Shown here one piece after another: positions 1 through 64,000 of a DNA stretch of 64,000 nucleotides. Source of the DNA: Thermaerobacter marianensis DSM 12885 (GTDB lineage Bacteria > Bacillota > Sulfobacillia > Thermaerobacterales > Thermaerobacteraceae). Made by a program: the position numbers and the translations under genes. How positions within the stretch are numbered: the stretch's first letter is position 1; each line of letters opens with the position of its first letter. Below the pieces are notes generated by a model. It searched no databases, was not told where the DNA came from, and saw only the letters and a program-made list of their open reading frames with translations. Location: assembly GCF_000184705.1 (NCBI RefSeq), contig NC_014831.1:496001-560000 (forward strand). The letters are read 5' to 3'.

Positions 1-1
1 G

Positions 2-2113
2 TGGCCTCCGGTGGACACGTTGCCGGACCCGGCAGCCGTAGCCAGGTGGCTCGAGGAGCGGGTCGCTGGCCCGCAAGGGGGGGCGGTCGCCACGCGGGAG
101 GGGCCACCGGCCGACGCGGTCCGCGGGTCGCGGCAGGGCGCGGGCGCGGGGCAGCCCGAAGCGCCGCCGGCTGAGGACGGGCCGGCGGGCGAGCCCGTCA
201 CCGTGGTCGCGGTGCTCGCCCCGGCGCCGTCGGGACCGCCGTCCCGGGCGGAGGCGGGTGACGACCCACCGACTTCCGCGACGTCAGGGGCGGCCGGCGG
301 CGGGCCCCAATTGGGTGGCATCGGGCTGGCGGCGGCCGGTCGGGCGGCGGCCTGGGTGGCCGCCGGCGCGACCGGTGGGGGCGGCGCCACGCCGGGCCCG
401 GACCAGTCGGCCGGTGCGGACCACCGGACCCTGGCGGCAGCCCTGCTGCGCCGGTCGCTGGCCGGGTTCGACCTCAAGCCGCTGTACCGGTGGCTGCTGC
501 GGTCGCAGGAGGCGGAGGCCGGCCGCCCGCGGTCGCCGGCGGAGTCTGCCGGCCGAGGGCCCGGCGACGCCGGGGCCGGCGGGGAGGCGGGCGCGGCGCC
601 GGCAGCCGGGGGCGCGGCCCTGCGTCCGGCACCGCGGGCAACGGTGCTCCCGGCGCCCGCCTCCGACCTCAAGCTGGCGGCGTACCTGCTGGACCCCGTC
701 CGCAACCGGTACTACCTGGTGGACGTGGCGCGCCAGTTCTTCGGATGGGAGCTGGAGGAGGGCCCTGCCGACCGTCCCGACGATCCCGCCTGCCGCACGA
801 CGCAGCTGCTCGGGCGCGACGCCGCCCTGTGCGCCCGGCTGCGGCCCGCGGTGGAGGCGGAGCTGGCCGCCCGGGGTCTGGAGCGGGTCTACCGGGAGAT
901 CGAGCTGCCCCTGGTGCCCGTGCTGGCCGCCATGGAGGAGGCCGGCATCGCCGTCGACCGGCGCCAGCTGGAGGAGCTGGGCCGGCTCTTCACCCGGCGC
1001 AGCCAGGAGCTGGCGGAGCAGATCTACCAGCTGGCGGGGGAGACGTTCAACATCAACTCCACCCAGCAGCTGGGGCAGATCCTCTTCGAGCGGCTGGGCC
1101 TGCCCGTGGTGAAGAAGACCAAGACGGGCTATTCCACCGACGCGGAGGTGCTGGAGACCCTGGCGGCCCGGCACCCCATCGCCGAGCTGGTGCTGGAGTA
1201 CCGGTCCCTGGTCAAGCTCCAGGGCACCTACGTGGACGGCCTGGCCGAGCACATCGGCCCCGACGGCCGGGTGCACACCACCTTCCAGCAGACGGTGGCC
1301 GCCACGGGCCGGCTGTCCAGCACCCAGCCCAACCTGCAGAACATCCCCATCCGGGACGAACCCGGCCGCTCCCTGCGCCGCGCCTTCGTCGCGCCGCCGG
1401 GGCACCGGCTGGTGGCCGCCGACTACTCCCAGATCGAGCTGCGGGTCCTGGCGCACTACAGCGGCGACGAGGGGCTGCTGGAGGCCTTCGCCCGCGGCCA
1501 GGACGTCCACGCCCGGACCGCCAGCGAGATCTTCGGCGTGCCCCTGGAGCAGGTGACGCCCGAACAGCGCCGGGTGGCCAAAGCGGTGAACTTCGGCCTG
1601 GCGTACGGGCAGACGGACTACGGCCTGGCCCGCGCCCTGCGCATCGACCGGGCCGACGCCCGCCGCTTCATGGACCGCTACTTCGAGCGCTACCCCGGCG
1701 TGAAGCGGTACATGGAAGAGACCATCCGCCGCGCCCGCCAGCACGGCGAGGTGACCACCCTGCTGGGGCGGCGGCGGCCCGTGCCCGAGATCCGCCACCG
1801 GGTGTACCACATCCGGCAGAACGCGGAGCGGGTGGCCATCAACACGCCCATCCAGGGGACGGCCGCCGACATCATGAAGCTGGCCATGATCCGGGTCTAC
1901 CGCGCCCTGGCGGGCGAAGGGCTCCGGGCCCGCATCGTCCTGCAGGTCCACGACGAGCTGCTGGTGGAGGCGCCGGAGGACGAGGTGCCGGCGGTGGCCG
2001 CCCTGCTGCGGCGGGAGATGGAGGGCGCCTTCCCCTTGGCCGTGCCCCTGGTGGTCGACGTCAAGGCCGGCACCAACTGGTACGAGATGGAGGCCGTCGG
2101 CGCCGGTGCCTGA
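2..2113 (+). CDS. polA: DNA polymerase I, 5'-truncated by the window edge
   Basis: Family A DNA polymerase, used in repair and Okazaki-fragment processing. The frame is open to the window edge, and about 700 residues are visible where the family has 850-900, so the 5' nuclease domain and true start lie outside. Polymerase motif A (DYSQIELR) is near 1431, motif B (RRVAKAVNFGLAYG) near 1570-1610 and motif C (VHDELLVE) near 1946-1969, so the polymerase looks intact. The 3'-5' exonuclease-like region (to about 850) is broken by Gly/Ala/Pro-rich inserts at roughly 70-440 and 500-650. I cannot find the usual first DxE exonuclease motif, so proofreading is probably lost, as in Bacillus-type Pol I (inference). 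The stop overlaps the mutM start by 8 bases, indicating an operon. Confidence 0.96.
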   Translation, partial: WPPVDTLPDPAAVARWLEERVAGPQGGAVATREGPPADAVRGSRQGAGAGQPEAPPAEDGPAGEPVTVVAVLAPAPSGPPSRAEAGDDPPTSATSGAAGGGPQLGGIGLAAAGRAAAWVAAGATGGGGATPGPDQSAGADHRTLAAALLRRSLAGFDLKPLYRWLLRSQEAEAGRPRSPAESAGRGPGDAGAGGEAGAAPAAGGAALRPAPRATVLPAPASDLKLAAYLLDPVRNRYYLVDVARQFFGWELEEGPADRPDDPACRTTQLLGRDAALCARLRPAVEAELAARGLERVYREIELPLVPVLAAMEEAGIAVDRRQLEELGRLFTRRSQELAEQIYQLAGETFNINSTQQLGQILFERLGLPVVKKTKTGYSTDAEVLETLAARHPIAELVLEYRSLVKLQGTYVDGLAEHIGPDGRVHTTFQQTVAATGRLSSTQPNLQNIPIRDEPGRSLRRAFVAPPGHRLVAADYSQIELRVLAHYSGDEGLLEAFARGQDVHARTASEIFGVPLEQVTPEQRRVAKAVNFGLAYGQTDYGLARALRIDRADARRFMDRYFERYPGVKRYMEETIRRARQHGEVTTLLGRRRPVPEIRHRVYHIRQNAERVAINTPIQGTAADIMKLAMIRVYRALAGEGLRARIVLQVHDELLVEAPEDEVPAVAALLRREMEGAFPLAVPLVVDVKAGTNWYEMEAVGAGA

Positions 2114-3212
2114 GCTGCCCGAGGTGGAGACCGTCCGCCGGGACTTGGAGCGGCACCTTGAGGGGGCGTGGATCGCGGGCGTGCGGGTGCTGCGCCCCGA
2201 TGTGGTCGTGGGCGCGACGCCGCCGGCACTGGAGCGGGCCATCGTGGGGGCCCGGTTCCGCCGCTTCGCCCGCCGCGGCAAGTACCTGCTCCTCGAGCTG
2301 GAGGAACCGGCTGCGGGCGCCGCCGGCGGCACCGCCCTGGCCGCCGGGCGGGGAGCTGCCGGAGCCGCCGTGGGGGGAGCCTCCGAAGTCAACGCCGGGG
2401 TTCCGGGGACGCCGGAGCCGGCCGGCCGAGGGCAGCCTGCCGGGCCGGCCCGGCCCGCCACGCCACGGCCGCCCCGGTGCCGGTGGCTGGTGATCCACCT
2501 GCGCATGACGGGGCGGCTGACCCTGGCGCGATGCGGCGAGCCCCTCCTGCCCCATACCCACCTGATCCTGGATGTGGCAGGCGCGGCGCCGTGGGACCAG
2601 CTGCGGTTCTCCGACCCGCGGCGCTTTGGCCGGGTGTACCTGTTGTCGAAAAGCCCCTTCTCGCGGCGAGCCGTCTCCGGGAGGGCCCGGGACACGGCGG
2701 ACCGGGAGACGGAGCTCCGGCACCGGGAGGACGCCTTGCCCGAGGGCTTGCGCACCCTGGGGCCCGAGCCGCTGAGCCGGCGCTTCACCGCGGCGGAGCT
2801 GGCCCGGCGGCTGGCGGGACGCCGGGCGCCCGTCAAGTCCCTGCTGCTGGACCAGCGGGCGGTGGCGGGCGTGGGCAACATCTACGCCGACGAGGCGCTG
2901 TTCCGCGCCCGCATCCATCCGGCCCGCCCGGCGGGGGAGCTGTCGCCCGCCGAGGTGGCCCGGCTGGTCCGGGCCCTCCGGCGGGTCTTGCGCGAAGCCG
3001 TGGCCGCAGGCGGCACGACCTTCTCCGACTACCGGGACGGCCTCGGGCGGGAAGGGCGGTTCGCCCGCCGGCTGGCGGCCTACGGCCGCCAGGGGGAGCC
3101 CTGTCTCCGTTGCGGCACGCCCATCGCCACCCTGCGCCTGGGCGGTCGCACCGCCCACTTCTGCCCGCGGTGCCAGCCGGTGCGCACCGGTGGGGACCAC
3201 GGCCAGACCTGA
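2106..3212 (+). CDS. mutM: Formamidopyrimidine-DNA glycosylase (Fpg/MutM)
   Basis: Base-excision glycosylase/AP lyase that removes 8-oxoguanine and formamidopyrimidines. The GTG start gives the diagnostic N-terminus PELPEVE, where Pro2 is the catalytic nucleophile and Glu3 the acid. The helix-two-turn-helix region (AVAGVGNIYADEAL, near 2861-2900) and the C-terminal four-Cys zinc finger (CLRCGT...FCPRCQ, near 3103-3175) are intact. At 368 residues it is about 90 longer than usual. The excess is a Gly/Ala/Pro-rich insert near 2310-2480 and a charged insert near 2650-2730, both between recognisable core segments. It overlaps the end of polA by 8 bases, so the two repair genes are probably co-transcribed and translationally coupled. 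Confidence 0.95.
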   Translation: MPELPEVETVRRDLERHLEGAWIAGVRVLRPDVVVGATPPALERAIVGARFRRFARRGKYLLLELEEPAAGAAGGTALAAGRGAAGAAVGGASEVNAGVPGTPEPAGRGQPAGPARPATPRPPRCRWLVIHLRMTGRLTLARCGEPLLPHTHLILDVAGAAPWDQLRFSDPRRFGRVYLLSKSPFSRRAVSGRARDTADRETELRHREDALPEGLRTLGPEPLSRRFTAAELARRLAGRRAPVKSLLLDQRAVAGVGNIYADEALFRARIHPARPAGELSPAEVARLVRALRRVLREAVAAGGTTFSDYRDGLGREGRFARRLAAYGRQGEPCLRCGTPIATLRLGGRTAHFCPRCQPVRTGGDHGQT

Positions 3213-3266
3213 GCCGGTCCGCTTCATCCGGGGCCGCCATCCCGCCACCGGCCCGTCGTCTCCGGA

Positions 3267-3800
3267 TCAAGGGCTTCTGCGCCGGCCCGCACCGCCGCCC
3301 GGTGCGTCGGGGTCGTTGCCCTCGGCGCCGACTGCCAGTCCCCGGGGTTTCCGCCGGCCCGGGACCCGCCCGTACTCGCCGGCGGTACCGCCGTACGGTC
3401 CCGCGCCGTGGCCGTCGCCGCCCGGCGGCGACGCGGGCCCGCCCGCCCCGGGGGCCGGGCGGGTGGCCTCCGGGGCACCGTAGGCGGCGGGGCCGGGCGC
3501 GGGCTCCCCGATGTCGGCCACGACCCGGATGCCGGGCACCTCGAACTCCACCTGGGGCCGGATGCCCATGGCCCGCGCCTGCCCGTCGGCCAGTTCCTCC
3601 AGCTGGTCGATCCACCGGTGGTCGTCGGTGAACGAGGCGGGGGCGCCCGCCGCCGTCAGGTCGTCCCGCTCGGGGGCAGCGGGCTCGGGCGCCACCGGGC
3701 GGCCCGGCCGGCCGGGGCCGCCCCTCCCGGCGCCCGGGCTGGCACGGCCCGCCGCCTGCGCCCGCTGCCGCCCGTGGTTCCCTGGCTTACGCGGTGTCAT
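3267..3800 (-). CDS. Hypothetical protein, conserved-looking core with low-complexity tails
   Basis: I do not recognise this protein. ATG at 3800 has AGGGAG eight bases upstream (an ATG at 3806 is too close to it), which is the main evidence that the frame is real. The product is about 177 residues: a basic N-terminus, a Pro/Ala/Gly segment, a short ordinary-looking core (FTDDHRWIDQLEELADGQA, then VEFEVPGIRVVADIGE), then a Gly/Pro-rich tail. No signal peptide or membrane segment is visible. It converges on mutM, and the two stops are 54 bases apart. It could be a lineage-specific protein; composition alone would also allow a spurious frame. Confidence 0.45.
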   Translation of the reverse strand: MTPRKPGNHGRQRAQAAGRASPGAGRGGPGRPGRPVAPEPAAPERDDLTAAGAPASFTDDHRWIDQLEELADGQARAMGIRPQVEFEVPGIRVVADIGEPAPGPAAYGAPEATRPAPGAGGPASPPGGDGHGAGPYGGTAGEYGRVPGRRKPRGLAVGAEGNDPDAPGGGAGRRRSP

Positions 3801-4160
3801 TCCCATCGCTCCCTGGCCGGGCGCCTGCTCGCCGGCGGTGCCCGGCCCTTGTAGCGTGGCCCCGGTGGGGCGGGTTCAACCGCCTTGCCGGTTCGACCGC
3901 CGGAGCAGGGCACGCCGCGGAGGGTGGCGCACGGCGCCGGGGTGCGCCCTTGCCGCCCGAGACCGTCGATGCCGCCCGAGACCGTCCAGGGGGTGTTCGT
4001 GCCGGGCGGAAGATCGCAGAAGCCAGGCGGATGCACGCAGAGGGGCGGGAAGCGCTGCGCTTCCCGCCCCCGGGACGCCGGTCCGGCCGACGCGGCCGCT
4101 TTCCTGGCCCGTTCCCGGCCGTGCCGACTCGCGTCCACCCGTCGTCGGTCTCGTCTTCGG
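3801..4160. other. Intergenic stretch without a supported gene
   Basis: These 360 bases lie between two minus-strand genes. They are GC-rich, and open frames cross them on both strands, but none has a convincing ribosome site or family motif. A hairpin-rich stretch near 3890-4080 may include the end of the wall-hydrolase transcript, but no T-tract terminator is visible. Confidence 0.4.
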
Positions 4161-5036
4161 TCAGTACGCGAACCGGTGGTTGCCGATCCACCCCGCGCTG
4201 GGCCGGGTCTCGAGGAAGGGCTGGTAGCCGGACTTGGCGGGGTTCCAGAAGTACAGGGCGCCGCCCGTGGGATCCCAGCCGTTGACGGCGTCGATGGCCG
4301 CCTGCCACGCCTCGGCGCTGGGCTCCTGCCAGAAGGTGCCGTTCAGCACGGGTTCGAACTGGTAGGGCTCGAAGAGCACGCCGGCCACGGTGTCGGGGAA
4401 GAGGGGGCTCTTGACGCGGTTGAGGATCACCGCCGCCACGGCCACCTTGCCCACGTAGGGCTCGCCGCCCGCTTCCGCCTGGACCATCTGGGCCAGCAGG
4501 CGCAGCTCGTAGTCGCTGACCTGCACCCCCGCACCGCCGGTCACGCCCCTGGACGATGCGGGAGCCGGTGACGGCGCAGGAGCCGGTGCGGACGAACCGG
4601 CCGCGCTGCCAGCGGTCCCGCCGCCCAGCGGCACGATGAGGCGCTGGCCCGGCAGGAGCAGGTCGGTCGCCAGGGCGTTGGCTTCCTTCAGCGCCGCCGC
4701 CGTCAGGCCGTAGGCTCGGGCGATGGTGTACAGCGTGTCCCCGTACCGCACGGTGTAGATGTCGTACCGGTCCACACTGGGGATGGCCAGGTAGGTGCCG
4801 GCCCATACCACGCTGGCCGAGGGCAGCCGGTTGAGGGCCACGATGTCGGCCATCGGCACGCCGTACCGCCGGGCGATCTGCCAGACGGTCTCGCCGCGTT
4901 GCACGTAGTGGGTCACGAAGGCCGGTCCTCCCTGCGCGGCTGCCGCCCGAGCCGTGCTGCCCATCACGGCCAGGGCGGCCATGGCGAGGCCGACCGTCAG
5001 ACCCGCCAGCATCCGCTGCCAACGTCGCTTCGCCAT
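4161..5036 (-). CDS. Secreted LysM-LysM-SleB-type cell wall hydrolase
   Basis: Exported peptidoglycan hydrolase of the SleB/CwlJ (Hydrolase_2) family, with two N-terminal LysM wall-binding repeats. ATG at 5036 follows GGGGAGGGAG by four bases; an in-frame start at 5072 lacks such a site. Residues 1-30 are a signal peptide, followed by LysM 1 (YVQRGETVWQIARRYGV), LysM 2 (YTVRYGDTLYTIARAYGL), an Ala/Pro/Ser linker and the hydrolase domain (LLAQMVQAEAGGEPYVGKVAV to the C-terminus). The acidic active-site region QAEAGGEP and the signature LNRVKSPLFPDT are present. The next gene upstream encodes a second copy of the catalytic domain ending in the same residues (AGWIGNHRFAY). A role in spore or vegetative wall remodelling is inferred from the family. 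Confidence 0.9.
   Translation of the reverse strand: MAKRRWQRMLAGLTVGLAMAALAVMGSTARAAAAQGGPAFVTHYVQRGETVWQIARRYGVPMADIVALNRLPSASVVWAGTYLAIPSVDRYDIYTVRYGDTLYTIARAYGLTAAALKEANALATDLLLPGQRLIVPLGGGTAGSAAGSSAPAPAPSPAPASSRGVTGGAGVQVSDYELRLLAQMVQAEAGGEPYVGKVAVAAVILNRVKSPLFPDTVAGVLFEPYQFEPVLNGTFWQEPSAEAWQAAIDAVNGWDPTGGALYFWNPAKSGYQPFLETRPSAGWIGNHRFAY
4590..4602 (+). repeat. Dispersed 13-base word GGACGAACCGGCC (8 exact copies)
   Basis: Exact copies of GGACGAACCGGCC on the plus strand: 4590-4602, 27687-27699, 51544-51556, 55572-55584, 58776-58788. On the minus strand: 31475-31487, 35673-35685, 41689-41701. Near copies with one mismatch occur near 9247, 35731, 46764 and 53278. Seven exact copies lie in genes, mostly inside or beside Ala/Gly/Pro-rich inserts, where the word is usually read as Asp-Glu-Pro-Ala; one is intergenic. 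With about 36% each of G and C, roughly 0.01 copies would be expected by chance in both strands of 64 kb. Its function is unknown. Confidence 0.7.
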
Positions 5037-5083
5037 GCTTCTCCCTCCCCGGAAGCAACGGTGAAGTAACATGGACGAAACAA

Positions 5084-5089
5084 ATTATA
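5084..5089 (-). promoter_or_regulatory. Candidate -10 element upstream of the LysM-SleB gene
   Basis: TATAAT on the minus strand, about 48 bases upstream of the ATG at 5036, in an AT-richer island (5050-5200) that contrasts with the surrounding sequence. No good -35 hexamer is found 16-18 bases away, so an alternative (possibly sporulation) sigma factor or an activator is possible. Confidence 0.35.
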
Positions 5090-5300
5090 GGGAAGCGCAA
5101 TATTCACGGCATTAGCAAAATGTTTCCTATGCGTCGGGAAGGGAGTCTATGGAAATTTCGACAGGAGATCGGGATATAAGGTATACAATTCGGACGAAAG
5201 GCGGGGGAAACGGAAGGGCCGGCAAGTCCCGCCGGACCCCCGGCCCCGGTGACAAGGTCTTGACGGCTTGGATCCAGCCGGCGGACGCCTCCGGCGGCCT

Positions 5301-5927
5301 TCAGTAGGCAAACCGGTGGTTGCCGATCCACCCCGCGCTGGGGCGCGACTCCAGGTGGGGCTGGTACCCCGACTTGGCCGGGTTCCAGAAGTACAGGGCC
5401 CCGCCCGTGGGGTCCACGCCCCGTGCGGCGTCCCGGGCGGCACGCCAGGACGCGGCGCCAGGCTCCTGCCAGAACCAGCCGTTGAGGATGGGCTCGAACT
5501 GCCAGGGCTCGAAGATGACCTCTTCCACCGTGTCGGGGAACAGGGGGCTGCGCACCCGGTTCAGAATGACCGCGCCCACGGCCACCTTGCCCGCGTAGGG
5601 CTCGGCGGCGGCCTCGGCCTCGATCATCTGAGCCAGCAGCCGCATTTCCCGCGGGCTGAGGCGCATGGGCGGATGCACCGCCCTGAGGGCCCGGGGTGTG
5701 ACGGCGGTGGCCTGGGTCCTGGCCTGGGCCGCCCCGTCGCCCGCGGCCTTGGGCCCGGCTGCCTCCGGCCCGGACGCACCGGCCAGGGCCGCCGCCGGCC
5801 CGGAGAGCACGAAGGCCAGCACCAGGCCGGCCGCCACCAGGGGCAGCCCGTGCCACCGGCCCCGGCCCGCCCGGCCGGCCGGCATCCGGGCCGGCCGGGC
5901 AGCCTGCTCCATCGCTGTAGCCCGCAT
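5301..5927 (-). CDS. Secreted SleB-type cell wall hydrolase without LysM
   Basis: Paralogue of the neighbouring hydrolase (4161-5036), with the same SleB/CwlJ catalytic domain but no LysM repeats. ATG at 5927 is chosen because AGGAGG lies seven bases upstream; the GTG at 5933 would overlap that site. A signal peptide (residues about 20-50) is followed by an Ala/Gly-rich linker and then the hydrolase domain. This carries LLAQMIEAEAAAEPYAGKVAV, LNRVRSPLFPDT and the shared C-terminus AGWIGNHRFAY. The two domains are highly similar over their full length, which indicates local tandem duplication. Lacking LysM, this copy probably relies on another anchor or partner to reach its substrate (inference). 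Confidence 0.88.
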   Translation of the reverse strand: MRATAMEQAARPARMPAGRAGRGRWHGLPLVAAGLVLAFVLSGPAAALAGASGPEAAGPKAAGDGAAQARTQATAVTPRALRAVHPPMRLSPREMRLLAQMIEAEAAAEPYAGKVAVGAVILNRVRSPLFPDTVEEVIFEPWQFEPILNGWFWQEPGAASWRAARDAARGVDPTGGALYFWNPAKSGYQPHLESRPSAGWIGNHRFAY

Positions 5928-5979
5928 TGCCACCCCTCCTTAAAAACGAAACGGAAAAGGAAGCGCGTTTGTCGCCGAA

Positions 5980-5985
5980 ATTATA
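5980..5985 (-). promoter_or_regulatory. Candidate -10 element upstream of the second SleB gene
   Basis: TATAAT on the minus strand, 52 bases before the ATG at 5927, again inside an AT-rich island (5935-6010). As at 5084-5089, no consensus -35 is visible at standard spacing, so the two hydrolase genes may share a non-housekeeping promoter type (inference). Confidence 0.35.
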
Positions 5986-6220
5986 AAAAGTCGTGATTTA
6001 TTTGACATTGCTGAATCCATGGACGTCGTTGCTGGGATCCACAAAACAGGAAAAATATCACGCTGCGGCCGCCGCCGGCGGAGCGGGCGGCGCTCCGAAC
6101 CGGCGGGACCGGCCGGTGCGGGTTCGGGGCACGGTGCGCCTCCCCGGCCCGCGGGGCGGGGAGGCGACGCGGCGGCGCATTGCGCCGGGCATCGCCGCGG
6201 CGCCCGAGGGATACGGAATG

Positions 6221-6226
6221 TATAAT
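6221..6226 (+). promoter_or_regulatory. Candidate -10 element of the coaE operon
   Basis: TATAAT about 120 bases upstream of the first gene of the 6346-7833 run. No TTGACA-like hexamer is found 16-18 bases upstream. The remainder of the 5928-6345 spacer shows nothing else that I can name. Confidence 0.35.
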
Positions 6227-6345
6227 CGCGGTGGCGCGATACGGTGGGTGACGCCCGGCCGGTGCCGCCGGTCGCATGCGGCGCCGGCGGGCTCTGCGCC
6301 GGGACGGGCGGTGACCGCCGGCCCGAGGGGAGGTGGGCTGCCGTG

Positions 6346-6543
6346 ATGGTGGTGGCCTTGGAGTTCGACGAGCAGAAGAAGCTGGAAGCCGCGGTGCAGC
6401 GCCTGCGCCAGAATCTGGGCGTGACGGGCGAGCTGGCCATCAAGCCGCTGGAGGGAGGCCGCTGGCGGCTGACCATCAGCTCCGAGAAGCCGCTGCGGGA
6501 GAGTTCCATCGACAAGCTGGGCGGCCGGCGGGTCGACCTGTGA
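6346..6543 (+). CDS. Small hypothetical protein upstream of coaE
   Basis: A 65-residue soluble protein with ordinary composition: charged, no Gly/Ala runs, predicted helix then strands (FDEQKKLEAAVQRLRQNLG, then WRLTISSEKP). I do not recognise a family. GGGAGGTGG precedes adjacent GTG (6343) and ATG (6346) starts. Its stop overlaps the coaE start in a GTGA junction, so it is very likely translated and coupled to coaE. The coupling suggests a constant partnership, but the sequence gives no function. Confidence 0.65.
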   Translation: MVVALEFDEQKKLEAAVQRLRQNLGVTGELAIKPLEGGRWRLTISSEKPLRESSIDKLGGRRVDL

Positions 6544-7187
6544 AGCCGGTGCTCATCGGCCTGACGGGCGGCATCGGCAGTGGCAAGAGCGCCGTGGCGC
6601 GCATGCTGGTGGAGCTCGGGGCGGCCGTGGTCGACGCCGATGCCATCGCCCGCGAGGTCGTGGAACCCGGCCAGCCCGCCCTGACCCGGCTGGTGGAGGC
6701 CTTCGGCGAGGACATCCTGACGCCGTCGGGGGAACTGGACCGGCGCGCCCTGGGCCGCCGGGTCTTCCGGGACGAACAGGCCCGCCAGGTGCTGGAGCGC
6801 ATCGTCCACCCGGCCATTCGCCGGCGGACGTGGGAGCGGATCGGCGCCCTGCTGGCACAGGGCCGTCACCCGGCGGTGGTCTGGGACGTGCCGCTGCTGT
6901 TCGAGGTAGGCGCCGAGGGACTGGTCGACCAGGTGTGGGTGGTCACCGCGCCGCGGCACGTGCGTCTGGAGCGCCTCCGGCGCCGCGACCCGGACCTGTC
7001 CGTGGAAGAACTGGAGCGCCGTATGGCCGCGCAGATGCCCCTGGAGGAGAAGGCGGCGCGCGCCCACGTGGTGATCGACAACAGCGGGGACCTGGAGACT
7101 ACCCGGCGGCAGGTGCAGGCGGCGTGGCGGCGGTTCGTCATCGGTTCCGCGCCCGGGCCGGACGCCCCGGGCGGCGGGCCGGCGTGA
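6540..7187 (+). CDS. coaE: Dephospho-CoA kinase
   Basis: ATP-dependent phosphorylation of dephospho-CoA, the last step of coenzyme A synthesis, in the cytoplasm. The GTG start at 6540 overlaps the preceding stop by four bases. The N-terminus carries the P-loop LTGGIGSGKS, followed by VDADAIAREVVEPG (substrate-binding Asp region), HPAIRRR and the LLFEVG segment, in the usual CoaE order. At 215 residues it has a slightly long C-terminal tail ending in a Gly/Pro-rich stretch. It is followed after 16 bases by a lytic transglycosylase gene on the same strand. Confidence 0.95.
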   Translation: MKPVLIGLTGGIGSGKSAVARMLVELGAAVVDADAIAREVVEPGQPALTRLVEAFGEDILTPSGELDRRALGRRVFRDEQARQVLERIVHPAIRRRTWERIGALLAQGRHPAVVWDVPLLFEVGAEGLVDQVWVVTAPRHVRLERLRRRDPDLSVEELERRMAAQMPLEEKAARAHVVIDNSGDLETTRRQVQAAWRRFVIGSAPGPDAPGGGPA

Positions 7188-7203
7188 CGGGGAGGGCCCG
7201 CCC

Positions 7204-7833
7204 GTGACGGGTGTGGACCTGATCCTGGGTGGCGGGTGGCCCTGGCTGCGGTGGGGGGCGATCGCCTTGCTGGCGGCGCTGGTCGCCCTGGCGGGGTTCT
7301 ACGCCGCGTACCCCGTGCCCATGGCCGAGCTCATCGGGCAGGAGGCGGCGGCGTGCGGGGTCGACCCCTTGCTGGTGGCGGCGGTGGTGCGGCGGGAGAG
7401 CGGGTTCGAGCCGCGGGCGGTCTCCGACCGCGGGGCCCGGGGCCTGATGCAGATCATGCCCGAGACCGGCGCCTGGGTGGCCGGGCAGATGGGGCTCCCG
7501 GCCTTTCACCCCGACCGGCTCTTCGAGCCGGAGTACAACCTGCGGCTGGGGTGCTGGTACCTCGCCTACCTCCTCGAGCGGTTCCACGGCGACCCGGTGG
7601 TGGCCCTGGCGGCCTACAACGGCGGCGAGGGCACGGTGGCGGACTGGATCGCCCGCGGCCGCTGGCACCCGCAACGCGGCGTGTCCGCCATCCCGTATCC
7701 GGAGACGCGCCGTTTCGTCGCGGGCGTGCTCCGGGACTACCGGGTCTACCAGTGGCTCTACCGGCGCTTGCCGGACTTCTGGGGGCAGGTGCGCCAGCTG
7801 GCGGCCGGCGCCCTGGCCGGCGTCCGGGAGTAG
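7204..7833 (+). CDS. Membrane-anchored lytic transglycosylase (SLT domain)
   Basis: Cleaves the glycan strand of peptidoglycan to give 1,6-anhydro ends. The GTG start at 7204 follows a GGGGAGGG region. One N-terminal membrane segment (residues about 15-35) anchors the protein outside the membrane. The SLT core has the catalytic Glu in VRRESGFEPRAVS, then GARGLMQIMPETG, NLRLGCWYLAYLL and LAAYNGGEG, all in canonical order. At 209 residues it is a compact member like those often found next to coaE in Firmicutes. It is the third wall-acting enzyme within 3.7 kb. Confidence 0.93.
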   Translation: MTGVDLILGGGWPWLRWGAIALLAALVALAGFYAAYPVPMAELIGQEAAACGVDPLLVAAVVRRESGFEPRAVSDRGARGLMQIMPETGAWVAGQMGLPAFHPDRLFEPEYNLRLGCWYLAYLLERFHGDPVVALAAYNGGEGTVADWIARGRWHPQRGVSAIPYPETRRFVAGVLRDYRVYQWLYRRLPDFWGQVRQLAAGALAGVRE

Positions 7834-7843
7834 GATCGGGGGC

Positions 7844-7872
7844 TTGCACCGGTTGCGGCACGGTGCTATATT
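7844..7872 (+). promoter_or_regulatory. Promoter of tRNA-Leu(CAG)
   Basis: TTGCAC (7844-7849), exactly 17 bases, then TATATT (7867-7872) preceded by TGC. This is a good housekeeping-sigma promoter 38 bases before the mature tRNA 5' end. Confidence 0.7.
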
Positions 7873-7909
7873 ACGAGTGCGCGGCCGATCCGAACGGCAG
7901 CGCACCCTT

Positions 7910-7993
7910 GCCGAAGTGGTGGAACTGGCAGACACGCGGTGTTCAGGGCGCCGTGGGCTTACGCCCGTGTGGGTTCGAATCCCACCTTCGGCA
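7910..7993 (+). tRNA. tRNA-Leu, anticodon CAG
   Basis: Class II tRNA. The acceptor stem GCCGAAG pairs with CTTCGGC, with discriminator A at 7993. The anticodon stem CGGTG/CGCCG encloses loop TTCAGGG, so the anticodon is CAG. A long variable arm (TGGGCTTACGCCCG) and T arm GTGGG-TTCGAAT-CCCAC follow. The 3' CCA is not fully encoded (CCG follows the discriminator). Confidence 0.95.
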
Positions 7994-7996
7994 CCG

Positions 7997-8029
7997 GCGG
8001 ACAGGAAGCGCGGGTTCCTGTCCGCTTTT
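7997..8029 (+). terminator. Rho-independent terminator after tRNA-Leu(CAG)
   Basis: Perfect 11-bp stem GCGGACAGGAA / TTCCTGTCCGC with a seven-base loop, followed by TTTT. Confidence 0.9.
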
Positions 8030-8135
8030 CCCATCCCGGCTCGGATCGGCGCGGCGCCCGGTCGTAAGGGGACCGTCCAAGGGGCGCCGGCCGCGGGGCA
8101 CCGGAAACGGGCGACCGCCGGACGCCGGGAGCCGT

Positions 8136-8218
8136 GCGAGGGTGCTGGAACTGGCAGACAGGCACGTTTGAGGGGCGTGTGGGTTTATCCCGTGCGGGTT
8201 CGAGTCCCGCCCCTCGCA
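8136..8218 (+). tRNA. tRNA-Leu, anticodon GAG
   Basis: Class II tRNA. The acceptor GCGAGGG pairs with CCCTCGC, with discriminator A at 8218. The anticodon stem CACGT/GCGTG encloses loop TTGAGGG, giving anticodon GAG. A long variable arm and T arm GCGGG-TTCGAGT-CCCGC follow. It has the same isoacceptor type as the tRNA 140 bases upstream but differs through most of the stems, so it is not a recent duplicate. A terminator separates the two, so it needs its own promoter, which I could not pinpoint. Confidence 0.94.
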
Positions 8219-8230
8219 CAAGGGACGCCG

Positions 8231-8259
8231 GGCGGCGTGGCTGAGGCCACGCCGCCTTT
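8231..8259 (+). terminator. Terminator after tRNA-Leu(GAG)
   Basis: Perfect 11-bp stem GGCGGCGTGGC / GCCACGCCGCC with loop TGAG, followed by a short TTT. Confidence 0.8.
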
Positions 8260-8465
8260 GCCGTTTCCGGCCGGCGCGGGATGGGCAACCCGCCCTGGCA
8301 ACGATAAGATCGAGCCGGAGCCCGTCCCTGGCAAGGTCGCCCGGGCACCCCTCAGGGCGGCGGCAGCCGCCGGGCCGGTGCGATCCGCCGGTCCGCCGGC
8401 GCCGCGCGGCGACCCAGGGCACCTCCACGAAACGAAGCCGACCCGGCGAGGCAGGTGAACCGGCC

Positions 8466-9224
8466 GTGCAGCAGCTGTTTCCCGAAGCGCGCCCGTGGCC
8501 CGACCCGCTGACGGTCTACGACGACCTCGACCTGCCCGAGGGCCCGCCCCACCGTCCGTACGTGCTGATCAACATGGTCACCACGGTGGACGGCAAGGTC
8601 ACCATGGGCCGCGGCACCGTCAAGGAGCCCATCGGCAGCAAGGTCGACCACGCCCTGATGGCGCGCCTGCGCGCGCCCGTGGACGCCGTGTTGCGTGGTG
8701 CCGGCACCGTGCGCGCCTACGACGTCCCGCCCCGCGTTCCCGACGAATACGCCGAGCGCCGCCAGGCCCGCGGCCTTCCCGCCCAGCCCCTGCCGGTGGT
8801 GATCACGGGCTCGTGCGACCTGCCCCTCGACGCCCGGTTCTTCCGCGAGGCGCCGCGGCGCCCCCTGGTGCTCACCCGCCGGGCTGCGCCCGCCGAGAAG
8901 GTCGAGGCCGTCCGCCAGGTGGCCGACGTGGCCTTCGCGGGGGAGGAAAAGGTCGAGATGCGGGCGGCCCTGGCCCTGCTGCGGGAGCGGTACGGCATCC
9001 GCCGCCTGCTCAGCGAGGGCGGCCCGGCGGTCAACTTCGCCATGCTGGAGGCGGGCGTGGTGGACGAGCTCTTCTGGACCGTGGCGCCCAAGATCGTCGG
9101 CTACGCCGAGGACAAGACCATGGTGATGGGCCCCCACCCCCTGGAGCCGCGGATCCGGCTCAGCCTGGCCAGCGCCTTCTTCCACGAGGGCGAGCTGTTC
9201 CTGCGCTACCACGTGCTGGACTGA
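8466..9224 (+). CDS. RibD C-terminal-type reductase
   Basis: Stand-alone member of the RibD_C/dihydrofolate-reductase-like fold, which in riboflavin synthesis reduces 5-amino-6-(5-phosphoribosylamino)uracil with NADPH. GTG at 8466. The protein (252 residues) shows NMVTTVDGKVTMG near the N-terminus (family S/T-x-DGK signature), AVLRGAGTVRAYD, and LLSEGGPAVNFAMLEAGVVDELFWTVAPKIVG, the typical nucleotide-binding segment. The deaminase half of RibD is absent. No riboflavin genes or FMN riboswitch are adjacent, so the substrate may differ from that of classical RibD. It converges on the folP gene, with seven bases between them. Confidence 0.88.
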   Translation: MQQLFPEARPWPDPLTVYDDLDLPEGPPHRPYVLINMVTTVDGKVTMGRGTVKEPIGSKVDHALMARLRAPVDAVLRGAGTVRAYDVPPRVPDEYAERRQARGLPAQPLPVVITGSCDLPLDARFFREAPRRPLVLTRRAAPAEKVEAVRQVADVAFAGEEKVEMRAALALLRERYGIRRLLSEGGPAVNFAMLEAGVVDELFWTVAPKIVGYAEDKTMVMGPHPLEPRIRLSLASAFFHEGELFLRYHVLD

Positions 9225-9231
9225 GCGGGGC

Positions 9232-11079
9232 TTACGATCGCGCGGCGGACGAACCGGCGCCCGGGGTGCGCGGCTCCCGCTCGCCTTCCGCCGCGGGGAG
9301 GCGGCCCAGTTCCCGCAAGGGCCGGCGCTGGTGGCCGGTGACGGCGTCGAAGGGCCAGCCGTCCGCCGGTTCATCCCACCCGCGGACCAGGGCGTCGGCC
9401 ATCCGAGCCACCCGGGCGTTGGCCCGCACGTCGTGGACCCGGACCATGTCCGCGCCGTGGACCACGGCCAGGGCGGTGGTGGCCAGGGTGCCCTCCAGCC
9501 GGTCGCCGATGGGGGTCTCCAGCACGTTGCCGATGACCGACGTGCGGGAGGCGCCGAGCAGCACCGGGTAGCCCAGGCTGCGGAAGGCGCCCAGGTTCTC
9601 CAGGATCTCCAGGTTGTGGCGGGTGCGCTTGCCCACGCCGATGCCGGGGTCGACCACGATGGCCTCGGGCCGTACGCCCGCGGCCAGGGCGCGGGCGACC
9701 CCCTCCTGCAGGTAGCGGGCGATGTCGAGGACCACGTCGTCGTAGCGGGGCTCCCGGGCCAGGCTGCGCGGGTGGCCCTGCAGGTGCATGACAACTACGC
9801 CCGCCCCGTACCGGGCGCACACGGCGGCCAGGCCGGGGTCGGCGTGGAGGCCGCTGATGTCGTTGATGATGTGGGCGCCCGCCTGCAGGGCCGCCTCGGC
9901 CACCGGCGCCTTGTAGGTGTCGATGGAGATGGGGACGTCGACTTCGCGCACCAGCCGCTCCACCACGGGCATCAGGCGGGCCAGCTCCTCCTCCAGCTCG
10001 GGCTTGGAGGCGGCGATGTTGGCGCTCTCGGCACCCACGTCGATCAGGTCGGCGCCTTCCGCCACCATCTCCAGGGCCCGCCGCACCGCCCGATCCGGCG
10101 CGTTGTACCGGCCGCCGTCGGAAAAGGAGTCGGGGGTGACGTTGAGCACGCCCATGATCAGGGTGCGCTCGCCGAAGACGAGGCTGCGGCCGCGAAAGTC
10201 CACCCGCAGCGGCTGGCGGGCCAGGGGCACCGGGCCCGCGACCCCTAGGGCGGCGGGCCCGTCCCCGCGGGACATTGCCGCCGCGGTGAAGGGCAGGGAC
10301 TGCAGCGCTCGGGCCAGGGCACGGCCGGCGGGCCGCTCCGGCTCCTGCCGCAGCCAGCGGCCGGCCAGTTCCCCCAGTTCCGTGACGCTGCCGGCCACCA
10401 GCAGGCTGGCGGCGCCCGCGTAGGGGCGCCAGGTGGCGAAGCCCGTACGGGCGGCGGCCTGGTGGGCCAGGCGGCGCGCCACCTCCGGCCGCAGGGGCGC
10501 GATCTCGAAGGTGTGGCGCCAGAGGTCGTCCAGGGCCGTGGCGCCGGGCCAGCCCGCCCGCACCAGGCGGGCCGCGATGGGGCCGGCGTGCCAGGGGCCG
10601 CGGTGGACGGCCACCACGGCGTCCGGTTCGGGGACCAAGGGCATGGCGCGGGTTCCTCCTTGACCGGGTTGGGTCACGGGTCCTGGAGCGGGTGCCGGGG
10701 AGGGGCGGGGCGGTCCGGAAAGCCGGGACCGGGCGGAGGGGGCGACCCTGCCCGTCTCCTGGCCGTCCGCGGCGCCCGGCCGGGACGCCCCGGCACCGTC
10801 CCCCAGGGTGGCCGGAGCCAGTTCGGCCCACGCTTGCTCCGCCAGCGGACCCCACAGGTCGTAGTGGGGGATGCGGCCGTGGTGGCAGATGCCCCGCGCC
10901 GGCAGGCCGTAGCGGGTGCCCCAGGCCGCCAGGCGCCCTTCGTCGGCACACAGCACTTTGACCAGATACGGGGCCACGGTGCCGCCGGGCACGGGACGGT
11001 GCCAGGGCTGGCGCAGGACGGCCAGCTGGCCGCGGCGGGCCCGTTCCAGGGCGCGCCGCCATTGCTCCACCAGGCGCAA
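9232..11079 (-). CDS. folP: Dihydropteroate synthase fused to a DUF4031-like domain
   Basis: DHPS condenses 6-hydroxymethyl-7,8-dihydropterin pyrophosphate with p-aminobenzoate in folate synthesis. The TTG start at 11079 has GAGGAGG seven bases upstream, and the frame runs unbroken for 615 codons. Residues about 30-90 resemble DUF4031 (KVLCADEGRLAAWG, IPHYDLW). A Gly/Pro-rich linker follows, then a roughly 120-residue region like the N-terminal extension of clostridial DHPS, then the TIM-barrel core (LIMGVLNVTPDSFSDGG, SIDTYKAPVAEAAL, HIINDISGL, VVMHLQGHPR, DPGIGVGKRTRHNLEIL). Two normally invariant motifs are altered: the STRPG loop reads SANIA, and SRKS reads SRTS. An internal ATG at 10644 has its own AAGGAGG, so a shorter DHPS of about 470 residues may also be made. 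Confidence 0.88.
   Translation of the reverse strand: MRLVEQWRRALERARRGQLAVLRQPWHRPVPGGTVAPYLVKVLCADEGRLAAWGTRYGLPARGICHHGRIPHYDLWGPLAEQAWAELAPATLGDGAGASRPGAADGQETGRVAPSARSRLSGPPRPSPAPAPGPVTQPGQGGTRAMPLVPEPDAVVAVHRGPWHAGPIAARLVRAGWPGATALDDLWRHTFEIAPLRPEVARRLAHQAAARTGFATWRPYAGAASLLVAGSVTELGELAGRWLRQEPERPAGRALARALQSLPFTAAAMSRGDGPAALGVAGPVPLARQPLRVDFRGRSLVFGERTLIMGVLNVTPDSFSDGGRYNAPDRAVRRALEMVAEGADLIDVGAESANIAASKPELEEELARLMPVVERLVREVDVPISIDTYKAPVAEAALQAGAHIINDISGLHADPGLAAVCARYGAGVVVMHLQGHPRSLAREPRYDDVVLDIARYLQEGVARALAAGVRPEAIVVDPGIGVGKRTRHNLEILENLGAFRSLGYPVLLGASRTSVIGNVLETPIGDRLEGTLATTALAVVHGADMVRVHDVRANARVARMADALVRGWDEPADGWPFDAVTGHQRRPLRELGRLPAAEGEREPRTPGAGSSAARS
10644..10661 (-). promoter_or_regulatory. 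Internal ribosome site inside the DUF4031-DHPS frame
   Basis: AAGGAGG at 10655-10661 (minus strand) sits ten bases before an in-frame ATG at 10644, exactly between the low-complexity linker and the DHPS part. It is as strong as the site for the full-length start, so either two products are made or the ORF is two fused genes of which the DHPS part can be read alone. Confidence 0.55.
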
Positions 11080-11418
11080 GGCAAGGCCTCCTCAGGACGA
11101 ACCTGCCGGGCCCGGGCGGCCGGCGGCCCGGCGACAGGGGCCCGACCCCACGGGCCGGGCCCGGGTCCGGCGACGCGGCGGGGCCGTTGGAACGCGCACC
11201 GGCAGGCTGGCAGGGGGCGGGCATCGCCTGTGGCGCCCGCGCTCCGCCCCGGCGCAGGGCCCGCGCCGGCTGTCGCCCCGGTGACCGCCGGTCCCGGCGG
11301 CCGCGCTCGTCCCCATGATACCAGGAAGGCGGCGGCCACCGGATCGGAGGGGCGCCGGGGGGTTCCCGCCGAGGGGGCTGGCGGGATGGGCGGCCACGAC
11401 GACGGAGGTGACGGATCC
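11080..11418. other. Divergent intergenic region, folP / SDR gene
   Basis: 339 bases between divergent starts, GC-rich throughout. A TGATACCAGG-like AT-richer spot near 11316-11326 is the only likely promoter neighbourhood. No clear hexamer pair, repeat or RNA is visible. Confidence 0.4.
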
Positions 11419-12162
11419 ATGCGACTTCGCGGTGAGGTGGCGGTGGTGACCGGCGCCGGGCGCGGCATCGGCCGGGCCGTGGCCCTGCGCCTGGCGGCCG
11501 AGGGGGCGTCCGTGGGGGTGCTGGACGTGGACGCCGCCGCGGCCCGGGCGACGGCGGAGGCCATTGCCCAGCAGGGCGGCCGGGCCCTGCCCCTGGAGGC
11601 CGACGTGGCCAGCGGGGAAGCGGTGGCCCGGGCCATGGCCCGGGTGGCGGAGGAACTGGACCCGCCCACGATCCTGATCAACAACGCCGGCATCGGCGGG
11701 TTCGTCCCCCTGGACCACCCGGAGGCCGAGGCCACCTGGCACCGGGTGCTGGCGGTCAACCTGACGGGGGCGTACCTCTGCGTCCGCCACGTGGTGCCGT
11801 ACATGAAGCGGGCCGGGCGGGGCGCCATCGTCCAGATCGCCTCCACCCGGGCCCTGATGTCCGAACCCGACAGCGAACCGTACGCCGCCACCAAGGGCGG
11901 CCTGCTGGCCCTGACCCACGCCCTGGCCATCAGCCTGGGGCGGTACGGGATCCGGGTCAACGCCGTCAGCCCGGGCTGGATCGACACCGGCCATGAGCCC
12001 GTCAGCGAAGCGGACCACGCCCAGCACCCGGCGGGGCGGGTGGGACGCCCCGAGGACGTGGCGGCCGCGTGCGCCTTCCTGGTCTCGCCCGAGGCCGGCT
12101 TCATCACCGGGCAGAACCTGGTGGTGGACGGCGGCATGACGGTGAAGATGATCTACCTCTGA
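11419..12162 (+). CDS. SDR-family oxidoreductase
   Basis: Classical short-chain dehydrogenase/reductase of 247 residues, NAD(P)-dependent, cytoplasmic. ATG at 11419 follows GGAGGTG by eight bases. The cofactor motif TGAGRGIG, the acidic residue after strand 2 (LDVD, which favours NAD), the NNAG motif, catalytic Ser in IASTRA and the YxxxK pair (YAATKGG) are all present, with PGWIDT and the C-terminal VVDGG typical of the family. The substrate cannot be told; the sequence resembles generic glucose/3-oxoacyl reductase-like SDRs. It converges on the GH18 gene with two bases between stops. Confidence 0.92.
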   Translation: MRLRGEVAVVTGAGRGIGRAVALRLAAEGASVGVLDVDAAAARATAEAIAQQGGRALPLEADVASGEAVARAMARVAEELDPPTILINNAGIGGFVPLDHPEAEATWHRVLAVNLTGAYLCVRHVVPYMKRAGRGAIVQIASTRALMSEPDSEPYAATKGGLLALTHALAISLGRYGIRVNAVSPGWIDTGHEPVSEADHAQHPAGRVGRPEDVAAACAFLVSPEAGFITGQNLVVDGGMTVKMIYL

Positions 12163-12164
12163 GC

Positions 12165-13475
12165 CTACCGCAGCCGCAGGGCGATCTGGCGCCAGGCGGC
12201 TGCGTCTTCCATGCCCAGGCGCCAGATGGCCACGCCCCGCACCCCGTGGCGCTGCACCAGGTTCAGCTTCTCGCCCCAGCTGCGGGCGTTCTCGAAGTAC
12301 ACCGTGTGGCTCGTGCCGTCGTCGGCGGTGTAGGTGAAGAAGGGCACGCGGGCGCGGTCGTCCCAGCGGACCGCCACGCCCCGGTCGCGGGCCAGCCGCA
12401 CCGCCTGGGCATGGTCCAGGTACCGGGGGAAGCCGCCGCCGCCCCAGTCGAAGCCGAAGGCGCCCAGGCCCACGATGACCTTGTCGCGGGGAACGTAGCG
12501 CAGCGCGTACCGCACCATGCGGTCCACGTAGTCGAGGGACGCCAGGGGCCCCGGCGGCGTGTCGGCCCGGTGCTCGGAGTACGTCATGAGGATGAAGTAG
12601 TCCACGGCCCGGCCCAGGGCGGCGTAGTCGTAGGCGCCCGTATTGGGGTCGTCGCGGACGTCCCGGTTCCGGGGGAAGACGGCGATGCTCAGGAGCTTCC
12701 CCTGGGGCAGCGCCTCCCGCACCTTGCGGACGAAGGCCGTCAGCCGGTGGCGCTCTTCGGGCGGCACCGTTTCCAGGTCCAGGTGGACGCCGTCGTAGCC
12801 TTCCTGCCGGATCAGGTCCAGCATGCCGCCAACGGCCCGGTCCTGGGCCCGGGGGTCGCGGAGGAACCGGCGCGCGGTGGCGGCGCTGCGGTCGCCGGGA
12901 CCGTAGAGCAGGTTGTGGACGATGAGCTCCACTTTGAGGTTGCGCCGGTGGGCTTCCCGGATCACCTGCCGGCGCCGCTCCGGGGACGGGGCGGCGTAGG
13001 CCTCGATGGTGCCGTCGCCGCGTTCCGCCAGCCGGAACCAGAAGGGGACGATGACGTCCAGGTCCCGGGCACGGCGGACCATGGTGGCGAAGGACCCGGG
13101 CATGCCGGGCTCGGGCTCGGTGTAAAACCCGTAGACCACCGGGTCGCGCCCGAGGATGCGGTTCCCCCGGTCGCCGCCATCGCCGCCGGGCTTGGCCGGG
13201 GGGCCGGCGGGGCCGCTGCCGCCGCAGGCGGGGAGGACCAGCGCAACGAGCAAAAGGAGGGCCAGGGCCGTCCGTGGACGGCGGGGCCGGGGTCGAGCAG
13301 GTCGCGGCGCGGGGTGCCGGTGCCGCGGGCAGCCCAACCGGCCTTGCTCTTTCGCCCCTTCACCGGCTCGTGGAGGCTTCCCGGCCTGGGATCCTGGGGG
13401 TCGTCCCGCGGGGCCGGGTGCCGGGGACGGCCCGGGCCACTGGATCACGGTGCATCCCTCCGCCCGCAGTGTCAC
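12165..13475 (-). CDS. GH18-like (YaaH/YdhD-type) lipoprotein
   Basis: Glycoside hydrolase family 18 fold, as in YaaH/YdhD spore cortex proteins that act on N-acetylglucosamine linkages. The catalytic signature is intact as DGVHLDLE (DGxxxDxE). YFILMTYSEH and KVIVGLGAFGFDWG follow, then the C-terminal GVAIWRLGMED strand. A lipobox (VLPAC) follows a hydrophobic stretch, so the product is probably a membrane-anchored lipoprotein facing the wall. The GTG at 13475 overlaps the cwlD stop (GTGA) but leaves about 55 residues before the signal peptide. A TTG near 13340, just before GCPRHRHPAP, would give a normal signal length, so the start is uncertain. No LysM is present. Confidence 0.85.
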   Translation of the reverse strand: MTLRAEGCTVIQWPGPSPAPGPAGRPPGSQAGKPPRAGEGAKEQGRLGCPRHRHPAPRPARPRPRRPRTALALLLLVALVLPACGGSGPAGPPAKPGGDGGDRGNRILGRDPVVYGFYTEPEPGMPGSFATMVRRARDLDVIVPFWFRLAERGDGTIEAYAAPSPERRRQVIREAHRRNLKVELIVHNLLYGPGDRSAATARRFLRDPRAQDRAVGGMLDLIRQEGYDGVHLDLETVPPEERHRLTAFVRKVREALPQGKLLSIAVFPRNRDVRDDPNTGAYDYAALGRAVDYFILMTYSEHRADTPPGPLASLDYVDRMVRYALRYVPRDKVIVGLGAFGFDWGGGGFPRYLDHAQAVRLARDRGVAVRWDDRARVPFFTYTADDGTSHTVYFENARSWGEKLNLVQRHGVRGVAIWRLGMEDAAAWRQIALRLR

Positions 13476-14206
13476 CGGCGACCGGGGACGCCATGCGCCC
13501 GGATGCCCAGTTCCGCCAAACCTCCCACCAGTCCCTGGACGGCGGCGGCGGCCAGGAGGCCGCGACCTTGAGGGCGCAGCAGGATGGCCCGGTCGGCCGG
13601 GTTCGTCAAAAAGGCGAACTCCACCAGGACGGCGGGCCGCCCGGCGCGGGCCAGGAGGAAGAAGTCGGCGGGCAGGGCCTCGTTCCGGGCAGCGGGCGGG
13701 AAGACGGCGTTCAGGCGGTCCTGGATCGCCCGGGCCAGGCGGCGGCCGGGTTCGTCCCCGATCTGGTAGAACACGATGGGCCCGCGCTGGCGGCTGTCAC
13801 GGGCGGCGTTGACGTGTAAGCTCACCAGGGCGGCGGCCCGCGCCTCGCGGGCGATGCGCAGGCGCTCTTCCAGGTCGCGGCGCACGCTGGCGTCGTCGTC
13901 GCCCGGGGCCAGCGCGTAGTCGGCGGTGCGGGTCAGCACCACCCGGAAACCCGACGCCTCCAGCAGCGGGGCCATGGCCTGGGCCAGCTGCAGGGTCAGG
14001 TCCTTCTCCAGGATGCGCCCGTCCAGGTGGGTGCCCCCGTCGATGCCGCCGTGGCCTGGATCGAGGACGATCACCGGGTGCGCGCGGGCTCCGGGCGGGG
14101 GCGCCAGGGCCCGCGGGCTGAACAGGACGAGGACCAGTGCGGCCAGGGCGGCGAGGGCGGCAGCCTGGGTCCAGGTGGCCGGCGCGGGCGGGGTGCGGCG
14201 TTGCAC
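13472..14206 (-). CDS. cwlD: N-acetylmuramoyl-L-alanine amidase, CwlD-like
   Basis: Zinc amidase of the Amidase_3 family, which removes the peptide from muramic acid. In spore formers CwlD begins muramic-lactam formation in the cortex. GTG at 14206 follows GGGAGGGAGG. One N-terminal membrane/signal segment (residues 12-32) is followed by the zinc ligands and catalytic residues: DPGHGGIDGG (His), EKDLTL (Glu), SLHVNA (His) and VEFAFLTN (catalytic Glu). The length of 244 residues fits CwlD. It is followed by a translationally coupled GH18-type lipoprotein, so the pair looks like a two-enzyme wall or spore-cortex operon. Confidence 0.9.
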   Translation of the reverse strand: MQRRTPPAPATWTQAAALAALAALVLVLFSPRALAPPPGARAHPVIVLDPGHGGIDGGTHLDGRILEKDLTLQLAQAMAPLLEASGFRVVLTRTADYALAPGDDDASVRRDLEERLRIAREARAAALVSLHVNAARDSRQRGPIVFYQIGDEPGRRLARAIQDRLNAVFPPAARNEALPADFFLLARAGRPAVLVEFAFLTNPADRAILLRPQGRGLLAAAAVQGLVGGLAELGIRAHGVPGRR

Positions 14207-14599
14207 GGAACCTCCCTCCCCCGGGCTTCACGTCGCGCCCCCAGCCTTCAGGATGGATGTATGCGGCAAGACGGGCGGTCTTGTGGGCGCGCGGCCCCGC
14301 CGGGTTCGGGTGGCGCCGGGCCGGCCCGCCGGGCTGTCCTGGGGGGAGCGGCAGCGTCCGCAGGGTCCGGGTGCCCGGGCGCCGCCGGCGCGGGCGGGGA
14401 GGAACCCCGAGGGGCCAGCGGGAACTGACTTAGGGAAAATGGGCGGGAACGGGAAGCCGGTGCGGCAACGGAGCCCGGCGGCGGCTGCAGGCCGGACGGG
14501 GTCGGGAAGCGGCGGGGGCCGTGGTGCGGGAGGGCAGGGACGGAAGGGACCGGGCCGCCGGGCGCGGCAGGTGGCGGGCCCGCTGGCGGGGGTGGAAGG
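14207..14599. other. Divergent intergenic region without a supported gene
   Basis: 393 bases between cwlD (minus) and a membrane-protein gene (plus). AGGATGGATGTATGCGGC near 14249-14266 and GACTTAGGGAAAATGGGCGG near 14425-14444 are the only AT-richer spots. Neither gives a convincing -35/-10 pair. Confidence 0.4.
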
Positions 14600-15565
14600 G
14601 TGACGGGCGAGCAGGGACGGCAGACGCCGCAGCTGCCGGACCAGGACCGGGCCACGGGCCGCGGTTCCACGGCGCGGGAGCCGGGGGCAGGCCGGCCCGG
14701 TCCGGCGGAACCGGATCCGAATCCGGGCCTGCTGCTGGTGGGACCTGCCGCGGTGCCGGCGGGCCGGGCGGACCGGAGGAAGGGCCGGGAAGGCCCTCCC
14801 GGTCTCCCGGCGGATCGCCAGGACGGAGCGGAGCCAGGCCAGCGACGGCCGTGGGGCGGCCGCTTCTTGCGCCGCCGGCCCCCGGCGGCACCGGTTCCTG
14901 TGGCCCTGCAGCCCGGGAGCGGGCCGGGAGAGCGGCCGGCCCCGGCGGGCGCATGGGACCGGCCGGACCCGGGGGGTCCCCCGGAGGTACCGGATACCGC
15001 CGCGGCCCCGGACACCGGCGGGGTGGAGGAGGACGAGCTGCCGCCTCCCGTGGACCCGGCGCCCTTGGGATGGTTTCTCCTCGGGGTGGTGTACGCGCTG
15101 ACCGCCGTCTACTCCGCGGTGCCGGCGCAGCACAGCACCCTGTTCGGCGCGGGGCCGGCGGGGGCGGGGCGGATGGCCGTGGCGCTGGCGGTGGTGCCTT
15201 ACGCGCTGGCCGGTCTGTATACGGGCCTCACCGCGGCCGGGCGGGGGTGGCTGTACCCCGTGACCTTCGCCGCCTGGCCGCTGCTCCTGGAGCGGCTGGC
15301 CCTCTACCTGTTCGGCATGGCGGGGCGGTGGATGCTGGCCGGCTTCCCCGCCGGGTGGCGAGAGGCGGTGCCCCTGGCAGCAGCCTTGTCCTTCACCCGC
15401 GAGACCCTGGCGCCTTACGCGACGCCGGCGTACATGGCCTGGGGGTTGGGGAGCCTGGCGCTGACGGCCAGCGTGCACGCCGGCGTACGCCTGGCCGCCG
15501 GTCGATGGGGCCGGTGGCGGACGGGGCGGGCGCGTCATGGGGCCCCCGGTGCCGCCGGCGCATAG
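14600..15565 (+). CDS. Hypothetical membrane protein with long disordered N-terminus
   Basis: 321 residues that I do not recognise. GTG at 14600 follows GGTGGAAGG. Residues 1-150 are Pro/Gly/Arg-rich and probably disordered. Residues about 155-300 form four or five membrane segments (WFLLGVVYALTAVY; AVALAVVPYALAGLY; WLYPVTFAAWPLLL; YMAWGLGSLALTA). The gene is followed by a small membrane protein and a sodium:solute symporter on the same strand, so it may belong to that transport operon. No transport or enzyme motif is visible. Confidence 0.65.
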   Translation: MTGEQGRQTPQLPDQDRATGRGSTAREPGAGRPGPAEPDPNPGLLLVGPAAVPAGRADRRKGREGPPGLPADRQDGAEPGQRRPWGGRFLRRRPPAAPVPVALQPGSGPGERPAPAGAWDRPDPGGPPEVPDTAAAPDTGGVEEDELPPPVDPAPLGWFLLGVVYALTAVYSAVPAQHSTLFGAGPAGAGRMAVALAVVPYALAGLYTGLTAAGRGWLYPVTFAAWPLLLERLALYLFGMAGRWMLAGFPAGWREAVPLAAALSFTRETLAPYATPAYMAWGLGSLALTASVHAGVRLAAGRWGRWRTGRARHGAPGAAGA

Positions 15566-15595
15566 ATCCGGCCGTGGCGGCCGGAGGCGGTAGGC

Positions 15596-15991
15596 ATGGA
15601 ACCGCCGAAGCGCTTCCCGCACCCGGAACAGGACGAACCCGGCGGGCCTGGCGAGCCCTTCGGTCCCGGCCGACTCCCGGCGGACGGATTCGACCCCGAA
15701 GAAGAGTTCGACTCCCCCGAAGAAGTCGACGCGGTGTTTCGGAGCCAGCGGCGGCTGGTGATGGCGCGGGTCGTTTGGCTCATCCTCCTCGTCCTGGGCG
15801 TGCCCATCGCCAACGCGTGGTGGCCGCTCTGGTGGAACGGCTGGGCAGGGGTGCCCGTGACGCCCGCCTGGGCGGTGGCGGCCGGAGGCGGCTTGGTGGC
15901 CCTGTGGTTGCTCGGCGTGCAGCACGCGCGGATGGCGGACCGGGTGGAGCGGGCGATGCTCGGACGCCGGCGGGAGGACGACGATGTCTAG
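15596..15991 (+). CDS. Small two-helix membrane protein, probable symporter small subunit
   Basis: 131 residues: an acidic N-terminus (DPEEEFDSPEEVDAVF), then two membrane helices (VVWLILLVLGVPIANAWW and WAVAAGGGLVALWLLGV) and a charged tail. ATG at 15596 follows GGAGGCGG. Its end overlaps the start of the sodium:solute symporter gene by eight bases. Small DUF485/DUF4212-like proteins commonly precede SSS symporters, and the size, topology and overlap fit, but the sequence is too divergent to place in either family with confidence. Confidence 0.7.
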   Translation: MEPPKRFPHPEQDEPGGPGEPFGPGRLPADGFDPEEEFDSPEEVDAVFRSQRRLVMARVVWLILLVLGVPIANAWWPLWWNGWAGVPVTPAWAVAAGGGLVALWLLGVQHARMADRVERAMLGRRREDDDV

Positions 15992-17786
15992 TCCGGCAAC
16001 GGTTTGGCTCACCTTGGCGTTGCTGTTCTCCTCCCTGGTGCTGGGATCGCTGGCCCGCCGCTACATCCAGACGACGGTCGATTTCTACCTGGCGGGGCGG
16101 CGGATCGGCTACCTGGCCAATGCGTCCGCCATCTGCGGCGACTACTTCAGCGCCGCCTCCTTTTTGGGTGTGGCAGCCGCCGTGTACGCGGTGGGATATG
16201 ACGGGCTCCTGTACGGCCTGGGGTTCGGCGCCGGCTTTCTGCCGGTCCTCCTCTTCGTGGCCGCACCTCTGCGCCGCTCCGGAGCGTTCACGCTGCCTTC
16301 CTTTTGCGGCCTGCGCTTCGCCAGCCGGGCCGCCCGTTTGACGGCCGTCGCCTTGGTGCTGGTCATCGTCACCCTGTATCTGGTTCCCCAGATGATCGCC
16401 GCCGGTTCCACCTGGACCATGCTGGTCGGCTATGGACTGCCGGGGATCACCCCCTATGCCACCGGCGTCACGGCGGCCGCGGTCATCATGACCGCCTACG
16501 TCGTGCTGGGCGGAATGCGGGCCACGACCTGGAACCAGGTGGTGCAGTTCGGGGTTCTCCTGTCGGCCGTGGTGACGGTTTTGGTGCTGGCCTACGTCCG
16601 CGGGTTTCGTTACCTGGACGCCCTGGCCGAACTGGGGCGCCAGCCGGTGGCGGCGGAGAACCGCCTCCATCCCGGCCTGGCGGCCGGGTTCCTCCACCCG
16701 GGCCTGCGCTTCGATCTGTTCGACCAGATCTCCCTGCTGCTGTCCCTCGTCTTCGGCACCGCCGGGTTGCCCCACATCATGCACCGCTACTTTACCAGTC
16801 CCACCGGAGCCCAGGCCCGGCGGGCGACGGCTTGGGTCCTGGGGCTGGTGACCCTGTTCTACGTCCTGACCGGTGCCGTGGGCGTGGCCGCCCGGGCCAT
16901 GTTGCCGGGCGGGCCGGCCGGCGGCGGTGGGGGTACGGTGGTGGAACCGGGGAGCGCGGGGCGGCAAGCGGCCGCGGAAGGTGCGCCGCCGGTTGGCGTC
17001 CCACCGCTGGACGCGGGAGCGGGGGAGGGGGCCGTGGCGGGAACCGGCATGGCGGAGGTGCCGGAGGTGGCGCTGCGGGACCCGGACATGGTCGTGCCGG
17101 CGCTGGCGTGGCGGGTGGGCGGGGACGCCGTGCTGGCCTTGGTGGCTGCGGGGGCCTTTGCCGCCATCTATTCCACCATCGGCGGGTTGCTGATCGCCGC
17201 GGCAGCGGCCATCGGCCACGACCTGTACGAGGAGCTGACCGGCGGCGGGCCGGAGCAGCGCCGGGTCCTGGTGGGGCGCCTGACCGCCGCCGGGACCGGT
17301 GGGGCGGCGCTGGCGGTGGGGCTGGCCTTCGGCCGCTGGGGGCCCGGCGGCCAGGAACCGGGCCTGTTCGCCCAGATGGTCACCTGGGCCTTCGCCGTCG
17401 CCGCCTCCGGATTCTTCCCCGTGCTGACCCTGGGGATCTGGTGGCGGGGCATGACGGCGGCTGGGGCCGTGGCGGCCATGGTGGCCGGCGGAGGGGGGAG
17501 TCTGGCGCTCATTCTGTGGGGGGTGGGGCAGCAATTGGGGTGGTGGCCCGCACCTGCGGCGGCGAGCGGGCTGGATGCCGTCCCGGCGACCTTTCCGACA
17601 GCGGTCACGCTGCCCCTGGGGTTTGCCGCAGGCGTGGCCGGTACGCTCCTGGACCGGTGCCGGCGGCGGCACCCCATCGATGAGAGCCGGCTGGACGACC
17701 TGTGGACGCGGATGCACGGTACCGCCGCCGAGCGGCAGGCGGAACGGCTTGCCCGGATCGCCCTGGCGCAACGCTGGCGGGGGTGA
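15984..17786 (+). CDS. Sodium:solute symporter (SSS family), copy 1
   Basis: Sodium-coupled transporter of about 600 residues and 13 predicted helices, nearest in style to acetate/monocarboxylate permeases (ActP/MctP-like). Family features: FYLAGRRIGYLANASAICGDYFSAASFLGV near the N-terminus, GGMRATTWNQVVQ, GTAGLPHIMHRYFT and SLLLSLVFG. A Gly/Ala/Glu-rich insert (nt about 16900-17080) lengthens one loop. The start overlaps its small-subunit gene, so they form one translational unit. It converges on the LytTR regulator gene (17844), with the second symporter 2.6 kb further on. The substrate is inferred from acetyl-CoA synthetase nearby and is not proved. Confidence 0.9.
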   Translation: MSSPATVWLTLALLFSSLVLGSLARRYIQTTVDFYLAGRRIGYLANASAICGDYFSAASFLGVAAAVYAVGYDGLLYGLGFGAGFLPVLLFVAAPLRRSGAFTLPSFCGLRFASRAARLTAVALVLVIVTLYLVPQMIAAGSTWTMLVGYGLPGITPYATGVTAAAVIMTAYVVLGGMRATTWNQVVQFGVLLSAVVTVLVLAYVRGFRYLDALAELGRQPVAAENRLHPGLAAGFLHPGLRFDLFDQISLLLSLVFGTAGLPHIMHRYFTSPTGAQARRATAWVLGLVTLFYVLTGAVGVAARAMLPGGPAGGGGGTVVEPGSAGRQAAAEGAPPVGVPPLDAGAGEGAVAGTGMAEVPEVALRDPDMVVPALAWRVGGDAVLALVAAGAFAAIYSTIGGLLIAAAAAIGHDLYEELTGGGPEQRRVLVGRLTAAGTGGAALAVGLAFGRWGPGGQEPGLFAQMVTWAFAVAASGFFPVLTLGIWWRGMTAAGAVAAMVAGGGGSLALILWGVGQQLGWWPAPAAASGLDAVPATFPTAVTLPLGFAAGVAGTLLDRCRRRHPIDESRLDDLWTRMHGTAAERQAERLARIALAQRWRG

Positions 17787-17843
17787 TCCTTGCCCCACCG
17801 GAACATGCCGGAAGGTGGCCCGAGCCCTCGGCTCCGGCTTCCT

Positions 17844-18743
17844 TCACAGTACCAGCAGCCGGCGGAGGTGGTGAGCCCGGCGGCGGCTGACGGGTATGCG
17901 GGTTCCCTGGCGGTCGGTGAGGACCAGCTCGAACGCCCCTTTGAAATCGGGGATGAGCTCGCTCACCCGTTCCAGGTTGACCAGGTAGTGGCGGTGTGCC
18001 CGGAAAAAGCCCCGCCCCCGCAGTCGCCTTTCCATCTCCTTCAGGGTTCCCCGCGCCTGGAACTCCCGCTCGTAGGTCTTGACGCGGAGACTGCCATGGA
18101 CCGCCGCGATATAGTACACGTCCGCCGGGGGCAGGAGGAGCGTCTTGAAGGCCGTATGGACGGGGATCCGGACATGGACGTCCCCAGGGTATGCGTCCGG
18201 AAAGGACGCCGCCGTCGCCGGCGGGAAAGGGCCGGTGGTGCCGGCGGTTCCGCCGGCTCCCCGTCGGGGTGCCGGGGGTGAATCGGTATGGACCCACGGG
18301 ACGCCCGCGGCCTCCCCACCGGGGACGGGACCCGGGTGGCGGAAGATCCGTCGCTTAACCCGTTCCAGCGCCAGCTCCAGGCGTTCGGGGCTGACGGGTT
18401 TGAGCAGGTAATCCGCGATGCCGATGGCGAAGGCCTCGACGGCGTACTCCTCGTAGGCGGTGACCACCACCACGTGGGGGCGCTGCCCCTCGGGGAGGGT
18501 ATGCAACGCCTGGGCCAGTTCGAGGCCGCTGATATCCGGCATCCGCACGTCGACGAATACGACGGCGTACGGCAAGGAAGCCGCCAGTTGCAAGGCTTCG
18601 GCCGCCGTCGCCGCCTCGCCGACCACCTCGACGTCATCCCGCCCTGCCAGCAGGTAGCGGAGCTCCTGACGCGCCGGAGCCTCGTCATCGACGATGAGCG
18701 CCCGCAGCCGGATCCCCGCCTGTGGGACCGTCACACCGCTCAT
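17844..18743 (-). CDS. LytTR-type response regulator
   Basis: DNA-binding response regulator, 299 residues. ATG at 18743 follows a GGGGAGGGGGG run. The receiver domain (residues about 10-125) has the acidic pair VDDE, phospho-acceptor Asp in VFVDVRMPDISG, and Lys in LLKPVSPERL. A Gly/Pro-rich linker of about 60 residues follows, then a LytTR domain (about 195-299; VYYIAAVHGSLRVKT, FFRAHRHYLVNLERV). This is the LytR/AlgR arrangement that works with LytS-type kinases. The kinase gene lies 58 bases upstream. Likely targets are the flanking symporter genes, by analogy with LytST control of carboxylate transporters in Bacillus. Confidence 0.93.
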   Translation of the reverse strand: MSGVTVPQAGIRLRALIVDDEAPARQELRYLLAGRDDVEVVGEAATAAEALQLAASLPYAVVFVDVRMPDISGLELAQALHTLPEGQRPHVVVVTAYEEYAVEAFAIGIADYLLKPVSPERLELALERVKRRIFRHPGPVPGGEAAGVPWVHTDSPPAPRRGAGGTAGTTGPFPPATAASFPDAYPGDVHVRIPVHTAFKTLLLPPADVYYIAAVHGSLRVKTYEREFQARGTLKEMERRLRGRGFFRAHRHYLVNLERVSELIPDFKGAFELVLTDRQGTRIPVSRRRAHHLRRLLVL

Positions 18744-18801
18744 GGTCTTGCTTCCCCCCTCCCCGTGACGCCCGGATCGGCCGTCCCGTGGCCGTCCGGC
18801 C

Positions 18802-20142
18802 TCATGTCCTCGTTCCTCCGGGCTCCCCGACCTCCGTTGGTGCCGCGGCCTGCAGCGGCAGCTCGATCTGCACCCGGGTTCCTCGTCCCGGCTGGCTCTG
18901 GATCCGACAACGCGCCTGGTCGCCGTAGAGGCGCTCAAGGCGCTCCCGGATGTTGGCGAGACCAATGCCCCGGGACTGTCGCTCCAGGGCCTGGCGCAGC
19001 CTGTGGGCGTCCATGCCGACGCCGTCGTCCGCCACGGTGATTCGCAGCCGCAGGGTGAGAGGGTCCGCCTCGATCCGCAGCTCCACCAACCCGCCATCCG
19101 GCTTCGGGGCGATGCCGTGCTTCACGGCGTTTTCCACCAAGGGCTGGATGGTGAGGACGGGGACCGTCGCCGCCAGGGCCTGGGGGTCGATCTGGTAACG
19201 CACCCGCAGGCGGCCCTCGTACCGGGCCTGCTCGAGGAACAGGTAGGCGCGGACGAAGGCGAACTCCTCGCTCAGGCTCGCGAAGTGGCCCCGGGAGCGC
19301 ATGGCGTAACGGAAGAAGTCCGCGAGCCGGACCAGCAGGCGCCGGGCCTGCTCGGGATCGCTGCGGCTCTTGACGATGATGGTATTCAACACGTTGAACA
19401 GGAAGTGCGGGTTGATCTGGGCCCGCAGGGCGTCGAGGCGCGCCTGGGCCGCCAGGTCGGCCTGCTGGGCCAGCCACGCCAGCTCCAGTTCCAGGCTGAG
19501 GACCTGCGCGACGGACCGCGCCAGATCCACGGTCCGGCGCGAGGGCCGCGCCGGCACCGTGAAGAGCAGCTGCAGCGTGCCCACCGTGCGCCGCCGGACC
19601 TGCAAGGGGACCATGACGGCGGAGCGGAGGGGGCACCCGCAGCCCGTGCCGCCCAGGGGGCAACCGGCGCCGTCCTCCCCCGCCACGGTTCGGGGCCGTC
19701 CCGACGCAACGACGCTGCCGGCGGGGGTGCCCGCCAGCGGCGGGCAGGACTCGTGGTGCCGGGCCGCCGCCCCGGCCAGGGCCAGCACCCGCTCTCGATC
19801 GCTGAGGGCCACGGCGTCGGCACCGGTCAGGCAACGCACGATCTCGGCGACCCGCTGTGCCGTGCCGGGTTGCAGACCGTGCCGCAGGTGGGGGAGCGTC
19901 CGGGTCACCAGGTCGGGCGATGGGGGCCAGCAGCCGGTGTCCGGTTCCGCCCGCTCCGCAAGACCGCCACGCCGCAAGACCGCCCCACCGGCGGCGACGC
20001 CGAAGGTCACCGCCGCGCCCGCCAGGGCGGCGGCCACCCAGCCCGCGTGGGAACCCCACCAGTAGCCGGCGGCTGCGGTGACCGCCCCCAGTCCGGCCAC
20101 CCTTGCCCACCGCCAAGCCTCACCCAAGGCCTTGCCCCCCAC
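18802..20142 (-). CDS. LytS-type sensor histidine kinase
   Basis: Membrane-associated kinase of about 446 residues. Two short hydrophobic segments near the N-terminus (VAGLGAVTAAAGYWWG; AALAGAAVTFGVAAGGA) replace the multi-helix sensor of LytS. A GAF-like domain follows with a Cys cluster (GCPLGGTGCGCPLRSAV); a Cys-Pro-Leu motif at this place is, as I recall, usual in LytS GAF domains. The His_kinase domain holds the phospho-His in INPHFLFNVLNTI. The ATPase domain has the N box PLVENAVKHG and G boxes VADDGVGMD and GIGLANIRERL. The start is uncertain: GTG at 20142 is assumed, and TTG at 20127 has a better upstream purine run. It precedes the LytTR gene by 58 bases. Confidence 0.88.
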   Translation of the reverse strand: MGGKALGEAWRWARVAGLGAVTAAAGYWWGSHAGWVAAALAGAAVTFGVAAGGAVLRRGGLAERAEPDTGCWPPSPDLVTRTLPHLRHGLQPGTAQRVAEIVRCLTGADAVALSDRERVLALAGAAARHHESCPPLAGTPAGSVVASGRPRTVAGEDGAGCPLGGTGCGCPLRSAVMVPLQVRRRTVGTLQLLFTVPARPSRRTVDLARSVAQVLSLELELAWLAQQADLAAQARLDALRAQINPHFLFNVLNTIIVKSRSDPEQARRLLVRLADFFRYAMRSRGHFASLSEEFAFVRAYLFLEQARYEGRLRVRYQIDPQALAATVPVLTIQPLVENAVKHGIAPKPDGGLVELRIEADPLTLRLRITVADDGVGMDAHRLRQALERQSRGIGLANIRERLERLYGDQARCRIQSQPGRGTRVQIELPLQAAAPTEVGEPGGTRT

Positions 20143-20366
20143 ACCGGGCGCCGAAGGATCCGCGCCGTGCGCGAATTCCCGCGATGAGGCTGCCAAAAAA
20201 TCCGTGAAACCCCTCTCGCCTGACCTATTGATGCCGCAAAGGGGCGTTCCATAGGTTCGGTGTTCCCTTGCTCTTTCCTCCCAGGAATCCGGCGGCCGGC
20301 CCCGCGGGATGGACGCGCCGCGGGGCCGGCCTTGCCGCCGGAGATGATGGATCGCCAGGCAGACGG

Positions 20367-22169
20367 TCAATCCGTCGCCGGTTCGGGGGCCGCCGCGGAG
20401 ATCTCGGCGGCGACCAGCTGCTTCGGATAGCGCAAACTGCTGACGAACTCCTGGATCTCCGGTGCCGGTTCCTCCGTCGCCCGGGAAACCAGGTAGGCAA
20501 CCAGGAAGTTGACCGGCATGCCGAAGATGCCCGCCGCCGTGTGGCTGATGCCCAGGATGTTGAAGGCGCCCTGGGTGGTGTAGTTGGCCACCATGTAGGC
20601 CAGCGTCACCGCCAGGCCGCTGATGATGCCGGCCATGGCGCCCTTGGCGTTGGCACGCTTCCACCAGATGCCCAGCACCAGGACCGGGAACAGCGACGCC
20701 GCCGCCAGGGAGAAGGCCCAGGCGACGATCTGGGCGATCAGGGCCAGGCGGTAGGTGGCGATCCAGGCGCCCACGGCCGCCACGATCAGCACCATGATGC
20801 GGGAGAGCATGAGGCGCTGGGCGGTGCTGGCGTTGGGGTTGAGCACCTTGTAATAGAGGTCGTGGGAGATGGCCGCCGACACCGCGATCAGCAGCCCGTC
20901 GGCCGTGGACAGCGCCGCGGCCAGGCCGCCGGCCGCCACCAGGCCGGCGAACACGTAGGGCAGGCCGGCGATCTCGGGCGCGGCCAGCACGACGATGTCC
21001 GTGTTCATCACCCGGTCCAGCTCGACGGCCTCGAGGATGCCGTTGGCATTGGCGTCCGCCGCGGCCAGGTTGATCAGGCCGGTCTTGGCCCAGGCCTGGA
21101 CCCAGGCGGGCAGCTGGTCGATGGCCCGCCCGGCTACGTTCTGCAGGATCTCCCAACGGACGAAGGCGGCGTAAGCCGGGGCCGTGAAGTACAGCAGGAA
21201 GATGAACAGCAGCGCCCAGCCCACGCTCCACCGCGCCTGCCGCACGTTGGGCACGGTGTAGAAGCGCACCAGCACGTGGGGCAGGCCGGCCGTCCCCACC
21301 ATCAGGCTGAGGGTCAGGGCGAGGAACTGGAACATCCCGCCCGTCTCGTTGAAAGGCTCCACGAAGGGCTTGGTGATCCCGTGCTGGGGCTCCAGGGCCG
21401 TAACCTGCTGAAGAGCCTGGCCCTGCATGAGTTGGGGCAGCGGCACGCCCGTCTGCTGATGGGCCAGGAGGGTGATGGGGATCAGGTAGGCGACGATCAG
21501 GACGATGTACTGGGCCACCTGGGTCCAGGTGATGGCCCGCATGCCGCCCAGGAACGAGCAGAACAGGACCCCCAGCAGGCCCAGGAAGACGCCCACGGAG
21601 ATATCGATTTGCAGGAACCGGGACATGACGATGCCGACCCCGGTGATCTGGGCGATGAGGTAGGTGCCGCTGATGATCACCGTGGCGATGACCGCCACGA
21701 CCCGGGTGGCGTTGCTCTGGAACCGGTCGCCGATGAAGTCGGGGATGGTGTATTTGCCGAACTTGCGCAGGTAAGGCGCCAGCAGCAGGGCCAGCAGCAC
21801 GTATCCGCCGGTCCAGCCCATGATGTAGGCCATCCCGTCATAGCCCAGGGCGTACAGGATGCCGGCCATGCTGATGAACGAGGCGCCGCTCATCCAGTCC
21901 GCGGCCGTTGCCATGCCGTTGTAGATGGCCGGGATGGAGCGGCCGGCCACGTAGTATTCGTCCAAGACGCGGGTACGGCTCCAGATGCCGATGGCGGCGT
22001 AGATCAGGAACGTGGTCGCCAGGAATACATAACCGATGGCCCGCTGGCCCATGACACCGGCGGACTCGAGGAGGCCGAGGACCGTGACCAGGAGTCCAAA
22101 GCAGACGGTGTAGAGTAGCCAGACCCCGCCCATGCTGATCCGCCGGCCCGATCGCGTCTGGGTGGACAT
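20367..22169 (-). CDS. Sodium:solute symporter with EF-hand-like loop (ActP/MctP-like), copy 2
   Basis: About 600 residues and 13 helices, closely resembling cation/acetate symporters: [85 protein letters not shown] at 22169 follows AGAGGGGGAG; upstream in-frame starts lack this. A loop near nt 21045-21080 carries [12 protein letters not shown], which fits the 12-residue EF-hand pattern (D1, N3, N5, G6, E12) and suggests calcium binding. The DUF4212 small-subunit gene is immediately upstream (22212-22508), and the LytS-type kinase gene follows downstream on the same strand. Acetyl-CoA synthetase is divergent, so acetate or a related carboxylate is the likely substrate. Confidence 0.93.
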
Positions 22170-22211
22170 GGCGCTCCCCCTCTCGCGGATCCCGTCTCCA
22201 TGCCGCACGTT

Positions 22212-22508
22212 TCACTCGTCGACGCCGTACCGGCGGTCGATTTCCTCCATCTTCCTGGCGTAGATGAAGATCAGGACGACGAACACGGCGATGGAACCCT
22301 GGGCAGCCATGTAGTAGCCGAAGGGGAACCCCAGGAAGGTGATCCGGTTCAGTGCCTCGACCACCAGGGCCGCGCCGTAGGAGACGAGGAACCAGACCAG
22401 CAGCAGGCGCTTGATCAGGCGGACGTTCTCGCGGTAGTGGCCTTCCACGCGCGCCGCGATCTCCATCCGGGCGTGACGGGCCACGTCCTGCTGCAACCCT
22501 GCGTCCAC
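22212..22508 (-). CDS. DUF4212 symporter small subunit
   Basis: About 98 residues with two helices (LLLVWFLVSYGAALVVEAL; MAAQGSIAVFVVLIFIYARKM) and the family ending DRRYGVDE. DUF4212 proteins are encoded directly before SSS symporters and are taken to be their small subunits. GTG at 22508 and GTG at 22517 are both possible; the upstream GGGGGTGAG favours 22508. The gene leads the operon small subunit - symporter - kinase - regulator. Confidence 0.92.
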   Translation of the reverse strand: MDAGLQQDVARHARMEIAARVEGHYRENVRLIKRLLLVWFLVSYGAALVVEALNRITFLGFPFGYYMAAQGSIAVFVVLIFIYARKMEEIDRRYGVDE

Positions 22509-22823
22509 CTTGCTCACCCCCTTCCCCCGTGGCCGCATCCCCTTCCTTTATAGGGGCGAGGGCTGAAGCCGGGAAACGGGCGGCGTCCGGGCGGTCAAAA
22601 AGGGGTGTTCGGCGGTCGTTGGGGCCCTTCGAGTGGTGCGTCCGCCGCACCGGGGCGGCCGGCGGGCATGGGGTGCCGGGCCGGCGCGTGACCGAATCCG
22701 TGCGGGGGATACGGCGAGGGACGCAGGAACCAGCCCCTTTTCATCCTAATTCGTATTGAAGGGGACGGTTTTCTGAGCAAGCCGTGGGCGGGGATGCCGC
22801 CACGATTTCAAGGGGGGTGTCCG

Positions 22824-24791
22824 ATGACGGAACCACAGGGTCGGCCCATTGACGCGCTGCTCAAGGAAGAGCGGCGGTTCGCGCCGCCGGAAGCCTTCCG
22901 GGCCCGCGCCCACGTGCGGGACGAGAGCGTGTACGAAGAGGCCGAGCGGGACCCCGAAGGGTACTGGGCCCGGTGGGCGGAGGAACTGGAATGGTTTGAG
23001 AAGTGGGACCGGGTCCTGGAGTGGAACCCGCCCCACGCGCGGTGGTTCGTCAACGGGAAGATCAACGCCAGCGTCAACTGCGTGGACCGCCACATCCGCG
23101 GCCCGCGGCGCAACAAGGCGGCCATCATCTGGGAGGGCGAGCCCGGCGACACCCGGACCCTGACCTACTTCGACCTGCACCGGGAGGTCAACCGGTTCGC
23201 CAATGTGCTGAAAAGCCTGGGTGTGAAGAAGGGCGACCGGGTGACCCTGTACCTGCCCATGATCCCGGAGCTGCCCATCGCCATGCTGGCCTGCGCCCGC
23301 ATCGGCGCGCCCCATTCGGTGGTCTTTGCCGGCTTCAGCCCCCAGGCCCTGGCCTCCCGCATGGAGGATGCCGGCTCGCGGTTCCTGGTCACCTGCGACG
23401 GGTTCTACCGCCGGGGCAAGGTGGTGCCGCTCAAGGCCCAGGCCGACGAGGCCATCCGGCTGCTGGCGGGCAAGCAGGACGTGGAGGCCGTGGTGGTGGT
23501 GCGCCGGACGGGGGATGAGGTCCCCTTCACCCCGGGCCGCGACCGCTGGTGGCACGAGCTGATGGAGCAGGCGGAGCGGCTGTGCCCGCCCGAGCCCATG
23601 GACGCCGAGGACATGCTGTTCATGATGTACACCTCGGGGACCACCGGCCGGCCCAAGGGCATCGTCCACACCACGGGCGGGTACCTGACGGGTGCCTATG
23701 CCACCACCAAGTGGGTCTTCGACCTGCAGGAAGACGACGTGTACTGGTGCATGGCGGACATCGGCTGGATCACCGGCCACTCCTACATCGTGTACGGGCC
23801 GCTGGCCAACGGCGCCACGGTGGTCATGTACGAGGGGGCGCCCGACTGGCCGGACAAGGACCGGCCCTGGGTCATCGTGGAGAAGTACGGCGTGACCGTG
23901 TTCTACACGGCGCCCACGGCCATCCGCGCCTTCGCCGCCGACGGCCCCGAGTACCCGCGGCGCCATGACCTGTCCAGCCTGCGGCTGCTGGGCTCGGTGG
24001 GCGAGCCCATCAACCCCGAGGCGTGGATGTGGTACCACGAGCACATCGGCGGCGGCCGTTGCCCCATCGTGGACACCTGGTGGCAGACGGAGACGGGGGC
24101 CATCATGATCACGCCGCTGCCGGGGGTGACGGTGACCAAGCCGGGCAGCGCCACCCGGCCTTTCCCGGGGATCAAGGCGGCGGTGCTGGACGACCAGGGC
24201 AACCCGGTGCCGCCCGGCCAGGGCGGCGGCTACCTGGCCATCCTGCGGCCGTGGCCGTCCATGCTGCGGGGCATCTGGGGCGACGAGCAGCGCTACGTCA
24301 ACACCTACTGGTCCAAGTGGGGCCGGGACGTCTACTACCCCGGCGACGGCGCCAAAATCGACGAGGACGGCTACTTCTGGGTGCTGGGCCGGGTGGACGA
24401 CGTGATGAACGTGGCCGGGCACCGGCTCAGCACCATGGAGATCGAGAGCGCCCTGGTCTCCCACCCCGCGGTGGCCGAGGCGGCGGTGATCGCCGCGCCC
24501 CACGAGCTCAAGGGCCAGGTGCCGGTGGGCTTCGTGATCCTGGAAGCGGGGCGCCAGGGCAGCCCCGAGCTGGAGGCGGAGCTGAAGGAGCACGTGGCGA
24601 AGGTGATCAGCCCCATCGCCCGCCCGGATCGGGTGCTGTTCGTCCCCGACCTGCCCAAGACCCGCAGCGGCAAGATCATGCGGCGCCTGCTGCGGGACAT
24701 CGTGGAGGGCCGGGAGCTGGGCGACACCACCACCTTGCGGGATCCCGACGTGCCCGAACAGCTGCGGCAGATGTACGCCGGCCGGAGCTGA
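22824..24791 (+). CDS. acs: Acetyl-CoA synthetase (acetate-CoA ligase)
   Basis: AMP-forming acyl-CoA ligase that converts acetate, ATP and CoA to acetyl-CoA. ATG at 22824 follows GGGGGGTG. All class motifs are present over 655 residues: [14 protein letters not shown] (P-loop-like), the acetate-pocket segment [45 protein letters not shown] and the C-terminal [14 protein letters not shown], whose last Lys is the site acetylated in other Acs enzymes. The length is typical. It is divergent from the carboxylate symporter operon, giving uptake and activation of acetate in one place. The short 5' spacer (22539-22823) shows no clear promoter hexamers. Confidence 0.96.
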
Positions 24792-24818
24792 CGCGGCAAC
24801 CGGGGGGGCGAAGGCAGC

Positions 24819-24850
24819 GGCGGCCGGAGCCCGGCGGGGCTCCGGCCGCC
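24819..24850 (+). terminator. GC-rich hairpin after acs
   Basis: A 13-bp stem GGCGGCCGGAGCC / GGCTCCGGCCGCC around a short loop, 28 bases after the acs stop, followed by CCATTT. The T-tract is weak, so termination is likely but not certain. Confidence 0.6.
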
Positions 24851-24898
24851 CCATTTCGGATCCGCCGCGCACTCTGGTGGAAACCGTCAAAAAAAGTT

Positions 24899-24916
24899 TA
24901 CAATCGAACTCGATTG
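24899..24916 (+). promoter_or_regulatory. Promoter -10 with overlapping perfect palindrome
   Basis: TACAAT (24899-24904) is a good -10. The palindrome CAATCGA-AC-TCGATTG (24901-24916, two 7-base arms, 2-base spacer) overlaps it and would cover the start point. This is the classical layout for a repressor or autoregulator operator. It lies 143 bases upstream of the mosaic gene at 25059 in a locally AT-rich patch. No strong -35 is seen. Confidence 0.6.
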
Positions 24917-24947
24917 GTTCAAGCGGTCCCGCCCGATTTCTCCACCG

Positions 24948-24967
24948 TTCGACAACTTTTTGTCGAA
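24948..24967 (+). promoter_or_regulatory. Second perfect inverted repeat in the same leader
   Basis: TTCGACAA-CTTT-TTGTCGAA, two 8-base arms around four bases, in the probable leader of the 25059 gene. It could be a second operator (both repeats contain TCGA) or an RNA hairpin in the leader. It lacks the GC-rich stem of an intrinsic terminator. Confidence 0.55.
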
Positions 24968-25058
24968 TGGGCGGCGGTGTCGGGCGGCCGGCATGGATTC
25001 CGTTCCGCACCGGCGGCCGCTGCCCGCCGCCGGTCGGCGCCCGTACGGAGGGGAAAGA

Positions 25059-28000
25059 ATGGAACTGGCGCCCAATGCGCCGGCTCCGGTGCCGCCGGAA
25101 GCATCCGATGCCGGGGCGCCGGGGGAGCATCCGGGGACGGCGCCCGGCGGTGCCGAGGGCATCCTTGGCCCGGCGCCCCGCGGGGGCCGGGCCGCCGCCG
25201 GTTCGTCCGGAACGGACGCCGGTGGGTCCGTGCCCGGCGAGGAGAGCCGGTCCGGCAGGCCACGCTCCGGTACCTCCCTGGCGGCCATCCCGCTGAGCTT
25301 GCTGGCGATCCCGCCCCGGGTCCGGCTGGCCCTGCAGCAGCGGGGCTATGACACCGTCGGCGATCTGGCCCGCCAGCCCGACACCCGGCTGCTGGCCACC
25401 CGGGGCATGGGGACCCGCGGCCTGCTGTCCCTGGTGACGGAACTGGCGCGGGTCATGGCCGATCCCGCCTACCAGGAGGATCTGCTGGCCCGGGCCGGGC
25501 GGTATGACCCCGGCCGCTTCCCCGACGCCGTCCGGAACCTGGCCATCGACGATCTGGGCTTGAGCCAGCGGGCCTACCGGGCCTTGCGCCGCGCCGGCGT
25601 GCAGACCGTGGGGCAGCTGCTGGAACTGGGGGAGGCGGGACTGCGGCGGTTGCGCGGCCTGGGACCGCGTTCGCTGGACGAGATCTGCCATCGCCTGGAC
25701 GCCCTGCAGTCGGGCCGGCCCCTGCCGCCGCCGGGCGTGGGCGCGGGCGATCCCCTGGCGCCGGAACTCATGGACGATCCGGCCCCCATCGCCGTGCTGT
25801 TGCTGCCGCGCCGGGTGGCCACCGCCTTGCAGCGGGCGGGCCTGCACACGGTGGGGGCGGTGGCCGGCTTCTCCCAGGGAGGGCTTCGCCGCCTGCGAGG
25901 GCTGGGGGAGAGCGGGGTGGCCGCGATCCTGGACGGCTTCCGCCGGTACCGCCAGGAGCGCAGCCAGCGGGACGCGGCCCCGCGGGACCTGGAGGACTGG
26001 CTGCGGGAACTGGTGGAGCCCCTGGCCGACCGGGAGCGGGAGGTCCTGGCCCTTCGTTACGGCCTCCTGGGCGCCGAGCCCCACGACCTGGCCGCCATCG
26101 CCGCCCGCTGGCAGACCACGCGGCAGTGGGTCAGCGTGGTCCAGGGCCGGGCCCTGCGCCGGGCGCGGGCCCGGGCCCGGCTCGACCGCTTTGCCCCCCT
26201 CGTGGCGGCGGTCCAGGCGGCGGCAACCCGTTGCGGAGCGGCGGGGCCTGCCGAGCTGGCCGAAGCGCTCCGCCAGGAGGGGACGGTGGCGGTCCCCGAG
26301 TCCGCCGACCAGGCGGTGCGGCTGGTCGGCCTGCTGGTCCAGGTGACGCCGGGGCTGCGCCGGGTGGCGGGATCCACCTGGGCGACCCTGGAGGTCGCCC
26401 AGCGCTTGCCCGAGGCGGCGCGGCGACTGGAGGCGTACCTGGCCGAGACGGGGCGGCCGGCCAGCCTGGCCGAGCTGGCCGGGTACCTGGCGGAGCACAT
26501 GCCCGACGCTCCGGCCAGCCCCGAGGCCATGGCCCGGGCGGTGCTGGCCACCCAGGGGGCCTTTGGCCGCTTCCCCGGCGGGCTGTACGGCCTGGCCAGC
26601 TGGCGGGTGGGGCGGCGGGTCCGGGCCCGGGATTACGTCTACCAGGCGCTGGAGCGGCACGGCCGGCCGCTCCACTACGCGGAGCTCACGCGGCTGGTCA
26701 ACCAGCTGCTCCCCGAAGGGCGCAAGATGCCGCCCACCCACGTGCTGACCATCCTCTCCTCGGGGGAGCCGTTCCGCCGGTTCGACCGCGGGATCTACGG
26801 CCTCACCCACTGGGAGCGGGAACCCGAGCGCAACCTGGCCGGCCTCTGCCGGGACGCCCTGGCGGAACGGGGCGAGCCCGCCACCCTGAACCAGGTGGTG
26901 GAGGCGGTTCAGCAGCAGCGCCGCTACCCCCGGCGCACCGTGGCCCGGGCCCTCAACGAAGACCCGGCCGTGCTGCGGTACGGGCGCGACCGGTTCGGTC
27001 TCAGCGCGTGGCTGGCCGCAGACCCGCAGGCGGCGGGTGCGGTCCGGGCGCCGGCCTACGGGCCCCGGCCGACCAACCTGGTGGCGGTGCGCGGGTTGCT
27101 GACCGAGCTGTTGGCGGGTCACGTGTACGACACAGCGCAGTTGACGGCGTATCTGGGACGCTGGCGCCAGCGGTCCCAGGCGCGCCAGATCATCGCGTAC
27201 CTCCACGCCGTGGGCTGGCTGACCGGGATCGATGACGCCTGGGCGGCCACCCCCCTGAACGAAGCCTGGGTGCGGGCGGGATCCGAGCCCGCCCAGCTGG
27301 CGGCCCTGGCCCTGGCCGATCCCGCCTTCGCCCATGCGCTGGTGCTGCACGAAGCCTTCCGGCGCCTGGATGCCGCGGACGGCCCGGACGGGACCGGGGC
27401 CGGAGAGGGCCCTGATGCCGCCGGGGCCGGCGACGGGCCCTCCGCCCGGACGGCCGCGGGCGCGGTGCCCGGCGCTTTCACGCCCGCCCAGGCGGCCCGC
27501 TGGCTGGCCCAGCGGATCCGGCGGGCGGCCGACGCCCGCGGCGTGGAGCCCGGGCCCGGCTTCCGCAGCCTCTTGCGCCGGCAGTGGCTGGTGACCGCCT
27601 GGTTCGACCCCTGGGTGGCGCTGCTGGCGGACGGCCGCCACAGCCCCGGGCCCGGGGGAGAAGGCGCCGCGGCGGCACCCGACGGGGACGAACCGGCCGC
27701 CGTAGCGGGGACGGCCCGGTCCCGAACGGGCACATCGCGGGCGGTCCTGTGGGACCACGCGGCCCGGCGGCTGTGGCCCGCCCGGCCGGTGCACCTCCCG
27801 GCCGCGTGGCTGCAGACGCCGGCCACCGCCTGGGCGCTGCTGGCCGACGCCGTGGCCGCCCGGCAGGGCGGGGCGGCGGTGGACCTCGAAGCCCTGGCCG
27901 AATGGTGCCGGGAGCAGGGCGTGGCGGCGAACCCGGCCCAGGTGGAGGCGGAGCTCTTCGCCCTGGGCCTCTGGCCGGTGCAGGAGGGACCCCGCCTGCG

Positions 28001-28250
28001 CCTCTACATGCCCTACCGGCTGGTGGTGCCGCCGGAGGGGCTGCGGCTGCCCGGGCTGCCGGCCGAGGGTGCCCTCCTGGACGCGGCCGCCGAGGTCCTG
28101 CGCCAGGCCGGGGTGCTGACGGGCCTTCCCGCCGGCTGGCCGGCGCCGCCTGCGGCCGAGGTCTACGGCGTGCCGCCCCTGGGTGCGGGCGGGCCGGCGG
28201 AAGCGGCGGCCCACGGCGAGGCCGGCGGGCTGCGTGCCGGTGACCGCTGA
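25059..28250 (+). CDS. Mosaic of RNA polymerase-like DNA-binding domains
   Basis: 1063 residues; ATG at 25059 follows GGAGGGG by six bases. Residues 1-75 are disordered. Three helix-hairpin-helix units resembling the alpha-subunit C-terminal domain follow, at about 80-130, 162-214 and 244-297 (for example YRALRRAGVQTVGQLLEL...LRGLGPRSLDEI). Next, at 311-374, is a sigma region 4-like helix-turn-helix (LADREREVLALRYGLLG, then RQWVSVVQGRALRRAR). Three tandem winged-helix units with the HARE/RNA polymerase delta ending follow at about 451-517, 523-586 and 591-651 (GLYGLASW, GIYGLTHW, RFGLSAW). The last 400 residues are unrecognised, with an Ala/Gly insert near 780-820. It has no catalytic motif, signal peptide or membrane segment. 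A transcription factor or polymerase-associated DNA-binding role is inferred. It stands alone, with terminator-like structure before it and a sugar isomerase after it. Confidence 0.85.
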   Translation: MELAPNAPAPVPPEASDAGAPGEHPGTAPGGAEGILGPAPRGGRAAAGSSGTDAGGSVPGEESRSGRPRSGTSLAAIPLSLLAIPPRVRLALQQRGYDTVGDLARQPDTRLLATRGMGTRGLLSLVTELARVMADPAYQEDLLARAGRYDPGRFPDAVRNLAIDDLGLSQRAYRALRRAGVQTVGQLLELGEAGLRRLRGLGPRSLDEICHRLDALQSGRPLPPPGVGAGDPLAPELMDDPAPIAVLLLPRRVATALQRAGLHTVGAVAGFSQGGLRRLRGLGESGVAAILDGFRRYRQERSQRDAAPRDLEDWLRELVEPLADREREVLALRYGLLGAEPHDLAAIAARWQTTRQWVSVVQGRALRRARARARLDRFAPLVAAVQAAATRCGAAGPAELAEALRQEGTVAVPESADQAVRLVGLLVQVTPGLRRVAGSTWATLEVAQRLPEAARRLEAYLAETGRPASLAELAGYLAEHMPDAPASPEAMARAVLATQGAFGRFPGGLYGLASWRVGRRVRARDYVYQALERHGRPLHYAELTRLVNQLLPEGRKMPPTHVLTILSSGEPFRRFDRGIYGLTHWEREPERNLAGLCRDALAERGEPATLNQVVEAVQQQRRYPRRTVARALNEDPAVLRYGRDRFGLSAWLAADPQAAGAVRAPAYGPRPTNLVAVRGLLTELLAGHVYDTAQLTAYLGRWRQRSQARQIIAYLHAVGWLTGIDDAWAATPLNEAWVRAGSEPAQLAALALADPAFAHALVLHEAFRRLDAADGPDGTGAGEGPDAAGAGDGPSARTAAGAVPGAFTPAQAARWLAQRIRRAADARGVEPGPGFRSLLRRQWLVTAWFDPWVALLADGRHSPGPGGEGAAAAPDGDEPAAVAGTARSRTGTSRAVLWDHAARRLWPARPVHLPAAWLQTPATAWALLADAVAARQGGAAVDLEALAEWCREQGVAANPAQVEAELFALGLWPVQEGPRLRLYMPYRLVVPPEGLRLPGLPAEGALLDAAAEVLRQAGVLTGLPAGWPAPPAAEVYGVPPLGAGGPAEAAAHGEAGGLRAGDR

Positions 28251-28309
28251 CCCGGTCTGCCGGGGGCCGGTTCGGGGGAAGGGTGCCGGTGGCCGGGGCC
28301 GGCGAGAGG

Positions 28310-28322
28310 GGTGCATTGCACC
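28310..28322 (+). promoter_or_regulatory. Short perfect palindrome before the isomerase gene
   Basis: GGTGCA-T-TGCACC, 41 bases before the ATG at 28363. It may be an operator, but six-base arms can arise by chance in GC-rich DNA. Confidence 0.3.
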
Positions 28323-28362
28323 GACCAAGCGGGCTTTCGCCGATCAAGGAGGCCGACAGGCG

Positions 28363-29553
28363 ATGGATGGGACGAATCCACGGACCGGTGCCGGGCCGGT
28401 GGTCCGGGGCGGACCGGAGCCGGTGGCGGGGGCGGCAGGCGGTCCCGTCGACTGGCAGGCGTTGCGCCGCTACGACGTGGCCGGCATGCTGGGCGCGGTG
28501 GCGGCGTTCCCCCACCAGCTGGAAGAAGCCTACCGCCTGGGCCGGGAGGCGGCCAACCTGCCCCGGCCCCTGGCGGAACGGCCGCGGGCCGTGATCGTGG
28601 CCGGCCTCGGCGGTTCGGCCATCGGCGGGGACTTCGTGGCGGCGGTGCTGGAGCCCGAGGCGCCGGTCCCGGTGATGGTCCACCGGGATTACGGGCTGCC
28701 GGGCTGGGTCGGCCCGCAGGACCTGGTCTTCGCCGTCAGCTACTCCGGCGCCACGGAGGAGACCCTCAGCGCCTACGCCGCGGCCCGCCGGCGGGGGGCG
28801 GCGGTGGTGGCCGTGGCCAGCGGCGGCCCCTTGCTGGAGCAGGCAGCGGCCGACGAGGCCGCCGGTGCGCCGGTGCGGCGGGTTGCGGTGCCGGGCGGCC
28901 TGGCCCCGCGGGCGGCTCTGGGTTACCTGATGCTGCCCGTCCTCTACCTGACGTGCGCCTGGACCGGTGTTGGCGACCCCTCCGCCCAGGTGGAGGAGGC
29001 CGTCGCCGTCCTCCGGCGCCAGGCGCGGGAGCTGGAACCCAACGGTCCTGAGGGCCCGGCTCAGACCCTGGCGCAGAGGATGCTGGACCGGCCCCTGTTC
29101 CTCTACGGGGCCGGGCGTCTGGGGCAAGCGGCCGCCTACCGGTGGCAGTGCCAGCTCAACGAGAACGCCAAGCTGCTGGCCCATGCCCACGCCTTCCCGG
29201 AACTGGACCACAACGAGGTCATGGGCTGGGAGGGCGCGCCACAGCCCCGGGATGGGGACCAGCGCCGCCCCCTGTCCATTCTGCTCCAGGCTCCGGCCGA
29301 CCACCCGCGCAACCGGGCGCGGATGGAAATCACCGCGGAGCTGGTGGGCGACCGGGCGGAGTGGGTCACGGTGACGGCCCAGGGGCAGGGGCGCCTGGCG
29401 CAGTTGCTGAGCCTGTCCTACCTGGGGGACTTCGTCTCCGTCTACGCCGCCCTGCTGCGGGGGCTGGACCCCTCCAGCATCGCCAGCATCCAGCGGCTCA
29501 AGGAGCGGCTGGCCGCCCTGCCCGCCGGCGACGGGACCGGCCCGGACCGGTAG
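28363..29553 (+). CDS. Bifunctional phosphoglucose/phosphomannose isomerase
   Basis: SIS-fold enzyme of the PGI/PMI type, interconverting glucose 6-phosphate or mannose 6-phosphate with fructose 6-phosphate. ATG at 28363 has AAGGAGG ten bases upstream. GLGGSAIGGDFV and VSYSGATEETLSAY are the two sugar-phosphate-binding SIS motifs. FPELDHNEVMGWEG holds the conserved Glu and the His-Asn-Glu active-site segment of the dual-specificity family. At 396 residues the length is usual once the short N-terminal Gly/Pro tail is excluded. A hairpin at 29704-29739 may end its transcript. Confidence 0.93.
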   Translation: MDGTNPRTGAGPVVRGGPEPVAGAAGGPVDWQALRRYDVAGMLGAVAAFPHQLEEAYRLGREAANLPRPLAERPRAVIVAGLGGSAIGGDFVAAVLEPEAPVPVMVHRDYGLPGWVGPQDLVFAVSYSGATEETLSAYAAARRRGAAVVAVASGGPLLEQAAADEAAGAPVRRVAVPGGLAPRAALGYLMLPVLYLTCAWTGVGDPSAQVEEAVAVLRRQARELEPNGPEGPAQTLAQRMLDRPLFLYGAGRLGQAAAYRWQCQLNENAKLLAHAHAFPELDHNEVMGWEGAPQPRDGDQRRPLSILLQAPADHPRNRARMEITAELVGDRAEWVTVTAQGQGRLAQLLSLSYLGDFVSVYAALLRGLDPSSIASIQRLKERLAALPAGDGTGPDR

Positions 29554-29701
29554 AACCGGCCCCGCCGGGGGCCGGGCCGCCCGGGCACCGGCGGGCTCCG
29601 CTCCGCCCGCTGCGGCCGCGCCGCGGGTCCTTCTTGCACGGGCCAGGCGGACAGGGTGCGGCCTGGGTCACCGCGCATAGCCGTGGGCACGGGGAATAGC
29701 C

Positions 29702-30853
29702 ATGGGCACCGGGAGGCGAATCCCGGTGCCCTTTCCTTTGAAAGCGGACCGCCGGGGTCCTGGGAAGCCGCGATGGGGCGGCTGGCTGGCGGGCCTGCTG
29801 CTGGTGGCGCTGGTCGCGGCATGGGCCGGTGCCGGCTTCGCCGGGCCGTGGCGCGGGACGGGCCGCGCTCCGGGGCGCTGGGTCTTCCGGGACGACCTGG
29901 GGCAGCGGGTCCTGCTCCCGGCACCGCCCCGCCGCGTGGCCTGCAGCGGCAGGGACCTCTGCGACCTGGTGCAAGCGCTGCTGGGTGACGCCGCGGTAAC
30001 GGTGCTGCCGCCCGGCGCCGAGGAACAGGCGCTGCGGCCCGGCCTGGCCGACCTCGTCTTGCTCCCGGAGGTGACCCGCCGGCCGGGCCTGGCCGGGCGG
30101 CTGCGGGCACGGGGGTGGCCGGCGGCGACCCTGCGCTGGCGGGACGTCACCCAGCTGCCGGACGCCACCTTGCGGCTGGCCGCCTGGCTGAACCGGGTGG
30201 ACCGGGGCCGGGAACTGGCCGCCACCTACGCCCGGCGCCTTGCCGGGGTGGAGGCGGCCGTGGCCGCGATCCCCCCGGCGCAACGGCCGCCGGTGCTGGT
30301 CCTGGCCTGGGACCGGCCGCCGGTCTGGGCCGGAGCGGGTAGCCCGGCGGCGATATTGGTGGAACGGGCGGGAGGCCGGCTGGTGACCGGCGGGGCCGCT
30401 GAAAACGCAGCCAGGTGGCCTGCCGGGCCCGCAGGCCGGCTGGCCGGAGGTCGGGCGCGGTGGGGAGCGGGGGATGCGGCCGGCGCCGGGCCGGCGGGCG
30501 GAGACGGCGGGCGCGGTGCCGCCAGGCCTTCCGGCGGTCACGCCCGGCCCGGTGCGGTCTGGCTGGCCGGCAGCCTGGGCGGGCGGGCCGCGGCGTGGCT
30601 GGCCGGTGAGGAGGCCTGGCGCGCCGCCTCCTGGCCGGCGGGGACGCGGGTGGTCACGTCCCTGCTGACCCCTGCGGTGCCTCCCGGCGGCCCGGAAGCG
30701 GCCACGGCCCTCTACCTGCCGCCGGCCCAGCTCCTCGGCGCGGGGCCGGAAGCCTTGCAAGGGCTGGAACGGCTGGCGGCATGGCTTCACCCCGGCCGGA
30801 CCGGCGACGCGGGCGAACCCTTGCGCATGGTGCCGCTGCCGGTGGCGCCTTGA
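29702..30853 (+). CDS. Orphan periplasmic-binding-like protein (BtuF/TroA type)
   Basis: Probable exported binding protein of the helical-backbone (BtuF/FecB) class, whose relatives deliver metal chelates or cobalamin to ABC importers. One signal or anchor segment (WLAGLLLVALVAAWAGAGFA) precedes a domain starting FRDDLGQRVLLPAPPRRVAC, the typical first strand of this class; later segments are diluted by Gly/Ala-rich inserts (nt about 30400-30540). No permease or ATPase gene is nearby. The start is unsettled: ATG 29702 has a weak GGGGA, GTG 29726 has GGGAGG, and TTG 29738 would give the neatest signal peptide. A strong hairpin covers the first two. It converges with the thiamine pyrophosphokinase gene, nine bases apart. 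Confidence 0.7.
   Translation: MGTGRRIPVPFPLKADRRGPGKPRWGGWLAGLLLVALVAAWAGAGFAGPWRGTGRAPGRWVFRDDLGQRVLLPAPPRRVACSGRDLCDLVQALLGDAAVTVLPPGAEEQALRPGLADLVLLPEVTRRPGLAGRLRARGWPAATLRWRDVTQLPDATLRLAAWLNRVDRGRELAATYARRLAGVEAAVAAIPPAQRPPVLVLAWDRPPVWAGAGSPAAILVERAGGRLVTGGAAENAARWPAGPAGRLAGGRARWGAGDAAGAGPAGGDGGRGAARPSGGHARPGAVWLAGSLGGRAAAWLAGEEAWRAASWPAGTRVVTSLLTPAVPPGGPEAATALYLPPAQLLGAGPEALQGLERLAAWLHPGRTGDAGEPLRMVPLPVAP
29704..29739 (+). terminator. Hairpin with T-rich tail overlapping the binding-protein start
   Basis: Perfect 11-bp stem GGGCACCGGGA / TCCCGGTGCCC, loop GGCGAA, then TTTCCTTT. It has the form of an intrinsic terminator for the isomerase transcript but includes the likely ribosome site and start codons of the next gene, so it could also act as an attenuator. 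The 19 bases before it (29677-29695, ATAGCCGTGGGCACGGGGA) nearly repeat at 29696-29714. Confidence 0.55.
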
Positions 30854-30862
30854 TGGCGCATC

Positions 30863-31591
30863 TCACGCCCGGCGCTGCAGCACGACGAGCCCCATGCCCG
30901 TCCGGGCGCGGAAGGCGCCTTCCTCGCCGACCAGCGCGTTGCTCACCGCGTAGGCGTTCCCCCACGTCAGGGTCGCCCCGGCCAGGGGGTAGACCAGCCC
31001 CTCGGTGTCCACGCCCGTCATCTGCGGCGTCAGCGGGATCAGGGACACCGTCTGGCCCGGCGCGCCGCGGAACCGGACCTCGCCCGGACCGGCCAGCGGC
31101 CGCACGTGGGCCGGGCCGGCCAGGACGGTCACGGGATGGCCCTCGGTCCACCACCGCGCCGCCAGGAGCAGGTTGGCCAGCGTGTGGTCGATCCGGTCTC
31201 CCACGCCGCCCACCACGTAGAGGGGTGCCCGGCCCAGCTGGCGCCGCGCCACGTCCAGGGCCAGCTCGGCGTCGGTGAAGTCCTTGGCGGGCGGAAAGGC
31301 CCGGACGGTCACCCCGGCTGCCCGGGCGGCCTCCACCTCATCCGGGGTCAGCGTGTCGAAGTCGCCGACCAGCACACCGGGCCAGATCCCCACGGCCCGC
31401 AGCAGGCGCAGGCCGCCGTCGGCGGCCACGCACAGGCTCGCGCCGCGGGCGAGGCGCGCCGTCTCCTCGGCCAGGGCCGGTTCGTCCAGGTCGCCGCCGG
31501 CCACCACCAGGGCGTAGGGAGGCTCAGGGGGCGGGAGGAAGCCGAAGTCGGGCGGAGTACCGGGGGCTGGCTGCGAGACGGGCGTGGACAT
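30863..31591 (-). CDS. Thiamine pyrophosphokinase
   Basis: Transfers pyrophosphate from ATP to thiamine to make thiamine pyrophosphate. ATG at 31591 follows AAAGGAGGGA by five bases. The family core is complete in 242 residues: VAGGDLD, CVAADGGLRLL, VGDFDTLTPDE, PPAKDFTDAELAL (metal-binding Asp and Glu/Asp) and VVGGVGDRIDHTLANLLLA, then the C-terminal beta domain with SLIPLTPQM and GATLTWGNAYAVSNAL. In many Firmicutes it sits near rpe/rsgA; here it stands alone between a binding protein and an SH3 protein. Confidence 0.93.
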   Translation of the reverse strand: MSTPVSQPAPGTPPDFGFLPPPEPPYALVVAGGDLDEPALAEETARLARGASLCVAADGGLRLLRAVGIWPGVLVGDFDTLTPDEVEAARAAGVTVRAFPPAKDFTDAELALDVARRQLGRAPLYVVGGVGDRIDHTLANLLLAARWWTEGHPVTVLAGPAHVRPLAGPGEVRFRGAPGQTVSLIPLTPQMTGVDTEGLVYPLAGATLTWGNAYAVSNALVGEEGAFRARTGMGLVVLQRRA

Positions 31592-31801
31592 GGCGGTCCC
31601 TCCTTTGCCCTTCACCATCCGGACCGGCCGCCGCTCCTCCGGCCGCCGCAGCCCGTCACCAACCAGAACCACCGCCCTCGCCCGGACGCCGGACCCCCCG
31701 CCCGCGGCGGCGGCACCTGGCGCCGCCACGGCATGTCCGGTTCTTCCCGCGCATAGGGTCATAGAGGTCCGGAATCCCCGGGACGGGAAGGGGGAGGAAC
31801 G

Positions 31802-32191
31802 GTGTCGCGCATTCGGGATCTGGCCGCTGCGTTGCGGGAGCAGGAGCGGCCGCTCCTCGACCAGTACCGGCAGCTGGTGGAGGCCGCCACCACCGAGACG
31901 GAGCGGCGGCTGGCCCAGATGATGTACAACTACCAGCGCTTCCAGCTGCAAAGTCTCGAACTGTTCCAGGACCGGGTTCCCGAGCGCTTCCAATGCTTCG
32001 GCGTCATCACCCACGACGACGTCAACGTCCGCCAGCGGCCCAGCGGCAAATCCCAGACCCTGACCCGGGTGGGACGGGGGACGCCGGTCATCGTCATGGC
32101 CTTCGACGGCTTCTGGGCCGAGGTCCAGCTGGTGGGCGGCGCGACGGGCTACGTCTTCAAGGATTACGTGCGCTGCGAGGTGGGCGGGTAG
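31802..32191 (+). CDS. Bacterial SH3-domain protein
   Basis: 129 residues. GTG at 31802 follows GGGGGAGGAA. An N-terminal helical, charged region (residues 1-60; AAALREQERPLLDQYRQLVE) leads to an SH3b domain (about 68-126) with the typical DDVNVRQRPSGKSQTLTRVG and GYVFKDYV segments. No signal peptide is visible, which is unusual because most SH3b proteins act on the cell wall, so an internal role is possible. It is divergent from the thiamine pyrophosphokinase gene and convergent with mntR. Confidence 0.85.
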   Translation: MSRIRDLAAALREQERPLLDQYRQLVEAATTETERRLAQMMYNYQRFQLQSLELFQDRVPERFQCFGVITHDDVNVRQRPSGKSQTLTRVGRGTPVIVMAFDGFWAEVQLVGGATGYVFKDYVRCEVGG

Positions 32192-32342
32192 AACCGGCCG
32201 CACCGTCACCGCCCGGCACGAACTGCGTCCGGCCTGCCCGCCGGTGGGCGGGCTCGCCCCGCCGGCGGGCGTCCGGTTCCCCCGCACCGGTCCCCTGGCC
32301 GGGTCCCGCGCCGGCCACCGTCGCGGGCCCCGGCCGCGCCGG

Positions 32343-32882
32343 TCAAGGGCCGGGGCCGGCCCGGGCGGGACCGGCCTGCGCCTCGCCGGACGCGGCACCT
32401 GCGGGACCATCTCCGTCGGGTCGGGGTGCGGCACGCCCGGGGGCATCGCCGTCCGCGCCGGGCTGCATGGCCGCGTGGAGCTGGTTCATCCAGGCGGGGT
32501 TGGCCCGCGCGAAGGCGACGAAGCGCTCGATGCGCTCCAGGGTCTGGCGGCTGACGTGGTGCTCGATGCCTTCCACGTCCTGCTGGACGACGGCCTCGTC
32601 GTGCACGCCCAAGAGCCGCAGGAAGGTGGCCAGGGTCTCGTGGCGCTGGCGCATGGCGCGGCCGATGGCCTCGCCGCGCTCGGTCAGCACCAGGCCACGG
32701 TAGCGCTCGTAGGTGACGTAGTTCTGCTCGTCCAGCCGCTGGACCATGCGCGTGACCGACGACGGCTGCAGGTTCAGCGCCAGGGCGATGTCGCTCACCC
32801 GGGCGTAACCCTTGCTCCGGATGAGCTCGTAGATGGTCTCCAGGTAGTCTTCCATGCTGGGCGTGGGCCGCACCCCGGTCAC
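32343..32882 (-). CDS. mntR: MntR/DtxR-family metal-dependent repressor
   Basis: Manganese-sensing transcriptional regulator. GTG at 32882 has GGAGGGAACG just upstream; in-frame codons further upstream lack a site. The winged helix (MEDYLETIYELIRSKGYARVSDIALALNL, PSSVTRMVQRLDEQNYV, YRGLVLTERG) matches MntR closely. The dimerisation and metal-binding part follows (HETLATFLRLLGV, DVEGIEHHVS), including the Glu/His positions that bind manganese. A Pro/Gly-rich C-terminal tail of about 40 residues is extra. No manganese transporter gene is in the window, so its targets lie elsewhere. Confidence 0.92.
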   Translation of the reverse strand: MTGVRPTPSMEDYLETIYELIRSKGYARVSDIALALNLQPSSVTRMVQRLDEQNYVTYERYRGLVLTERGEAIGRAMRQRHETLATFLRLLGVHDEAVVQQDVEGIEHHVSRQTLERIERFVAFARANPAWMNQLHAAMQPGADGDAPGRAAPRPDGDGPAGAASGEAQAGPARAGPGP

Positions 32883-32956
32883 CTCGTTCCCTCCGCCATC
32901 AATATAGCGCACGCAAGCGCCCGCCTGCCCCGGGCGCCTGCCGGTCGGGGCGATGG

Positions 32957-32991
32957 AAAAACAGAGAGGCAGCCGCCTTGGGCTGCCTCTC
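32957..32991 (-). terminator. Terminator of the cupredoxin gene (minus strand)
   Basis: Perfect 11-bp stem GAGAGGCAGCC / GGCTGCCTCTC followed on the minus strand by TGTTTTT, about 140 bases after the cupredoxin stop and before mntR. Confidence 0.85.
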
Positions 32992-33132
32992 GAGCTTGCG
33001 GGGTGATGATCCGCGCGTGACGCGCATCGCTTCCACGGTCAGGCGCAGGACGGAATCCTGCCTGCCCCATCCCGCGCGCCGCGCCACCGCGGCCGCGCCC
33101 GCAGCCGCGGCGGCGGCAGGGACAGCGCGGGA

Positions 33133-33537
33133 TTACTCCGTGACGCGGATGGTGCCCTTCATGGTCGCGGAGTGGCCGGGCACCGAGCAGATGAACTCGA
33201 AGTCGCCCGTCTGCTGCGGGGTGAACTCCACGGAGTTGCTCTGCCCCGGATCGGTCAAGCCGACCTCCAGGCCCAGCTGCTCCGACACCAGGTCGTGCTG
33301 GACGGAGTCGTTGTTGACCAGCTCGATGGTGTAGGTCTGGCCCTTCTTCAGCGTGATCTCCGTCTGGTCGAAGGACATGTTCTGGGCCGTCACGGTGATC
33401 TTGTTGCCGGCGGCCTGGTCGCCGTTGCCCTGGTTGCTGCCGCCACCGCCGCCACCGCCGCCGCAAGCGGCCAGCACGGGCAGCGCCAGCAGCATCAGGG
33501 CGACCACCACCAGCCGGGACCGGCGTGCGCGCTTCAT
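33133..33537 (-). CDS. Cupredoxin-like lipoprotein
   Basis: 134-residue secreted copper protein. ATG at 33537 follows AAGGAGGGA by about ten bases. The signal peptide ends in lipobox LAAC, followed by eight Gly residues, so the mature protein is lipid-anchored outside the membrane. The plastocyanin/azurin-like domain carries the type 1 copper ligands: His in VQHDLV and the cluster CSVPGHSATM (Cys, His, Met). The C-terminus ends GTIRVTE, a normal last strand. It probably serves as an electron carrier or copper-binding partner of a respiratory oxidase (inference). It has its own terminator downstream and a 284-base upstream spacer, with TATAAA (minus strand) about 45 bases before the start codon. 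Confidence 0.9.
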   Translation of the reverse strand: MKRARRSRLVVVALMLLALPVLAACGGGGGGGGSNQGNGDQAAGNKITVTAQNMSFDQTEITLKKGQTYTIELVNNDSVQHDLVSEQLGLEVGLTDPGQSNSVEFTPQQTGDFEFICSVPGHSATMKGTIRVTE

Positions 33538-33821
33538 GATGGTTGCGTCCCTCCTTACGGGAGTTGGGTCCACCGTTCTTTTATACATCATGCCGGGCGG
33601 TGCCGCACTCGGATGGGGAACCGATTCTTTGGCCACCCTCCCCCGGCGGATACCCGGTGGTGCCCTTCCGCCCCAGGCCCGGCCGGCGTCGAACCGCCCC
33701 TCCGCGCTCCGTAGCCGTCGCGTCGCGGCGCCCCCGCGGCGGGTCTCCGGCCCCGTCCGGGCCGGCCCGCCCGCGCCGGGCGGCGGCCCGTTCCCCGCCG
33801 CGGACCGGGGGCCGCTCCCGT

Positions 33822-35075
33822 TCAGGCCGCCGGCGGCCGGCTTGCTGCCCGGGCCAGGTGCTCCAGGTACGACCACAGCACGCCCGCCACCTGCACCAGG
33901 TGAGCGCGGTCCACGTGCTCCAGCCGGTCGGTATGCCAGTGATAGTGGGGGATGCGGCCGCGGGGGCCGGCGCCCAGGAAGGTGATGGCGGGAATGCCGC
34001 GGGCCGCCGGCACCAGGGCGTCGGTGGGCAGCAGGGGCCGCGGTCCCGGCGTCAACATCCCCGCCGGCAGGGCGGCGGCCAGCTCCCGCGCCCGCTCCAC
34101 CAGCCAGCGGTCGTAGCGCACGGGCCGCAGCATGCCCTCGGCCGTCAGGTAGTGCAGCCGTCCCGCCCCCACGTTGTCCACGTTGACCACCACGACGCCC
34201 CGCGGCGCGTGCCGCGGGAACCAGGGATGATCCAGCAGCGCGGCCATGCCGCGCATGCCCGTTTCCTCCGCCCCCGTCAGCGCCACCGTGAGCTCGATGC
34301 CCGGCAGCGGGGCCTGCGCCCAGCGCCGGGCCAGGGCCAGCGCCACGGCGACCCCCGAGCCGTTGTCGTTGGCCCCGTTGACGGGCCGCCCTGCCAGCCA
34401 GCTGACCAGGAGGAACCCGGCCACCGCCGCCGCGAGGGCGCCCGCGGCGGCCAGGGGCGCGGCCGGCGCGGCGCCCAGGGCCCGGGCCGCCAGCAGGACC
34501 GGCACCGCGGCGAAGGCGGCGTAACCGGCCACGAAGAACGCCTGGAGAAAGGGCAGGAACCGCGGCGCGAAGAGCCAGCTGCCCCACTGGGTGTCGTAGT
34601 GGGCGGTGACGACCACGTGCAGCGGCGGGCCGGCCACGGCGTCACCGCGGGGCGCGCCATGGCGGGGCAGCCGTGCCACCACGTTCTGGGACCGGCCCCG
34701 GGGCACGACGACGCCCAGGCTCAGGCGGGAGCCGGCCGGCCAGAGGGCCAGCTCGCCCACCAGGGGCAGGAGGGCGAGTACCGCCACCGCGGCCATGACG
34801 GCGTAACCCCACGCCGGGCCGGACCAGCGGGCACCCCCCAGGGCGAGGGCGGCCAGTCCCAGGCCGATCCAGCCCGGTCCCAGGTACAGGGTGTGGCGCG
34901 GGGCGGTGAAGGGCTGGACGTCGACCTCGTAACCCCGCTCCTGGAGGACGGCGGCCAGCCACCGGGCGGCGCGGCCCTCTTCGGGCGTGGCCGTCCCCCG
35001 GTGGGGCAGGCGGCACAGGGCCTCCAGGTCGGGCCACGGATCGGGGACCGGGATCTCCGCATCCGGCACCTTCAC
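33822..35075 (-). CDS. Membrane-embedded M28-family metallopeptidase
   Basis: Zinc aminopeptidase-like protein of 417 residues. The metal ligands of family M28 are all present: HYDT (His, Asp), NDNGSG (Asp), GAEETG (Glu pair), NVDNVG (Asp) and the last His in HYHWHTDRLEHVD. Two hydrophobic blocks are inserted in the domain (residues about 65-120 and 170-230), giving about four membrane helices between catalytic segments, which is unlike soluble M28 enzymes. No signal peptide is seen. The stop of the next gene upstream, MhqO-MhqD-like (35088), is 13 bases away on the same strand, so the two are probably co-transcribed. Confidence 0.88.
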   Translation of the reverse strand: MKVPDAEIPVPDPWPDLEALCRLPHRGTATPEEGRAARWLAAVLQERGYEVDVQPFTAPRHTLYLGPGWIGLGLAALALGGARWSGPAWGYAVMAAVAVLALLPLVGELALWPAGSRLSLGVVVPRGRSQNVVARLPRHGAPRGDAVAGPPLHVVVTAHYDTQWGSWLFAPRFLPFLQAFFVAGYAAFAAVPVLLAARALGAAPAAPLAAAGALAAAVAGFLLVSWLAGRPVNGANDNGSGVAVALALARRWAQAPLPGIELTVALTGAEETGMRGMAALLDHPWFPRHAPRGVVVVNVDNVGAGRLHYLTAEGMLRPVRYDRWLVERARELAAALPAGMLTPGPRPLLPTDALVPAARGIPAITFLGAGPRGRIPHYHWHTDRLEHVDRAHLVQVAGVLWSYLEHLARAASRPPAA

Positions 35076-35087
35076 GGCGCCACCCCC

Positions 35088-36833
35088 TTATCGGGTCCGG
35101 GCCTCCTTCCTCTCGACCAGCCAGTCCCGCGCCCGGCGCAGTTCCTCCTCCTGGAGCCCGTGGCCGGCCTCCGCCCAGTGGAGGGTCACCCGGGCTCCCG
35201 CTTCCTCCAGCCGCTGCGCCAGGGCCCGGCTGCTGTCGGCGGGGACGACGGCATCCTGGCGGCCGGCGGCGACGAGCACGGGCACGCCGGCCAGCGCCCC
35301 TGCCGGCGGGGAGGCCACCGGCACCTCCATGGGCCGGAAGAGCACCGCCCCTGCCAGCAAGCCGGGGTGGCGCAGCAGCAGGGCCGCCGCCAGGTTGGCG
35401 CCGTTGGAGTAGCCCACCGCCACCACCCGCCGGGGGTCGAACCCGTACCGGCGGGCCGCGGCGGCGACGAAGCGGGCCATCCCGTCCGCCCGGGCCGCCA
35501 GATCCTCCGGGTCGAGCACGCCCGGGGCGAGGCGGCGGAAGAACCGCGGCATCCCCTCCTCCAGCACCTGCCCGCGGGGGCTGAGCAGGGCCGCCCGGGG
35601 GTCCAGGTACCGGCCCAGGGGCAGGAGGTCGTTCTCGTCGCCGCCCGTGCCGTGCAGGAGCAGCAGGATGCCGGCCGGTTCGTCCGCGGCCGTGCCCGGC
35701 GCGCCGGCCGGCGTCTCGCCGGGCGGGGGGACGAACCGGTGGATGAACCGCAGCTCGGCGAAGTCCGCGGGGTGGTGCAGTGGGGGCAGCTGCTGCTCCA
35801 GCGACGGCCGCACCGGCTCGAGCCAGGGCGGCAGGCGCAGGGCGCGGCCCAGGGTGTCCCGGTCCTCGTCGATCAAGAAGCCCGGCGGGTCGGTGGCGAT
35901 CTCGAACAGCACGCCGCCCGGCTCGCGGAAGTAGATCGAGCGGAAATACCGGCGGTCCTGGACGGGGGTGACGGCGAGGCCCAGGCGGCCCACACGGCGC
36001 CGCCAGTCCTCCTGGGCCTGGTCCGTCGGAGTGCGGAAGGCGACGTGGTGGACCACCCCGGCCCCCATGGTGCCCCGGCGGGCGGCGGGATCGGCGACCA
36101 CCTCCACCCAGTGGGTGGTGCGGCCCCCGTTCACCCCCCACAGGCGGCGGAGGGCGGGCGCTCCTTCCCCGGTGACGGGCGCTCCTGCCTGGCGGGTGGA
36201 CCCTCCGGCCTGGGAGGCCGGCGGTACGGCCGCTCCGCCGGGGGCGCCGCCGTCCGCCGGGACCGGGCGGTACCCCAGCGCCTCCAGGACCCGGGCCGTG
36301 GGTTCGAGCTCCCGAACGGTCAGGGTCACACCGGCCACCCTCCGGATGGCGTGGGCCGCAGGCACGGGACCGCCGCCCCAGCCGGGCCACGAGGCCCCGT
36401 CGCCTGCCAGCGTGGCATCTTCCAGCAGGGCCAGGGCCAGCCCGTCGGGATCGGCAAAGGCCAGCGCCGGCTGGCCCAGCGGACCCTGGTGCCGCCGGCA
36501 GGGCACGCCGAAGGCCTGCAGCCGCTCCTCCCAGAAGCCCAGGGAGCCCGGCGGCACGGCCAGGGCCACCGCCGTCACCTGGCCCGCCCCCCGGCGCCCG
36601 GGCGCGGCGCCGGGAATGGGGAAGAAGGTCAGCAGGGTGCCGGGGCGGCCCACATCGTCGCCGAAGTAGAAGTGGTAGGTGCCGGGATCGTCGAAGTTGA
36701 CGGTGATCTTGACCAGGCGCATCCCCAGGACGCCGCCGTAGAAGTCGACGTTGGCCTGGGGATCGCCGGCGATCATGGTGACGTGGTGGATCCCGCCGAC
36801 CGGGTCGCCGGGGGTCCGAGGGTCGCTTGCCAT
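35088..36833 (-). CDS. Fusion of MhqO-type ring-cleavage dioxygenase and MhqD-type esterase
   Basis: 581 residues. ATG at 36833 follows GAGGAGG by six bases. The N-terminal half (residues about 10-320) is a two-module VOC/glyoxalase-fold dioxygenase: GGIHHVTMIAGDPQANVDFYGG, GAGVVHHVAFRTP and SIYFREPGGVLFEIATDPPGF, with the metal His/His/Glu set. The C-terminal half (about 355-581) is a phospholipase/carboxylesterase of the alpha/beta-hydrolase fold: LLLHGTGGDENDL, catalytic Ser in VGYSNGANLA, Asp in GRQDAVVP and His in EAGHGL. In Bacillus the two activities are separate neighbouring genes (mhqO, mhqD) for quinone and electrophile stress. The fusion suggests ring cleavage followed by ester or lactone hydrolysis (inference). 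Confidence 0.9.
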   Translation of the reverse strand: MASDPRTPGDPVGGIHHVTMIAGDPQANVDFYGGVLGMRLVKITVNFDDPGTYHFYFGDDVGRPGTLLTFFPIPGAAPGRRGAGQVTAVALAVPPGSLGFWEERLQAFGVPCRRHQGPLGQPALAFADPDGLALALLEDATLAGDGASWPGWGGGPVPAAHAIRRVAGVTLTVRELEPTARVLEALGYRPVPADGGAPGGAAVPPASQAGGSTRQAGAPVTGEGAPALRRLWGVNGGRTTHWVEVVADPAARRGTMGAGVVHHVAFRTPTDQAQEDWRRRVGRLGLAVTPVQDRRYFRSIYFREPGGVLFEIATDPPGFLIDEDRDTLGRALRLPPWLEPVRPSLEQQLPPLHHPADFAELRFIHRFVPPPGETPAGAPGTAADEPAGILLLLHGTGGDENDLLPLGRYLDPRAALLSPRGQVLEEGMPRFFRRLAPGVLDPEDLAARADGMARFVAAAARRYGFDPRRVVAVGYSNGANLAAALLLRHPGLLAGAVLFRPMEVPVASPPAGALAGVPVLVAAGRQDAVVPADSSRALAQRLEEAGARVTLHWAEAGHGLQEEELRRARDWLVERKEARTR

Positions 36834-36951
36834 GACCGGCCTCCTCGGGAAGCGTCGGACCCGGGGGCGGGGCGGGCGAGCCCGCCCCGCCGCGGATCCG
36901 CTGTGCTCCTCTACCCGTAGCGTACCACCGATCCCCCGCACCCGGCGGGCC

Positions 36952-37089
36952 GTTCATGCCAGCCGCCTCGCGCCCCACCCGCCTGCGGCGTTGACGCCGG
37001 CCGTTCCCCGCCGCGTCCGCCCCGGGCCGGGCGTTCATGCCAGCCCCGTGCCCCCGGCGCCTGCCGCCGCCGGGCCCTTCATGCCAGCC
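36952..37089. repeat. Three copies of TTCATGCCAGCC
   Basis: The 12-mer lies at 36953-36964, 37034-37045 and 37078-37089. The third copy contains the stop codon of the ATPase gene (minus strand reads GGCTGGCATGAA). The other two lie just downstream of that gene and look like decayed duplications of its 3' end, separated by GC-rich spacers. Confidence 0.5.
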
Positions 37090-38227
37090 GCTGGCCCTCC
37101 CGCGTCCGGGACTGTTCTTCCAATAGGGCGTCGGCTTCGGCCAGGATCTCCCGGGTGTAGGCCTCCACCTGGGTGCGCAGCTCCGGTGTGGCGTAGACCT
37201 GCTCCAGCTCCTGATGGGCCATCAAGGCGCGGCGCAGGTACCAGATGCCCTGGTCGAAGGCCTGGCCGAAGAGGGCCTGGGCGACCTCCATCTCCTCCCG
37301 GTAGCGCTCCAGGGCGTCCACGTCGACAAAGGCCGCCGTATCGATCACCAGGTCGCCGGCCTTGGGCTCGTAGGTATGGGGGTAGGCGTTGTGAACCACC
37401 GCCGCCCCCAATTCGGGGATGATGACGTGGTCCAGGCGCCGGCCGTGCAGCCCGCAGCTGTAGGCCTCGATGTCCAGCCCCCGCCGCAGGGCCGCTTCGG
37501 CCACCCGCTCGACCAGGGTGGCGCACCCCGTGCCCGGGTTGCCGCGGATGAACACGCGCCGCGGCAGCGGGTCCAGCAGGCTGTCCAGGAAGTGCCGCGG
37601 GCCGTCGGGGGTGACGGCGCTGGCGAAGAGCCGGCGCACCCGGCCCCGCCGCCCGGCCCGCACCAACCGCTGGCCCTCGAAGAGGGCCGCCTCGATCTCG
37701 TGGGCCGAATGGTCCAGCGCCGCCCGGTCCAGCGCCCCCGCGTGGTCGTAAAAGTCTTCATAGAGCTGCAAGGCGCCCAGGGCGAGGGCCAGGTAACGGT
37801 GGGCCAGATGGAACCGCTGGCGGACCCGGCGGCCGGTGGCGGCGATGTGGTCCCGCCGCGACGCCAGGAGGTCCCGGTTGGCCGTCGCCTCCAGGCTGAG
37901 CAGCCGCCCCACCAGCCCGGGCAGCGGAGGCTCCACCGCATGGGGTGGTGTGCCGTCGACCACCGCCAGCCCCAGGTCCGGGGCGTTGACCCCGTCCAGG
38001 GAGGCGGGGTCCGACGGGCAGTGGAAGAGTTCCACCGCCACGCCCCGCTCCATCAGCCCGTCCGCGACCAGGCGGATGACCGCCGACTTGCCCGTGCCCG
38101 GCCCGCCCTTGAGCACGAAGACGCGGCGGGGTTCGGGCCATGCCACGTTCTCGAAGTACGATCGGAACCCGTGGCCGGTGTTGCCGCTGGCAAAGAGGTG
38201 ACGCGCCCGTCCGTGACGCACCGACAT
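37079..38227 (-). CDS. PRK06851-type P-loop ATPase with two nucleotide-binding halves
   Basis: About 382 residues, cytoplasmic. ATG at 38227 is preferred over 38233 by spacing from a GGGGGG run. Two Walker A-like motifs are present: GGPGTGKSA near residue 43, complete, and RGNPGTGCAT near residue 228, where the invariant Lys is Cys. Each is followed by similar sequence (ELFHCPSDP..LDGV..P.LGLAVVDGTPPH; EAYSCGLHG..LDHVIIPELGAAVVHNAYPH), so the protein is an internal duplication with one half probably inactive. This pattern fits a widespread uncharacterised Firmicute ATPase family that I recall as PRK06851. The function is unknown. It is divergent from glnR. Confidence 0.8.
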   Translation of the reverse strand: MSVRHGRARHLFASGNTGHGFRSYFENVAWPEPRRVFVLKGGPGTGKSAVIRLVADGLMERGVAVELFHCPSDPASLDGVNAPDLGLAVVDGTPPHAVEPPLPGLVGRLLSLEATANRDLLASRRDHIAATGRRVRQRFHLAHRYLALALGALQLYEDFYDHAGALDRAALDHSAHEIEAALFEGQRLVRAGRRGRVRRLFASAVTPDGPRHFLDSLLDPLPRRVFIRGNPGTGCATLVERVAEAALRRGLDIEAYSCGLHGRRLDHVIIPELGAAVVHNAYPHTYEPKAGDLVIDTAAFVDVDALERYREEMEVAQALFGQAFDQGIWYLRRALMAHQELEQVYATPELRTQVEAYTREILAEADALLEEQSRTREGQRLA

Positions 38228-38537
38228 GCCCATGCCCCCCCATGGCGCTCATCCCGGCACCGGCCGGGGCTGCCGGCCGGGCCGCTGGGACGTTCGGGAA
38301 CCTGCCACGTTACACGCTATGGACCCGGGCGGTGGAGGGGTGCCAGTCCGGGGGTGGGCGGGCGTCCCGCCGCGTCAGGGAACCTGACGTCAGCTCAGGC
38401 CGGGACCGGTGGTGCGCCCTGAGCGACCGGGGGCCGGGAACGGACGTGTGGGGGCTGGCAGCGACCGCGGGCCGGGAACGGAGGGCACCGCGCTGCCATA
38501 TGTATGAAGGAACCCACGGCAAGGGGAGGGGGCTGGC
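38228..38537. other. Divergent control region, ATPase / glnR
   Basis: 310 bases holding a GlnR-box-like inverted repeat (38373-38389), immediately followed by the overlapping palindrome TGACGTCA (38385-38392). A TGCCATATGTATGAAGG patch near 38492-38508 is the likeliest -10 neighbourhood for glnR, but the hexamers are weak. Confidence 0.45.
38373..38389 (+). promoter_or_regulatory. GlnR-box-like operator
   Basis: CGTCAGGGAACCTGACG, a 17-base perfect inverted repeat (7-base arms, GAA centre). It matches the Bacillus GlnR/TnrA box TGTNA-N7-TNACA at every specified base except the outermost pair (C/G instead of T/A). It lies 149 bases before glnR. Confidence 0.65.
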
Positions 38538-39185
38538 GTGTCCCGGCACCGCAACCTACCCCTCTATTCCATCGGCGCCGTGTCCAACCTGACGGGCCTG
38601 AGCGAGCGCCGCATCCGCTACTACGAGCAGGCGGGCCTGGTGCGCCCGGCCCGGACGGCGGGCAACCAGCGGCGCTACAGCCAGGCCGACGTCGAGCGAC
38701 TGCTGGAGATCAAGGGGTTGTTGCAGCAGGGGCTCCACCTGGACGACATCCGCCGCCGCCTGCTGGAGCGCCGCCGCCGGGAAGCGATCATGGGCCCGCC
38801 TGACGTACCGGTCGCCCTGGCGGCCGTCGCCGCCGATCCGTGGCCGCTCCCCGTGTCGGGCCGCGGGGGGCGGGGAGCCGAACCCGGCCTGCCCCGGATC
38901 GACCGGCTCTTCCGCGGCCCCGCACCCGCGGTACCCGGCGTCGGCACGGCGCGCACCCTGTATCCGGCCCTGGATCCGGCCGTGCTCTACCAGGCCCGCC
39001 GCCACCAGCGGCCGCGGGACGGGCGGCCGTGGGACCGGTTGCCGCGGCCCGGCCGGGATGCCCGGGACGCCAGGGACGGCAAGGAGGGCGGGGCCGGCGG
39101 GGACGGGCTGCGCTCGCCCCAGGGACCCGGCCGGCGGGGCACGCCGGGAGAGGGGGCGGGGCACGATGGGCCGGCCGCCGGCTGA
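38538..39185 (+). CDS. glnR: GlnR-type MerR-family nitrogen regulator
   Basis: Repressor of nitrogen-assimilation genes that, in Bacillus, binds DNA when glutamine synthetase is feedback-inhibited. GTG at 38538 follows AAGGGGAGGGGG. The winged helix (LPLYSIGAVSNLTGLSERRI, RYYEQAGLVRPARTAGNQRR, DVERLLEIKGLLQQGLHLDD) aligns closely with B. subtilis GlnR over about 80 residues. The C-terminal 130 residues are Gly/Arg/Pro-rich and much longer than the short glutamine-synthetase-contacting tail of Bacillus GlnR. The end overlaps the glnA start by 20 bases. The upstream box at 38373 suggests autoregulation of the pair. Confidence 0.92.
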   Translation: MSRHRNLPLYSIGAVSNLTGLSERRIRYYEQAGLVRPARTAGNQRRYSQADVERLLEIKGLLQQGLHLDDIRRRLLERRRREAIMGPPDVPVALAAVAADPWPLPVSGRGGRGAEPGLPRIDRLFRGPAPAVPGVGTARTLYPALDPAVLYQARRHQRPRDGRPWDRLPRPGRDARDARDGKEGGAGGDGLRSPQGPGRRGTPGEGAGHDGPAAG

Positions 39186-40485
39186 GCCGGTTCCTCCGGA
39201 CGAGCCGGCCCGGCGGCTGGCGGCCCAGGGCGTGCAGCTGGTGCAGCTGGTCTACGCCGACGTGCTGGGCGTCCAGAAGGGGCTGACCCTGCCCGTGCTT
39301 CAGGCCGGCGCCGCCTGGGCGGGGGGCGTGCGGGTCGACGGCGCCTCCCTGGAGGGATTCATCCGGGTCGAGGAGCGGGAGATGCGCCTGCGGGCGGGCG
39401 GGGAGGAGGTCTTCGTGCTGCCCTGGACCCCGGCCGAGGCGCGGGTCGCGGCGGTGCCCGCGGCCATCGACACCCGGGACGGCCGGCCCTTCGACGGTTG
39501 CCCGCGGGAGCGGCTGTTGCGGGCCGTGCGGCGGCTGGACGAGCTGGGCGTGGCGGTGGAGCTGGCCTTCGAGATGGAGTTCTACCTGCTGCGCCGGCGC
39601 CGCGGCCGGCCGGAGGTGCGGGTGCCCGACCGGGCCGGGTATCTGGACCTCTCGGTGCGGGACGCGGGGGAGCCGGTGCGCCAGGAGATCGCCCTGGCCC
39701 TGGAAGGCATGGGCATCGTGGTGGAGTCGGTCCACCACGCCGTGGGGCCTGCCCAGCACGAGATCGACCTGGGCTGGCAGCCGCCCGTGGCGGCCGCCGA
39801 CCACTTGATGGTGGCCAAGCGGGCGGTGTACGCCGTGGCCGAGCGGCACGGCATGCACGCCACCTTCCTGCCCAAGCCCCGGACCGGGAGCCACGGTTCG
39901 GGGCTTCACGTGCGCATGCGGGTCCGTCCCCTGCCGGGAGCGGCGTGGAGCCGGCCGGCGGTCACCCGCCACTGGCTGGCGGGGCTGCTACATCATGCAC
40001 GGTCCCTCTGCGCCGTCACCAATCCGCTGGTGAACTCGTACAAGCGGCTGGTGCCGGGGTTCGAGGCCCCGGTGTACGTGGTCTGGGGGCGCGATACCCA
40101 CGCCCCCCTGGCGCGGCTGGTGGCGGGGTGGGAAGCGGGGGAGCTGGAGTGGCGGGCCCCGGATCCGTGCTGTCACCCTTATCTGGCCCTGGCGGCGCTG
40201 CTGCGGGCGGGCGCCGACGGCATCGAGCGCCGGCTAGAGCCGCCCCCGCCCCTGGAGGAGAACGTCTTCGAGCTCGACCCTGCGGAGATCGCGGCCCGGG
40301 GGCTGGAGCCGCTGCCCGGCAGCCTGGGCGAGGCCCTGGACGACATGCGGGTCAGCGGGCTGATCCGGGACGCGCTGGGGGAGTACCTGTTCACCCGCTA
40401 CCTGGAAGCGAAGCGGATGGAGTGGGACATCTACCGGGTGCAGGTCCACCAGTGGGAGCTGGACCAGTACCTGCCGGTGTTCTGA
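39166..40485 (+). CDS. glnA: Glutamine synthetase type I-alpha, divergent active site
   Basis: ATP-dependent synthesis of glutamine from glutamate and ammonia; dodecameric family. ATG at 39166 lies inside the end of glnR. Family segments occur in order over 439 residues: DGASLEGFIRVEEREM, FEMEFYLL (metal Glu), GPAQHEIDL, GSGLHVRM, NPLVNSYKRLVPGFEAP, PDPCCHPYLALAALL and the C-terminal YRVQVHQWELDQYL. Compared with B. subtilis GlnA, the segment QNRSPLIRIP reads DTHAPLARLV, so the substrate-binding Arg of NRS is lost, and NGSGMH reads HGSGLH. These changes could alter substrate use or activity. The arrangement glnR-glnA and the C-terminus still point to GlnA. Confidence 0.88.
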   Translation: MGRPPAEPVPPDEPARRLAAQGVQLVQLVYADVLGVQKGLTLPVLQAGAAWAGGVRVDGASLEGFIRVEEREMRLRAGGEEVFVLPWTPAEARVAAVPAAIDTRDGRPFDGCPRERLLRAVRRLDELGVAVELAFEMEFYLLRRRRGRPEVRVPDRAGYLDLSVRDAGEPVRQEIALALEGMGIVVESVHHAVGPAQHEIDLGWQPPVAAADHLMVAKRAVYAVAERHGMHATFLPKPRTGSHGSGLHVRMRVRPLPGAAWSRPAVTRHWLAGLLHHARSLCAVTNPLVNSYKRLVPGFEAPVYVVWGRDTHAPLARLVAGWEAGELEWRAPDPCCHPYLALAALLRAGADGIERRLEPPPPLEENVFELDPAEIAARGLEPLPGSLGEALDDMRVSGLIRDALGEYLFTRYLEAKRMEWDIYRVQVHQWELDQYLPVF

Positions 40486-40559
40486 AGAGGCCGGGCGAGC
40501 GGTCAGCCACCCCACTTCCTCCCGGAACAGGCCTCCCGGGCAGCATCGTCCCTGGCACG

Positions 40560-40596
40560 AAAAAAAGAGCCACCGGTCATCCAGGCGGCCGGTGGC
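40560..40596 (-). terminator. Terminator of the glutaredoxin-like gene (minus strand)
   Basis: 8-bp stem GCCACCGG / CCGGTGGC, followed on the minus strand by TCTTTTTTT. It lies 28 bases after the stop of the 40624-40914 gene and between two convergent genes. Confidence 0.85.
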
Positions 40597-40623
40597 GCTT
40601 GACCGGAGATGGCCGAGGCGGCC

Positions 40624-40914
40624 TCAACGGTCGCCGTCGCCGTTGCCCGCGCCCGCGGCCTCGCCGTCGCCCTCGCCCTTCAGCGCCCGCTCGATGGCCT
40701 CGCGGTGGCGCCCGAAGCCGCGGAAGACCTTCCCGTCGATGACCACCGTGGCCGTGACGCGGCTCTGGTACTGGTTGACCAGGCGGTCGTAGGCCGCGGG
40801 GTCCTGGCGGACGTCGTAGGCGGTGAACTCGACGCCCAGCTGGCGGAGGAACTCCTCCGCATGGCGGCAGTCGGCTCAGCCGGGCTGCATGTAGAGCTCG
40901 ACCTTGCGGGGCAC
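40624..40914 (-). CDS. Selenocysteine-containing glutaredoxin-like protein
   Basis: Small thiol/selenol redox protein of 96 residues, with codon 13 an in-frame TGA (40876-40878) read here as selenocysteine. GTG at 40914 follows GAGGAGGG by six bases. The frame is MPRKVELYMQPG, Sec13, A, D, Cys16, so Sec replaces the first Cys of a CxxC motif at its usual place after strand 1. Downstream is a normal glutaredoxin-like fold (HAEEFLRQLGVEF, YDVRQDPAAYDRLV, TATVVIDGKVFRGFGRHREA) and an acidic Gly-rich tail. The usual cis-Pro before strand 3 (TVPT) is Ala (VTAT). A SECIS-like hairpin follows the TGA at the right distance, and a strong terminator ends the gene. It resembles the Uxx-type (seleno)protein group I recall from Firmicutes. 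Conventional gene calling would miss it or call a broken ORF. Confidence 0.85.
40843..40860 (-). promoter_or_regulatory. Bacterial SECIS-like hairpin
   Basis: Minus-strand GCGGAGG-AGTT-CCTCCGC, a perfect 7-bp stem with a four-base loop, starting 15 bases after the in-frame TGA, so the loop begins 22 bases after it. This fits the published bacterial SECIS model as I recall it (loop 16-37 bases after UGA, a G in the first two loop positions). It lies inside the reading frame and encodes part of the helix after the active site. Confidence 0.75.
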
Positions 40915-40968
40915 GGCCGACCCTCCTCGTGGCAGCCTGCGCTGCCTGTCCTCATGGATCTTCATGGA

Positions 40969-41421
40969 TTATACTGTGACATCGCCTGCAGCCGATACCA
41001 TCCACTGCAACCGATCCCCGGTCCGGGTGCCGGTCGCCGCAATGGTTCCTGCGGGAAGCTCCAGCACGGCCTGCCCGCGCCAGACCGGCGGTCCCACTCG
41101 CCCCGGGTCCAGCCGGTAGGCTGCCACCACCCGGCCCTGCCGGTCCACATGCACCACGTCGATGGCAAAGGCCATGCCCAGGCCGTGGACCCACCGGCAC
41201 GGCCACAGCACCAGCCCCTCGCCGGGGGCCAGGGCCGGCCGGCCCAGCAGCCCGCGGGCCCGGGCCCGCCATGAGGCGGCCACGGTGATCCGGTCGCCCA
41301 GCACGGTCCCCCGGGTGAGATTGATGACCCGGACCGGTCCCGGGCCTGGCGGCCGCCGGGGGCTCCAGGCGATGGGCCGGTCCGGCTCCCGCCCCGCGTC
41401 CTGGTCAACACCCCAATGCAT
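40969..41421 (-). CDS. DUF192 family protein
   Basis: 150 residues; ATG at 41421 has GGGGAGG ten bases upstream. The DUF192 core is clear: ARGLLGRPALAPGEGLVLWPC, WVHGLGMAFAIDVVHVDRQGRVVAAY and AVLELPAGTIAATG. Proteins of this family are small beta-rich domains of unknown function, often exported, but no signal peptide is seen here and the N-terminal 35 residues are Pro/Arg-rich. It lies 54 bases upstream of the selenoprotein gene on the same strand, so they may be co-transcribed. Confidence 0.88.
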   Translation of the reverse strand: MHWGVDQDAGREPDRPIAWSPRRPPGPGPVRVINLTRGTVLGDRITVAASWRARARGLLGRPALAPGEGLVLWPCRWVHGLGMAFAIDVVHVDRQGRVVAAYRLDPGRVGPPVWRGQAVLELPAGTIAATGTRTGDRLQWMVSAAGDVTV

Positions 41422-42108
41422 CACGGGACGGCCTCCCCTGGCGATGCCCGCCACCGTCCGTCTCGGGCGGGGGCGACCCGCGCCGCGTTGCGTGCCGGCG
41501 GGCCGGCGGCGGCCGCCGCCGCCGGCCGGTGGCCGCGTTCTACCCCGGGTTTCGGGCGCCGGGGCGCGTTCGTGCAGGGACTCCGGGCAAGGACCCGGAT
41601 CCTTCGCGGGATCACCGCCGGTCGGGCCGCTGCAAAGGGTTGTCCGCGAGAAAGCCGCCCGGGCGGCCGGGCCGGGAACCGGCCGGCGGGCCGGTTCGTC
41701 CAAAAGAAGGAGGCCGGCGACGGCGGGTCGCAACGTATACCCGTGGTGGAGTCGTAGCAGCAGGCGGCGTCGTCCCCGCAGGGTCCGCGCCCCGGGATGG
41801 CGGGCGGGCGCCCGTGGGGAGCAAGGGGCCGGTGATGGGGTCGGTAAGCGGTGATGGGTGGTGACGCGCCGCGGCCCGCCATGGCGGAAGGGCCGCCCGC
41901 CCGCCGGCCTGCCCGGCGGGCCGCTCGTCGCCGCCCCCGGCGGGCCGAATTCCCCGTTGACGGCACCGGCGGCCGATCTATGCTGGAATTCCGGAAGCCC
42001 GCCGGGACGGAGCTGGTGCCTGGGACCCGTTCCATCCCAGGGTCCGTTCCCGGCAACGAGCCGCGCCGGTACGGCCGGGCCTGGCCCGGTCCGGTGGGAG
42101 GGAGAACC
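41422..42108. other. 687-base intergenic region between DUF192 and glycosyltransferase
   Basis: Open frames cross this stretch on both strands, but none has a ribosome site with a recognisable product. It holds one exact copy of the dispersed 13-mer (41689-41701, minus), next to a GC-rich inverted repeat (41670-41700) and AAAAGAAGGAGG (41702-41713) that is followed by no good start. The GTATAC patch near 41731-41736 may belong to a promoter. No known riboswitch fold was recognised. Confidence 0.4.
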
Positions 42109-43368
42109 GTGACGTACCTGGATCCGGCGGCCACCGTGGTGGGGGCGCCGGTGTGGCCCGTGTGGCTCTTGCGCGGTCTGGAAGCGGCCGTGGTCTTCGT
42201 GGTGGTGTACAATCTGGCCGTCTACGTCGGCGGGCTGCGCAACCCGCGCCCGGTTCCCCGTACCACACCGCGGACGCGGTTTGCCGTGCTGATCCCCGCC
42301 CACAATGAGGAGGCCGTCATCGGCCCCCTCATCGAGAGCCTGGGGCGGCAGGCGTATCCGCGGCACCTCTACGACGTCTTCGTGGTCGCCGACAACTGCA
42401 CCGACGGCACCGCGGCCGCCGCCCGGGCGGCAGGGGCCCACGTGTGGGAACGCTTCGACGACCAGCGGCGCGGCAAGCAGTACGCCGTCGCCTACGCCCT
42501 GGAGCGCATCGCCAGCCTGGGCCGCCGCTATGACGCCGTGGTGATGTTCGACGCCGACAACCTGGTGGAGCCGAACTTCCTCCAGGTGATGAACGACCAC
42601 CTGGCGGCGGGGGAGAAGATCATCCAGGCGTATGTGGACGCCAAGAATCCCGACGACAGCTGGGTGTCGGCCGCCTTCGCCTTCAGCTTCTGGATGAGCA
42701 ACCGCTGGCGCCTGCAGGCGCGCCACAACTGGGGGCTGTGCGGCGCCCTGGCGGGCACCGGCATGTGCATCGCCTGGGACGTCCTGGAGCGGGTGGGGTG
42801 GGACGTCCACACCCTGACGGAAGACCTGGAGTTCTCCGCCAAGGCCCTGCTCCACGGCTACGTGACCACCTTCGCCCGGGAGACGCGGATCTATGACGAG
42901 AAGGTGACGGGCTTCGTCGCCTCCTGCCGGCAGCGGGTGCGCTGGGCCCGGGGGAACGTGCAGGTGATGCTGATCCACGCGCCCCGGCTGCTGTGGGCCG
43001 GCCTGCGGCAGCTCGATCCGGTGAAGTTCGAGTTCGTCTTCGACCTGACGCGGCCGCTGCACCTGGTGCTGACGACCGTGGTGTCGGCGCTGTCCCTGGC
43101 GGCGGGCCCGGAGCTGGCCCGGTGGGGGTGGGTGCCCTTGCCCGACTGGCCGGTGCGGCTGACGGCGCTGTTCGCCGTGGTGGGCCCGCTGCTGGTGCTG
43201 GTGCTGGACCGTCTGCCGCTGCGGCCCTACCGGTTCATCCCGCTGCTGCCGATCTTCCAGTACTCCTGGATCGTGCTGGTCCTCTGGGCGCTCCTCACCC
43301 CGCGGAACCGGCAGTGGGTGCCCACGGTCCACACCCGAGCGATGCGGCTGGGCGAGCTGTCCCGGTAG
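42109..43368 (+). CDS. Membrane glycosyltransferase, GT2 family
   Basis: Processive-type GT2 enzyme of 419 residues, in the style of IcaA/NodC/BcsA polysaccharide synthases. GTG at 42109 follows GGGAGGGAG. An N-terminal helix (LEAAVVFVVVYNLAVYV), the cytoplasmic GT domain with VLIPAHNEE, VVADNCTDGT, the DxD-like MFDADN, TEDLEFS and the QRVRW motif of processive enzymes, and three C-terminal helices give the expected topology. The sugar donor and product cannot be told. It is followed at 195 bases by an ABC exporter gene, so the pair might make and export an envelope glycan, though the spacing argues for separate promoters. Confidence 0.9.
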   Translation: MTYLDPAATVVGAPVWPVWLLRGLEAAVVFVVVYNLAVYVGGLRNPRPVPRTTPRTRFAVLIPAHNEEAVIGPLIESLGRQAYPRHLYDVFVVADNCTDGTAAAARAAGAHVWERFDDQRRGKQYAVAYALERIASLGRRYDAVVMFDADNLVEPNFLQVMNDHLAAGEKIIQAYVDAKNPDDSWVSAAFAFSFWMSNRWRLQARHNWGLCGALAGTGMCIAWDVLERVGWDVHTLTEDLEFSAKALLHGYVTTFARETRIYDEKVTGFVASCRQRVRWARGNVQVMLIHAPRLLWAGLRQLDPVKFEFVFDLTRPLHLVLTTVVSALSLAAGPELARWGWVPLPDWPVRLTALFAVVGPLLVLVLDRLPLRPYRFIPLLPIFQYSWIVLVLWALLTPRNRQWVPTVHTRAMRLGELSR

Positions 43369-43548
43369 CCCTGTCCGCTGGGGACCGGATGGCGGGCGGA
43401 GGCGGGAAGAGCCGTCGGCAACGGTCATGAAACGGAGCCCACCCACTGAGCGGCCCCGGCGCCACCCTTCGGTACCGGGCGTTGGCGGCGACGGGCGGGC
43501 CTGCGGGCGTTCGTGCCCGTTCCGCCGACGTTCCGGCTGCGGCCGCGT

Positions 43549-43554
43549 TACAAT
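43549..43554 (+). promoter_or_regulatory. -10 element directly before the ABC exporter start
   Basis: TACAAT ends nine bases before the ATG at 43564, with no ribosome site between them. The transcript would start within a few bases of the ATG, so a leaderless mRNA is likely. No consensus -35 is seen. Confidence 0.45.
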
Positions 43555-43563
43555 GACCTCGTC

Positions 43564-45612
<2,049 letters not shown>

Positions 45613-45662
45613 CCGGTATGCCGCGGCGGCGGTGGGCCGCCGGGACGGGGGCGCGCTGCCGT

Positions 45663-46100
45663 TCAGGATTCCACCAGCGCCCGCAGGCGGGGCAAGACGC
45701 CGGTTGCCCAGCCCCGGTCCATGCGCTCCCGGATCACCTCGTGGGGCTCGCCGCTTTCGGGGGCCACGTGGCCGGCCTTCCAGCCGGAGTGGACCAGCGT
45801 CAGCCGGGTTGCCGAGCCGGCGGGTTCCAGGGTGATGGTCACGTGCCAGTCGCTGCCCCAGGTGAAGGCCAGCCGGTACGGGGGATCGAAGGCCGTGACC
45901 CGGCACGGGACCGGCCCGAAGGGCGTCTGCAGGTGGAAGGTGGACCCCAGCCCGGGTTGCAGGTCGTTGGGCATGAGCCAGGCGGACATGCCCTGAGCGG
46001 TCGCCACCGCGTTCCATACCCGGTCCACGGGCGCTGCCAGAACCAGGGTGTGGCGGATGTCGGGGAGGCTGCGCCCCGGGTCCCCGGCGGCTACGGTCAT
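45663..46100 (-). CDS. SRPBCC/AHSA1-like protein
   Basis: 145 residues. ATG at 46100 follows GAGGAGG by eight bases. The sequence follows the Aha1-C/START-like pattern: an N-terminal strand IRHTLVLAAPVDRVWNAVAT, AWLMPNDLQPGLGSTF, AFDPPYRLAFTWGS, and a C-terminal helix MDRGWATGVLPRLRALVE. Family members bind hydrophobic ligands or are general stress proteins of unknown role. It is divergent from the thioesterase gene. Confidence 0.88.
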   Translation of the reverse strand: MTVAAGDPGRSLPDIRHTLVLAAPVDRVWNAVATAQGMSAWLMPNDLQPGLGSTFHLQTPFGPVPCRVTAFDPPYRLAFTWGSDWHVTITLEPAGSATRLTLVHSGWKAGHVAPESGEPHEVIRERMDRGWATGVLPRLRALVES

Positions 46101-46309
46101 GGCAGAGGCCTCCTCGTGCAAGGGGACTTCCCGCCCGGGGGGCCGGGTCGCGCGGCCGGGGCGGGGCTGCGGGCTGAGACTAGAGCGCCGCAAGGGCCAT
46201 GTCAAGAGGCAAGCCCGACCAGGCCGGCGGGCGGCGGCCCTCCCGGGCGGGGTCAGCCGCTCCGGGCGGGGTCACAGAACCGCGGTCGAAGAACAAGGGG
46301 GAGAGAGGC

Positions 46310-46783
46310 GTGACCTGCTGCACCTTGCGCTTCCGGGTGCGCTACGGCGAGACGGACCGCATGGGCCGGGCGTATTATGCCCGTTACTTCGACTGGTTCA
46401 CCGACGGGCGGACCGAGCTGATTCGCCGCATGGGGCTCTCGTACCGCCAGATGGAGGACCAGGGCGTGTTCCTCCCGGTGCTGGAGGCCACCTGCCGCTA
46501 CCTTCGCCCCGTGGACTATGACGACGACCTGGAGCTGGAAGTCCGGTTGCAGCGGCTGACTCCCACCCGCATGGACTTCGCGTACCGCCTGCGGACGGCC
46601 GGCGGCGGTCCGGCCGTGGCGGAAGGGGAGACCCGTCACGCCTTCATCGACGGGCGGGGCAAGCCCGTCAACCTGCGCAAGGCGCGGCCGGAGCTGTGGC
46701 GGCAGTTGGAGGTCCTGCAGCCGGAAGGGCAAGCGCTGGCGGGGCGGGAGGCACCGCTGCCGCAGGAGGAACCGGCCCGGTGA
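46310..46783 (+). CDS. Acyl-CoA thioesterase, YbgC/4HBT type
   Basis: Hot-dog-fold thioesterase of 157 residues. GTG at 46310 follows GGGGGAGAGAGG. The signature RVRYGETDRMGRAYYARYFDWFTDGRTE matches the 4-hydroxybenzoyl-CoA thioesterase pattern, with the catalytic Asp in ETDRMG, then YLRPVDYDDDLELEV and the C-terminal HAFIDGRGKPVNL. The length is normal with a short extra tail. The stop overlaps the next start (GTGA), so the following hypothetical protein is translationally coupled. Confidence 0.9.
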   Translation: MTCCTLRFRVRYGETDRMGRAYYARYFDWFTDGRTELIRRMGLSYRQMEDQGVFLPVLEATCRYLRPVDYDDDLELEVRLQRLTPTRMDFAYRLRTAGGGPAVAEGETRHAFIDGRGKPVNLRKARPELWRQLEVLQPEGQALAGREAPLPQEEPAR

Positions 46784-47277
46784 CCACCCGCCAGCGGCTG
46801 GTGGCGGAGCTGCAGCGGCTGGAATCGGCCGACCCGTCCCTGGCCGGGATGGCCCGGCGGCTGGAACCCTTGCTGGAGCTGCTGGACGCGGTGGACGCCG
46901 GAGCGGCCCTGGACGTCTGGGTGGAGTTTGCCGGGGGGCACGCGGTGGTGGCCGACGTGGCCTCCTGGTTCCGCGGCCTGGTGCGGGACGCAGCCGGCCC
47001 GGGCCTGGGCTTCGAGGGCCACGCCGGGGAGCTGGTGCTCCTGCTTCATCACATCCAGCAGGTGCGGCGGGAGCACCCGACCGGCGGGGTGCGCGTGTTG
47101 CTCGCCACCGGTGAGTCCGCCTGGTTCCGGGCCGTGCGACCCGGTCACAGCGGGCTCTCCCGGCCGGCGGGCCGCCCGGATCCTCCCCCAAGCGGCCTTC
47201 CTCCAGCGATCCCCGAAGAGGCTTCCCCTAAGATAGGGAGGGGAGACGGTGTGGTGGACAAGGACCCTGCCCGATGA
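46780..47277 (+). CDS. Hypothetical protein coupled to the thioesterase
   Basis: 165 residues that I do not recognise. GTG at 46780 lies in a GTGA overlap with the thioesterase stop. The first 130 residues look like a folded alpha/beta domain (RLVAELQRLESADPSLAGM, ALDVWVEFAGGHAVVADVA, FEGHAGELVLLLHHIQQV, GVRVLLATGESAWFRAV), followed by a Pro/Gly-rich tail. No membrane or signal segment. Coupling and sensible composition make it a real gene; its role is open. Confidence 0.7.
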   Translation: MTTRQRLVAELQRLESADPSLAGMARRLEPLLELLDAVDAGAALDVWVEFAGGHAVVADVASWFRGLVRDAAGPGLGFEGHAGELVLLLHHIQQVRREHPTGGVRVLLATGESAWFRAVRPGHSGLSRPAGRPDPPPSGLPPAIPEEASPKIGRGDGVVDKDPAR

Positions 47278-47385
47278 CGGGCCGCCGGTTCCCTGGCGGC
47301 GGTGGGCGCGGGCGGTGCCGGCCCGCAGTGCCCTTCGCCGCGGCCCGTAGCGGACAGGGCTGGGTTTGGTGCTGGAGGTGACGCG

Positions 47386-49305
47386 ATGGCAGGCCGGGCG
47401 GGACCCGCGACACGGGACACCTCGAAAAGTCCGGGTGGCTGGAGAACGCGGATCCTGGATCGGTTGCCGGGGCTCTCGGCCGGCCGGCCGCCGGCTGTGG
47501 TCCTGGCGGCCCTTGTGGGGGCCGCGGGAGGCGCCTTCGCCGTCTTCTTCCGGGAGCTGGTGGATGCCAGCCAGGCGTTCTTCTTCGGGTGGGTGAGAGG
47601 CGTCCTGGCGCCCCTGTTGGGCCCGTACGCCGTCTTGTGGATTCCTGCCCTCGGCGGGCTGCTGGTGGGCCCGCTGGTCTACTTCCTGGCCCGCGAAGCC
47701 AAGGGCCACGGGGTGCCCGAGGTCATGGAAGCGGTCGCCCTGCGCGGTGGGCGCATCCGGCCGCGGGTGATCCTGGTCAAGGCGATCGCCAGCGCCGTGA
47801 CCATCGGTTCCGGTGGATCGACCGGCCGCGAGGGGCCGATCGTCCAGATGGGCTCGGCCATCGGCTCGGTGGTCGGGCAAGGGCTGCGCCTGTCGGAAAG
47901 AACCGTGAAGACCCTGGTGGCCTGTGGGGCGGCCGCCGGCATTGCGGCCACCTTCAACGCTCCGATTGCCGGTGTCATCTTTGCCCACGAGGTCATCCTC
48001 GGCGAATTCGCGGGTGCGACCTTCACCCTGATCGTGATCGCGTCCGTGGTCGCGGCGGCCGTCGCCCACGGACTGGCCGGCAACCAGCCCGCATTCCTGG
48101 TCCCTCCCTATGAGCTCCGCCACCCCGTGGAGTTCCTGTTCTATGCGGTTCTCGGCGTGCTCGCGGGGGCGGCGGGTGTGCTGTTCATCCGGACCTTGTC
48201 CTGGTTCGAAGACCGTTTTGACGGCTGGAAGGGGGTGCCGCCCTACGCCAAGGCCGCCGTCGGCGGCGTGCTGGTCGGTGCCGTCGGCTTGCTGGTCCCC
48301 GAGGTGCTGGGGGTGGGCCATGGGACGATGGACGCGATCCTGCGCAGCGAGGGGCTGCCTGGAGGCCCTCCGGGTGTGCCGGCCGGCGCCCGCATCGCAG
48401 CGTGGGCCGGCCGCGCACCGGCGGGCGGGGACCCCGGGCTAGCCGTGCTGGTTTTGGCCGGGCTCTTCCTGTTCAAGCTGCTGGCCACCAGCCTGACCCT
48501 GGGGTCGGGGGGCTCCGGCGGCATCATGTCGCCATCCCTGTTCCTCGGCGCCACGCTCGGCGCGGCCGTGGGCACCTTGGCCCATGGTGCCTTGCCGTCT
48601 CTCACGGCCATGCCCGGCGCGTACGCCCTCGTCGGCATGGGGGCCGTGCTCGCCGCCACGACCCAGGCCCCGATCCAGGCGATTCTCATCGTCTTCGAGA
48701 TGACCCGCGACTATCGCATCATCCTGGCGTTGATGATGGCGTGTGTGGTGGCCGTGCTGGTTTCCACCGCGCTGAGCGCCGACAGCGTCTACACGATCAA
48801 GCTGCGGCGCCGCGGGATTCGCTTGCGGGCCGGGCGCGACGTGACGGTGTTGCAGCGGATCCCGGTGCAGGAGGCCATGACGGCGAAGCCCGTGGTCGTG
48901 CGGCGTGACTGGCCCCTGGCCCGGGTGATCCGCGTGATGCAATCCTCCCGGCACAACGGCTTCCCCGTGGTGGACGAGAACGGCCACCTGGTGGGCGTGA
49001 TCACCCTGGCCGACATTCGCAATACGTACCCCGACGAGCCCGAGCGGCGGCTCGCCGTGGCGGTCGAACAGGCGATGACCCCGAACCCCGTGGTGGCGTA
49101 CCCGGACGAAAGCCTGGCCCAGGTCCTGGAACGCCTGGGGCGCTACGACGTGGGGCGGTTGCCGGTGGTGGCGCGTGGCGACCCGCGGCAACTGTTGGGC
49201 GTCATCACCCGCAGCGACGTGATCAAGGCGTACAACCGCCGTGTGCTTCAGCAGGTGCCGGGGACGGCAGGCAGGGGGATGGCGTCCCTGGCCGGCCCCG
49301 CTTGA
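47386..49305 (+). CDS. ClC-family chloride channel/antiporter with CBS domains
   Basis: Membrane anion transporter of 639 residues. ATG at 47386 follows GGAGGTGACG. The ion-pathway motifs are GSGGSTGREGPIVQ (gating Glu in GREGP) and GSGGSGGIMSPSLFLGA. AAGIAATFNAPIAGVIFAHEVI and ILIVFEMTRDYRII are typical of bacterial ClC proteins. After the last helix, two CBS domains (residues about 495-630; VQEAMTAKPVVVRRDWPL, NGHLVGVITLADIR, VEQAMTPNPVVAYPDES, LLGVITRSDVI) suggest control by adenine nucleotides (inference). It lies 48 bases before the aldolase gene on the same strand. Confidence 0.93.
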   Translation: MAGRAGPATRDTSKSPGGWRTRILDRLPGLSAGRPPAVVLAALVGAAGGAFAVFFRELVDASQAFFFGWVRGVLAPLLGPYAVLWIPALGGLLVGPLVYFLAREAKGHGVPEVMEAVALRGGRIRPRVILVKAIASAVTIGSGGSTGREGPIVQMGSAIGSVVGQGLRLSERTVKTLVACGAAAGIAATFNAPIAGVIFAHEVILGEFAGATFTLIVIASVVAAAVAHGLAGNQPAFLVPPYELRHPVEFLFYAVLGVLAGAAGVLFIRTLSWFEDRFDGWKGVPPYAKAAVGGVLVGAVGLLVPEVLGVGHGTMDAILRSEGLPGGPPGVPAGARIAAWAGRAPAGGDPGLAVLVLAGLFLFKLLATSLTLGSGGSGGIMSPSLFLGATLGAAVGTLAHGALPSLTAMPGAYALVGMGAVLAATTQAPIQAILIVFEMTRDYRIILALMMACVVAVLVSTALSADSVYTIKLRRRGIRLRAGRDVTVLQRIPVQEAMTAKPVVVRRDWPLARVIRVMQSSRHNGFPVVDENGHLVGVITLADIRNTYPDEPERRLAVAVEQAMTPNPVVAYPDESLAQVLERLGRYDVGRLPVVARGDPRQLLGVITRSDVIKAYNRRVLQQVPGTAGRGMASLAGPA

Positions 49306-49353
49306 AATGGTATTGTGAGAAAGGTGCGATTTCCCCGGCGAGGTGAGATTTCC

Positions 49354-50211
49354 ATGCCCCTGGTCACCGGTATCGAGCTGCTCGAAGACGCCCGGAGGCG
49401 CGACTATGCCGTGGGCGCCTTCAACGTCAACAACATGGAGATCATCCAGGCGATCATCGCCGCCGCGGAGGAAGAGCGCTCGCCCGTGATCCTGCAGGCG
49501 AGCCAGGGCGCCATCAAGTACGCGGGCATCCGGTACATCCGCGCCCTGGTGCTGGCCGCGGCGGAAGAGGCCAAGGTGCCGGTGTGCCTGCACCTGGACC
49601 ACGGCCCCAGCTTCGAGCAGGTCATGGAGTGCCTGCGCTACGGCTTCACCTCCGTGATGTTCGACGGCTCCCACCTGCCCTATGAAGAGAACGTGCGCCT
49701 GACCGCCAAGGCGGTGGAGGCGGCCCACGCCGTCGGCGTCTCCGTCGAGGGCGAGCTGGGCAAGATCGGCGGCGTGGAGGAGGAGATCCGGGTCGAGGAC
49801 TGGGACGTGGTCCTGACCGACCCCGAGGTGGTGCCCGACTTCGTCGAGCGCACCGGCGTCGACTACCTGGCGGTGGCCATCGGCACCAAGCACGGCTTCT
49901 ACAAGGGCGAGCCCAAGCTGGACTTCGAGCGCCTGGCCCGCATCCACCAGCTGATGCCCGACCTGCCCCTGGTGCTGCACGGCGGCAGCGGCATCCCCGA
50001 GGAACACATCCGCCGGGCCATTCCCCTGGGGGTGCGCAAGATCAACATCGACACCGAGCTGCGGGCGGCCTTCGTCGGCAAGGCACGGGAGGTCATGGCC
50101 GCCAAGCCCGAGGAGATCGACCCGCGCAAGATCCTGGGCCCGGCCCGCGAGGCGATGAAGGAGAAGGTCAAGGAGAAGATGCGCCTCTTCGGCTCGTCGG
50201 GCAAGGCGTGA
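49354..50211 (+). CDS. fba: Class II fructose-1,6-bisphosphate aldolase
   Basis: Zinc-dependent aldolase that splits or forms fructose 1,6-bisphosphate. ATG at 49354 follows GAGGTGAG. The core shows [46 protein letters not shown] (zinc-binding His pair region), [37 protein letters not shown] and [12 protein letters not shown], complete over 285 residues. The usual distance to glpX (50423) and shared strand suggest a gluconeogenic pair. Confidence 0.95.
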
Positions 50212-50422
50212 GACCTCGCTCCCGCTCGTCCCGGAAGAACCGGTCCCGCCCGCAGGCGGGGCACGCCGGGGGCGGACATCGGGGGACGGCAAGGGCAGGC
50301 ACGCCCGGCTGGAGGCTCGCCCGAGGCCGGATCGCCACCCGGCCGGTCGGCCCGCCGGGCGGCGGGTGGGTCCCGGCCCCGGCCGGCGCCATGCCCGGAA
50401 GGGGAGAGCGGAGGAATCGGGG

Positions 50423-51415
50423 ATGGAACGGGAACTGACCCTCGAGCTGGTGCGGGTGACGGAGGCCGCCGCCCTGGCGGCCGCCCGCTGGATGGGCCGC
50501 GGCGACAAGAACGCCGCCGACGGCGCCGCCGTCGATGCCATGCGGGCCGTGTTCGACACCGTGGACATCCGCGGCACGGTGGTCATCGGCGAGGGCGAGA
50601 TGGACGAGGCGCCGATGCTCTACATCGGCGAGCAGGTGGGCAGCGGCCAGGGGCCGGAGGTGGACGTGGCCGTCGACCCCCTGGAGGGCACCAACCTGGT
50701 GGCCAAGGGCCTGCCCGGGGCCATCGCCGTCCTCGCCGTGGCACCCCGCGGCTGCCTGCTGCATGCCCCCGACATGTACATGGAGAAGATCGCCGTGGGG
50801 CCGGCGGCCGCGGGGACCATCGACATCGAGCGGCCCATTGAAGAGAACCTCCAGGCCGTGGCCCGGGCCCTGAACAAGCGGGTGCAGGACGTGACGGTCA
50901 TTCTGCTCGACCGGCCGCGCCACGCCGACCTGGTGGCCCGCATCCGCCGGGCCGGCGCCCGCATCCGCATGATCTCCGACGGCGACGTCTCGGCTGCCAT
51001 CGCCACGGCCCTGGAGGGGACCGGCATCGACCTGATGGTGGGCATCGGCGGCGCCCCGGAAGGGGTGCTGGCGGCGGCCGCCCTCTACTGCCTGGGCGGC
51101 GAGCTGCAGGGGCGCCTGTGGCCGGAAGACGACGAGGACCGCGAGCGGATGCGGGCCATGGGGATCGACGAGGCCCGCGTCCTGCGGATCGAGGACCTGG
51201 TCCGGGGCGAGGACGTGATCTTCGCCGCCACCGGGATCACCAGCGGCGAGATGCTGAAGGGCGTGCAGTTCACCAGCCGCGGCGCCTTCACCCACTCGGT
51301 GGCCATGCGCTACCGGACCGGGACCGTGCGCTTCGTCGAAGCCTGGCACCGGCTGGAGCGCAAGCCCGTCATCGGCCCGCTGGTGGGGGGAACCGGCCCG
51401 GGCGCGGCCGGCTAG
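50423..51415 (+). CDS. glpX: Class II fructose-1,6-bisphosphatase (GlpX)
   Basis: Hydrolyses fructose 1,6-bisphosphate to fructose 6-phosphate in gluconeogenesis. ATG at 50423 has GGAGGAAT seven bases upstream. The GlpX pattern is complete over 330 residues: [33 protein letters not shown], the metal site [41 protein letters not shown] and [15 protein letters not shown]. It follows fba by about 210 bases, an arrangement that allows combined expression of the two gluconeogenic steps. Acetate uptake and activation at 15-25 kb would feed this pathway (inference). Confidence 0.96.
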
Positions 51416-51526
51416 GTGGCCGGGGGCGGGACCCGGCGGGGGCTTGGGTACCGGACTTCCTGGGCGGCGCCGGCGGGCGGACCCGCGCCCGCCGGTGGCG
51501 ACGGCCCAACGGGCGAGGTGGTTGGG

Positions 51527-52066
51527 ATGGCGGACGTCCACCGGGACGAACCGGCCGCCGGCGCGGCGGCCCTGGACGACCAGCGGGCCCGCACCCTGGC
51601 GTGGCTGCGGGAGGAGGCGGCCCGGGGGCGGGGGTTCCGGGAGCTGGCGCAAGCCGTGTGCTCCCACCTGTACCGCGCGTACCCCCACTATTCCTGGGTC
51701 GGCGTCTACATGATCGAAGGTGACCGCCTGAAGCTCTGGGCCTGGGACGGCCCCCAGCCCACCCAGCACGTGGAGATCCCCCTGAACGCGGGGCTGTGCG
51801 GCTGGGCGGCCTCCACGGGGCAGCTGGCCAACGTGCCCGACGTGCGCAAAGACCCGCGCTATTTGCAGTGCTTCCTCTCCTGCCAGTCGGAGATCGTGGT
51901 GCCCATCGCCCGGGGCGGCAAGGTCTACGGCGAGATCGACATCGACAGCGACCGGCTGGCGGCCTTCGGCGCCGAGGAGGAGACCTTCCTCCAGGAGGCC
52001 TGCGCCATCCTGGCGGAGCGGGCGGCGGCCGACGCCGAGGTGCAGGCGGCGGGGGCGGGGCGCTAG
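51527..52066 (+). CDS. GAF-domain protein, fRMsr-like
   Basis: 179 residues; ATG at 51527. A single GAF domain with the pattern of free-methionine-(R)-sulfoxide reductases and related GAF proteins: YSWVGVYMIEGD, NAGLCGWAASTGQ, NVPDVRKDPRYLQCFLSCQSEIVVPI and GEIDIDSDRLAAFGAEEE. The Cys in GLCG and the Cys pair in LQCFLSC fall where fRMsr enzymes carry catalytic and resolving Cys, so reductase activity is plausible, although many near relatives are only ligand sensors. The N-terminus carries an exact copy of the dispersed 13-mer (51544). Confidence 0.8.
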   Translation: MADVHRDEPAAGAAALDDQRARTLAWLREEAARGRGFRELAQAVCSHLYRAYPHYSWVGVYMIEGDRLKLWAWDGPQPTQHVEIPLNAGLCGWAASTGQLANVPDVRKDPRYLQCFLSCQSEIVVPIARGGKVYGEIDIDSDRLAAFGAEEETFLQEACAILAERAAADAEVQAAGAGR

Positions 52067-52200
52067 GTCCCGCCCCGCGTACTTCGCTGGGATGGGCACC
52101 CGCAGGTCTGCGACCCCTTGACCACCGTGGGACGGGGTGGATCGGACCGCCGGTTGCCCCCGGGTGACGGGCGGGGAACCATGGAAGCGGAGGTGATCCC

Positions 52201-52719
52201 ATGGCGGCCAAGCGCATCGCCATCCTGGTCGACGACCTGTACGAGGACCTGGAACTCTGGTACCCGTACTACCGCCTGCGGGAGGCGGGCCACCAGGTCG
52301 AGCTCATCGGCAGCGAGCGGGAGCGGGCGTACACCAGCAAGCACCACTACCCCGCCAAGGCGGTGAAGTCCATCGCCGAGGTGCGGTCCGAGGACTACGA
52401 CGGCGTGGTGATCCCCGGCGGCTACGCGCCGGACAAGATGCGCCGGGACGAGCGGATGGTCCGGTTTGTCCGGGAGATCCACGACCAGGGCAAGCTGGTG
52501 GCGGCCATCTGCCACGCCGGCTGGATGCTGGTCTCGGCCGACATCCTGCGGGGCCGGAAGGCCACCAGCGTCCGGGCGATCCGCGACGACATGCGCAACG
52601 CCGGCTGCCAGTGGGTGGACGAGCCCGTGGTGGTCGACGGCAACCTGGTGACCTCCCGGACCCCCGACGACCTGCCCGCCTACATGAAGGCGATCCTGGC
52701 GAAGCTGGGCGAGGCATGA
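52201..52719 (+). CDS. DJ-1/PfpI-family protein
   Basis: 172-residue class I glutamine-amidotransferase-like protein of the PfpI type, which includes deglycases and stress proteins. ATG at 52201 follows GGAGGTGAT. The nucleophile elbow AICHAGW supplies Cys and His; the acidic partner is in LVDDLYEDLELWYP; VVIPGGYAPDKMR and VVDGNLVTSRTPDDL complete the family pattern. It is the last gene before a strong terminator at 52757-52786. Confidence 0.93.
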   Translation: MAAKRIAILVDDLYEDLELWYPYYRLREAGHQVELIGSERERAYTSKHHYPAKAVKSIAEVRSEDYDGVVIPGGYAPDKMRRDERMVRFVREIHDQGKLVAAICHAGWMLVSADILRGRKATSVRAIRDDMRNAGCQWVDEPVVVDGNLVTSRTPDDLPAYMKAILAKLGEA

Positions 52720-52756
52720 GCGGGCGCCGGCCCGGCGGCCGGCCTCGGTGACCATG

Positions 52757-52786
52757 GAGCGGCGGCGCCAAGCCGCCGCTCTTTTT
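52757..52786 (+). terminator. Rho-independent terminator after the DJ-1 gene
   Basis: Perfect 10-bp stem GAGCGGCGGC / GCCGCCGCTC, five-base loop, then TTTTT. Confidence 0.92.
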
Positions 52787-52868
52787 GCGTCGAGCCCACG
52801 CCCGTGGGGGTTCAGCCCTTGCTGGTGCCGCCCACCGCGCCCCGCCACCTGCAGCAACGTGCATTGGC

Positions 52869-52884
52869 ATCCTGCAAGCAGGAT
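52869..52884 (+). promoter_or_regulatory. Perfect palindrome upstream of modA
   Basis: ATCCTGC-AA-GCAGGAT, 7-base arms with a 2-base spacer, 168 bases before the modA start. It is a candidate operator for the HTH/binding-protein regulator encoded in the same operon. TTGACT near 52917 could be a -35, but no partner -10 is clear. Confidence 0.45.
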
Positions 52885-53051
52885 TTGCCCCCGGCGCGGG
52901 GAAATGGACCTGCCAGTTGACTGCGCCCCGGCAGCACCCGGGTGGCGCCGCGGCCGAGCGGCCCTGCCCGGCCCCCGGACCAGGGGGCGGGGCGGCGGGA
53001 AGGGGGCGGGCGGTGGCGGGCGGTGCCCCCGGGCGGGAGAGGTGGTCCAGG

Positions 53052-54212
53052 GTGCAGCGAGAGTCCCCCAGGGTGATGCGAGGTGGCACGCCGGATGGGG
53101 TCCGGGCTGTTGCCCGGGCCATGGTCCCTACGGTCCCCCGGGGTGTCGTGGGCGCCGCCCTCCGGGGCACCAGCCGCGGCGCTGCCCTCCGGGCCACCTG
53201 CCGCGTTGCCGCCCGGGCCCTGGCCGCCGGGCTGGCGGCCTTGGTGCTCCTCAGCGGGTGCGGCGGCGGGCCCGTTCGTCCGGAGGAACCGGCCGGCGGC
53301 GCCGGAGGCGCCGGCGCCGGGGGCGCAGGTGCCGGCCCCCGGGCCGAGCCGGCCCTTGCCGAGGCCGGGGCGGGCCGCGGCCGGGGGGAGACGGTGATCC
53401 TGGTGGCGGCGGCCGCGTCCCTGCAGGATGCCCTGCAGGATGCGGCGGAAGCCTTCCGCCGCGTGCATCCCGCCATTCGCGTCCAGTTCACCTTCGGCTC
53501 GTCCGGGGCCCTGGCGGCGCAGGTGGAGGCGGGCGCGCCCGTCGATCTCTTCGTGGCGGCGGGGCGGGATCCGGTCGACCGCCTGGTCCGGCGCGGGCTG
53601 GCGGACCCGGGAGCGGTTCGGGTGGTGGCGGGCAACCGGCTGGTGCTGGTGGTGCCGGCGGGCCGGCCCATGCCAGGCCGGTCCGTGACGGGCCGGGTCG
53701 GCGCCGGCCGACCCACGGGCGGGGGAACGGGGTCGGGGGCGGGGACCGGCCCGGGGGCCGGATCCGGACAGGGGGCCGGGTCCGGTGCGGGCATGGCCCC
53801 AGAAGCCGGCCTGTGGATGAACCTGGCGGGGGACGGGATCCGGCGCATCGCCCTGGGCGACCCGGCCCACGTACCGGCCGGGCGCTACGGGCGGCAGGTG
53901 CTCGAGCACCTGGGCCTGTGGGCGCGGGTGCAGCCCAAGCTGGTGCTGGATCAGGACGTCCGCCAGGTGCTTCAACATGTGGCGGCGGGGGCGGCGGACG
54001 CGGGGATCGTCTACGCCACCGACGCGGCAACGGCGAAGGGTGTGGCGGTGGTGGCCGAAGCGCCGCCGGGGAGCCACGAGCCCATCGTCTACCCGCTGGT
54101 GGTGCCGCGCACCGCGGTGCATCCCGAGGCGGCCCGGGCGCTGGCGGACTGGCTCGCGGGAGCGGAAGGGCAGGCCATCTTCGCGCGCTACGGCTTCCTG
54201 CCACCCCCGTGA
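53052..54212 (+). CDS. modA: Molybdate-type ABC substrate-binding lipoprotein
   Basis: ModA-like periplasmic binding protein, lipid-anchored. GTG at 53052 has GAGAGGTGG six bases upstream and gives a long Arg-rich signal ending in lipobox LLSGC. The mature protein shows the ModA order: VAAAASLQDALQDAAEAF, FTFGSSGALAAQVEAGAPVDLFVAAG, NRLVLVVPAG, IALGDPAHVPAGRYG, GAADAGIVYATDA and the last strand region ARYGFLPP. A Gly-rich insert (nt about 53680-53800) is added between lobes. Tungstate instead of molybdate is equally possible. The permease gene follows after 128 bases. Confidence 0.9.
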   Translation: MQRESPRVMRGGTPDGVRAVARAMVPTVPRGVVGAALRGTSRGAALRATCRVAARALAAGLAALVLLSGCGGGPVRPEEPAGGAGGAGAGGAGAGPRAEPALAEAGAGRGRGETVILVAAAASLQDALQDAAEAFRRVHPAIRVQFTFGSSGALAAQVEAGAPVDLFVAAGRDPVDRLVRRGLADPGAVRVVAGNRLVLVVPAGRPMPGRSVTGRVGAGRPTGGGTGSGAGTGPGAGSGQGAGSGAGMAPEAGLWMNLAGDGIRRIALGDPAHVPAGRYGRQVLEHLGLWARVQPKLVLDQDVRQVLQHVAAGAADAGIVYATDAATAKGVAVVAEAPPGSHEPIVYPLVVPRTAVHPEAARALADWLAGAEGQAIFARYGFLPPP

Positions 54213-54340
54213 GGGGTCCCGGGCAGGTCACGGCGGCGGCGCCGGCGGCGGGGACCCCTCGACTTGAGCCCTGACATCGGATCCCCTGACTCGAGCCCCG
54301 ACAACCGGGTCCTGCCCGACCGGCAGGACCGGTCCGGGAG

Positions 54341-55042
54341 GTGGCGGTGGTGGGCGACGGCTGGACCGACGCCTTGCGAGTATCCCTGGGCGTGGTGACG
54401 GCGGCCACGGTCCTGGTGGTGGCCGCGGGCCTGCCCCTGGCGGTCGCGCTGGCCCGGCCGGGCTGGCGGGGCCGGGGGCTGGTGGAGGTGCTGGTCACGC
54501 TGCCCCTGGCGCTGCCGCCCGCGGTGCTGGGGTTCTACCTGCTGGAACTGCTGGGATGGGACGGCCCGCTGGGCTGGCTGGCCCGGCGCCTGTGGGGGCA
54601 GACCCTGATCTTCACGCCGGCGGCGGCCGTGCTGGCGGCGGCGGTGGTGGGGTTGCCGCTCTTCGTCCAGCCCGCCCGGGCGGCCCTGGAGGCCGTCTCG
54701 GCCGAGGTCCGGGAAGCGGCGGCCATCGACGGTGCCGTGGGGTGGCGGCTGGTGCGGCACGTCATCCTGCCGGCCGCCTGGCCGGGAGTCGCCACCGGGA
54801 TCCTGCTGGCCTTCGCCCGGTCCCTGGGGGAGTTCGGCGCCACGCTGATGGTGGCGGGCAACATCCCCGGACGAACCCAGACCCTGCCCCTGGCCATCTA
54901 CAGTGCGGTCCAGGCCGGCCGCGAGGACGTGGCCGGGCGCCTCGCCCTGCTGCTGACGGGCGTGGCCGCCCTGTCCCTGTGGGCGGGCAGCGGCTGGCGC
55001 CGGTGGGGGACGGGCAGCGGCCAGGGAGGGTGGGTCCGGTGA
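54341..55042 (+). CDS. modB: Molybdate-type ABC permease
   Basis: Membrane subunit of the importer, about 233 residues and five to six helices. GTG at 54341 or 54347 follows GGGAGG. The coupling EAA motif (EAAAIDGAVGWRLVRHVILPAAWPG) and the family segments LVTLPLALPPAVLGFYLL and ARSLGEFGATLMVAGNIPGRTQTLPLAIY are typical of ModB. Its end overlaps the next gene as GTGA. No modC ATPase gene is present in the operon, so the ATPase must be shared or encoded elsewhere. Confidence 0.93.
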   Translation: MAVVGDGWTDALRVSLGVVTAATVLVVAAGLPLAVALARPGWRGRGLVEVLVTLPLALPPAVLGFYLLELLGWDGPLGWLARRLWGQTLIFTPAAAVLAAAVVGLPLFVQPARAALEAVSAEVREAAAIDGAVGWRLVRHVILPAAWPGVATGILLAFARSLGEFGATLMVAGNIPGRTQTLPLAIYSAVQAGREDVAGRLALLLTGVAALSLWAGSGWRRWGTGSGQGGWVR

Positions 55043-56433
55043 GTTCCCCAGGTCCGATGGAACCTCGCGGCGAACCGGCGCGGCGCCCTCGCGGGGCGGC
55101 AGGCGATCCTTCCGGTTCCGTGGTCAACGGCCTCCGGGCCGCCCGCCTGCGCCTCGGCCTGAGCCAGCAGGAGCTGGCCGCCCGGGCGGGGGTCACCCGC
55201 CAGGCCGTCAGTGCCATCGAAGGGGGCCAGGCGGCGCCCTCGCTGGGCGTGGCCCTGCGGCTGGCCCGGGCCCTCGGCTGCCGGGTGGAAGACCTCTTCT
55301 GGCTGGACGATCCCGAGCCCGAGGTGGAGGTGGAGCTGGTCGGGACCGGTGCGGAGGACCCCGAACCGCAAGGGGCACCGGCGTCCCGCCCCGCCGGACC
55401 GGGCGGTTCCGCCTGGTCCGGCGGTCCCGGTCATGCCGGCCTGGACGCCTCCGGGGGGCGCTGCCTGGTGGCCCGGATCGGGGGCCGGTGGGTCGCCCAC
55501 CGGCTGCGGGGGGACGCCGCCTTTTCCTCCGACCTCATCCCCGCCGGCGCCCGGCTGGTGGGGCCCGCTTCGGACGAACCGGCCGGGCCGGCCCAGCCCG
55601 GCCGAGCGCCCGGGGAGCCGCCGGCGGCCCCGCCCCCGGCGTTGACCCGGTGGCGGGCCCGGCTGCTCGAATCCCCCGAAGACCTGGCCCGCGGCGTGCT
55701 GATCGCGGGCTGTGCCCCGGAGCTCTCCCTGTGGGCCCGGGCCCTGGCCACGGGCCACCGGGGTGTCCACCTCCACCGCATCGAAGCCAACAGCCACCGG
55801 GCCGTGCAACTTCTCCGGGCGGGCACCGTCCACGCCGCCGGGGTCCACCTGCCGGGCCCGGCGGGGGAGCCCGACAACCTGCCCTTCCTCCAGGACCTTC
55901 TGGGCGACCTGGACGTGGTGGTGGTCCGCCTGGGGGTGTGGGAGGAGGGGTTGGTGGTGGCCCCGGGCAATCCCCTGGGCATCCGGGACGTGGCCGACCT
56001 GGCCCGCCCCGGCGTGGTGGTGGTCAACCGCGAGCCCGGGGCGGGATCGCGCCTGCTGCTGGAGCGGTGCCTGGCCGAGGCCGGGGTGCCCGCCGGCGCG
56101 GTGGCGGGGTTCGACCGCCACGCCCGCAGCCACCTGGAGGTGGCCCGGGCCGTGGCCCGCGGCACGGCCCATGCCGGGGTCAGCACCGCGCCGGTGGCCG
56201 CCGCCTTCGGACTCGGGTTCGTCCCCCTGCGGGCGGTGGCCTACGACCTGGTGTTCCCCCGGACCGTGCTGGACGAGCCGGCCGTCCAGGCGCTGCTGGG
56301 CACCCTGGGCGATGCCTGGGTGCGGCGGCAGCTGGCCGCTCTGGGCGGGTTCGACACGGCGGCGACGGGTACGGTGACCGCCCGCCTGTCCCGCGCTCAT
56401 GGACCGCGGGTTCCCGCCATAGGTTCCCTGTGA
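55039..56433 (+). CDS. HTH regulator fused to a binding-protein-like domain
   Basis: 464 residues; GTG at 55039 overlaps the modB stop. Residues about 20-80 are a Cro/CI-type helix-turn-helix (LRLGLSQQELAARAGVTRQAVSAIEGGQAAPSL). After an Ala/Gly/Pro-rich stretch holding one dispersed 13-mer (55572), residues about 215-450 resemble the PBP-like domain found with molybdate and tungstate genes (LIAGCAPELSLWARAL, NSHRAVQLLRAGTVHAAGVHLPG, RPGVVVVNREPGAGSRLLLERCL, GTAHAGVSTAPVAAAFGLGFVPL). Such proteins are thought to sense oxyanion or molybdenum cofactor and regulate mod genes in place of ModE. Translational coupling to modB supports that here. Confidence 0.88.
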   Translation: MSSPGPMEPRGEPARRPRGAAGDPSGSVVNGLRAARLRLGLSQQELAARAGVTRQAVSAIEGGQAAPSLGVALRLARALGCRVEDLFWLDDPEPEVEVELVGTGAEDPEPQGAPASRPAGPGGSAWSGGPGHAGLDASGGRCLVARIGGRWVAHRLRGDAAFSSDLIPAGARLVGPASDEPAGPAQPGRAPGEPPAAPPPALTRWRARLLESPEDLARGVLIAGCAPELSLWARALATGHRGVHLHRIEANSHRAVQLLRAGTVHAAGVHLPGPAGEPDNLPFLQDLLGDLDVVVVRLGVWEEGLVVAPGNPLGIRDVADLARPGVVVVNREPGAGSRLLLERCLAEAGVPAGAVAGFDRHARSHLEVARAVARGTAHAGVSTAPVAAAFGLGFVPLRAVAYDLVFPRTVLDEPAVQALLGTLGDAWVRRQLAALGGFDTAATGTVTARLSRAHGPRVPAIGSL

Positions 56434-56576
56434 GCGGGCGCGACGGGTGGACCGCCGGGGTCGACCCGGCCCGGGCGGGGGACGGGGCCGGCCCCGGGAC
56501 CCGCAAGGGCGCCCCGGGCCGCGCGTGCGGGGGCGGCCGGCCCGCCGGGCGCGGGCCCGCTCGGGGGGCGTGGTCC

Positions 56577-57713
56577 ATGGCCGGGACCGGTTCGGCGAGG
56601 TACCGGTGGCGGCGGGCAGGGGCGTGGCTGCTGCTCGTCGCGGCGGCGGTGGCCCTGGGCCGCGCGGGCTGGTCGCCCGCCCGGCTGCTGCCCTGGACGG
56701 GCCGGGCGGACGGGCTCCCCGCGCGGGTGGCGCCGGGGGTATGGGTCGGACCCGTACCCGCCGGCGGGTGGCCGCGGGACCGGGTGCAGGTGTGGCTGGA
56801 GGCGCTGGCCCGGCAGACCGGCATGCCGCCCGAGGACGCCCGCTTCGACCCGGCCAACCGGGCGGTGATCCCCGGCGTGGCCGGCCTGGAGCTCGACGTC
56901 CCCGCCAGCCTGGAGGCCATCCTGCGGGCGCCCCGGGACAGCCGGGTCGCCCTGCGGTTCCGCGCCGTCCCGCCGCGCCAGGACCTGGACGACTTCCCCG
57001 GCCATCCCGTCTATCACGGCAACCGGCGCAAGCAGGCCGTGACCTTCCTGGTCAACGTGGCCTGGGGCGAGGAGTTCCTGCCCGCCATGTTCGCCGCCCT
57101 GGAGAAGGGCGGCGCCCGGGTCACCTTCTTCCCGACCGGCCGGTGGGCCCAGGGCCACCCGGACCTGGTGGCGGAGATGGCCCGGCGCGGCCACGAGCTC
57201 GGCAGCCACGGCTTCTCCGACACCCTGGACCTGGAGCGCCAGCCGGCCGCCGGTGTGCTGGCCGACCTGCGGCGCGGAGTGGAGGCGGTGGCCCGGGCCG
57301 CCGGCCTGGACCCCGCGGCCGTCCGCTTCTACAGCACCCACCGGGGCGTGCGCACGGCCGCCGTGGAACAGGCGGCGGCGGAGGCGGGGGTCCGTCTGAT
57401 CTACTGGAGCCTGGATACCGTGGACTGGACGAAACCGGCCCCCGCCGCCATGGCCCGGCGCATCGTCACCGGGGCCCGGCCGGGGGACCTGATCCTCATG
57501 CACCCCACGGCGGTGACGGTGGAAGCCCTGCCCGCCATGATCCGGGGGCTCCGGCAGCGGGGGCTGGCCATCGTCCCCCTGGGCCAGCTGCTCTCGCCCC
57601 TGCCCGGCGACGACGGGCAACCCGCCTTCCGCCCCCTGGGGCCGGCCGGCCCCGTCCTGGCCGCCACCCGCGGCGCGCTGGGAGCTGTGCTCGCGCCGGC
57701 CGGCCACCCCTGA
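56577..57713 (+). CDS. Polysaccharide deacetylase-like protein, altered active site
   Basis: 378 residues; ATG at 56577 with only a weak purine-rich site. A membrane anchor or signal (residues 15-35) is followed by a VanW/YoaR-type wall-associated segment (GVWVGPVPAGGWPRDRVQVWLEAL) and a NodB-fold domain like YlxY. In the deacetylase motif the catalytic Asp position reads Asn (FLVNVAWGEE, where relatives have FD), and the second metal His is missing (GSHGFSD instead of SHxxxH). FFPTGRWAQGHPDLVAEMARRGHELGSHG is otherwise well kept. It is therefore probably catalytically dead or much altered, perhaps a glycan-binding protein (inference). Confidence 0.85.
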   Translation: MAGTGSARYRWRRAGAWLLLVAAAVALGRAGWSPARLLPWTGRADGLPARVAPGVWVGPVPAGGWPRDRVQVWLEALARQTGMPPEDARFDPANRAVIPGVAGLELDVPASLEAILRAPRDSRVALRFRAVPPRQDLDDFPGHPVYHGNRRKQAVTFLVNVAWGEEFLPAMFAALEKGGARVTFFPTGRWAQGHPDLVAEMARRGHELGSHGFSDTLDLERQPAAGVLADLRRGVEAVARAAGLDPAAVRFYSTHRGVRTAAVEQAAAEAGVRLIYWSLDTVDWTKPAPAAMARRIVTGARPGDLILMHPTAVTVEALPAMIRGLRQRGLAIVPLGQLLSPLPGDDGQPAFRPLGPAGPVLAATRGALGAVLAPAGHP

Positions 57714-57830
57714 GGCCGTGCCGGTGGGGCACCGCGCCGGTCGCCGCGGCGACCCGCCGCGTTCCTCCGCCCGTTTAACAAATCCGTTACAATTTCTGCT
57801 TCCACCGGCCCGCGGCGCCGCGGGGTCCAA

Positions 57831-57839
57831 TGCTATACT
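57831..57839 (+). promoter_or_regulatory. Extended -10 promoter of the GldA-like island
   Basis: TGC-TATACT, an extended -10, about 165 bases upstream of the ABC ATPase gene. TACAAT at 57788-57793 is a second possible -10. No -35 consensus is seen for either. Confidence 0.5.
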
Positions 57840-58005
57840 GTTGCGCGGCAGGCGTGCCCGTCCCCGGCGGCCGGTTGTCGCCCGGTGCCGGTGCCGGGCC
57901 CTCGGCGCCGGGGCGGCGCGCCGCACCCGCGAACCCGGCCGGGTCACCGGGCGGCGGGGCACCCGGTGACCCGGCCGAGGCGCCCGGGCCGGGAGGAGGA
58001 CGGCC

Positions 58006-59052
58006 ATGATCGAGGTTTCCCACGTCAGCAAGCGGTTCGGCGAGCACCGTGCGGTGACGGACCTGACCTTCACCGTCCAGCGGGGCGAGATCGTCGGCCT
58101 CCTGGGGCCCAACGGCGCCGGCAAGACGACCACCATGCGTCTCATCACCGGCTACATGCCCCCCAGCGCCGGGACCATCCGCGTGGCCGGGTTCGACACC
58201 TGGGAAGAGCCGCTGGAGGTCAAGCGCCGCGTGGGCTACCTGCCGGAGAACCCGCCGGTCTACCCCGACATGACCGTGGCGTCGTACCTGCTCTTCGTGG
58301 CGGCCCTGAAGGGGGTGCCGCGCCACCGGCGCCGGGCGGAGGCCCAGGAAGCGGCGGAGCGCACCGGCGTGGCCCACGTGTGGACGCGCCTGATCGGTAA
58401 CCTGTCCCGGGGGTACCGCCAGCGGGTGGGCCTGGCCCAGGCCCTGGTGGGCAAGCCCGACGTGCTGATCCTGGACGAGCCCACCGTGGGCCTCGACCCG
58501 GCGCAGATCGTCGAGATCCGCCAGCTGATCCGCTCGCTGGCCGGGGAGCACACGGTGATCCTCAGCTCCCACATCCTCCCCGAGGTGCGCCAGACGTGCC
58601 AGCGGGTGCTGATCATGAACCACGGGCGGCTGGTGGCCCAGGACACGCCCGAGGGCCTCACCCGGGCTCTGGCGGGCGGCACTACGCTGCGGCTGGCGGT
58701 GAAGGGGCCGGCCCAGGAGGTGGCCCGCCGCCTGCGCGAGCTGGACGGCGTGGAGGCGGTCCGCTTCCTGGACGGGGACGAACCGGCCGGGACCGGTGCC
58801 GCCGGGGGTGGCGACGAGTCCGTGGTGCGGCTCGAGCTCACCTCCCGCAGCAAGGACCTGCGTGAGGCCGTGTTCTTTGCCATGGCCGCCGAGCGGTGGC
58901 CGATCCTGGAGATGCGCCCGCTGGAGATGAGCCTGGAAGAGATCTTCATGCAGCTGGTGACGGAGGAACAGGCGCCCGCCGGCTCCAGCAGCCGGGCAGG
59001 GGCCGGTGCCGGTGGCGGGGACCGTCGCCGCGCCGCGGGCGCCAGGAGGTGA
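58006..59052 (+). CDS. ABC transporter ATPase (GldA/CcmA-like)
   Basis: Cytoplasmic ATPase of 348 residues for an ABC-2 type transporter. ATG at 58006 follows GGAGGAGG. Walker A GPNGAGKTTTM, Q-loop region VGYLPENPPVYPDMTV, signature LSRGYRQRVGLAQALVG, Walker B VLILDEPTVGLDP and switch His in ILSSHILPEV are all normal. The C-terminal 90 residues form the extra domain usual for this subgroup, with a copy of the dispersed 13-mer (58776) and an Ala/Gly tail. The permease, GldG-like and DUF4340 genes follow on the same strand. Confidence 0.94.
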   Translation: MIEVSHVSKRFGEHRAVTDLTFTVQRGEIVGLLGPNGAGKTTTMRLITGYMPPSAGTIRVAGFDTWEEPLEVKRRVGYLPENPPVYPDMTVASYLLFVAALKGVPRHRRRAEAQEAAERTGVAHVWTRLIGNLSRGYRQRVGLAQALVGKPDVLILDEPTVGLDPAQIVEIRQLIRSLAGEHTVILSSHILPEVRQTCQRVLIMNHGRLVAQDTPEGLTRALAGGTTLRLAVKGPAQEVARRLRELDGVEAVRFLDGDEPAGTGAAGGGDESVVRLELTSRSKDLREAVFFAMAAERWPILEMRPLEMSLEEIFMQLVTEEQAPAGSSSRAGAGAGGGDRRRAAGARR

Positions 59053-59057
59053 GGGCC

Positions 59058-59777
59058 TTGGGCTGGCACGGGCTTCTGGCCTTGTGGCGCAAGGACGTGC
59101 TGTCCTTCTGGCTGTCGCCCCTGTGGTGGGTGGTGGCCGCCGTCTTCCTCGCCCTGACGGGGTGGTACTACCTGGCCGTGGTGGCCAGCTTCCAGGCGCC
59201 GGACCTGCGCTTTCTGCTGGACCACATGGTGGTCCTGCTGCTCTTCGTGGTGCCGGCCCTGACCATGCGCCTCTGGGCGGAGGAGCAGCAGCGGGGCACC
59301 GCCGAGCTGCTGCTGACGGCCCCGGTGACCCTGAACCAGGCGGTGCTGGCCAAGTTCCTGGCCGTCCTGACCCTGCTGACGGTGCTGCTTCTGGTGACGG
59401 GGATCTACCCCGCGGTGACGGCCGCCTACGGCGCCGTGGAGTGGCCGACGCTTCTGGTCGGCTACCTGGGCGTGTGGCTGGTGGCCGCCGTCTTCGCCGC
59501 CGCGGGCCTGCTGGCTTCGACCCTCAGCGACAGCCAGGTCATCGCCGCCGTGGCGGGCTTCGGCATCCTGCTGGCCCTGTACATGCTGGACTGGGCGGCC
59601 GGGTCCGTCGGCGGCACCGCCGGCGACGTGCTGCGGGCGGCCTCGGTGTGGGAGAATCTGAGCGACTTCATCAACGGCGTGCTGGACACCCGGCGCCTGG
59701 TGTACTTCGCGTCGCTGATCTTCGGGTTCCTGTTCCTCGCCGTGCGCAACGTGGAGCGCCGCACCTGGGCCGCTTGA
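59058..59777 (+). CDS. ABC-2 type permease (GldF-like)
   Basis: 239 residues and six helices. TTG at 59058 is chosen because AGGAGGTGA lies five bases upstream; the GTG at 59049 lies inside that site. WRKDVLSFWLSPLWWVVAAVFLAL at the N-terminus and RLWAEEQQRGTAELLLTAPVT match the GldF/NosY-type permease pattern. The C-terminal LDTRRLVYFASLIFGFLFLAVR is the usual last helix. It begins six bases after the ATPase gene ends. The exported substrate is unknown. Confidence 0.92.
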   Translation: MGWHGLLALWRKDVLSFWLSPLWWVVAAVFLALTGWYYLAVVASFQAPDLRFLLDHMVVLLLFVVPALTMRLWAEEQQRGTAELLLTAPVTLNQAVLAKFLAVLTLLTVLLLVTGIYPAVTAAYGAVEWPTLLVGYLGVWLVAAVFAAAGLLASTLSDSQVIAAVAGFGILLALYMLDWAAGSVGGTAGDVLRAASVWENLSDFINGVLDTRRLVYFASLIFGFLFLAVRNVERRTWAA

Positions 59778-59966
59778 GGGCGGGCCGGCGCACCCGGGCC
59801 GCCGGAGCGCGGGTGCGCCGGCCCGGCAAGGCAGTTTCGGAACCAAGGGAGTTCTCGACGGACATGGGGCGCCGGGGCCGGTGCGGAGTTTGCCGTTTGC
59901 GGCATGCCGGCCGGCCGCTGGCGCGAGCACAGAACGCGGGACCACCGGCATCGAGGAGGACCGCCC

Positions 59967-61478
59967 ATGGCCGATCGGGCCGATGCCCATCGCCGCCGCG
60001 TGTTGTGGCGGGGGACGAACACGGCCGTGCTGACGGTGGCCGTGCTGGCCCTGCTGGTGCTGGCCAACGTGTTCGCCGGCCGCTACTCGTGGCGGTACGA
60101 CGCCACCCAGCAGAAGATCTACTCCCTGTCGCCCTCCACCTACGAGGTGCTGGCGGGGCTCAAGCAGGACGCCACCCTCTACGGGTTCCTCCAGTCCGGG
60201 TCGACGGAGGGCGAGACGCTGCGCAAGATCATGGAGCAGTATGACCGCGCCTCGGACCGGATACGCCTGCAGGTGATCGACCCCGAGCGGGAGCCGTCCG
60301 TGGCGCGGCGCTACGAGGTCGACACCTACAACACCGTCGTGGTCGAGGTGGGCGACGACTACCGCAAGATCGACCCCCTGAGCCTGTTCGGCTACGGCGC
60401 GGGCGGCGGCATCGAGATCCGCGCCGAGCAGGCCATCACCCGGGCCCTGCTGGAGCTGACGGGCCGGGGCGGCAAGAAGGTCTACTTCCTGACCGGCCAC
60501 GGCGAGGGCAACCCCGACACCCAGCTGACCACCCTGGGCCGGCTGCTGGAGGGTGAGGCGCTGGCCGTCGAGACCCTCAACCTGGCCCAGGCGGGCCGGG
60601 TGCCCGGCGACGCCGCGGTGGTGGCCATCGCCGGGCCCACCCGCGACCTGTTGCCCGAAGAGCGCCAGCGCTTGGAGGAGTACGTCCGGCAGGGCGGCCG
60701 GCTGCTGGTCCTCTACGGCCCCGTGCCGGGCGGGCAGCGGCTGCAGCAGCTGGAGCAGCTCCTGGCATCGGTGGGGGTCGAGGCGGCCGCCGACGTGGTG
60801 GTCGACCCGCAGCGCGCCTTCCTGGGCCAGGACCCGCTCTCGCCCGTCCCGGAGCTGGGCACCCATGCCATCGTCGAGCCGCTGCAGCGGGGCGATCTGG
60901 TCCTGGTGCTGCCCGGCGCCCGCAGTGTACAGCCCCGGCAGGGCGCGCAGCTCACCACCACCGAGCTGCTCCACACCAGCGATGCGGCGTGGGGTGAGAC
61001 GAACCTCCAGTCCCGGGCGGTGCAGCGGGACGACCGGGACCGGCCCGGTCCCCTGACCCTGGCCCTGGCGGTCGAAGGCCAGCCCGGCGCGGCGGGCCAG
61101 GACCAGGCCAAGGCCGACGACCGGGGCCAGGGCAAGAGCCAGGGCGAGGGTGCGAACCAGGACCAGGCGGGAGGCGCGCCGGAGGAATCGGCTGCCGCCG
61201 GCCCGCGCCCCGTCGCCGTGGTCGTGGGCAGCGCGGCCTTCGTGGCCAACGATTACCTGGACCGGGTCCCCGGCAACCGCGACTTCGTCGTCAACGCGGT
61301 GAACTGGCTGGTGGGGTCGGAACAAAGGCTGACCATCCGGCCCAAGGAACTGGCGGCGACGCCCATCGTGCTGACGCCGCGGGCCGTGGTGGGGATCTTC
61401 TACGGGCTGGTGCTGGGATTCCCCGCCCTGGTGGCCCTGACGGGCCTCGCCATCTGGTGGAGGAGGCGGCATGCATGA
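59967..61478 (+). CDS. GldG-like ABC auxiliary membrane protein
   Basis: 503 residues. ATG at 59967 follows GAGGAGGA. One N-terminal helix (AVLTVAVLALLVLANVFAG) and one C-terminal helix (VVGIFYGLVLGFPALVALTGLAIWW) flank an extracytoplasmic domain of the GldG/ABC_transp_aux type (WRYDATQQKIYSLSPSTYEVLAGL, KVYFLTGHGEGN, QLTTLGRLLEGE, EEYVRQGGRLLVLYGP, NRDFVVNAVNWLVG). A hydrophilic Gln/Asp/Gly-rich insert lies near nt 61080-61190. The family accompanies GldA/GldF in gliding Bacteroidetes and, without gliding, in many other bacteria. The stop overlaps the next start (ATGA). Confidence 0.9.
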   Translation: MADRADAHRRRVLWRGTNTAVLTVAVLALLVLANVFAGRYSWRYDATQQKIYSLSPSTYEVLAGLKQDATLYGFLQSGSTEGETLRKIMEQYDRASDRIRLQVIDPEREPSVARRYEVDTYNTVVVEVGDDYRKIDPLSLFGYGAGGGIEIRAEQAITRALLELTGRGGKKVYFLTGHGEGNPDTQLTTLGRLLEGEALAVETLNLAQAGRVPGDAAVVAIAGPTRDLLPEERQRLEEYVRQGGRLLVLYGPVPGGQRLQQLEQLLASVGVEAAADVVVDPQRAFLGQDPLSPVPELGTHAIVEPLQRGDLVLVLPGARSVQPRQGAQLTTTELLHTSDAAWGETNLQSRAVQRDDRDRPGPLTLALAVEGQPGAAGQDQAKADDRGQGKSQGEGANQDQAGGAPEESAAAGPRPVAVVVGSAAFVANDYLDRVPGNRDFVVNAVNWLVGSEQRLTIRPKELAATPIVLTPRAVVGIFYGLVLGFPALVALTGLAIWWRRRHA

Positions 61479-62713
61479 GCGCGGGGCGCCGCCGCGGGCG
61501 GAATCCGGTCCGGCAGGCCTTCCTGGGCCTGTTCCTCCTGGTGGTGGCCGCCGGCCTGGCCGTCTACGCCTGGGCGACCCGCGGCCAGCAGCCCGCCGGG
61601 GAGGGGGACGCGGCCGGCGGCAGCACGGTGGTATGGGACGCCGGCGACGCGACGGTGCGCGAGGTCCTGGTGGAGGGCAAGCACGGCCGGATCCTCCTGC
61701 GGCCCGGCCCGCCGCCGGAGCTTGTGGTGTCGCCCGACGCCCCCTTCGGCGGCCAGGGGCCCATGGCGGCCGACACCATCGAGGGCCTGCTCTCCTCCCG
61801 GCGCTGGTGGATCCACGATCCCGGCCCCTACCCGGTGGCCGAAGAGTACGCCACCACCATCGCCGACGGCCTGCGCAAGCTGACGGCCCAGCGCCTGGTG
61901 GCCGAGGGCGTGGCGGAGCGCGACCTGGCCCAGTACGGCCTGGACCGCCCGGCAACACGGGTGACGGTCCGGTTCACCGGCCAGGACGGGGCGAAGGTCC
62001 TCGAACTGGGCGCCCAGAGCCCGCTGACGGGCGGCGGCACCTACGCCCGCGTGGCAGGCGAGGACAAGGTCTACCTGCTGGCCCCGGGGCTGGCCGACAC
62101 GCTGACCATGGCGCCGGACCAGCTGCGGGAGACCATGTTCGTCCCCTTCAACGCGGACCGGGTGCAGCGCGTGGAGCTCCAGTGGGGCGATGACCGGCTG
62201 GTGTTCGTGCGGCAGGAGGGCGGCACCAACTGGTCCATGGAGCACAACGGCCGGCGTGTGGGAACCCAGGACGGCAGCCAGCTCTCCGAGCTCTGGTTCG
62301 CCTTGCACCAGTGGCGCGCGGCGGCCTTCGTGACGGACCAGGGGGACGACCCGGCCGTGCGGAAGCGGCACGGGCTGGACGAGCCCTACGGGCGCATCCG
62401 GCTGGAGTTCCAGCCGGCGCCAGGACAGAAGTCGGGCCCGTACCTGGAGATCCGGGCCGGCGCCACGGCCGCAGAGGGCGGCCGGTACGTAGCGACCAGC
62501 GAGGGGCCCTGGGTGTACCGCCTGGACCCGGACGACCTGTCCTACTTCGAAGACCAGGTGCTGCCGGGCCTCAAGAAGCCAGCCACGGACGCCAAACCCA
62601 ACGGCGGGCAGGGCAGCGACCAGGGCAGCGGTCAAAACGCCCAGCCGAGCCGTAGCCAGGGCGGCGAAGGCGGCGAGGGGGGTTCGGGCGGCGGACAGGG
62701 TGGCGGCTCCTGA
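61475..62713 (+). CDS. DUF4340 membrane-anchored protein
   Basis: 412 residues; ATG at 61475 in an ATGA overlap with the GldG-like gene and preceded by GGAGGAGG. One N-terminal helix (FLGLFLLVVAAGLAVYAW) anchors a mostly beta extracellular part typical of DUF4340, with repeated units (RVTVRFTGQDGAKVLELGAQ; KVYLLAPGLADTL; RIRLEFQPAPGQ) and a Gly/Ser/Gln-rich tail. DUF4340 genes follow GldG-like genes in many genomes, so it is a standard fourth member of the island; its function is unknown. Confidence 0.9.
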   Translation: MSAGRRRGRNPVRQAFLGLFLLVVAAGLAVYAWATRGQQPAGEGDAAGGSTVVWDAGDATVREVLVEGKHGRILLRPGPPPELVVSPDAPFGGQGPMAADTIEGLLSSRRWWIHDPGPYPVAEEYATTIADGLRKLTAQRLVAEGVAERDLAQYGLDRPATRVTVRFTGQDGAKVLELGAQSPLTGGGTYARVAGEDKVYLLAPGLADTLTMAPDQLRETMFVPFNADRVQRVELQWGDDRLVFVRQEGGTNWSMEHNGRRVGTQDGSQLSELWFALHQWRAAAFVTDQGDDPAVRKRHGLDEPYGRIRLEFQPAPGQKSGPYLEIRAGATAAEGGRYVATSEGPWVYRLDPDDLSYFEDQVLPGLKKPATDAKPNGGQGSDQGSGQNAQPSRSQGGEGGEGGSGGGQGGGS

Positions 62714-62732
62714 GGGCCGGTCGCCTCTGGGC

Positions 62733-62769
62733 GGGGCCCTGCCGGCGGCACGGCCGCCGGCAGGGCCCC
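62733..62769 (+). terminator. Long GC hairpin after the DUF4340 gene
   Basis: Perfect 17-bp stem (62733-62749 with 62753-62769) and loop ACG, 20 bases after the stop. No T-tract follows, so it may stabilise the mRNA 3' end or terminate inefficiently. Confidence 0.5.
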
Positions 62770-62822
62770 GGCGGCATGGGACGCCCCCGGCGGCAACCCC
62801 CGGGCGCGGGGCGCCCCACGGG

Positions 62823-62854
62823 GGCAGGAAACGGCCACGGCAGGAAACGGCCAC
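62823..62854 (+). repeat. Tandem repeat, two 16-base units
   Basis: GGCAGGAAACGGCCAC occurs twice in direct succession. No function is suggested by the context. Confidence 0.6.
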
Positions 62855-62937
62855 GGGCCCGGCGAATTGAAGCAATGCCCGCCGCGACGGGGCGGGCGCA
62901 AGGATGACCGGCGAGCGGCGGCCGCCTGCGTCGGGCA

Positions 62938-62976
62938 GGCGGCGTTCGTCCGGACCCACCGGCGCCGCCCTTTTTT
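62938..62976 (+). terminator. T-tract terminator with competing hairpin
   Basis: GGCGGCG (62938-62944) pairs with CGCCGCC (62963-62969), followed by CTTTTTT. Its 5' arm is shared with a stronger 9-bp hairpin GCCGCCTGC / GCAGGCGGC (62921-62943). The two folds exclude each other, which could make termination conditional. Confidence 0.5.
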
Positions 62977-62985
62977 ATGCCCTGG

Positions 62986-63009
62986 GCCCGACCGAACGGT
63001 CGGTCGGGC
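62986..63009 (+). promoter_or_regulatory. Probable TetR-family operator
   Basis: Perfect inverted repeat with 10-base arms GCCCGACCGA and TCGGTCGGGC around ACGG, 101 bases before the TetR gene. The core CCGAACGGTCGG resembles operators of FadR-like TetR regulators. Confidence 0.7.
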
Positions 63010-63109
63010 CGGGCGGCGGTGCCGGCGCGGACCCGCGGTGGACGGCCCAGGACCCGGACGGGCGGCAGCGCAGGAGCCGAGGGACGGCGGCGGCGCAGGA
63101 GGCGACGGC

Positions 63110-63712
63110 ATGGCCGGCCGGGAGCAGGAAATTCTCGATGCGGCACGCAAGTTGTTCCGCCAGAAGGGCTATTACGCCACCACCATGCAGGACATCGCCG
63201 AGGCGGTGGGCCTGCAGAAGGCGTCCCTGTACCACTACATCCGCAGCAAGGAGGCGCTCCTGCTGCAGGTCGCGGGCGAGACCATGCGGCTCTTCCACGC
63301 CGAGCTGGATCGGATCGAGGCGGCGGGGGGCAGCTATGCCGAGCAGCTGGCGGCGGCCATCCGCGCCCACGTGCGGGTGGTGGCGGAGCACCAGGAGACG
63401 CTGACGGTGCTCTTCCGCGAGTCCCACGCCCTGCCGCCCGAGCACGCGGAGAAGGTGCGCGGCGAGACGCGCCGGTACACGCGGCGGCTGACCGACTTGA
63501 TCGCGCGGGGGGTGGCGGCCGGCGAGTTCCGGCCGGTGGATCCCGGCGCCGCGTGCCTGGCGATCCTGGGCGCCTGCAACTGGATGTACCGGTGGTATAG
63601 CGCCGAAGGCCGCCTCTCGCCCCAGGAGATCGCCGATCAGTTCGTCCAGGTGATCCTGCACGGCCTGGTGCTGCCGCGGGGCGGCCCGGCCGGGACGCCG
63701 GCGGGGGTCTGA
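63110..63712 (+). CDS. TetR/AcrR-family regulator (FadR-like)
   Basis: 200-residue repressor. ATG at 63110 follows AGGAGG by seven bases. The N-terminal helix-turn-helix (EILDAARKLFRQKGYYATTMQDIAEAVGLQKASLYHYIRSKEALL) is canonical. The C-terminal helices (RAHVRVVAEHQETLTVLFRES, GACNWMYRWYSAEGRLSPQEIADQFV) resemble TetR_C regulators of fatty-acid degradation, where an acyl-CoA releases the protein from DNA. An operator-like palindrome lies upstream and an ETF beta gene starts 183 bases downstream, so control of a fatty-acid oxidation operon is likely (inference). Confidence 0.92.
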   Translation: MAGREQEILDAARKLFRQKGYYATTMQDIAEAVGLQKASLYHYIRSKEALLLQVAGETMRLFHAELDRIEAAGGSYAEQLAAAIRAHVRVVAEHQETLTVLFRESHALPPEHAEKVRGETRRYTRRLTDLIARGVAAGEFRPVDPGAACLAILGACNWMYRWYSAEGRLSPQEIADQFVQVILHGLVLPRGGPAGTPAGV

Positions 63713-63895
63713 AGCGGCGGGTCCGGGGAGCCGGCAGGGACGGGCTGCGGCGGACCCGGGACGCCGGTGGGGGCGGGGGCCCGGGCCCGGCGCGGTGAAC
63801 GGACGCGGCCAGCGAACCCGCAGGGACCGGGCAAGCACCAGAGGGACCTGCGGGGGACCAGTACGCAACTACCCCGGGAAAGGTGGGGAAGCCGG

Positions 63896-64000
63896 ATGGG
63901 TTGGAACGTGGTGGTGCTGCTCAAGCCCATCCTCGACCCGGAGCTGCCGGCGCGCAAGTTCCGGGTGGCGGCCGACGGGCGCCGTCCCGAAAGGGGCGAC
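63896..64000 (+). CDS. etfB: Electron transfer flavoprotein beta subunit, 3' end outside window
   Basis: Only 35 codons are visible. ATG at 63896 follows AGGTGGGGAAG. The N-terminus (WNVVVLLKPILDPELPARKF) matches the start of ETF beta subunits, which begin with a VLVKxVPDPE-like strand. ETF passes electrons from acyl-CoA dehydrogenases to the quinone pool, which suits the FadR-like regulator upstream. The call rests on a short segment. Confidence 0.7.
   Translation, partial: MGWNVVVLLKPILDPELPARKFRVAADGRRPERGD

Follow-up and report, generated by a model that had tools for sequence, protein, structure and literature searches.

The contact determinants of the alpha subunit C-terminal domain (alpha-CTD) of RNA polymerase (RNAP) and of sigma region 4 (sigma4) are, in E. 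coli numbering, R265, N268, G296, K298 and S299 and R584, E585 and R588, respectively. Helix-hairpin-helix (HhH) and winged-helix units can bind proteins too. Related modules are combined in other systems, namely in the sigma4+HARE defence proteins and in PglW of BREX type 2, in which an alpha-CTD-like domain is followed by three winged helices (PMC12839542). Here we describe a gene of Thermaerobacter marianensis DSM 12885 (25059..28250, plus strand) for a predicted multi-module DNA-binding protein, which probably regulates or marks promoter DNA. Its domains are known; the protein itself is uncharacterised, conserved and less singular than first thought.

The host genome is a single contig of 2,844,696 bases, and all positions given here refer to the window, that is the whole stretch of 64,000 nucleotides analysed (496001-560000 of the contig). 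The ORF at 25059-28250 on the plus strand encodes a product of 1063 aa, as had been stated in the earlier note, and a Shine–Dalgarno sequence at 25047-25053 (GGAGGGG), identical in 5/5 orthologues, supports the ATG at 25059. The GC content at the three codon positions is 0.83/0.59/0.92. The DNA is 74% GC and an antisense ORF of 1860 aa lies opposite the gene. A spurious ORF in 74% GC DNA was ruled out; the plus frame is regarded as real because orthologues, other relatives and codon-position divergence all back it, the third codon positions diverging most between the gene and its orthologue L060.

After a variable stretch of low model confidence (aa 1-73), three HhH/alpha-CTD-like units occupy aa 74-131 (25278..25451), aa 158-216 (25530..25706) and aa 240-302 (25776..25964), all on the plus strand. 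A Pfam scan of the protein found RNA_pol_A_CTD (PF03118) in three stretches with E=5.9e-24, the best of them in unit 2, and in profile-profile comparisons the three units are mutually homologous (E 1e-11 to 3e-7, with unit 3 matching unit 2 at 1e-11), the more strongly so with deeper alignments. Unit 2 is the one nearest to a true alpha-CTD; it has a PDB profile match at 1.5e-9 and, in the AlphaFold model, superposes on the B. subtilis alpha-CTD (1z3e) with a Z of 11.3 and 1.2 A over 64 residues. The equivalents of R265 are R87, R171 and R252 in units 1, 2 and 3, and they are invariant across all three units in 5/5 orthologues; R87 is furthermore kept in every relative possessing unit 1. In unit 2, G296 corresponds to G202, K298 to R204 and S299 to S205; the R265, G296 and S299 equivalents are invariant in 12/12 family members and the K298 position is basic. 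The equivalent of N268 is kept in the two other orders in which relatives were found and is Arg in the Thermaerobacter lineage.

The HhH units are followed by a sigma-70 region 4-like helix-turn-helix (aa 305-378; 25971..26192, plus strand), which Pfam matched as Sigma70_r4 (PF04545) above the cut-off at aa 322-369 (E 6.3e-6) and which superposes on region 4 of sigmaA (7kug) with a Z of 11.5 in the AlphaFold model. Its recognition helix, TTRQWVSVVQ, is invariant in 5/5 orthologues; R584 is kept, its equivalent being invariant in 12/12 family members, and E585 and R588 are replaced by Gln and Ser, respectively. Among the relatives, the sigma4 of order f47 keeps all of the −35-reading residues checked (R584, E585 and R588), and that of order f91 has Ala at E585 and Gln at R588. 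Winged-helix-like segment 1 (aa 379-445; 26193..26393, plus strand) is helical in the model and collinear in all relatives, and is assigned with moderate confidence; its pLDDT is mostly 75-80 up to about residue 430 and then below 50, and it showed no sequence homology to winged helices 2-4 in profile-profile comparisons, also with deeper alignments. These three tandem HARE-type winged helices carry YGLxxW-type endings and lie, on the plus strand, at aa 446-518 (26394..26612; pLDDT up to 91), aa 519-588 (26613..26822) and aa 589-655 (26823..27023). They are mutually homologous (E 3e-9 to 1e-5 in profile-profile comparisons, stronger with deeper alignments), winged helices 2 and 4 matching winged helix 3 at 3e-9 and 7e-6. 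Winged helix 3 is the most conserved module of all, with 74% invariant columns, and is supported by a partial PF05066 match and by PDB winged helices such as 7viv (Z 9.2). In the Thermaerobacter sequence the HARE-HTH match at aa 528-547 stays under the Pfam cut-off (22.1 vs 25.9 bits); over the family, RNA_pol_A_CTD and Sigma70_r4 were matched in 12/12 members and HARE in 10/12 at E<=0.01, with a best value of 1.9e-10. An 11-row HARE alignment, in which row 11 is off by one residue (ACIR for ACLR) and which served for the contig, viral and PDB searches, gave no significant HARE/delta match by sequence in the PDB.

The last 400 residues, which had been left unassigned in the earlier note, contain a conserved helical segment at aa 665-740 (27051..27278, plus strand) and a winged-helix-like segment at aa 905-990 (27771..28028, plus strand), both of low confidence as structured segments. 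The former has three helices in the model, with a pLDDT below 50, and is possibly a fifth winged helix; aa 655-740 have 56% invariant columns. The latter might be a sixth, judged from the model and from weak matches to winged helices in the PDB; aa 921-983 are modelled as helix-helix-helix-strand-strand with a pLDDT mostly of 50-73. The linkers at 771-805 and 861-895 are variable, with 9% and 3% invariant columns. The AlphaFold model was built from three sequences and its pLDDT is mostly 60-90 over residues 75-590 and poor beyond about 640. No enzyme domain was detected in four domain libraries, the C-terminal part being modelled with low confidence; the same scans gave no match to a nuclease family, PD-(D/E)XK or other, such as a HARE-fused restriction endonuclease would carry, and no kinase, nuclease, ATPase or methylase was found in the protein. 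Neither of the two models had a Foldseek match at E<=0.001, and the fold claims therefore rest on VIA-align Z scores, chiefly for residues 155-218 and 307-386. The module list proposed earlier holds for the three HhH units, for the single sigma4 unit and for the three HARE-type winged helices, and had missed the extra segment at 379-445. The absence of a visible catalytic domain was likewise borne out in the four libraries. Neither repeats in unrelated folds nor a C-terminal nuclease, the two outcomes that had been named as speaking against the proposal, was found, in the C-terminal part at low model confidence.

Full-length orthologues with 59-73% identity are present in 5/5 genomes of the family, which represent two genera, and are single-copy in all five; none was found in the other sampled genomes of the same order or class. 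One of them (L060) is from the Bacillota bacterium isolate ZC4RG37. At the window locus, as at the two others that were read completely (L054 and L055), the gene lies between acs and the gene for a bacterial phosphoglucose/phosphomannose isomerase (pgi/pmi), and its neighbours are metabolic. In a sample of the phylum, relatives that are collinear over their full length turned up in two further families (f47 and f91), and these are single-copy in 5/5 genomes of each of their two Bacillota orders. They are 536-604 aa long and have two to four HhH units, sigma4 and winged-helix/HARE units without the C-terminal extension; four alpha-CTD matches were obtained in an f47 protein (L039) and two in the f91 proteins tested. 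Another f47 member (L061) is from the Bacillota bacterium isolate AS05jafATM_29. In the earlier note the layout of three, one and three units was not known from a characterised system; as shorter collinear versions recur in two other Bacillota orders, it is the C-terminal extension that is the peculiar part. More distant cousins combine sigma4 with HARE and were found upstream of BrxP/SspB/SspC-like genes (L056) and, on an Abditibacteriota plasmid, beside an Eco57I/DrmMI-like (IIG-like) methylase gene (L033). The genome contigs gave no match when searched with the single protein and four loci when searched with the 11-row HARE alignment, two of which (L062 and L063) encode HARE-fusion proteins of another kind. 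The same alignment matched nothing in the viral contigs. No paper on this architecture was found in a literature search from which the original 2012 HARE-HTH survey was absent.

The gene has a 270-bp leader. Within it, the block GTGGAAACCGTCAAAAAAAGTTTACAAT (24877..24904, plus strand), of which GAAA, CGTCAA and TTTACAAT are conserved in five genomes, looks promoter-like, and a scan of the leader with the sigma-70 consensus found no site. An inverted repeat, CAATCGA-AC-TCGATTG (24901..24916), is the sole match in the genome at up to one mismatch; it has a shorter form in three congeners and is lost in L060. Downstream of the conserved block lies a palindrome, TTCGACA-ACTTTT-TGTCGAA (24948..24967), which consists of two inverted perfect Spo0A core boxes with an N6 spacer, the core Spo0A box being TGTCGAA (PMC3485338). 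The palindrome is present in 5/5 genomes of the family with its 14 arm positions identical and its spacer and flanks varying. Such a site occurs just once in the host genome and once in each of three others, the remaining genome (G002) having a second copy, and 0.008 occurrences per genome would be expected by chance from base composition, or 0.01 from dinucleotide shuffles of the window. It is separated from TTTACAAT by 51 bp in all but one of the five genomes, the exception (42) being shorter by roughly a turn of the helix. Its distances to the ATG are spread between 111 and 156. This near-constant spacing to TTTACAAT combined with a variable distance to the ATG points to a transcriptional rather than a translational use, and fits a putative DNA operator phased to a promoter. 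Spo0A boxes are usually arranged in tandem and the inverted arrangement is atypical. The sole genomic match to tandem direct 0A boxes is apparently inside a uridine kinase-like gene and was taken as chance, and a search of 3.3 kb surrounding spo0A gave no perfect 0A box.

Two marks of membership in a Spo0A regulon were looked for, perfect core 0A boxes upstream of the gene and an encoded Spo0A, and both were found; the genome encodes a Spo0A with the helix TTPSRVERAIRHAIEV / SRVERAIRH. T. marianensis strain 7p75a has been described as spore-forming, with terminal spores rarely detectable (PMC3035304). Thermaerobacter is a deep-sea thermophile. We suggest that the gene is probably controlled by Spo0A, or by another factor that recognises this site. 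The palindrome could alternatively form an RNA hairpin, with which the inward extension of its stem in L005 is compatible, or it could be an autoregulatory site of the protein itself.

Our preferred explanation, to which we assign a probability of about 0.5, is that the protein is non-catalytic, binds DNA multivalently and reads promoters, as a regulator or an architectural protein whose gene is under Spo0A-type control. The findings computed in this study are DNA-binding-type folds, conserved contact residues, vertical inheritance, synteny, an operator-like palindrome and a Spo0A gene. Several other explanations have to be weighed against it. RNAP subunits are the source of the modules, and delta has the same HARE type, which would be consistent with an accessory factor bound to RNAP. 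Such a factor would contact core or holoenzyme (beta-flap, sigma, alpha) through its sigma4-like and HhH/HARE units and would influence initiation or recycling as delta, AsiA or RbpA do. No HARE match over the cut-off was obtained genome-wide with HMMER, so that no separate delta was seen. However, helix 416-429 of the model takes the position that the beta-flap-tip helix has in sigma4-flap chimeras, the alignments to 7kug, 8d5v and 6ido reaching 430-434 in a stretch with a pLDDT mostly of 75-80, and the flap groove may thus be filled in cis; we place little weight on this hint because the model provides pLDDT without an inter-domain error estimate. The protein also has no delta-like acidic tail, the net charge of its last 68 residues being −3. 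We consider an RNAP-bound factor to be unlikely. A protein with a general role in the nucleoid or in chromosome architecture and with no specificity for promoters, perhaps one that protects DNA in spores or at high temperature, would agree with up to ten candidate DNA-binding units, a composition of 122 Arg and 1 Lys, a pI of about 11.4, a thermophilic host and the putative Spo0A-type operator. Nevertheless, the net charge is just +11 over 1063 residues, and the invariance of recognition helices such as that of sigma4 suggests specific contacts, which makes this explanation rather improbable.

A sensor of invading DNA or a defence regulator, corresponding to the HhH and winged-helix half of PglW or to the proteins with sigma4 and HARE found in BREX/Ssp and type IIG-like loci, appears slightly more improbable still. 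This lead is not foolish, since distant cousins sit in defence islands, next to the BrxP/SspB/SspC-like and DrmMI/IIG-like methylase genes mentioned above; in addition, profiles of PglW and MzaA match the modules, and the described domain order of PglW resembles the one seen here. On the other hand, the protein shows none of the catalytic domains searched for, and its gene, unlike mobile defence genes, has metabolic neighbours and keeps its synteny and its single copy within the family. No phage record was matched, and among plasmid records there was a single match, confined to the HARE part. A defence gene at this locus was rejected on synteny and neighbours, and the defence or competence role raised in the earlier note finds no support here, whereas the other class proposed there, a polymerase-associated regulator or nucleoid protein, is upheld as the most plausible one. 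Most likely the protein is not a subunit of the sigma, alpha or delta kind, and at this locus its gene is not a defence gene.

According to the promoter-reading explanation, for which we infer DNA binding, promoter targeting, the direction of regulation and Spo0A control, the alpha-CTD-like units would hold A+T-rich, UP-element-like DNA by its minor groove, and the sigma4-like and winged-helix units would read adjacent major grooves. The protein would thereby regulate promoters, most likely by competing with or repressing RNAP, or play an architectural part at them, and Spo0A-type control would time this action to the entry into stationary phase or sporulation. Without sigma regions 2 and 3 and the alpha-NTD it should not assemble into core as sigma and alpha do. 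As the sigma4 of f47 keeps R584, E585 and R588, the ancestral protein could plausibly have read promoter DNA. With E585, R588 and N268 replaced in Thermaerobacter, canonical −35/UP recognition is unlikely without a change in specificity, and in our reading the sequence specificity may have been rewritten in this lineage. A bolder and speculative version, which we think unlikely, is that one polypeptide reproduces the surface with which the RNAP holoenzyme reads the upstream part of promoters (UP element plus −35), cannot join core and serves as a dedicated promoter competitor or marker during the sporulation switch, the same module set being used separately in BREX/Ssp-type defence. Should promoter binding hold true, the protein would be a regulator assembled from pieces of polymerase, of which we know no characterised example, and it would provide a testable link from Spo0A to a new regulator among deep-branching spore-formers. 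That its relatives comprise both core chromosomal genes and defence-island genes also bears on the origin of the DNA-reading halves of PglW and similar proteins.

Compared with known systems, the protein resembles the RNAP alpha-CTD (PF03118) in its HhH fold and in the R265, G296 and S299 equivalents of unit 2, and differs from alpha in having three CTD-like copies per chain, in the loss of N268 in the Thermaerobacter lineage and in the absence of an alpha-NTD; RpoA models matched the C-terminal part only, far under the cut-off, and Pfam the CTD family only. With sigma-70 region 4 (PF04545) it shares the fold and the R584 equivalent, and f47 relatives have a canonical recognition helix; unlike sigma-70 factors it has no region 3 and no region 2 for core binding and −10 recognition, Pfam and NCBIfam scans giving Sigma70_r4 only, and E585 and R588 are replaced. 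The three tandem units with YGLxxW-type endings are like HARE-HTH (PF05066) and the N-terminal domain of delta; however, delta (RpoE) is small, with an N-terminal HARE and an acidic disordered tail, and here the HARE units are central in a protein of 1063 aa. PglW of BREX type 2 likewise has an alpha-CTD-like part before its winged helices, but neither the NERD nuclease and Ser/Thr kinase that precede this part in PglW nor an inactive STAND domain was found in the protein, the locus is not a BREX locus and the PglW model scored 34.7 bits vs a cut-off of 990. The sigma4 region is shared with MzaA, whose full-length model reached 25.3 bits vs a cut-off of 800 in the sigma4 part only, and with the sigma4+HARE defence proteins L033 and L056, in which HARE winged helices follow sigma4; these two, in contrast, have defence neighbours and no PF03118 matches. 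The proteins of the two other Bacillota orders (L038-L043, L045-L048 and L061) do not have the 400-residue C-terminal extension, and their genes have different neighbours (a histidine kinase gene tail-to-tail; a DUF4855 gene downstream), but they share with the Thermaerobacter protein the HhH repeats, sigma4 and winged-helix/HARE units as well as the single copy per genome.

The heptamer TGTCGAA, the core of the Spo0A box, occurs eight times in the whole window, against 1.9 copies expected from dinucleotide shuffles, and two of the eight form the arms of the palindrome upstream of the studied gene (24948-24967). In a congener, a second inverted Spo0A-box palindrome lies at G002:C1:981715-981735. 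The leader also contains an inverted repeat, CAATCGA-AC-TCGATTG (24901-24916), which overlaps the conserved TTTACAAT block and is itself the sole match in the genome when up to one mismatch is allowed; at the orthologue locus L060 this repeat is degenerate. On the minus strand, an 1860-aa ORF (22746-28328) covers both the studied gene and the neighbouring acs; it is a by-product of the 74% GC content and does not count as evidence for a gene.

The neighbourhoods of the shorter collinear relatives in the Bacillota groups f47 and f91 were taken from loci L040, L042 and L047 together with L039, L041, L038, L046 and L048. In order f91, a histidine kinase gene lies tail-to-tail with that of the relative; in f47 the gene 3′ of the relative's encodes a large, probably secreted protein, in which DUF4855 was seen at L039.

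At G063:C14:127784-128257, in another Bacillota genome, a 921-aa open frame matches the family profile within the profile's alpha-CTD-like part, over two units. In three unnamed Bacillota proteins (L049, L050 and L051), which are distinct from the multi-module family studied here, a long coiled coil comes after HARE-like winged helices. The sigma4+HARE protein of the Abditibacteriota plasmid pIAD-21 (AP024153.1; L033:26-1732), directly upstream of an Eco57I/DrmMI-like methylase gene, bears the label RpoD, an RNA polymerase sigma factor, in its annotation; no match to sigma region 2 was found in it, and the label looks like a misannotation. Another sigma4+HARE protein, of 1051 aa (L056:1930-5082), is followed by BrxP-, SspB- and SspC-like genes (L056:5362-10000), which represent phosphorothioate/BREX-type defence.

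Follow-up and report, generated by a model that had tools for sequence, protein, structure and literature searches.

Among solved structures, BC3987 from Bacillus cereus (PDB 3ZIJ/3ZIT) comes closest to the redoxin reported here. It is a protein of the Cp9/YruB type (TIGR02196) with a minimal thioredoxin/glutaredoxin fold and a CPPC active site. In the study of BC3987, Pro54, the cis-proline, was conserved in all the sequences considered, and a hydrogen bond from Thr8 was described as raising the activity and tuning the buried Cys. Glutaredoxin-like proteins with selenocysteine (Sec) are also already known, as was pointed out when the present locus was first noticed. Verified Sec UxxC glutaredoxins include cGrx1 of Clostridium oremlandii and a Geobacter Grx (PMC13188914, Table 1), and the Uxx-star families (NF041212, NF041211, NF041114, NF047338) are likewise glutaredoxin-like proteins of Bacillota with Sec at the first active-site position. 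The gene described below adds a variant of that class. A literature search pairing Thermaerobacter with selenoprotein found no related paper.

The gene is in Thermaerobacter marianensis DSM 12885, and was found in a stretch of 64,000 nucleotides (the window). Its features, and those of its neighbours, are as follows; G000 is the host genome, and the other genomes are introduced below.

40624..40914, minus strand: predicted gene for a Sec-containing redoxin of glutaredoxin/thioredoxin fold, 96 codons plus the stop TGA at 40626-40624 (Pfam match, orthologs, structural model).
40876..40878, minus strand: in-frame TGA, codon 13, predicted selenocysteine and first residue of the U-A-D-C motif (TGA in G000, G001 and G003; TGC in G004 and G452).
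40867..40869, minus strand: TGC codon of Cys16, the putative resolving or second active-site residue (invariant in 32 homologues).
40843..40860, minus strand: bSECIS-like hairpin GCGGAGG-AGUU-CCUCCGC, 7 bp, -12.8 kcal/mol (constraints of the bSECIS model, PMC13188914).
40750..40752, minus strand: codon 55, Ala at the cis-Pro position (alignments; Ala in 5/5 orthologs).
40922..40927, minus strand: ribosome-binding site AGGAGG, 5' of the GTG start (sequence reading).
40560..40597, minus strand: terminator-like inverted repeat and T run (read by eye).
40966..41411 (start codon approximate), minus strand: DUF192 (COG1430) gene, upstream neighbour (Pfam DUF192, 6.8e-16).
39058..40485, plus strand: glutamine synthetase-like gene, convergent, a syntenic marker (corresponding position occupied by orthologs in G001-G004).

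The frame opens with GTG at 40914, nine bases downstream of the AGGAGG, and about 50 nt after the end of the DUF192 gene on the same strand. Between the TGA at codon 13 and the stop there are 83 sense codons. The terminator consists of an 8-bp GC-rich repeat, 40597-40590 with 40576-40569, and then a T run at about 40567-40560; an automatic terminator scan of the locus reported none because its loop limit is 8 nt.

When the TGA is read as Cys, the product matches the Pfam Glutaredoxin family (PF00462) with 44.4 bits and E 1.9e-11, against a cut-off of 22.9. AlphaFold predicts, with a pLDDT of 84, a redoxin of the order beta-alpha-beta-alpha-beta-beta-alpha that ends in a disordered Gly-rich tail, and it places Sec13 at the N-terminal end of helix 1. 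BC3987 is the best PDB match both by sequence (E 6e-14) and by fold, and it has its CxxC at the same position. When the two structures are aligned, about 41-42% of the residues are identical, the TM score over the target is 0.94 and the deviation is 0.8 A. The next match by fold is the selenoprotein glutaredoxin cGrx1 (7C10), with 32% identity; the selenoprotein Grx proteins belong to a different clade, in which the classical cis-Pro is presumably kept. Among the NCBIfam models the top match is YruB (TIGR02196), with 67.8 bits against a cut-off of 88.55; the Uxx-star model NF041212 also matches (41.1 bits, E 1.5e-10, cut-off 66). None of the matches of the redoxin to glutaredoxin, Uxx-star and YruB models reaches the cut-off of the model, and those to Uxx-star families 1, 2 and 3 stay far below it. 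By score, then, it belongs to no named Uxx-star family.

Several residues distinguish the active site from that of BC3987. The motif is UADC rather than CPPC, the position of Pro54 holds Ala (Ala55), and the equivalent of Thr8, residue 9, is Met or Val in this clade. The two characteristic marks of the BC3987/Cp9/NrdH group, the cis-Pro and the [ST] that follows the [IV]-x-[ILV]-[YF] strand, are therefore both absent. Since Ala and Met/Val are also found in the orthologs that have Cys in place of Sec, they characterise the clade as such and do not follow from the use of Sec. To our knowledge, a redoxin with Ala for cis-Pro is otherwise known from engineered thioredoxins only.

The preliminary description of this locus, made from the sequence, had pointed to the ribosome site and GTG start, to a TGA falling at codon 13 where the first Cys of CxxC belongs, to 83 further sense codons followed by a normal stop and a T-tract terminator, to good fold signals and to the replacement of cis-Pro by Ala. 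All of these were seen again here, and the Ala proved to be common to all the orthologs. The description also expected standard annotation to lose or split the gene; the result that bears on this is the score of the product, which lies below the cut-offs of the NCBIfam models named above.

Under the standard code codon 13 is a stop, and the list of open reading frames contains no frame that crosses it. Both are as would be expected of a decayed gene in which a genuine stop arose by accident at this codon. Against this, the same TGA is found at codon 13 in two congeners (G001 and G003), with about 74% protein identity to the host and with that similarity continuing after the TGA. An ortholog from a metagenome genome of the same family (G004) has TGC, and thus Cys, at position 13, as does a clear cis-Ala ortholog in a distant genome of the Bacillota (G452), and altogether Cys or Sec occupies this position in 32/32 aligned homologues. 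The coding sequence 3' of the TGA has dN/dS of 0.24-0.53, which indicates purifying selection. Together with the Sec machinery described below, these results make a decayed gene very improbable. An error of sequencing or assembly can always be proposed as a general possibility, but the three TGA-bearing genes come from distinct species and differ in the synonymous codons around the TGA. The presence of this TGA in each of the three genomes excludes such an error for practical purposes. The orthologs, the Sec/Cys pairs and the purifying selection thus leave neither a pseudogene nor a sequencing error to explain the TGA.

The orthologs of G001, G003 and G004 lie at the same place as the host gene, flanked by glutamine synthetase and DUF192 (the nucleotide comparison for G003 stops short of DUF192). 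This synteny is kept in G001 and G004, and also in a further congener, G002, which has both neighbours with no redoxin between them (L068 6203-6460; G002:C1 about 480200-480460); the redoxin is therefore dispensable. G002 still has selA, selB and a TGA-containing selD. In the redoxin tree the four family members form an open fork, which is compatible with a Sec/Cys change in either direction. A scan of contigs with a Cys-containing alignment, whose patterns demanded a Cys codon, gave no more than two matches: the Cys ortholog in MAG ZC4RG37, a Bacillota isolate with which the contig of G004 agrees in sequence, and an actinobacterial sequence of distant kinship. It is worth adding that in another genome, G007, selA is preceded on its own strand, at a distance of about 115 nt, by a Sec homologue of the redoxin (L034 1501-1740; G007:C12:7749-7988 and 8104-9477).

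The host genome is a single circular record of 2,844,696 bp, and the machinery for Sec is present on this chromosome. There is a tRNA-Sec (82.8 bits; called tRNA-SeC with anticodon tca by ARAGORN), a SelA match of 571.8 bits, a SelB match above its family cut-off, and a SelD that itself contains one in-frame TGA. SelD and the redoxin are the selenoproteins identified in the host, in a comparison that covered formate dehydrogenase and HesB-type homologues; for both of these, the stretches matched in the genus have no in-frame TGA. One elongation-factor-like match in the host has a single in-frame TAA (L002; G000:C1:2769389-2770558) and is probably a joined match.

The bSECIS model of the bacterial recoding hairpin (PMC13188914) has a loop of 3-9 nt, a stem of 4-16 bp, a spacing of 16-37 nt, a G within the first two loop positions and a minimum free energy (MFE) of at most -7.5. 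In the redoxin gene a perfect 7-bp hairpin (40860-40843) begins 15 nt after the UGA, with its apical loop, AGUU, 22 nt from the UGA. It lies within all the limits of the model, although the rate of doing so by chance is high in this gene. In random synonymous recodings of this GC-rich gene, made with its own protein and codon usage, a stem as good was found in 43% (stem p 0.43, MFE p 0.10, for this gene alone), so that the hairpin is weak evidence when the single gene is considered.

Comparison of homologues is more informative, and it is this comparative evidence, not the hairpin of the single gene, that carries the case for Sec decoding. All three Sec orthologs have exactly the same hairpin, and its codons agree among them in 6/6 cases, compared to 31/48 elsewhere (p 0.09, suggestive only). 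In the Cys ortholog of G004 it is reduced to 4 bp from 7, and to -4.7 from -12.8 kcal/mol. The protein segment AEEFLR is unchanged there, and the hairpin is broken by two synonymous changes, GCG to GCA and CGC to CGG. For a wider comparison, Bacillota homologues were gathered by search, 27 with Sec and 39 with Cys. A stem of at least 6 bp at the place of the hairpin is found in 18 of the 27 Sec sequences and in 3 of the 39 Cys sequences, with a Mann-Whitney p of about 1e-5 that is uncorrected for the kinship of the homologues; because the homologues are related, the p values for the hairpin are too optimistic. Covariation was analysed in 17 Sec hairpins, which were split by register into a group with a 4-nt loop and a shifted group with a 3-nt loop, since an ungapped analysis over the mixed loop lengths is uninformative. 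The pairs change between G-C and C-G, C-G and U-A, and G-C and A-U, and none of 2000 shuffles was as well paired (the 17 having been picked for having a hairpin). The hairpin thus tracks Sec across the homologues.

There are sequences that depart from this pattern. Several Sec homologues (the clade of G013, G038, G109 and G132) lack the hairpin, and recoding there would use another element, or no element of this kind. The Sec redoxins of the hairpin-less clade carry the motif YHSPGUxxC (L075, L076, L077, L080, L084, L090). One Cys homologue, in G475, retains a 6-bp SECIS-like hairpin (L131; G475:C62:17031-17252), possibly as a result of a recent change from Sec to Cys.

Readthrough of UGA by near-cognate tRNAs exists in bacteria, and the UGA could in principle be misread or suppressed as Cys, Trp or another residue with no involvement of SelB. 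This, however, is as improbable as the decayed gene: other genes of the host end in TGA, as does the redoxin itself, the full Sec system is present, the position is catalytic and the hairpin tracks Sec. It is therefore almost certain, as judged from these genomes, that Sec is inserted at codon 13. The UGA would be decoded by the SelA, SelB, SelC and SelD of the host, helped by the downstream hairpin, and the product would be a 96-residue redoxin of glutaredoxin fold with a U-A-D-C active site. The preliminary description had reached the same reading of a Sec redoxin and not a decayed gene, and had implied that the host makes Sec. It had also named three results that would speak against it, namely a genome lacking sel genes, homologues with neither Cys nor Sec at this position, and a sequencing error; all three were examined and none of them was found.

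The likeliest function of the redoxin is selenol-disulfide exchange, which the fold and motif make reasonably probable. Sec13 would attack a disulfide as the nucleophile and Cys16 would resolve the product, which would make the protein a thiol/selenol-disulfide reductase like those of the BC3987/YruB/NrdH group. A flavin disulfide reductase, and not glutathione, would probably recharge it. The loss of cis-Pro and of the equivalent of Thr8 makes the reductase role less certain.

The loss of cis-Pro also raises a different proposal, that Sec-x-x-Cys with the cis-Pro missing is a binding site for a metal ion or for a [2Fe-2S] cluster, either instead of disulfide exchange or besides it. PMC6210436, citing Su et al. 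2007, reports that P75S/T/A in human TRX1 is enough for [2Fe-2S] incorporation, and it has been suggested that cis-Pro may prevent metal binding (PMC2757866). Metal-ligand roles have also been suggested for the Uxx-star selenoproteins in the selenoproteome review. Within the present family, the Ala is shared by the five orthologs, one of which is the Cys form of another lineage. In G452 the gene of this Cys form follows that of a Zn/Cd-type heavy metal P-type ATPase on the same strand, after a gap of about 120 nt (L132 6885-9165). On the other hand, the ATPase is a neighbour in one genome only, and the Thermaerobacter gene stands between glutamine synthetase and DUF192, with no metal gene beside it. 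The cluster in human TRX1 also used Cys73, for which the redoxin, with two active-site residues only, has no counterpart, and cis-Pro may be lost without any binding of metal. Metal binding of this kind is on balance unlikely. A further form of the proposal, in which a natural clade of thioredoxin fold lacking cis-Pro would use Sec/Cys-x-x-Cys as a ligand site for metal or [2Fe-2S], with Sec as a ligand in an aerobic thermophile, is slightly less likely still. Taking decoding and function together, a living gene for a Sec redoxin, decoded by SelA/SelB/SelC/SelD and probably acting in disulfide exchange, is the reading that the sequences make highly probable.

The series of Sec and Cys orthologs provides a clean natural test of the SECIS element, in that an identical segment of protein is encoded by synonymous codons that either keep the hairpin or break it. 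The redoxin is also a natural case of the change from cis-Pro to Ala, and both its Sec form and its Cys form are open to expression. Finally, selenoproteins are rare in strict aerobes, according to a recent review (PMC13188914), and Thermaerobacter has been described as strictly aerobic (PMC3035304); the redoxin would thus be a selenoprotein in a setting where few are found.
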